Shown: piece by piece, positions 1 through 33,953 of the stretch | Layout of the letters: every line of letters begins with the position of its first letter | Position numbering within the stretch: position 1 is the stretch's first letter | Source: Planctomycetia bacterium | GTDB taxonomy: Bacteria > Planctomycetota > Planctomycetia > Planctomycetales > Planctomycetaceae | Direction of reading: 5' to 3' | Length of the DNA: 33,953 nt | Assembly (NCBI GenBank): GCA_016200145.1 | Contig: JACQFH010000023.1 | Coordinates: 1 to 33,953, forward strand | Position numbers and translations under genes: made by a program | Notes under the pieces: model-generated | Databases searched by the model: none | The model's input: the letters and a program-made list of their open reading frames with translations, nothing else | What the model was told of the DNA's origin: nothing

Positions 1-359
1 ATTCTGTTGACGGCGGGCCGTGTGCAGTCCGCAGCCTGAGGCAGCGGAACCGGCCGCATGCGGAAACCTGTACTGCGAGGCTGGAGCTGATCTCCCCCGA
101 GTGATCGCAATTCTGATCTGACTGCACTGATGTTCATGGTGCACACTCGCTGTTTCCGGCTGATGGTGGCTGTCTGCGGGGGGCTCTGACTGGCCCCTGA
201 ACAGGAATCCGGGAAGAGGGGCCGTAGCGGACACATATTCCGGTCGGGGGGCGAATTATTTCCGGAATCGTGCCGCGCGGGGCACCGCACACCATGTCGG
301 CCCACATGGCGGGTGCGCCCGCGTCGGCACGGGAATACTCGTTTCAACGTCGGCGGATA
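1..359. other. Intergenic stretch without a recognisable gene
   Basis: No convincing coding region on either strand. A plus-strand open frame that starts at 270 runs antisense through the DUF1573 gene and has no ribosome binding site or family signal. A perfect 10-bp palindrome (CCGCATGCGG) lies around 54-63, and a weak GTGCC/GGCAC hairpin around 270-285. The stretch is downstream of the minus-strand DUF1573 gene, so it could hold that transcript's end, but no hairpin followed by a T tract was found. Confidence 0.5.
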
Positions 360-1598
360 CTAACGAGCGCTCAGAATCGACGATTCAATCACCTGACAGC
401 GGACCGGAATCCGCACCTTTTTCGCAGTCGGATGAGTCGTTTCGAGCTCGATGACCCCATTGATGACTCCCGCAGCCTTCTGGGCGGGAAGCGTGACTTC
501 CACGATGACAAACTGCTGACCGTGACTGATTCCCCCCTGCCTGTGCAATTCGACTTTGAGCGATTCCGGCTCGACGCGTGCCACCTTGACGGTCACGGGG
601 ACTTTGGTGTGGATCTTGGCGTACGCCCCCTGGGTCGCCGGCTGCCCCTGCTGCACCAGACCGAAGTCGATCGCCTCCGAGGGCATCAGTTGCACGTCCC
701 CCGTCACGCGCCCCGTGACGGGAACCGTCAACACGGGCTGATCGTCGAGGCTGGTGATGATGGTCAATTCCCCCTGCAGAAGCCCAATCGGCTGGCCGGC
801 GGCGACCTCGACCACGACATTGAAGCCGGCCTTGTCTCCCGAGGCCTTGAGCGATTCGGGACTGACGGCTTCGACCCGCGCCTTGATCGAGGGATTTGAG
901 CTGACAACCTGTTTGATCTGCAAATCGGGCTCGATTCTGCTGGTCACGCGGATCGAAGCCACTGTGTTCTTTTCGGCCGGAAGGTCGCCAAGATCGAGGA
1001 ACTGGGTCGAAAGCTCAATCCTCGGGACGACGTCCCCTGCGACCTGAAGTTCGACAAGCGGGTGTTCCGGGTCGGATGTCGTCAGCTTCACCGCATGCTC
1101 GACCGGGCCGGCGGCATGGCGCGAATCGACCGCCACCTCGACCTTCGCCGTCCGGCCGGCGGCGAGCACAAAGCTGTCGGCACCGGCGACTGGTGAATTC
1201 TGGTCTTTTCTCGCGGAAAACGCGACATCGGGAACCGGAGCCAGTGGGGCCGCTGCCGAGACGGCCGGCGTATTAAGCAGTTCTTTGCCGTTGATCCGAA
1301 CGCTGGTGCAGCCGCACGATTTTTCGGCCAATTGCACGGTCACGTTGCCGCGGCCCGAATTGCGAATCGAAAAGGTGGTCTTTGCCAAATCTCCCTGGAC
1401 GACCGACCCGAAAGATTGCCGGGCTTCGGTCAGCAATTCTAGGCGGCCCGTTCCCTGTTGTTTCTTATGCGGTTGCAGGTCCTGGGCGAAGGCGGCATTC
1501 GAATACAGGACCGGTATCGTCACGGCGACCATGGCGGCCACGAGGCAGGCTGTGCGGGCCGGTGCGTTGCCGAACAAACGAAGGCGATTCTGGGACAT
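360..1598 (-). CDS. Secreted DUF1573 domain protein
   Basis: A 412-aa exported protein. Residues 1-38 form a signal peptide (basic start, hydrophobic stretch around 18-36 ending in AFA). Residues about 56-102 match the DUF1573 pattern: FGSVVQGD, a strand-rich stretch, then SCGCTSV with the family's Cys-Gly-Cys-Thr. Two further Ig-like beta modules follow (about 190-290, with LDLGDLPAEK, and 300-400, with IDFGLVQQGQ), so the protein is probably an array of three related beta domains. DUF1573 proteins are common in Planctomycetes and Bacteroidetes and are presumed cell-surface or periplasmic; the molecular role is unknown. The ATG is preceded by AGGAGA at 8 nt. It lies 111 nt after the 223-aa secreted gene on the same strand and may be the third gene of that operon. 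Confidence 0.88.
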   Translation of the reverse strand: MSQNRLRLFGNAPARTACLVAAMVAVTIPVLYSNAAFAQDLQPHKKQQGTGRLELLTEARQSFGSVVQGDLAKTTFSIRNSGRGNVTVQLAEKSCGCTSVRINGKELLNTPAVSAAAPLAPVPDVAFSARKDQNSPVAGADSFVLAAGRTAKVEVAVDSRHAAGPVEHAVKLTTSDPEHPLVELQVAGDVVPRIELSTQFLDLGDLPAEKNTVASIRVTSRIEPDLQIKQVVSSNPSIKARVEAVSPESLKASGDKAGFNVVVEVAAGQPIGLLQGELTIITSLDDQPVLTVPVTGRVTGDVQLMPSEAIDFGLVQQGQPATQGAYAKIHTKVPVTVKVARVEPESLKVELHRQGGISHGQQFVIVEVTLPAQKAAGVINGVIELETTHPTAKKVRIPVRCQVIESSILSAR

Positions 1599-1709
1599 GA
1601 GCCGTTTCTCCTGGATCGGCGGGGATCGTGTTTCTATGAGTTGAATGCGGCGGAACGCCGCATTGCGGACACGGATTCCGGCCGGATTGTGCCGAATTGC
1701 CGAATTCGG

Positions 1710-2381
1710 CTAATTTGAGCTGTCGATGCAGCGCCAGCCGGTAGAATTCCCGTTGGACGGTTTGACGACTCCCCCCACGACGGTCAGCCCCTTCGGATCG
1801 TTCGACATCCAGTAATAGGTGGTGCTCGTAAACGTGGCGGCCTTCCCCAAGTTGCGATAGTCCTGGACCCGATCGCTGGCCGTGTCGCGGCAGGGGTATT
1901 TCTCTTCCGCAACCCAGTTCCCGTCTTCCAGATAGAACACGGAAAAGTACGTGCGCGTGATCCTGTGCACTTCGGGATTCTGGGAAACAGCCTCGCGGCG
2001 AACGCGGTCTTTCGTCTGGCATCGCGGGTTCTCGGGGGGGGGCCGAACGACGCGGTATCCGTCATTCGAGATGATGCCGACCGAATAGGTTTCGCGGTCA
2101 TTCGAAAGTTCGGCCGCCTTGCGTCTCATTGAGGTCAGGTCGTGCTGGTCTGCACCAGACGCGGCCACCTGCGCCAGCTTCCAGCCGGGGCTGGAACATC
2201 GCGACGAAAAGAGGCCGAATTTGTCGGCCCGGGCTGCCGCCGGGTTCGCGACGACGGCGAGCAGGGCGACGACCACCGCGAATGCTGTTCGAACCAGAAA
2301 TGCGGAACCGGGCCGCAGGCCCCGCCTGGAAATTGCCGGCGAAGCGAGACTGCCCGTTTCGGTTCGTTCAGCCCAATTCAT
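1710..2381 (-). CDS. Secreted hypothetical protein, 223 aa
   Basis: Not recognised. The N-terminus is basic and followed by a strong hydrophobic stretch at about residues 28-46 ending in AAARA, so export with cleavage near residue 52 is likely. The mature part is about 170 residues, polar, with Cys residues in SSRC, PRCQ, YPCR and WRCI that could form two disulfides. A Tyr/Trp-rich stretch near 160-195 includes YYWMSND. Its start overlaps the stop of the upstream 83-aa gene by 4 nt (ATGA) and has GAAGGAAGG 6-8 nt upstream, so translational coupling is likely. The DUF1573 gene follows after 111 nt. A planctomycete exosortase-associated protein was considered, but no matching motif was found. 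Confidence 0.75.
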   Translation of the reverse strand: MNWAERTETGSLASPAISRRGLRPGSAFLVRTAFAVVVALLAVVANPAAARADKFGLFSSRCSSPGWKLAQVAASGADQHDLTSMRRKAAELSNDRETYSVGIISNDGYRVVRPPPENPRCQTKDRVRREAVSQNPEVHRITRTYFSVFYLEDGNWVAEEKYPCRDTASDRVQDYRNLGKAATFTSTTYYWMSNDPKGLTVVGGVVKPSNGNSTGWRCIDSSN

Positions 2382-2629
2382 GGCTGGCCTTCCTTCGAGA
2401 CAGGACCGCCCGAAGCCTGCCTGTTACCGGGGCTGACGGTCGGAAACTCCTCCTGCGGAACGGCGCAGTCCGTGTCTTCGATTGCGGTCCGGGGCCGCAA
2501 ATCGAAACTTTCGGGCTCGAATTGCCGCCCCGGGCCCAGGTGCCCCGGATTCCGGGACGCCCAACCTTCCGGCATGGTGAAAATCGCGAATGCGATCTGG
2601 GCTGCAGCGATCGTCAGATGATTGAGCAT
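2378..2629 (-). CDS. Small hypothetical protein, 83 aa, first gene of a minus-strand operon
   Basis: Short but well supported: AGGAGG stands 8 nt upstream of the ATG and the stop overlaps the next start by 4 nt (ATGA). Residues 1-20 are helical and moderately hydrophobic (TIAAAQIAFAIFTM). The rest is Pro/Gly/Gln-rich and probably disordered, with a single Cys near residue 55. No family is recognised. Coupling to the secreted 223-aa gene suggests the two products act together, but the sequence does not say how. It is divergent from the sigma factor gene, with 136 nt between the starts. Confidence 0.65.
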   Translation of the reverse strand: MLNHLTIAAAQIAFAIFTMPEGWASRNPGHLGPGRQFEPESFDLRPRTAIEDTDCAVPQEEFPTVSPGNRQASGGPVSKEGQP

Positions 2630-2765
2630 GATTTCGCCTCCTGCCGGTCATCTATGAATGAGAAACCCGGTTCGATTTCGGACAGCGGCGAGCCCCGATT
2701 TTCAGGAATGTTGCCTCCTGACCGGAACTTGTCGATAATCAGGCACACGAACTCCAGGAACGCGC

Positions 2766-3359
2766 ATGGCCGAAACGACTCTGTTCAAGAACCTGTTGTC
2801 CCGCCTGCAGGCCGGGGACCATGACGCGGGTGCGGCCGTGTACCAGCAGTTCGCGGCGCGGCTGATGGCGCTGGCGCGCCGGAAGCTCGATCCCCGCGTC
2901 CGCGAGAAGCTCGACCCGGAAGACGTGGTGCAGTCGGTGTTCATGAGCTTTTTTCACCGGCATGCCGACGGCGAGTACGAGATTCCGAACGTCGAAAGCC
3001 TGTGGGGCCTGCTGTCGCTGATCACGATCCGCAAGTGCGGGCACAAGATCGAGCACTTTTACGCCGCCTGCCGCGACGTGGCCCGCGAATCAAAACCCCG
3101 GGCGCTCGACGGCGACGCCACCCGGTTCTGGGAAGCCGTGGCCCAGGGGCCCACTCCCTCTCAGGCGCTGCTGTTGACCGAGACGCTGGAAGAGGTAATG
3201 CGGCCGCTGGACGCGCGGCAGCGGCAAATCCTGACCCTGTCGCTGCAAGGCTACGAGCACTCCGAAATTGCCACGCAACTGCAGTGCAGCGAGCGGACCG
3301 TGCGGCGCATCCTCGAACGGGTGCGGACCCAGCTTGAACAGATGCGCGGGGAAGAGTAA
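2766..3359 (+). CDS. ECF-type RNA polymerase sigma factor
   Basis: A 197-aa sigma-70 family protein of the ECF class. The sigma2 region spans about 25-90: AVYQQFAARLMALARRKL, then DPEDVVQSVFMSFF, the helix that binds core polymerase. The sigma4 region is about 140-195, with the helix-turn-helix LQGYEHSEIATQLQCSERTVRRIL that reads the -35 element. Length and the DPEDVVQSVF signature fit the ECF factors that are greatly expanded in Planctomycetes. AGGAA lies 8 nt before the ATG. No anti-sigma factor is adjacent. The gene ends 14 nt from the stop of the convergent kinase gene, and in this phylum kinases and such sigma factors are often neighbours, so a signalling link is possible but not shown. 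Confidence 0.93.
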   Translation: MAETTLFKNLLSRLQAGDHDAGAAVYQQFAARLMALARRKLDPRVREKLDPEDVVQSVFMSFFHRHADGEYEIPNVESLWGLLSLITIRKCGHKIEHFYAACRDVARESKPRALDGDATRFWEAVAQGPTPSQALLLTETLEEVMRPLDARQRQILTLSLQGYEHSEIATQLQCSERTVRRILERVRTQLEQMRGEE

Positions 3360-3373
3360 CGGCCCACCCCGGC

Positions 3374-6300
3374 TCACCGGGACTTCACCGCTTCGCACAG
3401 GTGCGAGTGCACCCAGACGGGATCGAACCGAAACCGCCTGCGGCTTCCGCCCGACAGATCGAGCAGTGAAAATCCCGATCGTTCGAGCACCCTGTGGATG
3501 TAGGCGGTCAGCTTTTTCCCCTGAAATTCGACGGTAACGGTTTCCGATGGTTCGACGAAAAAGTACCCCTCGGCGTCGACGGCGTCGGCCTCTTTGAGGG
3601 CCACGGCTTCCAGCAGCATCCGGTACAGGGCCGTGAGCGCAATGCTGTTCGGCGACTGTTTTTCGCCGCTGGGACGATTGTGCGTAATGGTTCCGCGGAT
3701 CAGCCGCAATCCGAATAACCGCTCACGGAGCGCCGCCTCGTCGTATTTTCGTTCCGGGGCGTCGGGGGCGGCAAACATTCCCATCAATTGATTCAGGGAG
3801 TCGAGATTGTTGAGGCAAGCGACGACGGTTCGATGCTCGCGCGCCCACTGCCTGATAACGCCCCGCCGCCCGGCGTCGATCGTCGGATGCTGGCCCGCGT
3901 CGCCGGAATACGTCACGTCGGCGAACTCGCCTTCGCGGCGATAACCGGCCTTGTCCCAGCGTTCGTATTCGTCGATCGACATTTCGCGTCCGCCGGTGGT
4001 CCGCAGACGAAGCTGGAACCCGTCGTATTCGCGCGCCGCGACAAGCAGGTCGCCCGTCGTTGTCAGCCGCGACGGCCGCAGCGCCACGAGCTCGATCTGC
4101 CCGGCCGGCGGTTTCCTGTCGCTTTTGTGCGACTCCATTCGCAGGAACTCCCAGAACGATTCGGGACGGCCGACCAGCACCACATGGATCGGCCGGGTAT
4201 CGCCGCGCATGACGAAGCCCTGCACCTGCTCGAGAATTCTGACTGCATCGTCCGTGTGAATTTCGTCCAGCGAATCCAGGAACACCAGTGTCCTGCCAGA
4301 ATCGGCCAGTTTCGCCAGGAGCGAGTCGATCTTGATCGGTTGACCCTGGCTGAGCGCCAAGAGCTCGCTCAAGACCACCGTCCCTCCGTCTGAGGCTTCA
4401 GCCACGAGGTCGGGGCGCAAAATCGTCGTTTCGCGCCAGTCGTTCTCGTACAGCTCGCGCAAGTCGACGACGGCCGTCGCCTCTGGCAGCGTTTCGGCCA
4501 GACGGTTCACCAGATACGTCTTACCCGAGCCGCTCGGACCTGTCACCATAGTCAGCAGCGACTGGCTGCCGTTCGATCCCGATTCGGGCTGCCTTGCCGC
4601 AGCCGCAACATTCGTCTGCAGGCGCTGCATCAGTGCGACGTTCTCTTCGAAATAATACTCTTTCAACACGTCGTGCGTTCGAGGGCCCTCCACGAGTGGA
4701 ACGGGCAGCAGCCGGCTTTCAACATCACGGAGCTTTTCGTATGGCACATGCCTGGGTTGCGAGAAAAACCAGACGGCCAGCACGGCGGCCGCGGCCAGGG
4801 CCATTCCCCCGATCAGGCGCGCCGGCCGCAAGACGCGTTTCGGCGCAAATTCTTCGGGGACTGCATTGAATTCGACGGCTGTCGCGGTCCGACCGCGGCC
4901 GACGGCCGGCGGCGGCTGCGCGGCATGAGGCTCTTCCGGCCGCTGAGGGGCAGTCGCTTCCGACGGCATGTCGGGCTCTGAGATCGCCTCCAGTCCGACC
5001 GTTTGCGCCAGCGAGGACGTCCCCTGCCAAGATGTGTAGCCCGGCAGTGCGGACGCTCCGGGAAATGCGGCCAGAAGTTCGGTCATGGTCTGAAACCTGC
5101 GGTCCGGCTGCTTGTCGACCATTCGCTGGAAGATCGCATCGAGCCAGTCTGGCACGTCGGGACGCGCGTCGGTCAGTCGCGGAATCTCGGATTCGAGATG
5201 GGCCACGAGCTTCTTCATCCGCGTGTCGGCTTCGAAAACGGGGTGGCCGACGAGCAGGTAGTACAGTGTGCAGCCCAGACTGTAGACGTCGGCCCGCCGA
5301 TCGGCCTGCTTGGCGTCAAGGGCCTGTTCGGGAGATACGAAATCCACAGTGCCCAGAATATTGGATGGGTTGGTGAGATCGCCCTGAGCGGCGCTGCTGG
5401 CTTCGGTCAGCGATTCTTCGATGCGGGCCAGCCCCATGTCGAGAATCTTGACGGCCCCGCTGTCTTCCAGCAGCAGGTTAGCGGGCTTGATATCGCGGTG
5501 AATGACCCCCTGCCCGTGCGCGTACTCCAGCCCGCGGGCGGCCTGAACGATACACTCGACGGCCATCTCGACCGAAAACGGCCCATGCCGCCGGACCAGC
5601 GTCGCCAGGTCGTTGCCGACGACGTACTGCATCACCAGCACGTGCATGTCGTCGAACTGATCGGCGTCGTACGCCGTAACGATGTTCGGATGATTGAGCC
5701 GTGCCGCCGCGTGCACCTCTCTCAAGAAACGATGGACGGCCTCGGGAGATCGCAGGGCCCTCGGCGAGATCGTCTTGAGCGCGACCAGGCGGTTCATTCT
5801 GCGGTGCTGGGCTTTGAAGACCGCCCCCATGCCCCCCTGGCCGATCCGTTCGAGAATGATGTAATTCCCCAGCACCCTGCCGGGCTGGATCGACGACCAG
5901 TAGGCCTCCTCTTCCGCACTCGGCGCAACGGGCGCCTCGGTGAATTCGGTGCGCTCTTCCGTGTGGGTGGCAAGGCCGGCGGGATTCAGTTCACCTGGTT
6001 CGGTCTGATCTGCTTCGCTGAAAGGGCCGTTGCCACCGGTCGCCGGCCTGGCGGAGATTCCGGACGGTTTGTTCTCATCGTCTTCGGGGGGCTCCCGGAG
6101 GCTTTGCTGCGCCAGGGCCGCGAGATCATCAGCACCGACGTCGTGCCCCAGGATGCGTTTGAGCAGGCCGGCCAGCGCCGCCGCCAGCGACGGCCCCTGC
6201 TCGGTCCTGCCGTCTGCGGGATTCACGTATTCGGGCTGCTGGCCGTCGCGGCTGCGGCCCAGGAACAGTACCGCTTCGGAGTCCCCTCCCTCCCGAAAGA

Positions 6301-7102
6301 CGACCAGGGGATCCAGGGGCAGCGGCGCGGGCCGCCCTGGCCAGAGCACCGCCACGCAAGGGGGATGGATCTGCGTCGCGCCGTCGCGCAATTGCAGCGG
6401 CGCCACGCGCTCGGAGCGCTTTCCCACCAGCGTTCGCAACGAGACCAGATCGCGGCCTGCGGCGCCCGCCTGCAGCGCGTCAATACAAACGAGCCGCGTA
6501 CCGGGTGGACCCAGCAGAGAGTTTCCTTCCGTGCGAATCAATTCGACCGCCGCCGGGAGTAACAGCGGCGCCATCTCATTCGTATAGAAGAAGTTCAGTC
6601 GCCCGCCGGACGGCCCAAAGACTTCGTTGCCATAGCGGGCAACCGCTGCGAACAGCTCCAGAAGCGAACAACTCGCCGGTGCGATGGCTGAGTCCCGCGC
6701 CCCTTTGCGAATCCTTCGGTAGAGCGCCAGGATGGCGGGTCGGTCCGGGCGCTGCGCCTGGAGCCGTCCGTGCACGTGTGCCAGCGGATGGGCCGAAGTT
6801 TCGCGGCGTTCCGCAAAGCGCCGTGCCAGGTCGTTCAGCATTCTCACCCATTGGCCGAGCGCGGGAAGCGCGAGGTTCTGCAGCAACCGGTCGATCTTCG
6901 GCGACCGCGCCGATCCGCCTTCGACTTCCTCGAGATACATCGCGATGGCGGTCGCCGCCGCCAGCTTGATCTGCGCCTCGAACAGGTAGAACGCGCTGTC
7001 GTGCCGGCCGCGCGCGTCGCGGGCGGTGGAAGCCTGGCCGTAGAGCTGCGCAATCGGCAACGGAAGTTGGAGCGCGAAATCGCGATCGAGTTCCAGGCCC
7101 AT
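3374..7102 (-). CDS. Membrane Ser/Thr protein kinase fused to a NACHT-like P-loop NTPase
   Basis: A 1242-aa multidomain protein, numbered from the ATG at 7102. Residues 1-325 are an alpha/beta module (opening GLELDRDFALQLPLPIAQLY) that I believe also occurs at the N-terminus of other large planctomycete kinases; its function is unknown. A kinase domain spans about 414-676: IGQGGMGAVFK glycine loop, catalytic Lys443, HRD at 535-537, DMG at 555-557 instead of DFG, and GTVDFVSPEQ activation segment. A Pro-rich linker leads to one membrane segment at about 763-780. The C-terminal part has a Walker A (GPSGSGKT, 855-862), a Walker B LVFLDSLDEI (939-948) and a VLVGRP sensor-like strand, which resemble NACHT/STAND ATPases, and ends in a probable winged-helix region. 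An in-frame TTG at 7189 would add 29 residues; neither start has a clear Shine-Dalgarno site, and the ATG sits where the conserved module begins. Confidence 0.9.
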   Translation of the reverse strand: MGLELDRDFALQLPLPIAQLYGQASTARDARGRHDSAFYLFEAQIKLAAATAIAMYLEEVEGGSARSPKIDRLLQNLALPALGQWVRMLNDLARRFAERRETSAHPLAHVHGRLQAQRPDRPAILALYRRIRKGARDSAIAPASCSLLELFAAVARYGNEVFGPSGGRLNFFYTNEMAPLLLPAAVELIRTEGNSLLGPPGTRLVCIDALQAGAAGRDLVSLRTLVGKRSERVAPLQLRDGATQIHPPCVAVLWPGRPAPLPLDPLVVFREGGDSEAVLFLGRSRDGQQPEYVNPADGRTEQGPSLAAALAGLLKRILGHDVGADDLAALAQQSLREPPEDDENKPSGISARPATGGNGPFSEADQTEPGELNPAGLATHTEERTEFTEAPVAPSAEEEAYWSSIQPGRVLGNYIILERIGQGGMGAVFKAQHRRMNRLVALKTISPRALRSPEAVHRFLREVHAAARLNHPNIVTAYDADQFDDMHVLVMQYVVGNDLATLVRRHGPFSVEMAVECIVQAARGLEYAHGQGVIHRDIKPANLLLEDSGAVKILDMGLARIEESLTEASSAAQGDLTNPSNILGTVDFVSPEQALDAKQADRRADVYSLGCTLYYLLVGHPVFEADTRMKKLVAHLESEIPRLTDARPDVPDWLDAIFQRMVDKQPDRRFQTMTELLAAFPGASALPGYTSWQGTSSLAQTVGLEAISEPDMPSEATAPQRPEEPHAAQPPPAVGRGRTATAVEFNAVPEEFAPKRVLRPARLIGGMALAAAAVLAVWFFSQPRHVPYEKLRDVESRLLPVPLVEGPRTHDVLKEYYFEENVALMQRLQTNVAAAARQPESGSNGSQSLLTMVTGPSGSGKTYLVNRLAETLPEATAVVDLRELYENDWRETTILRPDLVAEASDGGTVVLSELLALSQGQPIKIDSLLAKLADSGRTLVFLDSLDEIHTDDAVRILEQVQGFVMRGDTRPIHVVLVGRPESFWEFLRMESHKSDRKPPAGQIELVALRPSRLTTTGDLLVAAREYDGFQLRLRTTGGREMSIDEYERWDKAGYRREGEFADVTYSGDAGQHPTIDAGRRGVIRQWAREHRTVVACLNNLDSLNQLMGMFAAPDAPERKYDEAALRERLFGLRLIRGTITHNRPSGEKQSPNSIALTALYRMLLEAVALKEADAVDAEGYFFVEPSETVTVEFQGKKLTAYIHRVLERSGFSLLDLSGGSRRRFRFDPVWVHSHLCEAVKSR

Positions 7103-7307
7103 GAACTTTCGTCCCGGCTCCGCCACGGTCTGAATCGGAAGAGCCACCCTGCAATCGGCGCGTTCGCTGCAATGATCACGCCGTTTCAACCGGAATTGAT
7201 TGTGTTCCCGATACTATTTCGCCGTGCCGTCGACATGCAACCCTCTGCCACTGTTCTGACGTGCTCAGAACGCGATTGCCTCAGGGTCCGGCAACTGTCA
7301 AAATCGA
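7103..7307. promoter_or_regulatory. Divergent promoter region between kinase and methyltransferase genes
   Basis: About 200 nt between two diverging genes, so promoters for both must lie here or inside the first codons. It is AT-richer than the flanking genes around 7190-7225. No clear -35/-10 pair or operator palindrome could be assigned. Confidence 0.4.
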
Positions 7308-8096
7308 ATGATCGGCGAATGTTGCCCTTTTCCGGTGCCCACCCATATGTTGCGTCGCATCGCGGGGTTCACCCTGCGGAAAATTCTGCCCGCGCGAATG
7401 AGACACGAAGTCGAGTTGCGCTGGCGGATGTTCGAGTTTCGCGGTCACCAGGCGTTTTGCCCCGTCTGCCGGTCGCATCTGCGCGGGTTTCTGCCGGCGA
7501 GCTGGTCGGCAACGGCGACCTGCCCGGTCTGCCGGACGTGGGACTGCCACCGGCTGGTCTGGTTGTTTCTCGAACGGTGTCTGAAGATCGAGCAGTCGCC
7601 CACGTCGATGCTGCACATCGCGCCCGAGCCGTTTCTGCGCCGACGCCTGTCGGCGACCGCGAGCGTCAGCTACGTGTCAGGCGATCTTCGCGCCGGGGCC
7701 GCCGACATCCGTTGCGACATCCACCAATTGCCGTTCCGGGACGGCCAATTTGACCTGATTTATGTATCGCACGTCATGAATGTGGTTCGCGATCCTCAGC
7801 AGGCTCTGCGGGAATTGTTCCGAGTTCTGAAACCGGGCGGCATTGCCATTCCGCAGGTCCCCGTGATGACCGACGGCAGTCCGACCATCGAAGCGCCGGA
7901 TTCCGACGATGCGCGGATGCAGTTATTTCAGGATAAGTACATCCGGCGCCTGTTCGGCGAGCGCGAATATCTTCGCGATCTCGAACAGGCCGGGTTTGCG
8001 GCAACTTATGACGACCGCCTGGCCGAGCTGCCGAAAACGGAATTCGCCCGCTACGGACTTTCGGGAACACGGCTGCTGGTCTGCTCGAAATCGTAG
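7308..8096 (+). CDS. Zinc-ribbon class I SAM-dependent methyltransferase
   Basis: A 262-aa protein with two parts. Residues 51-75 hold paired CPVC motifs (Cys51, 54, 72, 75) that would bind one zinc. Residues about 100-200 are a methyltransferase core of the type-11 kind: DIHQLPFRDGQFDLIYVSHVMNVV is the motif II/III region with the DAxxLPF-like element, followed by LRELFRVLKPGG. Motif I is unusual: where most members have a DxGxGxG loop this one reads MLHIAPEP, a variant I associate with methyltransferases of surface-polysaccharide loci. The substrate cannot be read from sequence. A second ATG at 7347 (MLRRIAGFTLRK) is an equally plausible start; neither has a good ribosome binding site. The stop is 14 nt from that of the convergent transporter gene. 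Confidence 0.85.
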   Translation: MIGECCPFPVPTHMLRRIAGFTLRKILPARMRHEVELRWRMFEFRGHQAFCPVCRSHLRGFLPASWSATATCPVCRTWDCHRLVWLFLERCLKIEQSPTSMLHIAPEPFLRRRLSATASVSYVSGDLRAGAADIRCDIHQLPFRDGQFDLIYVSHVMNVVRDPQQALRELFRVLKPGGIAIPQVPVMTDGSPTIEAPDSDDARMQLFQDKYIRRLFGEREYLRDLEQAGFAATYDDRLAELPKTEFARYGLSGTRLLVCSKS

Positions 8097-8110
8097 CTCG
8101 TTCTTCCGAC

Positions 8111-8992
8111 TCACCGCGACAGGATGATCAAGACGGCCCCGACGACCATCACGGCTGAGCCAACGAGGCGTCGGGCGATGTACGGTTCGCGGAAGACGCG
8201 CCAGCCGAGAAAGACAGTCAGCAGCGTGGAGGTCTGAAAGAGGGCCAGGGCCGCGGCGACGTGGAACCCGGTCAGGATCATGAGGGTGCAGAATTGCATC
8301 AGGCCCGTCGTCGTTGCCAGCGCGACGCAGGAAAGCCGGTTCGCCTGCAGGATTCGCAATTGCGACTTGACAGCGTTTTTCGAAAACACGAGGGCGGCGA
8401 CCAACGAGACGATGAAGCCGGCACACGACCAGACGGTGAATGCCGTCAACGGCGACGAGGCGGCCAGGGCCCGCTTGAGAAAGACAGCTTCGACGGCCGA
8501 CAGAACCAGCCCGCCGATCCGATACTGAACGCCCCGATCGCGGAAAAACCGGACGAACACGTTCTGGCTCGCGCTTTTGTCGCGATCGACGATCAGGTAG
8601 CTGCCGGCGACGATCAGGGTCAGCCCCGCCAGACTGCCGCAGGAGGGGATTTCATTGAGCAAAATGAATCCCGGCACGAGGCTGACGACCGACTTGTAGG
8701 CATTCACAGGTCCCAGAAACGACAGGTCTGAAATTGCGAGCGCCTGCACGATCAGGGCGTTGCCGGCGACGGCGAGAACAGTACTCACCGCCATGTTTGT
8801 CCAGAACGCGGAGCTCAGCGGAGGCGGGGACATCGCCAGGAGCGGCAGACAGAGGATCGCCAGCAGTCCGTGCGTGATCCCGATGACGAATAGCGGCGAA
8901 GCCTGCCGGTTCGTCAGGACCTTTTGAAAGACGTTCGACAGCGGATTGGCGACGATCCGCAAGGCGACGCAGAGCCAGAACAGGGGCTGCAT
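8111..8992 (-). CDS. EamA/DMT-superfamily membrane transporter
   Basis: A 293-aa, strongly hydrophobic protein with about ten membrane helices arranged as two EamA halves (about 5-135 and 155-290). The typical end of the first half is visible (ALIVQALAISDLSFLGPVNAYKS, then LNEIPSCGSLAGLTLIVAGSYLI), and the second half closes with LGWRVFREPYIARRLVGSAVMVVGAVLI, matching the family's ExxxxxxxxGxxLIxxG pattern. Members export or exchange small metabolites such as amino acids or sugars at the inner membrane; the substrate here is unknown. It starts 12 nt after the stop of the prolyl oligopeptidase gene on the same strand, so it is probably cotranscribed. No strong Shine-Dalgarno site precedes the ATG. 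Confidence 0.88.
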   Translation of the reverse strand: MQPLFWLCVALRIVANPLSNVFQKVLTNRQASPLFVIGITHGLLAILCLPLLAMSPPPLSSAFWTNMAVSTVLAVAGNALIVQALAISDLSFLGPVNAYKSVVSLVPGFILLNEIPSCGSLAGLTLIVAGSYLIVDRDKSASQNVFVRFFRDRGVQYRIGGLVLSAVEAVFLKRALAASSPLTAFTVWSCAGFIVSLVAALVFSKNAVKSQLRILQANRLSCVALATTTGLMQFCTLMILTGFHVAAALALFQTSTLLTVFLGWRVFREPYIARRLVGSAVMVVGAVLIILSR

Positions 8993-9004
8993 TCAAGGGA
9001 CAGC

Positions 9005-11095
9005 CTACTGTAACTGCTTCTTCAGAAACGTGTATGCCAGGGCCGACATGAAGGCGGCCTGTTTGTTGTCGGCGGCGCCGCCGTGGCCCCCTTCGATGTT
9101 CTCGTAGTACAAGACGTTGTGCCCGTGATCCTTCATGCGGGCCACCATCTTCCGTGCGTGGCCGGGGTGCACGCGGTCGTCGCGGGTCGACGTCGTGAAC
9201 AGGGTTCGCGGATACTTCGCTTCGCGCTTCACGTTGTGGTACGGCGAAAACGTGCGAATGAACTCCCACTCGCGCGGCGTGTCGGGGTTGCCGTACTCGG
9301 CGACCCAGCTCGCCCCCGCCAGCAGCTTGTGATACCGCTGCATGTCGAGCAGGGGCACCTGACAGACAATCGCGCCGAACAGGTCGGGCCGCCGCGTCAG
9401 CATGTTGCCCATCAAGAGGCCACCGTTGCTGCCCCCCATCGTGCCCAGATGCTTCGGCGACGTCAGTTTGCAGCGCACCAGGTCTTCGCCCACGGCGATG
9501 AAGTCGTCGTAGGCCTTGTGCCGGTTCTCTTTGAGGGCCGCCTGATGCCATCGGGGACCGAACTCTCCGCCGCCGCGGATGTTGGCCACGACGTACACGC
9601 CCCCCGACTCGAGCCAGGCCGCGCCGGTGGTCGCCTGGTATCCGGGCACCATCGGGATTTCGAAGCCGCCGTATCCGTACAACAACGTCGGGTTCTTGTC
9701 GTTCATTTCGAGTTTGCTGCGCGACACCTGAAAATAGGGGATCTTCGTGCCGTCTTTCGACGTGGCTTCGTGCTGGCTGACTGTGAGTCCTTCGGCATTG
9801 AAGAACGCGGGGCTTTCCTTGAGTTTCTCGGGCGGCCCTTTCCCCAGCGTGCCGTAGAGCAGGCTCGTCGGTGTGAGATACCCGGCCACCGTCATGAAGT
9901 AGTCGTCGGAATCATCGGGATCGACCGGGCTGGCGCTGACGGTGCTGAATTCGGGCGCTCCTTTTACTTCTTCTCGGCGCCACTCTTTGCCGTCGCGGGT
10001 GAGCACGTACAACCGGTTGCGGACGTTGTCGAGCTCGTTCACCAGCAGGTGATGCCGCGTCGCCGAAAATCCGGCGAGCGATTTGCGGTCAGTGGGCTCG
10101 AACAGCATGTCGAAGCGGCGTTCACCTTTGACAAAGGCATCGAGATCGGTCGCCAGCAGGGCGCCGGCGGGATACGTCTTGCCGCCGACCTTCCACTCGG
10201 TTCGCAGCTCGAAGAACAACAGGTCGCGATACGAAGACGCCTCGGCGTCGTCGGGCTTGTCGATCTTGATCAGCTTGCCGTCGCGGCGGAGGAACAGCTC
10301 GTTTGTCCAGAACGTCACCGCCCGCGAGACCCAGTCGCGCTCGAAGCCGGGAGTCTTCGAGCGATGCGCCTGCACGGCGACGTCTTCCGGCTGCCCTTCG
10401 AATACCTGCTGTGCGTCGGCGACCGGGGTGCCTCTGCGCCACTCGCGCACGATGCGGGGGTAGCCCGATTGAGTGAGCGATCCGGGGCCGAAATCCGAGG
10501 CCACAAACAGGCTGTCGATGTCGCGCCAGCCGATGCGGGTCTTGGCTTCCTTCAGGTAGAAGCCGTCTTTGACGAACGACTTGGTCGAAACGTCGAATTC
10601 GCGGGTGACGGTGGCGTCGGCGCCGCCGCGTGACAGCGACAACAGGCACCGGTCATACGACGGCTTGAGGAAGCTATTTCCCTTCCAGACCCAGTTTTCG
10701 TTTTCTTCCTTGGCCAACTCGTCGAGATCAAGCACGGTTTCCCACGCCGGCTTGGCTTTGCGATACTCAGCCAGCGTCGTCCGCCGCCACAGGCCGCGCT
10801 TGTTTTTTGCGTCGCGCCAAAAGTTGTAGTAGTAGTCGCCGGCCTTGCTGACGAATGGAATGCGGGCGTCGGAATCGAGGATCTTGAGGAGCCGGTCGTT
10901 GAGCTCCTGGAACTCAGGCGTGCCCGTCAGCTCGGCCTGACTCTCGGCATTCCGCTCTTTCACCCAGCTCAGCGGCTTTTCGCCCGTGACCTCTTCCAGC
11001 CAGACGAACGGGTCGCCCGCCTCGTCGCCGGAGACTACCAATGTTGGAACCATCAATGCTCCCAGGGCGCAGAACCGAAGCCAGAATTTGAACAT
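9005..11095 (-). CDS. Secreted prolyl oligopeptidase family (S9A) serine peptidase
   Basis: A 696-aa enzyme, the usual length of the family plus a signal peptide (about residues 1-23, ending LVVSG). Residues about 26-60 start as family members do (DPFVWLEEVTGEKPLSWVKERN). A beta-propeller covers roughly 75-410 and the alpha/beta hydrolase domain 415-696. The catalytic triad is visible: Ser556 in GGSNGG, Asp640 (or 639) in TRDDRVHPGH, and His671 in EGGHGG. The family cleaves short peptides after proline; this one would act outside the cytoplasm, probably in peptide scavenging. It is followed at 12 nt by an EamA transporter gene, which could move a product, though this is speculative. Confidence 0.95.
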   Translation of the reverse strand: MFKFWLRFCALGALMVPTLVVSGDEAGDPFVWLEEVTGEKPLSWVKERNAESQAELTGTPEFQELNDRLLKILDSDARIPFVSKAGDYYYNFWRDAKNKRGLWRRTTLAEYRKAKPAWETVLDLDELAKEENENWVWKGNSFLKPSYDRCLLSLSRGGADATVTREFDVSTKSFVKDGFYLKEAKTRIGWRDIDSLFVASDFGPGSLTQSGYPRIVREWRRGTPVADAQQVFEGQPEDVAVQAHRSKTPGFERDWVSRAVTFWTNELFLRRDGKLIKIDKPDDAEASSYRDLLFFELRTEWKVGGKTYPAGALLATDLDAFVKGERRFDMLFEPTDRKSLAGFSATRHHLLVNELDNVRNRLYVLTRDGKEWRREEVKGAPEFSTVSASPVDPDDSDDYFMTVAGYLTPTSLLYGTLGKGPPEKLKESPAFFNAEGLTVSQHEATSKDGTKIPYFQVSRSKLEMNDKNPTLLYGYGGFEIPMVPGYQATTGAAWLESGGVYVVANIRGGGEFGPRWHQAALKENRHKAYDDFIAVGEDLVRCKLTSPKHLGTMGGSNGGLLMGNMLTRRPDLFGAIVCQVPLLDMQRYHKLLAGASWVAEYGNPDTPREWEFIRTFSPYHNVKREAKYPRTLFTTSTRDDRVHPGHARKMVARMKDHGHNVLYYENIEGGHGGAADNKQAAFMSALAYTFLKKQLQ

Positions 11096-11460
11096 GAGTG
11101 CTCTCCGTGGTGCATCAGGACGGTCACGTGGTGGACGGTGGTGAAGACTTTGGGGTTATTCTACGGATTTGAAAGGCGGGGGATAGTCTCCCACATCAAC
11201 ACGTCGTTTAACCGCGATCCCATCGGGATGCGCGTATCGCAGGTTGAAGGTTTGCCCGACGAGACCAGATACTGCCAACGAATTTCAGGCGACGCCGAAA
11301 CACAATTAAAGCGGATCCGACTTTCGATACGCGCTTCCCTCCGGGTCGCGGTTAAACGATCTGCGGCCGTATCCCTTTGCGACCGGTTGACGGCGGTCCG
11401 CCATTCGGAGATTGTGGGGCCTGACCTGCGGTGCGACAGTTGCCAGGAATCTCCGATCAC
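11096..11460. other. Intergenic region between divergent peptidase and methyltransferase genes
   Basis: About 365 nt with no supported gene. Open frames cross it on both strands (for example 11138-11464 plus), but they have no ribosome binding site, no family pattern and overlap the methyltransferase. It should hold promoters for the peptidase (-) and methyltransferase (+). TTGACG at about 11389 could be a -35 element for the plus-strand gene, but the matching -10 is poor. Confidence 0.45.
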
Positions 11461-12291
11461 GTGAGCGAGCTTTCGACGCATTTCGAATTCGGCCGGAACT
11501 GGTCGAGCTATGCCGGCCTGATCGACGAAGAGCGGGTCGCCGAGGCGGTGCGCGGTCTCGAACGGTTGGCCGGCGCAGGAGGCCTTTCCGGAAAGACGTT
11601 TCTCGACATCGGCTGCGGCTCGGGGCTGCATTCGCTGGCGGCGCTCAGGCTGGGGGCGTTACGGGTGCTGGCTGTCGATCTCGACCCTCAGTCGGTCGCC
11701 ACAACACGGCAAGTGCTCGGCGCTCACGCCTCGGAAAATCAATGGGAAGTCCGCGAAAAATCGGTCTTCGCCCTCGATGCCAATGATCTGGGCCATTTCG
11801 ACGTCGTCTACGCCTGGGGCTCCCTGCATCACACCGGCGCGATGTACGAAGCCTGGCGGAAGGCGGCCGGCATGGTGGCCCCCGGCGGAATGCTGATCGT
11901 CGCGCTGTACCGCAAGACGTGGCTTTGCCCGTTGTGGAAAATCGAGAAGTTCTTCTACAGCCGGGCGCCGGCCTGGGTGCAGCGCGCCTCGCGGGCCTGT
12001 TACATCACGACGATGCGGCTGGCGTTTTTGCTGATCGGCCGCGATTTCAAAAAGTACCGCGCCGATTATGGCCGGTCGTTCCGCGGAATGGACTACGATC
12101 ACGACGTCCACGACTGGATGGGGGGCTATCCGTACGAATCAGTCTCCCCGCGCCAGGCTGAGAAGTTCCGCGCCGAGCTCGGTTTTCTCCCCGTTCGCTC
12201 ATTCGTCCTCAACCGCACCCCCGTCGGCATCTTCGGCAGCGGCAACGACGAATATGTGTGGAAACGGCAAAATCCTGTGGGTATGCAGTAG
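11461..12291 (+). CDS. Class I SAM-dependent methyltransferase
   Basis: A 276-aa cytoplasmic methyltransferase. Motif I is canonical: FLDIGCGSGLHSLAA at about 48-62, followed by the acidic end of beta-2 (AVDLDPQS, about 71-78). Motif IV-like FDVVYAWGSLHHTG and the later AAGMVAPGGMLIVALYRKTW complete the fold. Residues 145-200 form an insert rich in aromatic and basic residues (LWKIEKFFYSRAP, FKKYRADYGRSFRGMDYDHD), typical of type 11/12 methyltransferases of unknown substrate in polysaccharide or lipid clusters. The GTG at 11461 is chosen because AGGA lies 12 nt upstream and the conserved part begins SELSTHFEFGRNW; another GTG at 11431 would add ten residues. No pathway neighbours are adjacent. 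Confidence 0.85.
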   Translation: MSELSTHFEFGRNWSSYAGLIDEERVAEAVRGLERLAGAGGLSGKTFLDIGCGSGLHSLAALRLGALRVLAVDLDPQSVATTRQVLGAHASENQWEVREKSVFALDANDLGHFDVVYAWGSLHHTGAMYEAWRKAAGMVAPGGMLIVALYRKTWLCPLWKIEKFFYSRAPAWVQRASRACYITTMRLAFLLIGRDFKKYRADYGRSFRGMDYDHDVHDWMGGYPYESVSPRQAEKFRAELGFLPVRSFVLNRTPVGIFGSGNDEYVWKRQNPVGMQ

Positions 12292-12330
12292 AATGTACTA
12301 CCAAGCTCATCTGTCTGGAAAGGGCTTAGC

Positions 12331-13050
12331 ATGCATCGGTCCGTCGAATGTGTTCTGGTTGCACTCGTGCTTACTGAGTTGTTCCACCAGACAGGTTTTG
12401 CCCAGGATGCCCAGAGGAAGCCGCCCAGCCCGGTTGGAGCATCCACATTGATGCGGCCTGTTGTGTCGCTGGAAAGTGAGTCGGTACGGCAGGAACTAAG
12501 ACTGACGACCGAACAACGGGACCAGATCAGTTCCATTCTTAATCGAGTGAAAGTCGCGAGGGAGTCGCTTGGACTCGACGGAAATCTTGCAAGTCTGACG
12601 CCCGAAATCCGGAAGGCCCGACGCGCAGAATTTGGCAAGATTGCGGACCAGGCGAATATCGAAGTCTCAGCGGCGCTGACGGAATCCCAGAGAGAGCGGC
12701 TCAGGCAACTCGCGATTTGGATTCTGCGGGGGGATGCCTTGTTCACGCAAGACGTTGTCAACGAACTGAAGCTGACCGATGGGCAGAAAACAGCTCTCGC
12801 AGATGAATTCGAAAGCCTTCGGAAGAAAATGCTTGATATCCAATTTCCTGCGAAAGGCACTGACGAAGAACGGCGACGTAAGGTTCACGAACAGTCCACC
12901 ACTATGAAAAAGGAATTCGACGAACGGTGCGTAAAGATCCTCACCGATCAACAACGGGCCCAGTTCGACAAAATGCGGGGCGACAGGTTCGAAGTTGAGA
13001 TGTCGGAATTCCCCACAATTTACGGTCGCGGCGGAGCTCGGACGAGATGA
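12331..13050 (+). CDS. Exported helical protein with four LTxxQ repeats (Spy/CpxP-like)
   Basis: A 239-aa protein with an N-terminal signal sequence (hydrophobic about 6-23, cut after GFAQ). The mature part is almost all helix and rich in Glu, Arg, Lys and Gln. Four LTxxQ motifs are visible, at 58-62 (LTTEQ), 116-120 (LTESQ), 148-152 (LTDGQ) and 204-208 (LTDQQ). LTxxQ pairs mark the Spy/CpxP family of periplasmic chaperones and stress sensors; four copies in one chain would mean a duplicated module. No metal-binding His/Cys set is present. GGAAAGG precedes the ATG at about 8 nt. Base composition looks less GC-rich than the neighbours. The assignment rests on the motif and helical character, not on full-length similarity. 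Confidence 0.75.
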   Translation: MHRSVECVLVALVLTELFHQTGFAQDAQRKPPSPVGASTLMRPVVSLESESVRQELRLTTEQRDQISSILNRVKVARESLGLDGNLASLTPEIRKARRAEFGKIADQANIEVSAALTESQRERLRQLAIWILRGDALFTQDVVNELKLTDGQKTALADEFESLRKKMLDIQFPAKGTDEERRRKVHEQSTTMKKEFDERCVKILTDQQRAQFDKMRGDRFEVEMSEFPTIYGRGGARTR

Positions 13051-13111
13051 CGCCATTGCGACGGTGTTTGAGATCCAAGCGGCAGCCAGACCCTGCCGCG
13101 AACCGCGAAAG

Positions 13112-13184
13112 AAAAGGAACACTAATCGCCGCTGATCTTCACTAATCGGATTAGCGGAGATTAGTGGCGATTAGTGTTCCTTTT
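13112..13184. repeat. Long near-perfect palindrome, possible bidirectional terminator
   Basis: The two halves (13112-13147 and 13149-13184) pair over 36 positions with only one mismatch and three G-T pairs; the centre is a single base, so the real loop would be a few nucleotides. The outer 19 positions pair perfectly. Inside each arm, short units based on CTAATC/GATTAG recur every 10-20 nt. The plus-strand 3' arm runs into a T-rich stretch (TTCCTTTTTCTTCCC), and the palindrome lies 60 nt after the stop of the LTxxQ gene, so it could end that transcript. The repeated internal unit and lack of a gene mark it as a likely dispersed intergenic repeat. Confidence 0.8.
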
Positions 13185-13319
13185 TCTTCCCTCGACACGC
13201 GGCTCGATTACGCACTGGTGGTAAGGGGCGCACACGCTATGTAGGTTTGCCTCAGCTTGTGACCGGTGAGCCACCCCGAGTATAGTGATACGAAGTACCG
13301 ATCCGTCCGAGGATGATAG

Positions 13320-14660
13320 ATGCTCGATATCGGTCAGTTTTCTGCCGGGACTTGCAGCGGCGTCTCGCGGCGCGCGTTCCTGAAGGCCGGCGCGTCGTTT
13401 GCCGCGGCGCTGGGTGTTTCTGCGCCGGCCGGCCGGGCGATCGCTGCGGCGCCGGTACGGGCCAAGTCAGTCATTTTCGTCTGGCTGTGGGGGGCGCCCA
13501 GCCATCTCGACACATTTGACCCCAAGCCCGACTCGCCCTCCGAATACCGCGGACCGTTCGCCCCAATCGCCACGCGCACGCCCGGGCTCAACTTCAGCGA
13601 GCTGTTGCCGCAACTGGCAAATCGAAGTCATCTGTTCAACGTCGTCCGCTCGCACATTACGTTTGCCCCTGGCCACCCGGACGCCGGGACGTACGGCCTG
13701 ACGGGTTTTGCCGATCGCCCCGAGCCGGTGAAGCCGAATTTCGGGTCGATCATCGCTAAACACCGCGGGCACCGGGGAAGCCTGCCGCCGTTTGTTTCGC
13801 TGGGGCGCGGCATTCCGCGCGACGTGGTGCGGATCGTCGACGGGTACGGCGGCGGGAAGCTCGGCAAGGCGTACGATCCGTTTCAGATCAGTTGCGACGA
13901 GTATGGCCAGGCCGAAATCCCCTCACTCAAGCTGCTGGGGGACCTCAATCCGGCGCGTCTGAACGACCGCAACGCCTTGCTGGGGACACTCGATCAGGCG
14001 CGGCGCTCGCTCGACCAGGCGCAGCTCGGCGAGTGGGACCGCACCTATGGCCGCGCTTATCAACTGCTCACGCGCCCCGAGGCACGCGACGCGTTCGACC
14101 TGACGCGTGAACCGCAGGCGCTGCGAGACCGGTACGGCGAAACGGCGTTCGGGCAAAGCTGCCTGATGGCGCGGCGGCTCGTCGAAGCCGGTGTGCCGTA
14201 CATTCAGGTCAACTGGAGCGAATACGTCGAGTGCATGACTCCCAATTGCGATTTCGGATGGGACACGCACATTTACAATTTCGAGCTTTTGCAGGATCGG
14301 CACTGCCCGATTTTCGATCGGGCGCTCTCGTCGCTGCTCGATGACCTGCACGCGCGCGGACTGCTCGACAGCACGCTTGTCGTCGCCATGGGAGAATTCG
14401 GACGCAGCCCCAAGATCACGAATCGTGCCGCGCGAGACCACTGGCATCCGTGCTATTCGTCGTTGTGGGCCGGTGCCGGACTGCCGGGGGGCCGGACGAT
14501 CGGCCAGAGCGACAAACTGGGCGAGCACCCGGTGACGACGCCCGTGACGCCGCTGATGGTGGGCACAACCATGGCTGAGCTGTCCGGCATGGATACGCAG
14601 GCGCGGGCCGAGCTGAATGTGCTCGACGGCGGATCGGTGATCCATGAGCTGGTGTCATAA
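13320..14660 (+). CDS. Tat-exported DUF1501 family protein
   Basis: A 446-aa protein. The N-terminus carries a twin-arginine signal (SRRAFLKAG at about 16-24, hydrophobic to residue 43). The rest matches DUF1501, a planctomycete-rich family related to the alkaline phosphatase/sulfatase superfamily: VIFVWLWGAPSHLDTFDPKP with candidate metal ligands near the N-terminus, then SCLMARRLVEAGVPYIQV, FGWDTH, and MGEFGRSPKI in the C-terminal half. The substrate is unknown; many members are encoded beside a DUF1549/DUF1553 cytochrome-type protein, but no such partner is adjacent here. GAGG stands 8 nt before the ATG. The next gene is 178 nt downstream, across a GC-rich hairpin. Confidence 0.93.
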   Translation: MLDIGQFSAGTCSGVSRRAFLKAGASFAAALGVSAPAGRAIAAAPVRAKSVIFVWLWGAPSHLDTFDPKPDSPSEYRGPFAPIATRTPGLNFSELLPQLANRSHLFNVVRSHITFAPGHPDAGTYGLTGFADRPEPVKPNFGSIIAKHRGHRGSLPPFVSLGRGIPRDVVRIVDGYGGGKLGKAYDPFQISCDEYGQAEIPSLKLLGDLNPARLNDRNALLGTLDQARRSLDQAQLGEWDRTYGRAYQLLTRPEARDAFDLTREPQALRDRYGETAFGQSCLMARRLVEAGVPYIQVNWSEYVECMTPNCDFGWDTHIYNFELLQDRHCPIFDRALSSLLDDLHARGLLDSTLVVAMGEFGRSPKITNRAARDHWHPCYSSLWAGAGLPGGRTIGQSDKLGEHPVTTPVTPLMVGTTMAELSGMDTQARAELNVLDGGSVIHELVS

Positions 14661-14800
14661 TCCGATGCCGGCGCCTCAGAGTCGCAGGCACACTCCGAGT
14701 GCCGTCGTTTGCGAGTCCAGCGAGGCTCGAAGGCCTGTCGCTGCCCAAATCGTGAAACGGGGAAGCGTGCACGTAAGGCCGGCAAGACATTCCACGACAC

Positions 14801-14830
14801 CCCCCCTGGCCCCCCCTTACGAAGGGGGGG
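14801..14830. repeat. GC-rich hairpin repeat next to a translation start
   Basis: A C-rich run followed by a perfect 9-bp inverted repeat (CCCCCCCTT at 14810-14818, AAGGGGGGG at 14822-14830, 3-nt loop ACG). It resembles the element at 24735-24770 in order and spacing: a C run, T-G, a second C run, then a hairpin ending in a G run. The 3' arm plus the next bases (GGGGGAGA) forms the likely ribosome binding site of the TolB-like gene, so the hairpin could hide that site. Confidence 0.7.
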
Positions 14831-14838
14831 AGACGCGG

Positions 14839-15708
14839 GTGCGCAGTCGAATGGTTATTTTCGCGGCGATCGTCACAGCTTTGGGGGGAGCCGTGCGGGC
14901 CGACGAACGGCTGACGACCGATGGTCGGATCAAGAACTCGCCTGTGTTCGCCGATCGCTCGGGGGCCGAGCTGATCTATGTTCTCCAGGAGCGGCCGGTG
15001 CAATTCCGTCTGATGCGGATGAAGCTGGCCGATCGCAGCGTCGCGCCCATCCATCCCCAGCAGACCAAAACCGAATTCGAGCCGGCCCTCTCGCACGACG
15101 GCAATGTCCTGGCGTTCGTGCAGAGCCGGGGCAACCTGAGCCTGGCGCTGGTGATTCGCGACGCACGGGCCGGCAAAGATGCCGAGGTCCCGCCAGGCGC
15201 CGGATTTTCTGGCCCGCGAAGCCCGGTCTTTTCGCCCGACGGAACGCGCGTGCTCTACAGTTATCCCGAACAGGGCCGGCAGCGAATCTATTCGGTAAAC
15301 CTCGAAGGCCGCGACCTGAAGACAATCATCGACAGCGACGGGGTGAACAACTGGCCCGATTTTTCCCCCGACGGCCGGCGGATCGTTTTCGCGTCGACGC
15401 GCGACGACGACTACGAGATCTACAGTGCCGCGGCGGACGGTTCCGATGTGCATCGCCTGACGCACAGCCCGCGGCAGGACATCCGGCCCCGCTATTCGCC
15501 CGATGGTTCGCGCATCGCCTTTATGAGCGGGCGCGACGGCAATTACGAGATCTACGTGATGAACGCGGACGGCAGCAACGTCCGCCGCGTCACAAAGAAC
15601 CCCGAAAGCGACGACTTCCCCGCCTGGAACCCCGACGGCAAGCGCCTGGTGATCGTCTCAGAGCGAGACGGCCGGCACGATCTGTATCTGGTGGGCTTGC
15701 CACCATAA
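14839..15708 (+). CDS. Secreted TolB-like WD40/PD40 beta-propeller protein
   Basis: A 289-aa protein. The first residues (VRSRMVIFAAIVTALGGAVRA) are a signal peptide. The mature part is a beta-propeller with repeated PD40 units: FSPDGTRVLYSY, FSPDGRRIVFASTRDDDYEIYSA, YSPDGSRIAFMSGRDGNYEIYVM and WNPDGKRLVIVSERDGRHDLYLV, each ending in the xYEIYxxxxDG pattern of TolB-type blades. Only about five to six blades are visible, so it is shorter than full TolB and has no separate N-terminal TolB domain. A role in periplasmic protein binding is likely but the partner is unknown. The GTG at 14839 is chosen because GGGAG lies 6 nt upstream; the ATG at 14851 lacks a site. The frame stays open upstream to 14644, but that part is repeat-derived. 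Confidence 0.88.
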   Translation: MRSRMVIFAAIVTALGGAVRADERLTTDGRIKNSPVFADRSGAELIYVLQERPVQFRLMRMKLADRSVAPIHPQQTKTEFEPALSHDGNVLAFVQSRGNLSLALVIRDARAGKDAEVPPGAGFSGPRSPVFSPDGTRVLYSYPEQGRQRIYSVNLEGRDLKTIIDSDGVNNWPDFSPDGRRIVFASTRDDDYEIYSAAADGSDVHRLTHSPRQDIRPRYSPDGSRIAFMSGRDGNYEIYVMNADGSNVRRVTKNPESDDFPAWNPDGKRLVIVSERDGRHDLYLVGLPP

Positions 15709-15727
15709 TCGTCCTGTCGGTGCGAAG

Positions 15728-16102
15728 TCAGTCTTCGTAATAGATGCGGCCGTCGATTCGCAGCCTGAATTCGCGGATTGTGAACCATGGCCCGACGCAA
15801 ACTTCGACAACTGCGGGATGTCCTCCGATGTCGAAATCAAACCGTGGGACAAACCACCAGAAGCTTGTTTTGCGTAAGACCGATCCGGGATCAACAGACA
15901 CCTGTTCATAGCCCAGGCGCCACCCGGAATATTCCACGGTGTATGTACCCTCCGGCAGTGTGATCAGGAACTTTCGTCGGAGCCACGATCGCCGTTTCAG
16001 CACAGCGACGACTTGCGGCTCGCCGCATTCAAGACACCGCCGCGCCATTGCATCATTCGATGCGCCACACATGGGGCAGGTGCGTACGTCATGTAAGGTC
16101 AT
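15728..16102 (-). CDS. Small zinc-ribbon hypothetical protein, 124 aa
   Basis: Residues 9-26 hold CPMC and CLEC (Cys9, 12, 23, 26), a rubredoxin-type zinc ribbon. Residues 38-124 are strand-rich (FLITLPEGTYTVEYSG, FWWFVPRFDFDI, FTIREFRLRIDGRIYYED) and could form a small beta-sandwich; no family was recognised. There is no signal peptide or membrane segment, so it is probably cytoplasmic. It is convergent with the propeller gene (19 nt apart) and lies downstream of the sialate O-acetylesterase gene, separated from it by a terminator-like hairpin, so it probably has its own promoter. No clear ribosome binding site precedes the ATG. Confidence 0.65.
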   Translation of the reverse strand: MTLHDVRTCPMCGASNDAMARRCLECGEPQVVAVLKRRSWLRRKFLITLPEGTYTVEYSGWRLGYEQVSVDPGSVLRKTSFWWFVPRFDFDIGGHPAVVEVCVGPWFTIREFRLRIDGRIYYED

Positions 16103-16122
16103 GCTTGTCGACCAGACAAACG

Positions 16123-16152
16123 CAAAGACCCCGGCCGTGGAAACGGTCGGGG
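16123..16152 (-). terminator. Rho-independent terminator after the O-acetylesterase gene
   Basis: Read on the minus strand, 30 nt after the stop, a 10-bp stem (CCCCGACCGT pairing with ACGGCCGGGG, one G-U pair) closes a TTCC tetraloop at 16139-16142 and is followed by the T-rich stretch TCTTTGCGTTTGT. Stem, short loop and trailing T residues fit an intrinsic terminator for the gene ending at 16182. Confidence 0.75.
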
Positions 16153-16181
16153 CCTGGAATTCGGGGCGAACGCCGGAAACG

Positions 16182-17711
16182 TCACTTGTTGTTGATCGTC
16201 ACCCCGGGCCAGTCGTCGGTGCGGAACGGAGTGAGCGGCAGCCCGCCGCCGTTGTACATGTTGACGACCGGGTTGTCGGCCCAGCCGTACCGCACGGCCA
16301 CCGGCTTATCGATGCCTGCCGCCAAAACTTCGACCTTGCCGTCCGGCAGGATCTTGGCGGTGCCCCATACGAACTTCTTATCTTCACCGGCGATGGCAAA
16401 GCCACGCGGCTCGTTGACGTCGAAGGGGCGCCAGCCGCCGTCAACGTGGTCGAACGTCAGCACGATCTTGTTGCCCTGCACGTCCATCGACTTGTATTGC
16501 GGGCTGTGATACCAGACGTGGAATCCGTAGTCCTTCGCCAGGGCCCAGCGGGCGAGGCGGCGGCCGACGTCGACTTTATTCTTGGGATGAATGTCTTTCC
16601 CCTCGCCGATGTCGATGATCACGGCTTCGCCCGTGTTCGGTAGTTTCGACATCGTCATCGTCTGGGCTTCGCGCAGCTCGGCCCAGTCGCTCTCGAATTG
16701 ATTGGGGTTCTCTGGCTTGTGGTCGGCGAGCTGCACCCAGTAGAAGGGGAAGTCTCCCTGGCCCCACTCGTCGCGCCAGCTCTTGATCATCAGCGGAAAC
16801 AGGTCGCGGTACTGATACGCGCGGCCGGCGTTTGATTCTCCCTGGTACCAGATCGCCCCCTTGATTCCGTACCCCAGGTGTGACTTGAGCACGCCGTTGT
16901 AGATGTTCGCCGGGCGATGGTTGCCTCCCATATTCTGCTTCAGGCCGGCGACCTGCTTCTTCTGGTCTTCGTTGAGGTCTGACTTGGCCGACAGTTCGGC
17001 GAACAGCGATTCATTCTTTGCCCAGCCTTCGAGCATCGGTTTGTACTTTTCGTCCGCGGCGAGCAGGTCGCGGCGAATCCAGGCTTCGCAGGCCGAGCCA
17101 CCCCAGGCGTTGTTGATCATCCCCACGGGAACGTCCAGAGTCTGATGAAGCTGCCTGGCGAAGTAATACCCGACGGCCGAGAAATCGCCGACGTTGTCGG
17201 GCATACAGACCTTCCATCTACTTTCCGGATGCGTCCAGATCGGTTCCTGTACTCCGATTCGCGGGAAGTTGATCATGCGGATCCTGGGAAACTTCGCGGT
17301 GAGTTTTTCGAGATCGGGATCGTTCGAGATATTAACCGACCACTGCATGTTGGACTGGCCCGAACAGATCCAGACTTCGCCGACGAGTACGTCGTCGATC
17401 TTGATTTCGTTCGAGCCTTTGACGGCGAGCACGTAGGGACCACCCACGGGAAGCGGATCGAGGGCCACCTGCCACTTGCCATCGGCGCCGGCAGAGACCT
17501 TCTGCGTCTGCTTGTCGATGGTGACGGTGACCGCCTCGCCTGCGCCGGCCGTGCCCCAGACACGGTTCTTCTGACCCTGCTGCAGCACCATGTGGTCGGT
17601 GAAGATGTTGGGCAACTTGACTTCAGCCTGCGCCACGTTTCCTGCCAGCAGGACCAGGGCCGCGCTCGCCAGAGCTCCATTCCAAATCGTCCGCCACAAT
17701 GCCTTCTGCAT
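16182..17711 (-). CDS. Secreted sialate O-acetylesterase
   Basis: A 509-aa enzyme of the SASA/SGNH-hydrolase family, which removes O-acetyl groups from sialic acids or other acetylated sugars. A signal peptide covers about 1-29. Residues 31-110 form the N-terminal beta domain (LPNIFTDHMVLQQ, the usual family opening). The catalytic block follows: Ser120 in WICSGQSNMQW, GYYFARQLHQTLDVPVGMINNAWGGSACEAWI, and GAIWYQGESNAG, all typical of the family; a C-terminal Ig-like domain ends it. AGGAGC lies 8 nt before the ATG. It follows the isomerase-like gene after 163 nt on the same strand and ends at an intrinsic terminator. With the sialidase-like and NagA-like genes nearby it suggests breakdown of acetylated amino sugars. 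Confidence 0.93.
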   Translation of the reverse strand: MQKALWRTIWNGALASAALVLLAGNVAQAEVKLPNIFTDHMVLQQGQKNRVWGTAGAGEAVTVTIDKQTQKVSAGADGKWQVALDPLPVGGPYVLAVKGSNEIKIDDVLVGEVWICSGQSNMQWSVNISNDPDLEKLTAKFPRIRMINFPRIGVQEPIWTHPESRWKVCMPDNVGDFSAVGYYFARQLHQTLDVPVGMINNAWGGSACEAWIRRDLLAADEKYKPMLEGWAKNESLFAELSAKSDLNEDQKKQVAGLKQNMGGNHRPANIYNGVLKSHLGYGIKGAIWYQGESNAGRAYQYRDLFPLMIKSWRDEWGQGDFPFYWVQLADHKPENPNQFESDWAELREAQTMTMSKLPNTGEAVIIDIGEGKDIHPKNKVDVGRRLARWALAKDYGFHVWYHSPQYKSMDVQGNKIVLTFDHVDGGWRPFDVNEPRGFAIAGEDKKFVWGTAKILPDGKVEVLAAGIDKPVAVRYGWADNPVVNMYNGGGLPLTPFRTDDWPGVTINNK

Positions 17712-17843
17712 GAGTCGTGCTCCTGATCGGGATGTCTATCATCGGGGGAACGGTGATCCAGCGACGCCAGCCAGTGTTCCCCGCCCTTAGAACGGATAAC
17801 GGTCCGCCAGTATACCGGAGCCGCGGGGATAGCAACACTTATT

Positions 17844-17876
17844 GAATGCGGAGTGAGGAGTTCGGAATGCGGAATC
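17844..17876. repeat. Degenerate GAATGCGGA repeat
   Basis: GAATGCGGA occurs at 17844-17852 and again, extended, at 17865-17873, separated by GTGAGGAGTTCG. The second copy overlaps the stop codon of the isomerase-like gene, so its last codons may derive from the repeat. Strings of this kind are common filler between genes in planctomycete genomes, as far as I recall. Confidence 0.5.
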
Positions 17877-18813
17877 AGCGGCGGACGCCGGCTTCGCGCA
17901 TCGCGGGGGCCAGCTTTTCGTAGACCGTGCGGGCCGCGGCCAGCGGGTCGTAGCCGGCGCGCGTGCTGATCTGGGCACTGACCTCGGCGACCACCGGTCC
18001 GCGATAACCGGCTGTCGCAACCTGCCGCAGGTACGCGGCATAGTCGATCTGCCCCTCGCCGGCCAGAAGGAATTCGAACTTCTCAGCCGTTCCGCGGGCG
18101 TCTTTGACGTGGATGAACGAAGTGTGTGGCATGAGCGCGGCCACCGTCTCGGCCAGCGGCAAGCCTTGCAGCCAGAAATGGCTGTAATCGAAAGCCAGTC
18201 TGATCCAGCGGCTGTCGACCTGGCGCATCAGCCACAAGGCCCTCTCGGGATTCTGCAGGGCGTTCGAGACGTGCGGCTTGACGGCAATGACCGTCTGCGC
18301 CGCGGCCGCTGTCTCGGCCCACCTCTGCAGACGTTCCGCCAGGCGGTCTTTGATCTGGTCCCACTCGGCCGGCTTGCCCCCCAGTACGGTCTCGATGACC
18401 GGCGGCAATTGCGGTGAGAGTGCATGCCCCAATTCAGCCGCCGCCTTCAGGCGATCGAGATTGGCCGCGTGTGTCGCATCGTCGGCCGGCTCGTGCAGGT
18501 TTTCCATCAGGGCGCAGAGCGCGAGACCCAGGTCTTTGATCTGCCCGGCCAGCTCGCGGCGGTCGCCGGCCGTCAGGTTCTTCGGTTCAGTCGGCCAGTC
18601 AGCATTGGCGACCAGCTCGATCGCGTCGTAACCGATCTTTGCGCACGCGGCGAGCGCTTCGGCCACCGGAACGCTCTTCATGCCGTACAGGCTGAACCCG
18701 AGGGGCAGTGCTTTCGCGCGGGCCCTGTCGTCTGCGAATAGAATCCTGGCCGGCCAACCACCTGCCGCTGCGCCCAGGCTGGTCAGGAAGGACCTGCGCG
18801 TCAGATCGGGCAT
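17875..18813 (-). CDS. Tat-exported sugar phosphate isomerase/epimerase-like TIM-barrel protein
   Basis: A 312-aa protein. Residues 5-13 are a twin-arginine motif (TRRSFLTSLG), so it is probably exported. Residues about 35-300 form the xylose-isomerase-like TIM barrel (AP endonuclease family 2): GFSLYGMKS on beta-1, KIGYDAIELV, VKPHVSN, LAFDYSHFWLQG, SFIHVKDARG and PVVAEVSAQ carry the Glu, His and Asp positions that bind a divalent metal in this fold. It starts 10 nt after the stop of the STAS gene, so both are likely cotranscribed. Planctomycetes encode many such proteins near Gfo/Idh/MocA dehydrogenases, and one lies just upstream here; a role in oxidising and isomerising an unusual sugar is plausible. 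Confidence 0.87.
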   Translation of the reverse strand: MPDLTRRSFLTSLGAAAGGWPARILFADDRARAKALPLGFSLYGMKSVPVAEALAACAKIGYDAIELVANADWPTEPKNLTAGDRRELAGQIKDLGLALCALMENLHEPADDATHAANLDRLKAAAELGHALSPQLPPVIETVLGGKPAEWDQIKDRLAERLQRWAETAAAAQTVIAVKPHVSNALQNPERALWLMRQVDSRWIRLAFDYSHFWLQGLPLAETVAALMPHTSFIHVKDARGTAEKFEFLLAGEGQIDYAAYLRQVATAGYRGPVVAEVSAQISTRAGYDPLAAARTVYEKLAPAMREAGVRR

Positions 18814-18823
18814 ACGCAGGCCC

Positions 18824-19237
18824 TTATTTTGCAGCCGGGCGGATCGTGAACATGGGGGCCAGGCGCGTGATCCGCAGCACTTCGACGATGTCGGGAACCG
18901 GGTTCAGCAGCTCGACCTCGGTACCCCGTTTCTTGAGCGTCACCAGAAGGCCCAGCATGCCACTCGGCAGAATCTTGACGCCGGCCAGTTCGAACGCCAG
19001 GACTTTGCAGCCAAAATCCTGCACGTACTTGAGCAACTGACTGCGGTACGCGGCGATGCACAATTCGTCCGGGACCGTTTTCGAATTGAAGCCAACGATC
19101 GCCCGCTCTCCGTCGCGAACGAACGTCAACAGATTGGGGTCGGCGTTCGCGTCTTTGAGAATGCCGGATTCGTCGTCCGAAACGGTTTCGTCGGCCGGGT
19201 CCGGCTCGCCGAGGACGAAGTCGTCATCGTCGGGCAT
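18824..19237 (-). CDS. STAS-domain protein (anti-anti-sigma-like)
   Basis: A 137-aa cytoplasmic protein. The first 30 residues are very acidic and probably unstructured. Residues 36-130 fit a STAS domain: TFVRDGERAIVGF, VLAFELAGVKILPSGMLGLLVTLKKRG, VELLNPVPDIVEVLRITRL. Ser92 in LPSGML occupies the place of the regulatory Ser of SpoIIAA-type antagonists, which release a sigma factor from its anti-sigma kinase. No anti-sigma kinase or phosphatase gene is adjacent. The gene sits 10 nt before an isomerase-like gene and about 110 nt after a Gfo/Idh/MocA gene on the same strand, an odd setting for a regulator. Confidence 0.85.
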   Translation of the reverse strand: MPDDDDFVLGEPDPADETVSDDESGILKDANADPNLLTFVRDGERAIVGFNSKTVPDELCIAAYRSQLLKYVQDFGCKVLAFELAGVKILPSGMLGLLVTLKKRGTEVELLNPVPDIVEVLRITRLAPMFTIRPAAK

Positions 19238-19328
19238 GATCGAGAGTCTCCCACGCAGTCAAGAATGGCCCAGCGCCCGCAGGCGCACAGTGCATTTCAG
19301 TGTAGCGTGGTGAACGACCGGAAGATAT

Positions 19329-19348
19329 GTCAGGCTGGAAAGCCTGAC
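19329..19348. repeat. Perfect hairpin repeat at the stop of the oxidoreductase gene
   Basis: GTCAGGCT (19329-19336) and AGCCTGAC (19341-19348) pair perfectly around the loop GGAA. The hairpin starts immediately after the minus-strand stop codon (19349-19351). I recognise this string, with its translated form VGQAFQPD on the minus strand, as a very common dispersed element of planctomycete genomes; that is recall, not a search. There is no T tract, so it is not a classic terminator, though it could protect the 3' end of the transcript. A second small hairpin (GCGCC-CGCA-GGCGC) lies near 19273-19286. Confidence 0.7.
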
Positions 19349-20332
19349 CTACTTCGCGCACGCGTCGAGCCGTTCCATCCAAGACTGAACCTGGAGGGCG
19401 TCGGCATACGTTGCCCCGGCGGGGACCGGTTCCAACTCGCGCACGACCCGGCAGAAGCAGCGCAGCTCTTCGGCCATCATGCCCGTCGCGCCCGATTGTC
19501 CCGCGCGAATCTCCAGTCCCAGCGGCCATTCCGCCTGCCTGCCCCAGACTTCGATCGGTCGCGGATTGGGTGAAATACGGGCGCTCCAGTCCGCGCCGAA
19601 GACTTCCATCCGATCGAAGCCCCGCGGCGGCATCCCTGCCGGCGTCAGGTACGACGCCGCGAATGAACTGACCGCGCCAGTGCCCCACTTGAGCTGCGCC
19701 AGCGCCAGGTCGATGGCCCCCTCAGCCGTGCGATGATACTGAGCACTGAAGTGTACCGGCTCGGCCCGATCGAGCAGCACCTGTGCGGCGTACAGGTCGT
19801 GTACCATCGTCGCATGCAGAGGGTTCTCTCCCTGAAACTGCTGGACGATGCTGGCCGGACGGTGGCGCACACAATCCACGTGGACGATCGGTCCGCGCTT
19901 GAGCACTTCGCTTCGCAACTGCTGAAACTCGCTGTTGAACAGGACGATGTGCCCCAGCATCAGGTTCGCGGAATCGGGCCGGACCAGCGCCGCGAGCGAG
20001 CGGGCCTCGGCCAGGTTGTCGGCCACCGGCTTTTCAAGCAATACTTTTTTGCCGGCGTCGAGCAGACGCCTGGTGACAGCCACGTGCGCGGCGGTCGTGC
20101 AGGCGACGATCCAGGCTTCGGCGGATGATTCTTCCAGCGCCCGGTCGAGGTTCGTCCAGCCGGGCACGCCCGGCAATTCAGCCGCCAGCGAGTCCAGGCT
20201 CGCCTGCCGGCGGGCGACCAGGCCGACAAGCTCGGCCTCGGCCAGTCCCGCCGCAGTCAGCGCGTGCAATCGCCCGAACCGGCCGAGGCCGATTACGCCG
20301 AGTTTCACGGGCTCGAAATTGGACCTTGTCAT
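19349..20332 (-). CDS. Gfo/Idh/MocA family oxidoreductase
   Basis: A 327-aa NAD(P)-dependent sugar dehydrogenase-like protein without a signal peptide. The N-terminal Rossmann fold has GLGRFGRLH at 15-23 and the family's EKP motif at 100-102 (VLLEKPVADNLAEA), where the Lys takes part in catalysis. The C-terminal alpha/beta domain (about 125-320) carries HDLYAAQVLL, matching the usual [HG]xxD region. The substrate is probably a sugar or cyclitol; the neighbours (isomerase-like protein and O-acetylesterase downstream) agree. It is divergent from the EEP-family gene with 158 nt between. The stop is followed directly by a hairpin repeat. Confidence 0.92.
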   Translation of the reverse strand: MTRSNFEPVKLGVIGLGRFGRLHALTAAGLAEAELVGLVARRQASLDSLAAELPGVPGWTNLDRALEESSAEAWIVACTTAAHVAVTRRLLDAGKKVLLEKPVADNLAEARSLAALVRPDSANLMLGHIVLFNSEFQQLRSEVLKRGPIVHVDCVRHRPASIVQQFQGENPLHATMVHDLYAAQVLLDRAEPVHFSAQYHRTAEGAIDLALAQLKWGTGAVSSFAASYLTPAGMPPRGFDRMEVFGADWSARISPNPRPIEVWGRQAEWPLGLEIRAGQSGATGMMAEELRCFCRVVRELEPVPAGATYADALQVQSWMERLDACAK

Positions 20333-20490
20333 GGCGTTTCGGTTCTCATTGTAGCTCGGACTTGCATTGCGACGTAATCATTCTAACACCGCGCCATCGT
20401 TTCCCTTGAGCCTGCCAAGTTCCTCGCCCGGCACCATATCTTGCAGTAGAATCGGCCGAACCGTCGTCACTGCGGCCCTGATCGACATCC

Positions 20491-21219
20491 ATGAGATTTC
20501 AGCTCGTCACGTATAATATCCACAAGGGGATCGGCGGAGTCGACCGGCGCTATCGTCCCGAGCGGATCGTCGAAGCGCTGCAGCACCATCAGCCCGATAT
20601 CGTGCTGCTGCAGGAAGTCGATGACGGCGTTCCCCGGTCGCGGCATCACCGGCAGGTCGATCTGCTGGGAGACGCGCTCGAGCTGCCGCACCGCGCATAC
20701 TATTCGAACGTCCGGCTGCGGACGGGAGTCTACGGCAACGCAATCCTCAGCCGGTTTCCGCTGTCGGACCTGCACAACATCGATTTGACGATCCCCCTCA
20801 AGAAACGGCGCGGCGCCGTGGCGGGGCGCTGTCACATCCAGGGTGCAAACGGGCACATGCATACGCTGCTGCTCGTCAACGCCCATCTTGGATTGGCTGA
20901 ATTCGAGCGCAAGATTCAGATCCGCCGCATTCTCGAAGGCAACATCCTGAAAGGGGTGCACCATCAGACGGCGGTGATCATCGCAGGGGACATGAACGAC
21001 TTCTGGCACGGACAGGGACGCAAGCTGTTCCTGCCGGCGGGCTTTCAGTCGGCAACCGGCCCGATCCGAACGTTTCCTGCATTCATGCCGCTGCGGGCTC
21101 TCGATCGCATCTACTATCGGGGCCGCGTGATTCTGCACAATGCCCATGCGTCGCGGACCAAAGTCGCTCGCCGGGCGTCCGACCATCTGCCGCTGGTCGC
21201 TGATTTCGAAATGACCTGA
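20491..21219 (+). CDS. Endonuclease/exonuclease/phosphatase (EEP) family protein
   Basis: A 242-aa protein of the DNase I/exonuclease III/sphingomyelinase superfamily. Key residues are in order: Asn9 in TYNIHKG, Glu42 in LLQEVDD, His132 in VNAHLG, Asp167 and Asn169 in AGDMND, Asp205 (LDRIYY), and the final Asp231-His232 in SDHLPLV. This set binds Mg2+ and cuts phosphodiester bonds. The TYNIHKGIGG opening is typical of the bacterial branch that often sits near cardiolipin synthase genes, so the substrate may be a phospholipid or nucleic acid. No signal peptide is present. The next gene (NagA-like) starts 23 nt downstream, so cotranscription is likely. Confidence 0.92.
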   Translation: MRFQLVTYNIHKGIGGVDRRYRPERIVEALQHHQPDIVLLQEVDDGVPRSRHHRQVDLLGDALELPHRAYYSNVRLRTGVYGNAILSRFPLSDLHNIDLTIPLKKRRGAVAGRCHIQGANGHMHTLLLVNAHLGLAEFERKIQIRRILEGNILKGVHHQTAVIIAGDMNDFWHGQGRKLFLPAGFQSATGPIRTFPAFMPLRALDRIYYRGRVILHNAHASRTKVARRASDHLPLVADFEMT

Positions 21220-21242
21220 AGCAACTGCCCGGGAAGTCACCA

Positions 21243-22448
21243 ATGCCAGCCCCTCTCGTCTTTCGCGGACAGATCGTATTGCCCGATTCCATCGTGCGCG
21301 GCGCACTGGTCGTGCGCGACGGACGAATCGCCGAGCGGCTCGACGAAGCCGCCGCGCCGCCCACCGGGGCCACGATCGTGGATGCCGGCGACGGCTACCT
21401 CGCCCCTGGTTTCGTCGATCTGCACGTGCACGGCGGCGCCGGCGGCGACTTCATGGATGGGACCGACGAGTCGTTTCAACTGGCGTTGAAATCGCACGCC
21501 CGGCACGGCACGACGCGGATGGCGATCACGACGACCGTCGCCCGGCACGATCAGATTCTGGCGACGCTCGCGCTCGCCCGGAAATACCGGGCCGCCCCGG
21601 AACCGAACGGCGCCCGCGTGATGGGGGCCCATTTCTACGGCCCGTACTTTCGGAAGGAGGCAAGGGGAGCCCACCCGGGCGCTGAAATCCGGCCGCCCGT
21701 CGAACGGGAATACGCACAATACCTCGAATACGCCGACGACCTGGTGACGGCGACCGTCGCCCCGGAACTGCCGGGTGCGAAAGAGTTCGCTCTCGCGTGC
21801 CGGCAGAAAGGCGTGCGGACGAACGTCGGCCATTCGTGGGCGACGTCTGCACAGATGACCGAAGCGGTCGCCTGGGGCGTGCGGCATGTCGATCATCTGT
21901 TCTGTGCGATGTCCGACAAGAGCAAGCTGCGGCAGTTTCAGATGTACCCCATGCAGGGGGGCGTGCTCGAAGCGACGCTGTACTACGACGAGCTGACGAC
22001 CGAAGTCATCGCCGACGGCAAGCATCTCGATGCGGGCCTCCTGCAACTCGCCCTGAAGATCAAAGGTCCAGACCGGCTGGCACTGGTTACCGACTGCAGC
22101 CGCGCGCTCGACATGCCCGACGGCCGCGATTACCTGATCGGTCCGAGCGACGGGGGCGAGCCGTTCACGAAACACGACGGGGTGGGCATGCTGCCTGATC
22201 TCTCGGCCCTGGCGTCGAGCGTGGAAGGGATGGACCACATGATCCGCACGTTCCGGCAGCTCACGGGCCGTCCCCTGTGGGAAGTGATGCGAATGGCGTC
22301 ACTCACGCCGGCCCGCATCGCCGGCCGCGACGGCGAACTCGGCAGCCTCGAACGCGGCAAACGGGCCGACGTCGTCGTTCTCGACCGCGACCTCGCCGTC
22401 CGGCGCGTATTTGTGGACGGCGCGGAATTGCAGATTCGCACCACATGA
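21243..22448 (+). CDS. nagA: N-acetylglucosamine-6-phosphate deacetylase-like amidohydrolase (variant active site)
   Basis: A 401-aa TIM-barrel amidohydrolase closest to NagA, which removes acetate from GlcNAc-6-phosphate. Visible landmarks: GFVDLHVHGGAGGDF (HxH at 61-63), GAHP (His144), NVGHSW (His197), VDHLF (His218), IADGKH (His261), VTDC with catalytic Asp284, and the C-terminal DGELGSLERGKRADVVVLD. Two changes stand out. The metal-binding Glu of the usual HLEGP motif is replaced by Tyr132 (HFYGPYF), and the Asn of HLxNAM is Cys (HLFCAM). The substrate or metal use may differ, so the symbol is tentative. GGGAAG precedes the ATG. The stop overlaps a possible ATG of the next gene; the following BNR gene suggests an amino-sugar pathway. 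Confidence 0.85.
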   Translation: MPAPLVFRGQIVLPDSIVRGALVVRDGRIAERLDEAAAPPTGATIVDAGDGYLAPGFVDLHVHGGAGGDFMDGTDESFQLALKSHARHGTTRMAITTTVARHDQILATLALARKYRAAPEPNGARVMGAHFYGPYFRKEARGAHPGAEIRPPVEREYAQYLEYADDLVTATVAPELPGAKEFALACRQKGVRTNVGHSWATSAQMTEAVAWGVRHVDHLFCAMSDKSKLRQFQMYPMQGGVLEATLYYDELTTEVIADGKHLDAGLLQLALKIKGPDRLALVTDCSRALDMPDGRDYLIGPSDGGEPFTKHDGVGMLPDLSALASSVEGMDHMIRTFRQLTGRPLWEVMRMASLTPARIAGRDGELGSLERGKRADVVVLDRDLAVRRVFVDGAELQIRTT

Positions 22449-22474
22449 TCGCTGTACCTCAGAAGGTCGTAGCC

Positions 22475-23722
22475 ATGATGCCCTTTCCATTCGATAACTT
22501 TCGATACCGGTGCCGATCATTGATCGGAGTCGCCACGCTGTTGATGGCGCAGTTCGCCGCCTCCGCCCTTTTCGCCGCCGAACCGCTGGCGTTCGACGTG
22601 CAGACGACTGTCGCGCACCAGGAGCTGAATCCCAAATACTGCTGGTTCCATCCGCGTGCGGCCGCGCTCCCCGCGTTCGGAAAAGGGGGGCGGCCCGCGG
22701 TCATCGTGACGATCCAGAAGCACCTCGGAACGAGCGACCATTATTCCGGGCTCTGTTTCCTGCGCACCGACGACCTGGGAACAACCTGGACCGGGCCCAC
22801 CGAGATTCCCGAGCTGGCCTGGTACAAAGATGGTGCCGGCGAAATGATCAGCGTCTGCGACGTCACGCCCGGCTGGCATGCCGCCTCTGGCCGCATGCTG
22901 GCCATCGGAATCAAGCTGCGATACGACGCGGCTGGAAAGCAACTCCTCGACAAGCCGCGCTCTCACGAGTGTGCTTATGCAACGTACGACCCCAAATCGA
23001 ACGCCTGGTCGAAGTGGCGCATGCTCGAAATGCCCGAGACCGAAACGAAGTTCTTTCTCGTGGCGCCCGGCTGCGTCCAATGGCTCGTCAAACCCGACGG
23101 CACGATTCTGCTGCCCATGTATTTCAAGGGCCAGGCGGGCGACGATTATTCGGCGACCGTGTTGCATTGCCGCTTCGACGGCGAGACTCTGAAATACATC
23201 GTGCACGGCGACGAGCTGGCCATCCAGGGGGGGCGCGGTTTCGCCGAGCCTTCGCTGGCGCACTTCCGGGACAAGTATTACCTGACGCTGCGCAACGACG
23301 CGCGGGGCTACGTCACCACGAGCGACGACGGATTGAAATTCGCGCCATATAAGCCCTGGACGTTCGACGACGGGCAAGACCTGGGAAGCTACAACACGCA
23401 GGCCCACTGGCTCGTCCACAGCGACGGGCTGTTCTTGAGCTATACCCGCCGTGGCGCGAACAACGACCACATCGCCAGAAACCGGGCGCCCCTGTTCCTG
23501 GCGCAGGTCGATCCCGAAACACTGCGCGTGATGCGCAGCACCGAAAAAGTGCTGATACCCGAACGGGGAGTGATGCTCGGTAACTTCGGTGCGGCGGCGA
23601 TCACTCCTGAGGAATCGTGGGTCACTGATTCCGAGTTTCTCGTGGCCGATAAACCTCACCCGCGCGGCGCCGACGGCAGCACCTGGGTCGCCAAAGTCCG
23701 CTGGTCACGTCCGAGACGCTGA
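22475..23722 (+). CDS. Secreted BNR-repeat sialidase-like protein
   Basis: A 415-aa exported protein with a signal peptide (about residues 1-34, ending LFAAE). The mature part resembles the six-bladed sialidase/neuraminidase propeller: LRTDDLGTTWTGPTE is an Asp-box (S/T-x-D-x-G-x-T-W), VTTSDDGLKFAPYKP a second, degenerate one. The set of three catalytic arginines and Tyr/Glu of true sialidases could not be placed with certainty, so it may cleave or only bind a glycan. The ATG at 22475 is chosen because AGAAGG lies 8 nt upstream; an earlier in-frame ATG at 22445 overlaps the stop of the NagA-like gene (ATGA). The next gene begins one nucleotide after its stop, so the operon continues. Confidence 0.82.
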   Translation: MMPFPFDNFRYRCRSLIGVATLLMAQFAASALFAAEPLAFDVQTTVAHQELNPKYCWFHPRAAALPAFGKGGRPAVIVTIQKHLGTSDHYSGLCFLRTDDLGTTWTGPTEIPELAWYKDGAGEMISVCDVTPGWHAASGRMLAIGIKLRYDAAGKQLLDKPRSHECAYATYDPKSNAWSKWRMLEMPETETKFFLVAPGCVQWLVKPDGTILLPMYFKGQAGDDYSATVLHCRFDGETLKYIVHGDELAIQGGRGFAEPSLAHFRDKYYLTLRNDARGYVTTSDDGLKFAPYKPWTFDDGQDLGSYNTQAHWLVHSDGLFLSYTRRGANNDHIARNRAPLFLAQVDPETLRVMRSTEKVLIPERGVMLGNFGAAAITPEESWVTDSEFLVADKPHPRGADGSTWVAKVRWSRPRR

Positions 23723-23723
23723 T

Positions 23724-24635
23724 ATGCCCGAAAACTCCACGGCGTCGGGTTGGCGGCTGGTGCTCACGCTTGATCGGGAGCGCCGCGTGATCGGTGGATC
23801 GGCGGTCGAACTGCGCCTCGCCCTCAGGAGAGGGGCCGACCTGCGAATCTATTCCGAGTTTTATCACGACGAGCACATCGACCCCGGCTCGGACAATCAC
23901 GATCTGATCCAGGAATCGATGGACATGCGGGCGACGTATCTCGTCGATGAGCGCTGGGCCGCGGGCGTCCTGACGCTGCGTCAACCGGTCGAGCTTCCCG
24001 ACCGGTTCGGGCCAAAGCCGTCACTTTCTCTGTTTCTCTACAACGAAGACGGGCAGCAGGCGATCGCCCGGCCATTTCTCGACGGTGCACCTGCAACCGG
24101 TCCGTTCGGACCGTCGCCGCCGGCCGACCACTCCCGCATGCCCAAATACCGTGAGCTCGACCGTTGGGACGACAAGACGAATGCCCCTTCGAGCAACTTC
24201 ATCTACGAGTTCGAAACGCTCAAGTATTTCGTTCGCGAAGACTGGCGCGAGGTCTTGCACCACGCGGCCGATGGAACCGCGCTGTCGGGCTCGATCGACG
24301 CTCTGGCCGAGGCTTTTCGTCGCGGTGCCGAATTCAAGATTGCGATTCGCGGCCTGTGTGGCGATCTCGCTGGCGGCGGCGCTCTGCCTCACGAAGTCAT
24401 GATTCAACTTGGCTCGTGTTACTATTACACGCAGCAGAAACTGTTCATTGCCGGTGCGCATCCCGCGCCGCGCATTTGCCCGCAGATTCCCATGTGTTAT
24501 GCGTCTCGCGGGTGGGACTACACCTGGCTCCTGCCGCGCACCGACGGCCATGTCGCGCTGCTGATCTACGACCCCTATACGCTGATCCCGCGTCGCGCGT
24601 TCGGACGCTTCGAGATGCGCTGGTTCTGCCGGTAA
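23724..24635 (+). CDS. Hypothetical protein, 303 aa, in the NagA-sialidase operon
   Basis: Not recognised as a named family. The protein has no signal peptide and alternates strands and loops. Its first 90 residues form a probable beta-sandwich (GWRLVLTLDRERRVIGGSAV, LRIYSEFYHDEHIDPGSDNHDL). The last part has an aromatic stretch (MIQLGSCYYYTQQKLFIAG, SRGWDYTWLLPRTDGHVALLIYDPYTL) ending in RFEMRWFCR. I think similar proteins of unknown function occur in other planctomycetes, but this is memory without a search. The ATG follows the stop of the sialidase-like gene with a single nucleotide between, so the two are translationally coupled. An in-frame extension upstream to 23589 lies inside the previous gene and is unlikely. 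Confidence 0.8.
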   Translation: MPENSTASGWRLVLTLDRERRVIGGSAVELRLALRRGADLRIYSEFYHDEHIDPGSDNHDLIQESMDMRATYLVDERWAAGVLTLRQPVELPDRFGPKPSLSLFLYNEDGQQAIARPFLDGAPATGPFGPSPPADHSRMPKYRELDRWDDKTNAPSSNFIYEFETLKYFVREDWREVLHHAADGTALSGSIDALAEAFRRGAEFKIAIRGLCGDLAGGGALPHEVMIQLGSCYYYTQQKLFIAGAHPAPRICPQIPMCYASRGWDYTWLLPRTDGHVALLIYDPYTLIPRRAFGRFEMRWFCR

Positions 24636-24678
24636 GGCTCTGCGCTGCTCACTTCGCGGATCAAACCAGCGAGTCGGG

Positions 24679-24727
24679 GACGGGCACCGATTCGAAGAGA
24701 ATTGGTCCCCCCGGGTGCATCCGCCTG
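24679..24727 (+). repeat. Dispersed 49-bp repeat, copy 1
   Basis: This 49-bp string is identical, in reverse complement, to 28064-28112. It contains a hairpin (ACCGATTC at 24686-24693, GAATTGGT at 24699-24706, loop GAAGA). The flanks share partial identity further out. It lies between two convergent genes (stops at 24635 and 24821), as does the other copy. Confidence 0.9.
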
Positions 24728-24734
24728 CTGCGCT

Positions 24735-24770
24735 GCCCCCCCTCGATCCCCCCGTGAACGGGGGGAGGAG
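24735..24770. repeat. GC-rich hairpin repeat, second member
   Basis: A C run, TCGAT, a second C run, then a perfect 8-bp inverted repeat (CCCCCCGT at 24748-24755, ACGGGGGG at 24758-24765). It has the same architecture as 14801-14830. In one frame both would read PPL-x-PP-x-x-GG, so they are probably copies of one degenerate family. It follows the 49-bp repeat by 7 nt. Confidence 0.65.
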
Positions 24771-24820
24771 GTGAGTATTGGAATTCTGGTGCGCTTCGGG
24801 AGCAGCGCGAAACAGTTTCG

Positions 24821-25429
24821 CTACTTGGCGGCCGCCAGGCGCTTGGCGACTTCGTTCCAGTTGATCACGTTGTAGAACGCGCCAATGTAATCGGGGCGAC
24901 GGTTCTGGTAGTTGAGATAGTAGGCGTGTTCCCAGACGTCGAGGCCCAGGATCGGCGTTCGACCTTCAGAAATCGGGCTGTCCTGATTGGCCGTGCTTTC
25001 GACGATCAGCTTCCCCTTGTCGACCGACAGCCAGGCCCAGCCGCTGCCGAAGCGGGTCGTCGCGGCTTTCGTGAATTGTTCCTTGAACGTCGCGAAACTG
25101 CCGAATGTGCCCTTGATGGCGTCGCCGATCGCGCCGCTCGGCTCGCCTCCGCCGCCGGGCGTCATGATCGTCCAGAACAGCGAGTGGTTGGCGTGGCCGC
25201 CGCCGTTGTTGCGGACGGCCGTGCGAATCGCCTCGGGAACGGCAGCCAGGTCGCGAATCAGGTCTTCCACCGACTTGGCGGCCAGGGCCGGATGCGCTTC
25301 GAGCGCCGTGTTGACGTTGTTGATGTATGCCTGGTGGTGCTTCGTGTGGTGGATTTCCATCGTCCGCGCGTCGATATGAGGTTCGAGCGCGTTGGTGTCG
25401 TACGGCAAAGCCGGCAGAGTGTAGGCCAT
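24821..25429 (-). CDS. sodA: Superoxide dismutase, Mn-type
   Basis: A 202-aa Fe/Mn superoxide dismutase that converts superoxide to oxygen and peroxide. Metal ligands are all present: His27 ([13 protein letters not shown]), His82 (NHSLFW), Asp164 and His168 ([18 protein letters not shown]). GGGHANH and Gln149 in ANQDSP are features of the Mn branch; Fe enzymes usually carry the active-site Gln near residue 70 instead. No signal peptide is seen, so it is cytoplasmic. The start is [10 protein letters not shown], where the family begins, with AGGAGC about 11 nt upstream; an ATG 21 nt earlier would add seven residues. It stands alone, divergent from a DUF1501 gene. A GCGAAAC-A-GTTTCGC palindrome overlaps the stop (24807-24821). 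Confidence 0.95.
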
Positions 25430-25816
25430 GGGAGTCTGCTCCTGGTGCAAGAAGGAAATGGATCACAGGTCGGGCCAGACCGGCGGATTCTCGCCGGAAC
25501 GTCAATCCGCCCGCACCCGAAAGTGAACGGCAACTTCGTGAATGCCGCCAGATGACGAAAGCGCTCCCGTTATACAACGTGCCGCACGGCATTGCCAACC
25601 TACGACACGGGATTTGACTTGTGTCCGAAAGTGCCCCGGCCACTCCAAAGCGGCCGGGGCACTGCGCCCGCAACTGAGTTCACAGGCAGGATTTGACTAC
25701 CCCGGCGACCTGCGGCCAGACATAATAGGTGAGACGCGAGCGCAGCACCCCCGGGCGCTGCCCGGGCAGTCGTCTGATCTCGTGAGCTCAATTGTGAGCA
25801 CGTTGGAGGAATGACC
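25430..25816. promoter_or_regulatory. Divergent intergenic region with a strong hairpin and flanking direct repeats
   Basis: 387 nt between sodA (-) and the DUF1501 gene (+), with no supported gene. It should carry both promoters. It holds an 11-bp perfect inverted repeat (GTGCCCCGGCC at 25631-25641, GGCCGGGGCAC at 25652-25662) and a 10-bp direct repeat GGATTTGACT at 25610-25619 and 25689-25698 on either side. The TTGACT inside each repeat could be a -35 element, but no well-spaced -10 follows. Confidence 0.55.
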
Positions 25817-27277
25817 GTGAATTATCACCAGTTGCAGGCGCGTGCCCAGACGCGGCGGCACTTCCTGAAATCGTGCCAGGCCGGAGTGGGTGCCATGGCC
25901 CTGTCGGGGCTGATGGGGGAACCTGCGACGGCGGCGCCACAGCCGGCGACCGGCGAAAATCCTCTCACCCCCAGGAACCCGCACTTCCCGGCCAAAGCCA
26001 AGCGCATCATCTACCTCGAAATGGCCGGCGCCCCTCCACAGCAGGAGCTGTTTGATTACAAGCCGACCCTCGTGAAGCTCAACATGCAGCCCTGTCCCGA
26101 TGAGCTGCTCAAGAACCAGCGGTTTGCATTCATCAAGGGCCATCCCAAACTGCTGGGCTGCCCGTACAAGTTCCAGCAGCACGGCCAGGCGGGAACGTGG
26201 GTCAGCGATCTGCTCCCCAACATCGGCAAGATCGTCGACGAAATCGCCGTCGTCCGCTCGATGAGCACCGACCAGTTCAATCACGCTCCCGCCGACCTGA
26301 TGCTGTTCACCGGGTCGCCGCGGTTTGGCAGCGCGTCGATGGGCTCGTGGATCACGTACGGCCTGGGCTCGGAAAGCCAGGACCTGCCGGGGTTCGTCGT
26401 CCTGATCAGCGGCGGCAGCGATCCGACCGGCGGAAAGAGCGCCTGGGGCAGCGGGTTCCTGCCTTCGGTGTACCAGGGAGTGCAGTGCCGCTCGGCCGGT
26501 GAACCGATCTTGTACGTGAGCGATCCCAAAGGCATGGACCGCGCCACGCGTCGCCGCAGTCTCGACGCGCTCAAGAAACTGAACGAGCTCGAACTCAAAG
26601 AGTTCGGCGATCCCGAGACCCAGACCCGCATCAGCCAGTACGAGCTGGCCTACCGCATGCAGATCGCGGTGCCGGAAGTCATGGATATCTCCAAAGAGCC
26701 CAAGCACGTTCAGGAAGCCTACGGCGCCGTTCCGGGGGCCGGGTCGTTCGCCAACAATTGCCTGCTGGCGCGGCGCCTGGTCGAGCGGGGTGTCCGCTAC
26801 GTGCAGCTCTTCGACTGGGGCTGGGACATCCACGGCACCGGCACGGGGGACGATATCATGAATGCCCTGCCGAAGAAGTGCAAAGACGTCGACCAGGCGA
26901 TCGCCGCCCTGATTCAGGATCTCAAGGCCCAGGGCCTGCTGGATGAAACGCTGGTCGTGTGGGGCGGCGAGTTCGGGCGCACGTCGATGAACGAAGCCCG
27001 TGGCGGATCGACATATCTGGGGCGCGATCATCATCCGCACTGTTACACGATCTGGATGGCCGGCGGCGGCATCAAGCGCGGCATCAACTACGGCCAGACC
27101 GATGAGTTCGGGTATTTCGTCGCCGAGAACCAGATCGGCGTGCACGACCTACAGGCCACGATTCTGCACCTGATGGGGCTCGATCCCTTCAAGTTCAGCT
27201 TCGCCTACCAGGGCCTCGAGCAGCGGCTGATCGGACCGGAAGGCGAGGCCCGGATCATCCGAGACCTGATCGCGTGA
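25817..27277 (+). CDS. Tat-exported DUF1501 family protein
   Basis: A 486-aa protein and the second DUF1501 member in the window, only distantly similar to the first. The twin-arginine signal is TRRHFLKSC near residue 12, followed by a short hydrophobic stretch. Landmarks: [21 protein letters not shown] at the start of the domain, [51 protein letters not shown] and GGEFGRTSM with [18 protein letters not shown], the pattern of the larger planctomycete subgroup. Related to the alkaline phosphatase superfamily; substrate unknown. The GTG at 25817 has GGAGGA at an ideal 6 nt; the ATG at 25811 directly abuts that site. Family partners (DUF1549/DUF1553) are missing on both sides. cysC follows after 151 nt. 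Confidence 0.93.
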
Positions 27278-27428
27278 CGGAACCCGCACGCTCCCCGTCG
27301 CCGAACTTGCCAGAGTTCACTTCCCCCATCGGGCTGCATTTCCTAGTATTTCGTCTCCGAAATCCAGGCAACGATTCATCACGGTATCCGGCCGCACGAA
27401 CGCAGGCCGGCAAGGAGCACGTTTCACA

Positions 27429-28040
27429 ATGGCTGAACAGAAGGCGACCAACGTCCACTGGCACGAACATTCGGTTTCCAAAGCCGAACGCTGGCAATTG
27501 AGCGGGCACAAGGGGGCCATCCTGTGGTTCACCGGCCTGTCGGCCAGCGGCAAGAGCACTGTCGCCAACACCGTCGACCACAAGCTGCACTCGCTGGGCA
27601 AGCGGTCGTTCGTCCTCGACGGCGACAACATCCGCATGGGGCTCAACAAGAACCTCGGCTTTTCGGCGGAAGACCGTGCCGAGAACATCCGCCGGATCGG
27701 CGAGGTCGCCAAGCTGTTCACAAACGCCGGTGTGATTACCCTGACGGCCTTCATCTCCCCCTACCGTGCCGACCGCAACGCCGTGCGCGCCCTGCTGGGC
27801 CCCGGCGAATTCGTCGAAGTCTTTATGGACACGCCGATCGAAATCTGCGAAGCGCGAGATCCGAAGGGGCTGTACAAGAAGGCCCGCGCGGGACAGCTCA
27901 AGGGGTTCACCGGCATCGACGATCCGTACGAAGCTCCCGAAAAGCCCGAGCTGGTGCTCGACGGCGGCAAGAAGAGCATCGATGACTGCGCCGACGAAGT
28001 CATGGCGTACCTCAAGTCGAACGGGCTGTTGGCGCTGTAA
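27429..28040 (+). CDS. cysC: Adenylylsulfate (APS) kinase
   Basis: A 203-aa kinase that phosphorylates adenosine 5'-phosphosulfate to PAPS, the sulfate donor for sulfotransferases and a step of sulfate assimilation. Walker A is GLSASGKS (36-43), followed by [17 protein letters not shown] (61-78), [17 protein letters not shown] and the FISPYRADR segment holding the family's Ser (110). [10 protein letters not shown] at 159-168 closes the active site. Length is normal for a stand-alone CysC; no fused sulfurylase domain is present. The opening [14 protein letters not shown] is the usual one. No cysN, cysD or cysH gene is adjacent. A likely terminator follows about 70 nt downstream, so the gene is probably expressed alone or from the DUF1501 promoter. 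Confidence 0.96.
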
Positions 28041-28063
28041 TCGCGCAATCGATCCGGCATTGC

Positions 28064-28112
28064 CAGGCGGATGCACCCGGGGGGACCAATTCTCTTCGAA
28101 TCGGTGCCCGTC
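28064..28112 (-). repeat. Dispersed 49-bp repeat, copy 2 (inverted)
   Basis: Exact reverse complement of 24679-24727 over 49 bp; the next dozen bases keep partial identity. It lies between the convergent cysC and diadenylate cyclase genes, the same kind of setting as copy 1. Confidence 0.9.
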
Positions 28113-28137
28113 TCCGGCTCACGGAGCGTTTGTTTAA
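28112..28137 (+). terminator. Probable terminator after cysC
   Basis: CTCCG (28112-28116) and CGGAG (28122-28126) form a 5-bp stem around GCTCA, followed by CGTTTGTTTAA. The stem is short but the T-rich tail fits an intrinsic terminator. The hairpin adjoins the 49-bp repeat and may be part of the full repeat unit. Confidence 0.5.
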
Positions 28138-28179
28138 CGGTCAGTCTTCTTCGCTGCCGCCGGGTTCGCCTTCGAAGTT

Positions 28180-29076
28180 CTACCACTTCATCGCGCGGTG
28201 CATGGGCTCAACGCGCAGGACGACTTTGCCGTCCTGGAAGATCCGCACGGTCCCCGTCGATTCCGAGACGGCGATCGTGATGGCGTTGGTGGCTTTCGAC
28301 ATGGCGGCGGCGGCCCAGTGGCGGGCCCCCAGCCCTTTCGAGAGGGTGATGCCGCTGGCCGGCGCGTCCAGGTGCCGGCCCGCGGACTGCACGATTCCGT
28401 CGGCCGAGATGATGAACGCGCCGTCGAGCTGGGCGATTTCCTTGACGCTCTCGCGGACGCGCGGGTCGCGAATCTGCCGCTCTTTGGCCGAATAGCCCCG
28501 AAACGGGTCGTGCACCTGCTCGTGCGACAGCTTGAGCACTTTGCGGTGATTGCCGACGACGAACAGCGTTCCCACGGGCTTGCCTTCGCGTCCTTCGCGG
28601 CCGATTTCAATCGCCACGTCGACGACGGTTCGCAGGGTTTCGAGGGGCACCTGGGTTTCCAGCCGCTGCAGGTCGCGCGACGTCAGGCGCGCCAGGTGCT
28701 CGCCCAGGCTGATCACACTGCATGTATCGATGTCGCGCATTTCGAAGCCGGGATACAACGCGACGACCGTGTCACCGCTCTGCAGCAGCTCGTCGGCGAT
28801 CGCTTCGAGCAGGGCCTGGCTGAGCTGCAGCCGGCGGCTTTCGGGCTCGTGCACGAGGGGCACCAGGTCCACGTCGTCGTCGAGCACCGGGCGGAACAGA
28901 TCGACCTTGTCGGTCGCCACGACGAGACGCAGCGGGTGCAGCTCGTTGCGGATCGCCGCGAAGTCGTACGGCAGATCGGCCAGCAGTACGACGGCCTGCG
29001 CCTTGCAATCGTCGGCGATGCGCTTGGCCGAAGCCAGCAGCGTCGTGAACGGTTCGGTGATTTCGGCGCGCTTCAT
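28180..29076 (-). CDS. DacZ-like diadenylate cyclase (PK-like domain plus DAC domain)
   Basis: A 298-aa protein. Residues about 10-135 are an alpha/beta domain like the C-terminal domain of pyruvate kinase (AVVLLADLPYDFAAI, LRLVVATDK, GDTVVALYPGFEMRDIDTCSVI). Residues about 145-298 form a DisA_N/DAC domain: DGAFIISADGIVQSAGRHL with the DGA motif (218-220), then GLGARHWAAAAMSKATNA with RHW at 252-254 where bacterial enzymes have RHR, and IAVSESTGTVRIF. DAC enzymes join two ATP into the messenger cyclic-di-AMP. This domain order is the one of archaeal DacZ, not of bacterial DisA, CdaA or CdaS. The ATG at 29076 is chosen because the earlier one at 29124 overlaps the previous gene and adds a low-complexity stretch. 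Confidence 0.85.
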   Translation of the reverse strand: MKRAEITEPFTTLLASAKRIADDCKAQAVVLLADLPYDFAAIRNELHPLRLVVATDKVDLFRPVLDDDVDLVPLVHEPESRRLQLSQALLEAIADELLQSGDTVVALYPGFEMRDIDTCSVISLGEHLARLTSRDLQRLETQVPLETLRTVVDVAIEIGREGREGKPVGTLFVVGNHRKVLKLSHEQVHDPFRGYSAKERQIRDPRVRESVKEIAQLDGAFIISADGIVQSAGRHLDAPASGITLSKGLGARHWAAAAMSKATNAITIAVSESTGTVRIFQDGKVVLRVEPMHRAMKW

Positions 29077-29104
29077 GGCAGGTTCCGTCGCCGGAGGCGG
29101 GCGT

Positions 29105-30070
29105 TCACTTCTTCGACGTGGCATCGAGTCGGACAGTGCGCTCGGGGAGATCGCCTTCGCCGACCAGCTTTTCGGTGTATCGGGCCTTACCTTTCATCGA
29201 GCTGTTGGGGCCGAGCGCATTGACGACCAGGTTCTCGACGCTCCATTCTTTGGAGAGAATCACTCCCCGCTCGACGTCGAACACGATCTGGCCGGCGACT
29301 TCCCGCAGCAACAGCTGCGACGAGACCGCCGGGTCGTTCACGGGGGTCAGGACGGCGGTCTTCATCTCGATCGCGGCCCGTCCATTTTTGACGTCGGTCA
29401 ATTTGTACGACCTCTGGATCGCGACTTTGGTCAGGTTGCGGGCCCCGTCGCGGGTGACGACGTCGAACTGCTCGCTCCAGGAATCGCCGACCGTGACCGG
29501 GTGTTTGGGGAGCACGATCAGTTGCGCTTCGAGGGCGCCGTCGGCCCCGGTTTCGGAAGCGACGACGCCTTTGCCCTCCTTCGGCTGGACCGCCGTCGAC
29601 ACGACTTTCTCGGGATGTCCGGTGGGGCTGTATCGAATCGTGGCCCAGGGCTTTCCCACCGTCGCCAGAATGTGCTTGAACTGAGGAGGCTGCTTCTCCG
29701 GATCGTCGCTCTGGAATTCGATGGGCACGGGGGTCGTGCCGTTGCGTTTGTCCCAGATGGCCCGCATGTAGACCCAGTCGATCGACAGTTCGAGATCGGC
29801 CGCGCCGGTCTTGCCGTCGATGGCGCCGACCCGCATATGTCGCTTCGTTTTCGTGGAATTGCGCTGAATCTCAGTTTCTTCCTTGGCGTTCGTCGTGATC
29901 TCGGCGTCGTTGACGACTTCGTATCGCAGCACTTGATTCGGCCGGAACTTGAACGCCAGGATGTGCTTCTCGGCTTTCGGCTGATCGTCGGACCGGAGCG
30001 CGGCCGAGGCCAGAATCAGCGCCGTGGCGGCGGCCCAAACAACGGCAATAGAACGACGGCGAGACGACAT
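29105..30070 (-). CDS. Secreted hypothetical protein, 321 aa
   Basis: Not assigned to a named family with confidence. A signal peptide covers about 1-26 (RRRS start, hydrophobic AAATALILASAALRS). The mature part is strand-rich and begins with a FKFRPNQVLRYEVVND segment; VGDSWSEQFDV and GRAAIEMKTAVL follow, resembling the DUF6263-like group of exported beta proteins that I know from planctomycetes. No Cys residue is apparent and no catalytic motif is seen. AGGAG lies 10 nt before the ATG. The cyclase gene starts 28 nt downstream on the same strand, so the two are probably cotranscribed. Function unknown. Confidence 0.8.
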   Translation of the reverse strand: MSSRRRSIAVVWAAATALILASAALRSDDQPKAEKHILAFKFRPNQVLRYEVVNDAEITTNAKEETEIQRNSTKTKRHMRVGAIDGKTGAADLELSIDWVYMRAIWDKRNGTTPVPIEFQSDDPEKQPPQFKHILATVGKPWATIRYSPTGHPEKVVSTAVQPKEGKGVVASETGADGALEAQLIVLPKHPVTVGDSWSEQFDVVTRDGARNLTKVAIQRSYKLTDVKNGRAAIEMKTAVLTPVNDPAVSSQLLLREVAGQIVFDVERGVILSKEWSVENLVVNALGPNSSMKGKARYTEKLVGEGDLPERTVRLDATSKK

Positions 30071-30158
30071 GCGACTGGCTCCTGCCCAGTGGGGGGCGGC
30101 TTGAATCAGGGGGCGGAATGTAACAAAACCGGAACCGGGCCGGGAGGCCAGTTTTTTG

Positions 30159-30929
30159 TTACACGGCCGTGTAGCCGCCGTCGACCATCAGGTGGGCGGC
30201 GGTGATGTACGAGGCATCGTCGGAAGCCAGAAACAGGATGGCTTTGGCGATCTCGGAGGTGTCGGCGAGGCGCTTCAGCATGCAGGCGCCCCCCCAGGTG
30301 GGATCGGCGTCGGCCGCCTGGCGGTCCATCCCCTTTTCGCGGGTCAGCCGCTCGACGATTTGCGTCCAGACCGTGCCGGGGCAAACCGCGTTCACGCGGA
30401 TCTTGTCGGCGGCCAGGTCGAGGGCCATGCAGCGCGTCATCGAGGCGATGGCGGCCTTGGTGGCGTTGTAGGTGACGAACTGAGGCTGGGCGATGAAGCT
30501 CGAGATTGACCCCAGGTTGACGATCGCCCCGCCGCCGGCCTTCCTGATTTCGGGCACGACGTGCTTCGAGACCAGCGACACGCCGATCACGTTCACGTCC
30601 AGGATCTGCCGCCATTCTTCGACTGTGGCGTCGATCCCCTTGAGCACAAACACCGCGGCGTTGTTCACCAGGATGTCGATCTTGCTGAACGCCTGAACCG
30701 CCTGTGCGACCATTCGCACGATGCTCGGTTCCCGGGCGATGTCGGTTTCGACGAACAGGGCGCGGCCGCCCCGCCCGGCGATCTCGCGGGCCACGGTTTT
30801 GCCCTTCTCGACATTGACGTCGGCGATGACGACCGCGCACCCCTCGGCGGCGAACAGCTCGCACGTCGCCTTGCCGATGCCGTCGGCCCCGCCCGTGATG
30901 ACTGCGACTTTGCCTGCGAGACGGGACAT
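30159..30929 (-). CDS. SDR family NAD-dependent oxidoreductase
   Basis: A 256-aa classical short-chain dehydrogenase. The cofactor loop TGGADGIG lies at 12-19; Asp37 at the end of beta-2 (VVIADVN) favours NAD over NADP. NNAA is at 89-92. The catalytic residues are Ser141 or its neighbours (NLGSISS), Tyr154 and Lys158 (YNATK). The protein ends in MVDGGYTAV, the usual closing. Substrate is probably a sugar alcohol, keto-deoxy sugar or similar alcohol; it cannot be told from the sequence. The ATG at 30929 opens MSRLAGKVAVITGG; the frame continues upstream to 31103 but that part is filler. It lies 88 nt before the secreted 321-aa gene on the same strand. Confidence 0.94.
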   Translation of the reverse strand: MSRLAGKVAVITGGADGIGKATCELFAAEGCAVVIADVNVEKGKTVAREIAGRGGRALFVETDIAREPSIVRMVAQAVQAFSKIDILVNNAAVFVLKGIDATVEEWRQILDVNVIGVSLVSKHVVPEIRKAGGGAIVNLGSISSFIAQPQFVTYNATKAAIASMTRCMALDLAADKIRVNAVCPGTVWTQIVERLTREKGMDRQAADADPTWGGACMLKRLADTSEIAKAILFLASDDASYITAAHLMVDGGYTAV

Positions 30930-31060
30930 TTCAAATCCAGAATGACTTAGGGGACGACGCGAAGAGGCAAGCACGAGGCGGCTTGGATTTGGAACGGCAC
31001 ACGTATGAGACGAAGGGAAGCAGGCGCCGTTTTCAAATCCGAAATCCCAATTCCGAAATG
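30929..31060. repeat. Degenerate TTTCAAATCC / TCCGAAAT repeats
   Basis: TTTCAAATCC occurs at 30929-30938 and 31031-31040, and TCCGAAAT at 31038-31045 and 31052-31059. This short AT-richer filler sits between the SDR start and the stop of the TPR gene. Similar strings are frequent in planctomycete intergenic regions by my recollection. Confidence 0.45.
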
Positions 31061-31063
31061 CTC

Positions 31064-32131
31064 TTACCCACCTGCGGCGGGGGCCTTGAGCTGCCTGGCC
31101 CATTCGCTCGATTCGTATTCGCTCCGCAGCAGCTCGCGGGCTTCTTCACCGCGGGCTTTCTGGCCGACTTTGTCCCAGAGCTGCGCCAGCCGGTACAGCG
31201 CCTCGGCGTGGACGGCTTTTTCCGACCGGAACAGCACGTCGACGGCCAGGTACGCCATCACGGCGTCTTTGTCGTTCCCCTGTTCCCGCAGGCAGTCTCC
31301 CTTTCGCAGGAACGCCTCGGCGTTGACCTTCACGTCGTCGTCGGGCGCACTCTTGATGACCTCGTCGAGCAGTTTCAGCGCGTCGTCGAATTTTTTCTGG
31401 ACGATCATGATTCGCGACTTGCCGAGCACGGCTTCCTGCCGCACCGATTCCTCCAACGCCCCTTCCGGCTTGATGGCGATGACCGCGTCATACTCGGCGA
31501 CCGACTCGTCGAGCTTATTTTCCACCATCAGCAGTTTGCCCGAAGCGACCCGCGAGGCCATCTGCGTTTCTTTCCAGGGGGCCTTCCCGAGCTGGTCAAA
31601 CGTGACCTTGGCCTTGATGAAATCTTTCTTGGCTGCGTAGAGCAGGCCGAGGTAATTCACCGCCTCGTAGAAACGGTAGTGATCGCCGTTCTTGGTGCGG
31701 AATTCTTCGACTTTTTTGATCGCGTCGTCGAGTTTGGATGAATCGGAGAGGGCCATCTTGGCGGTCGTCCGGGCGATGCCGAACTCGAGATCGGCCTTGG
31801 CGGCCTTGTCGTTGGACTTGCTCGCGGCCAGCGATTTCTGATAGCCGTCGACGGCCTTTTGAAATTTCAATCCTTCTTCATCTTTGCGCGCGACGTTGGC
31901 GTCGGGCGATTCGCCGGTCCAGGCGATGCTGGAAATCTCGTTGGCCGGGATCTTCAGCGTATCGGCCTTGGGGCTGGTGACCTTCAGCGTGACTTCGGTC
32001 TTGCTGACCCCCGTAACTTCCCCCGAGAGCGCCTTGTCGCGCTTGCGGTTGACCGTCTCATTGGCCCCGGCCGGTGAAGCGGCAACGGCGGCAACCAGAA
32101 TCGACGGGATAACCAGATTTCTGAACCTCAT
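31064..32131 (-). CDS. Exported TPR-repeat protein, 355 aa
   Basis: Residues 1-23 are a signal peptide (LVIPSILVAAVAASPAGA). Residues 35-75 form a small beta domain (SGEVTGVSKTEVTLKV, LKIPANEISSIAW), seen in planctomycete proteins of unknown role. Residues about 90-345 are helical TPR repeats: GLKFQKAVDGYQKSLAA, YEAVNYLGLLYAAKKDFIKAK, MVENKLDESVAEYDAVIA, MIVQKKFDDALKLLDEVIK, ALYRLAQLWDKVGQKARGEEAREL. It probably acts as a periplasmic scaffold. The upstream TPR gene ends 61 nt before it on the same strand, and both may belong to one complex. The short C-terminus KAPAAGG is disordered. Confidence 0.88.
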   Translation of the reverse strand: MRFRNLVIPSILVAAVAASPAGANETVNRKRDKALSGEVTGVSKTEVTLKVTSPKADTLKIPANEISSIAWTGESPDANVARKDEEGLKFQKAVDGYQKSLAASKSNDKAAKADLEFGIARTTAKMALSDSSKLDDAIKKVEEFRTKNGDHYRFYEAVNYLGLLYAAKKDFIKAKVTFDQLGKAPWKETQMASRVASGKLLMVENKLDESVAEYDAVIAIKPEGALEESVRQEAVLGKSRIMIVQKKFDDALKLLDEVIKSAPDDDVKVNAEAFLRKGDCLREQGNDKDAVMAYLAVDVLFRSEKAVHAEALYRLAQLWDKVGQKARGEEARELLRSEYESSEWARQLKAPAAGG

Positions 32132-32192
32132 TGCCGGTATCCTTCTTTGAGTGATCTTATTCAGCCGTGGCTACTTTTTTTGATGTCAGCAA

Positions 32193-33953
32193 TCAACGTT
32201 TGGCTTTCACTTTGGGCGGCTCGGGCATTGACGCGAAGGGGTCTTCGATTTCCGCAACGCCGCGCCGCGCCTTGGGCTTGGCCTTCTTGCTCAGCACCAG
32301 GAAGTAATACGCTACCCCGCCGCCGGCCGCGAGCAATACGAGCACAATCACAAGGATCGTGCTGCCGCCCGAGGCCGCCTTGGGCTTCGCCTGCTCTTTC
32401 GCCTTTGGCGCTTTGGGCGCTGCCGCGGCCACCGATTCGTCGGGATCGCTGCCCGAAACTTCGGCAGAGGCTTTCGCCGCCGCGCGCTGCGCGTCGCGTT
32501 CTTCCTTCGAGATCGTCCGTTCGAGGTCGACGACCTCCTTGCCTTTCATTTCGTCCATTCCCAGTTCGAGCATCGCCTGCTCGACGCTGCGATACAACGT
32601 GTTGTATTTCGCCCAGGTCTCGGCGCCGCCAAGCTGCGGCAGCAGGGCCCGCGGACGCTTGATCGCGGTGAGCGCTTCACGGGTCAGAGTTTTGCGCTCC
32701 CCGGCGGCCGTCTGGGCCGCGGCGTACTTGAACCAGCACTGCGCGGCATTGAGGCTGGCGTCGAGATATTGTTTCTCGTATTCGGGTTTGGGGTTCGTCT
32801 GCAGGTTGACCTGCAGCTTTTCGGCCAGCCCCCCCCAGCCCCAGATCTTCGAATCTTCGGGAGTCTTCCCCTTCTTGGCCTTCTTGCCTCCCAGGATGGC
32901 GACCTGGAATTTATCGAGATGGTCGGCACCGCCGTAGGTTCCCCAGTCCTGAAAGAGCTGGGCCGCCTCTTCCTGCACGTCGATGGCCCGGCTCTTTTCC
33001 TTCAAGATCTCGACGATCAACTGGTGGGCCGCGTCGAACGACTTCTGCCGGCGCTTGCACTTCACGAGCTTGAGCTTCACGGCCAGGATGGCGGGGGCCG
33101 GAATCATGCCCGGCTTGGCCGTTTCGCCGTCGAGCAGCGACTGCACGGCGGCCGCCGCCTTGCCGAAGTAGCTTTCGGCCTTGGCCGAGTCGCCGGCTTC
33201 GAGCCCATCGCCAAGATTGCTGTACGTGTCGGCGACCCAGTTGAGCGTGTTGTAGTCGTGCCCTTCCGTGCGGTTGAACATGTCTTCGAGGAAAGTCTCG
33301 AACGATTTGAGCACTTCGCCCAACCGGGGGTCTTTGGCCGTCTGCAGGCGATGCACTTCTTTCTCGAGTTCTTTCCCCAGGTCGAGATAAACCTTGGTGA
33401 CCGAAGCACCGCCGCCGCCTGCCCCCACGATTTTTTCGAGCGTCTTCATCGCCGAGCGGGCGTTGTTGAGGTCCGACAGGCCCACGTAAGAGCGCAGCAG
33501 CACCTGCCCGTAGACCCAGCCGGCGAATTTGCGGCTCTTGATGCCCCCTTCCGCAGGCCGTTTCTGGTCGTCCCCTTCCGGAGCGGCAATCGCCGCGATC
33601 ACCGACAGCTTGCCGTCGGTGAGCACCGCCAGTGCTCCCTTGTAATCCCCCGACCCGTTCAGGATCGCGGCGTAATTGGCCTTGGCGGTGGTCAGGCTGA
33701 CCAGTTTGGCCTCGTCGTCTGGCGTAATCTGCGATTCGAATTTCGTGAGCGCCGCCTGCAGAATGCTCTGCGACTGCTTGACCATCGCGTCGAGTTCTTC
33801 CTTGGGCTTGCGCTCGGCCTCGGGGCGGACCGATTCATTCTGGAACGCGTACCACCACGCGTTGCCCGCGGCAAGCTGCGCTTCCAGGTACTGCGGCGCC
33901 GATTCCGGCACCTGCAGGTACCATTTTGCCGCCTCGGCGTAGTCCTGCGGCAC
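32193..33953 (-). CDS. TPR-rich membrane-anchored protein, N-terminus outside the window
   Basis: A partial gene: the frame is open to the window's last base and the N-terminus is not seen, so the residues given count from the window edge (586 visible). The body is helical with TPR-like units (DYAEAAKWYLQVPESAPQYL, AQLFQDWGTYGGADHLDKF). Residues about 480-530 are a charged, Ala/Lys/Pro-rich linker. One membrane segment (about 533-552, STILVIVLVLLAAGGGVAYY) is followed by a basic tail KKAKPKARR and a DPFASMPEPPK end. The basic tail after the membrane segment suggests that the TPR part faces the periplasm and the tail the cytoplasm. Likely cotranscribed with the smaller TPR gene downstream. Confidence 0.85.
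   Translation of the reverse strand: MPQDYAEAAKWYLQVPESAPQYLEAQLAAGNAWWYAFQNESVRPEAERKPKEELDAMVKQSQSILQAALTKFESQITPDDEAKLVSLTTAKANYAAILNGSGDYKGALAVLTDGKLSVIAAIAAPEGDDQKRPAEGGIKSRKFAGWVYGQVLLRSYVGLSDLNNARSAMKTLEKIVGAGGGGASVTKVYLDLGKELEKEVHRLQTAKDPRLGEVLKSFETFLEDMFNRTEGHDYNTLNWVADTYSNLGDGLEAGDSAKAESYFGKAAAAVQSLLDGETAKPGMIPAPAILAVKLKLVKCKRRQKSFDAAHQLIVEILKEKSRAIDVQEEAAQLFQDWGTYGGADHLDKFQVAILGGKKAKKGKTPEDSKIWGWGGLAEKLQVNLQTNPKPEYEKQYLDASLNAAQCWFKYAAAQTAAGERKTLTREALTAIKRPRALLPQLGGAETWAKYNTLYRSVEQAMLELGMDEMKGKEVVDLERTISKEERDAQRAAAKASAEVSGSDPDESVAAAAPKAPKAKEQAKPKAASGGSTILVIVLVLLAAGGGVAYYFLVLSKKAKPKARRGVAEIEDPFASMPEPPKVKAKR

Follow-up and report, generated by a model that had tools for sequence, protein, structure and literature searches.

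A planctomycete Hanks-type kinase joined to a HEPN-like module and, behind a single transmembrane helix, to a STAND-like P-loop NTPase domain

A gene on a contig of a Planctomycetia bacterium (GenBank assembly GCA_016200145.1, contig JACQFH010000023.1) raises the question of how a kinase, a membrane helix and a P-loop NTPase came to be joined in one chain, and of what such a protein might sense and signal. The window referred to below is the whole stretch of DNA that was analysed, positions 1 to 33,953 of this contig. The gene lies on the minus strand, with its ATG at 7102 and its stop codon at 3374-3376, and its parts are listed in Table 1. The initial annotation had read kinase, one membrane helix and P-loop NTPase in a single chain, and the open reading frame, the Pfam matches and the motifs confirm this main description. 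Judged by its relatives, the 1242-residue protein is a chimera of three separate protein families.

Table 1. Features of the kinase gene and its convergent neighbour (positions in the window; residues of the 1242-residue protein)
Feature	Residues	Positions	Strand	Basis or remark
Whole gene		3374..7102	-	1242 aa: N-module, Hanks kinase, TM, P-loop NTPase
N-module	1-320	6143..7102	-	HEPN-like helical part and strand-rich part; unmatched in Pfam and PDB
E42-x3-K46	42-46	6965..6979	-	conserved Ex3[KR] of the N-module; E in 41/41 and K/R in 41/41 relatives
YGNEVFGP	157-164	6611..6634	-	degenerate version of the YRNxxxGH motif of relatives
Hanks-type kinase domain	415-676	5075..5860	-	intact Lys443/HRD/DMG; lacks the N-module family's usual insert before HRD
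Single transmembrane helix LIGGMALAAAAVLAVWFFS	763-781	4760..4816	-	hydrophobicity; kinase side more positive
P-loop NTPase domain	793-1242	3377..4726	-	stand-alone homologues of exported type in 5 class genomes
Walker A GPSGSGKT	855-862	4517..4540	-	intact in 6/6 family members
Walker B TLVFLDSLDEIH	938-949	4256..4291	-	DS[LI]xE in all family members
VGRPESF		4154..4174	-	conserved [GS]R[PG] motif downstream of Walker B
FRFDPVWVH		3407..3433	-	conserved C-terminal [FY]RFxPxWxH motif
ECF sigma factor gene		2766..3359	+	PF07638; convergent neighbour

The same architecture had been proposed as something to look for in other planctomycetes, and the answer is divided: the combination of N-module, kinase and transmembrane helix recurs, but the full three-part fusion is found in one draft genome only, which consists of 742 contigs. 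Neither the N-module nor the NTPase domain was detected in the congener (G001). Scans of genome and viral contigs with the whole protein and with NTPase peptides returned no relatives, and scans of plasmids likewise none.

The kinase is the most readily classified part. It matches Pfam Pkinase with 177.7 bits (E 3.8e-52) and the positions of its motifs (Lys443, HRD 535-537, DMG 555-557) agree with this match, as expected of a Hanks-type Ser/Thr kinase with intact catalytic residues. The genome has about 100 kinase matches; with three of these kinases the window kinase shares 54-59% identity and with the kinases of the N-module family about 30-37%. In a maximum-likelihood tree of 37 kinase rows, some on long branches, the own-genome set and the N-module-family set are split with support of 99/99. 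The majority of the N-module-family kinases also carry an insert before HRD, which extends the spacing between glycine loop and HRD to up to 197 residues; this spacing is 115 in the window kinase and 114 in its own-genome relatives, and the insert is absent. Identity, tree and insert thus indicate different origins of N-module and kinase: by these comparisons, the window kinase is a graft.

The N-terminal 324 residues have no match in Pfam, and a PDB profile search was also empty. Sequence searches found the N-module in at least 8 of 397 class genomes and profile searches in at least 11 of 397 class and at least 31 of 382 phylum genomes, often with several copies per genome; with four to five candidates scored per genome, all these counts are lower bounds. 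About 50 planctomycete proteins with the module are known to us from these searches, and in most of them it stands upstream of a kinase and a transmembrane helix. The plan of the family is N-module, kinase, one transmembrane helix and a variable C-terminus of WD40 repeats, HEAT repeats with an FGE-sulfatase domain, TPRs or PD40 repeats (the WD40 and HEAT assignments were made by eye from the sequence in part of the members). Proteins of another planctomycete family (f38; L112:696-4703, L110 and L113) deviate from this plan: their N-module is followed by an AAA_16 STAND-like ATPase with apparently degenerate Walker A and by TPRs, and there is no kinase. Other variants include a tandem of three N-module kinases of about 1260-1290 residues each (L098, G513:C292:10000-24500), and relatives in f8 genomes (L119, L120) that have no RNx4H motif and whose divergent kinase domains have no HRD, making them possible pseudokinase versions. 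An N-module 54% identical to that of the window across residues 4-103 is present in a further genome (L036:7091-7420, G268), in a frame that ends after about 110 codons, close to the contig end.

Conservation across 42 nonredundant copies of the N-module is highest in a few columns. These include E42 with its partner in Ex3[KR] (K in 32 and R in 9 of 41 copies), as well as R158 (38/39), N159 (39/39) and H164 (37/41). The HEPN superfamily contains many RNases and has two hallmarks (Anantharaman et al. 2013, PMC3710099): Rx4-6H, in which R is followed by a polar residue that is mostly N, D or H, and Ex3[KR] with its acidic residue. The relatives have both hallmarks. The window N-module retains E42-K46 and N159, but Arg and His are replaced by G158 and P164; following the reasoning of PMC3710099, this loss makes the window N-module probably inactive as a HEPN-like domain. 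None of 38 N-module members matched a HEPN family of Pfam at E <= 10, and weak matches to RecJ_C (2/38) and ORF20A (2/38) were taken as chance. AlphaFold, run on the N-module without an alignment, returned a model of pLDDT 39 with a low-confidence helix pattern compatible with HEPN. Because no known HEPN family was matched, we infer the fold from these signatures, with moderate confidence. The 'unknown alpha/beta module' of the initial annotation is, on sequence conservation and a weak prediction, better described as a HEPN-like helical part followed by a strand-rich part.

A possible but clearly less likely reading takes the N-module for an adaptor or phospho-substrate domain unrelated to HEPN, with a coincidental R-N-x4-H. 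The empty Pfam HEPN and PDB profile searches fit with it; against it, the columns of both HEPN signatures are in the top group for conservation across about 40 divergent members, and the helix pattern, even at its low confidence, agrees with HEPN. This alternative concerns the N-module only and is compatible with a receptor kinase.

The C-terminal domain had been called a NACHT/STAND-like NTPase with Walker A and Walker B. Both motifs are located, and the STAND-like part of the assignment holds: Pfam AAA_22 (36.0 bits, cut-off 27) and AAA_16 (33.0 bits, cut-off 32.6) score above their cut-offs. The NACHT part does not, as PF05729 remains with 20.6 bits below its cut-off of 26.7. The NTPase family matches the profiles AAA_16, AAA_22 and NPHP3_N, and NACHT weakly in four of six members. 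A PDB profile search with the domain gave insignificant matches only, including TnsC and plant NB-ARC proteins, and AlphaFold models of both end domains, made without alignment, had pLDDT values of 36-39. With NLR-like NACHT/STAND NTPases the domain shares Walker A, a Walker B of the type hhhhDSLDE, R[PG] and the C-terminal [FY]RFxPxWxH; it differs from them in its score below the NACHT gathering threshold, in its seemingly exported relatives and in that no C-terminal sensor repeats of the STAND type were seen. The conserved terminal motif suggests a possible winged-helix arm.

Pairwise searches with the NTPase domain in 59 related genomes returned the self-match only, and weak pairwise matches in 392 phylum genomes proved on inspection to be non-relatives (UvrA and others). 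When the C-terminal 450 residues were searched in 287 class genomes, relatives were found in five genomes besides the own one, all of them stand-alone proteins of about 430-567 residues with 26-37% identity. Walker A is intact in all six family members, Walker B contains DS[LI]xE in all, and [GS]R[PG] and the terminal [FY]RFxPxWxH are common to the family; the family's NLAGN motif reads NNLDSLN in the window protein. The neighbours of the stand-alone genes, compared by eye, include no shared partner. All five stand-alone homologues start with a hydrophobic stretch followed by an alanine-type cleavage-like site, resembling a signal peptide, a feature shared by 11 of 118 background genes, a number to be taken as approximate because the criterion is crude and its threshold was set at the weakest of the five homologues after these had been inspected. 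The homology to the window protein begins just past the transmembrane helix of the latter, which therefore looks as if a kinase with transmembrane helix had been fused to the mature portion of an exported protein.

Only one segment of the chain is a candidate for a membrane helix above threshold (KD 2.11; second best in the chain 1.33). The initial annotation was thus right in assuming a single helix, but had placed it at about residue 790, slightly C-terminal of its actual position. In the N-module family the kinase-side flank of the transmembrane helix is the more positive one in all 37 measurable proteins, with a mean net charge of +3.8 versus -0.2; for the window protein the difference is weak (+2 on the kinase side, 0 on the other). 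A survey of planctomycete single-pass kinases (PMC11032199) predicts a cytoplasmic kinase and, for the most frequent accessory domains, a periplasmic position, and describes the periplasm as devoid of ATP. Because its stand-alone homologues have signal-peptide-like N-termini and the homology starts after the window helix, the NTPase domain is most likely exoplasmic. Together with the flanking charges in the family this makes a strong case, from sequence features, that NTPase and kinase lie on opposite sides of the membrane, as had been proposed for a chain with one helix.

Cytosolic kinase-AAA_16 fusions are well known, and in those of the PknK type a Ser/Thr kinase is followed by a STAND-like ATPase with no transmembrane helix between them. 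The window protein has the same succession of kinase and STAND-like ATPase, and the hydrophobic segment could be re-entrant or buried, with the NTPase cytoplasmic and the whole protein a cytosolic kinase-STAND switch. Intact Walker A and B motifs in a nucleotide-requiring domain would fit such a location, as would the positive charges that flank the window segment on both sides. We nevertheless regard a cytoplasmic NTPase as improbable, given the signal-peptide-like N-termini of all five stand-alone homologues, the single candidate helix above threshold and the strongly positive-inside layout of kinase and helix in 37 relatives; the helix between the two domains and the likely position of the NTPase across the membrane from the kinase set the window protein apart from the PknK type.

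The ECF sigma factor gene noted next to the kinase gene is indeed there, as a PF07638 match, but a functional link is not borne out. The two genes are arranged tail-to-tail, and on this orientation we reject an ECF-kinase operon for the window gene. Among ten N-module loci checked, an ECF gene is near one only, also tail-to-tail (by a single-sequence search, which divergent ECF genes may escape), and the congener has no orthologue, the best identity being 36-38%. The ECF gene is most likely an unrelated neighbour and not part of the system. ECF-kinase pairing is expanded elsewhere in the genome: 15 of its 20 PF07638 ECF genes have a kinase gene just downstream, in the same direction. The remaining neighbours, encoding a methyltransferase (7308-8096, +), an EamA transporter (8111-8992, -) and a prolyl oligopeptidase (9005-11095, -), have no obvious tie to the kinase.

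Taken as a whole, we lean towards reading the protein as a chimeric single-pass receptor-type Ser/Thr kinase with an extracytoplasmic NTPase-fold sensor and a dead HEPN-like scaffold. The exoplasmic C-terminal domain would be the sensor and may bind a nucleotide or a protein ligand via its STAND-like core; a change of its state, or its oligomerisation, would let the cytoplasmic kinase domains meet and trans-autophosphorylate. The N-terminal module, devoid of the catalytic-type Arg and His, would serve in dimerisation or as a binding scaffold, and because it would now be a scaffold, the kinase would be the signalling output of the protein. Most relatives have the motif intact, and in these the module may instead act as an RNase switched by the kinase. 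Our confidence in the switching mechanism and the ligand is weak, and a nucleotide-driven switch would have no obvious supply in a periplasm devoid of ATP. The weak flanking charges of the window helix, the low pLDDT of the models, the unmatched N-module and the restriction of the fusion to one genome count against the receptor as well.

In Ire1 a trans-membrane sensor is linked to a Ser/Thr kinase and to KEN, an RNase domain of HEPN type, and RNase L is likewise a kinase with KEN. The motif-intact N-module family has an equal set of parts, a likeness of domain composition only: the order of the parts is reversed, the RNase parts are likened in type and not by demonstrated sequence homology, the RNase role in the relatives is putative, and in the window member the motif is gone. 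As a bolder and rather doubtful proposal, planctomycetes might possess a family of receptor kinases that are a reversed Ire1, with HEPN-type RNase, kinase, transmembrane helix and swappable exoplasmic sensor; in the window protein, the sensor would have been swapped for a STAND-like NTPase of exported type, reading protein ligands or nucleotides on the far side of the membrane from the cytoplasm, and the kinase alone would signal after loss of the RNase site. Closer at hand are the planctomycete single-pass Hanks kinases with C-terminal WD40, TPR or FGE domains (PMC11032199), which share with the window protein the cytoplasmic kinase, the one transmembrane helix and the predicted periplasmic accessory domain. 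The main text of this survey does not use the terms ATPase, NACHT or AAA, and we found no HEPN-like N-module described there. In the PMC open-access literature we found neither a bacterial HEPN-kinase receptor nor an exported STAND NTPase, which does not prove their absence.

Quite improbable is a STAND-type immune or conflict protein, in which the NTPase would sense damage or invaders, with the N-module as an RNA-cutting effector. The f38 proteins, with N-module, AAA_16 and TPRs, do resemble known HEPN-STAND-TPR architectures (PMC3710099), but in the window protein kinase and transmembrane helix separate module and NTPase, and the N-module matches no known HEPN family. It also has neither R nor H of the motif, no defence gene is among the scanned neighbours, and the PADLOC matches fall, besides weak P-loop matches, on the kinase part; those to PD-T4-6 were rejected as generic kinase matches. 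Very improbable is a non-functional chimera drifting after gene shuffling or misassembly, as might be suspected from the unique fusion, the lost HEPN-like motif, the altered NLAGN motif and the fragmented draft genome: the frame of 1242 codons is unbroken with high GC3 in every part, kinase and Walker motifs are intact, and two in-frame misjoins at domain borders are improbable.

That a conserved, seemingly exported family of P-loop NTPases should keep its nucleotide-binding motifs intact is unexpected, since ATP is considered absent from the periplasm, and this family offers a direct test case for bacterial nucleotide sensing outside the cytoplasm. The recurrent architecture of HEPN-like module, kinase and transmembrane helix would be a bacterial counterpart to Ire1 in composition, and with it a kinase-gated membrane RNase becomes testable in bacteria.
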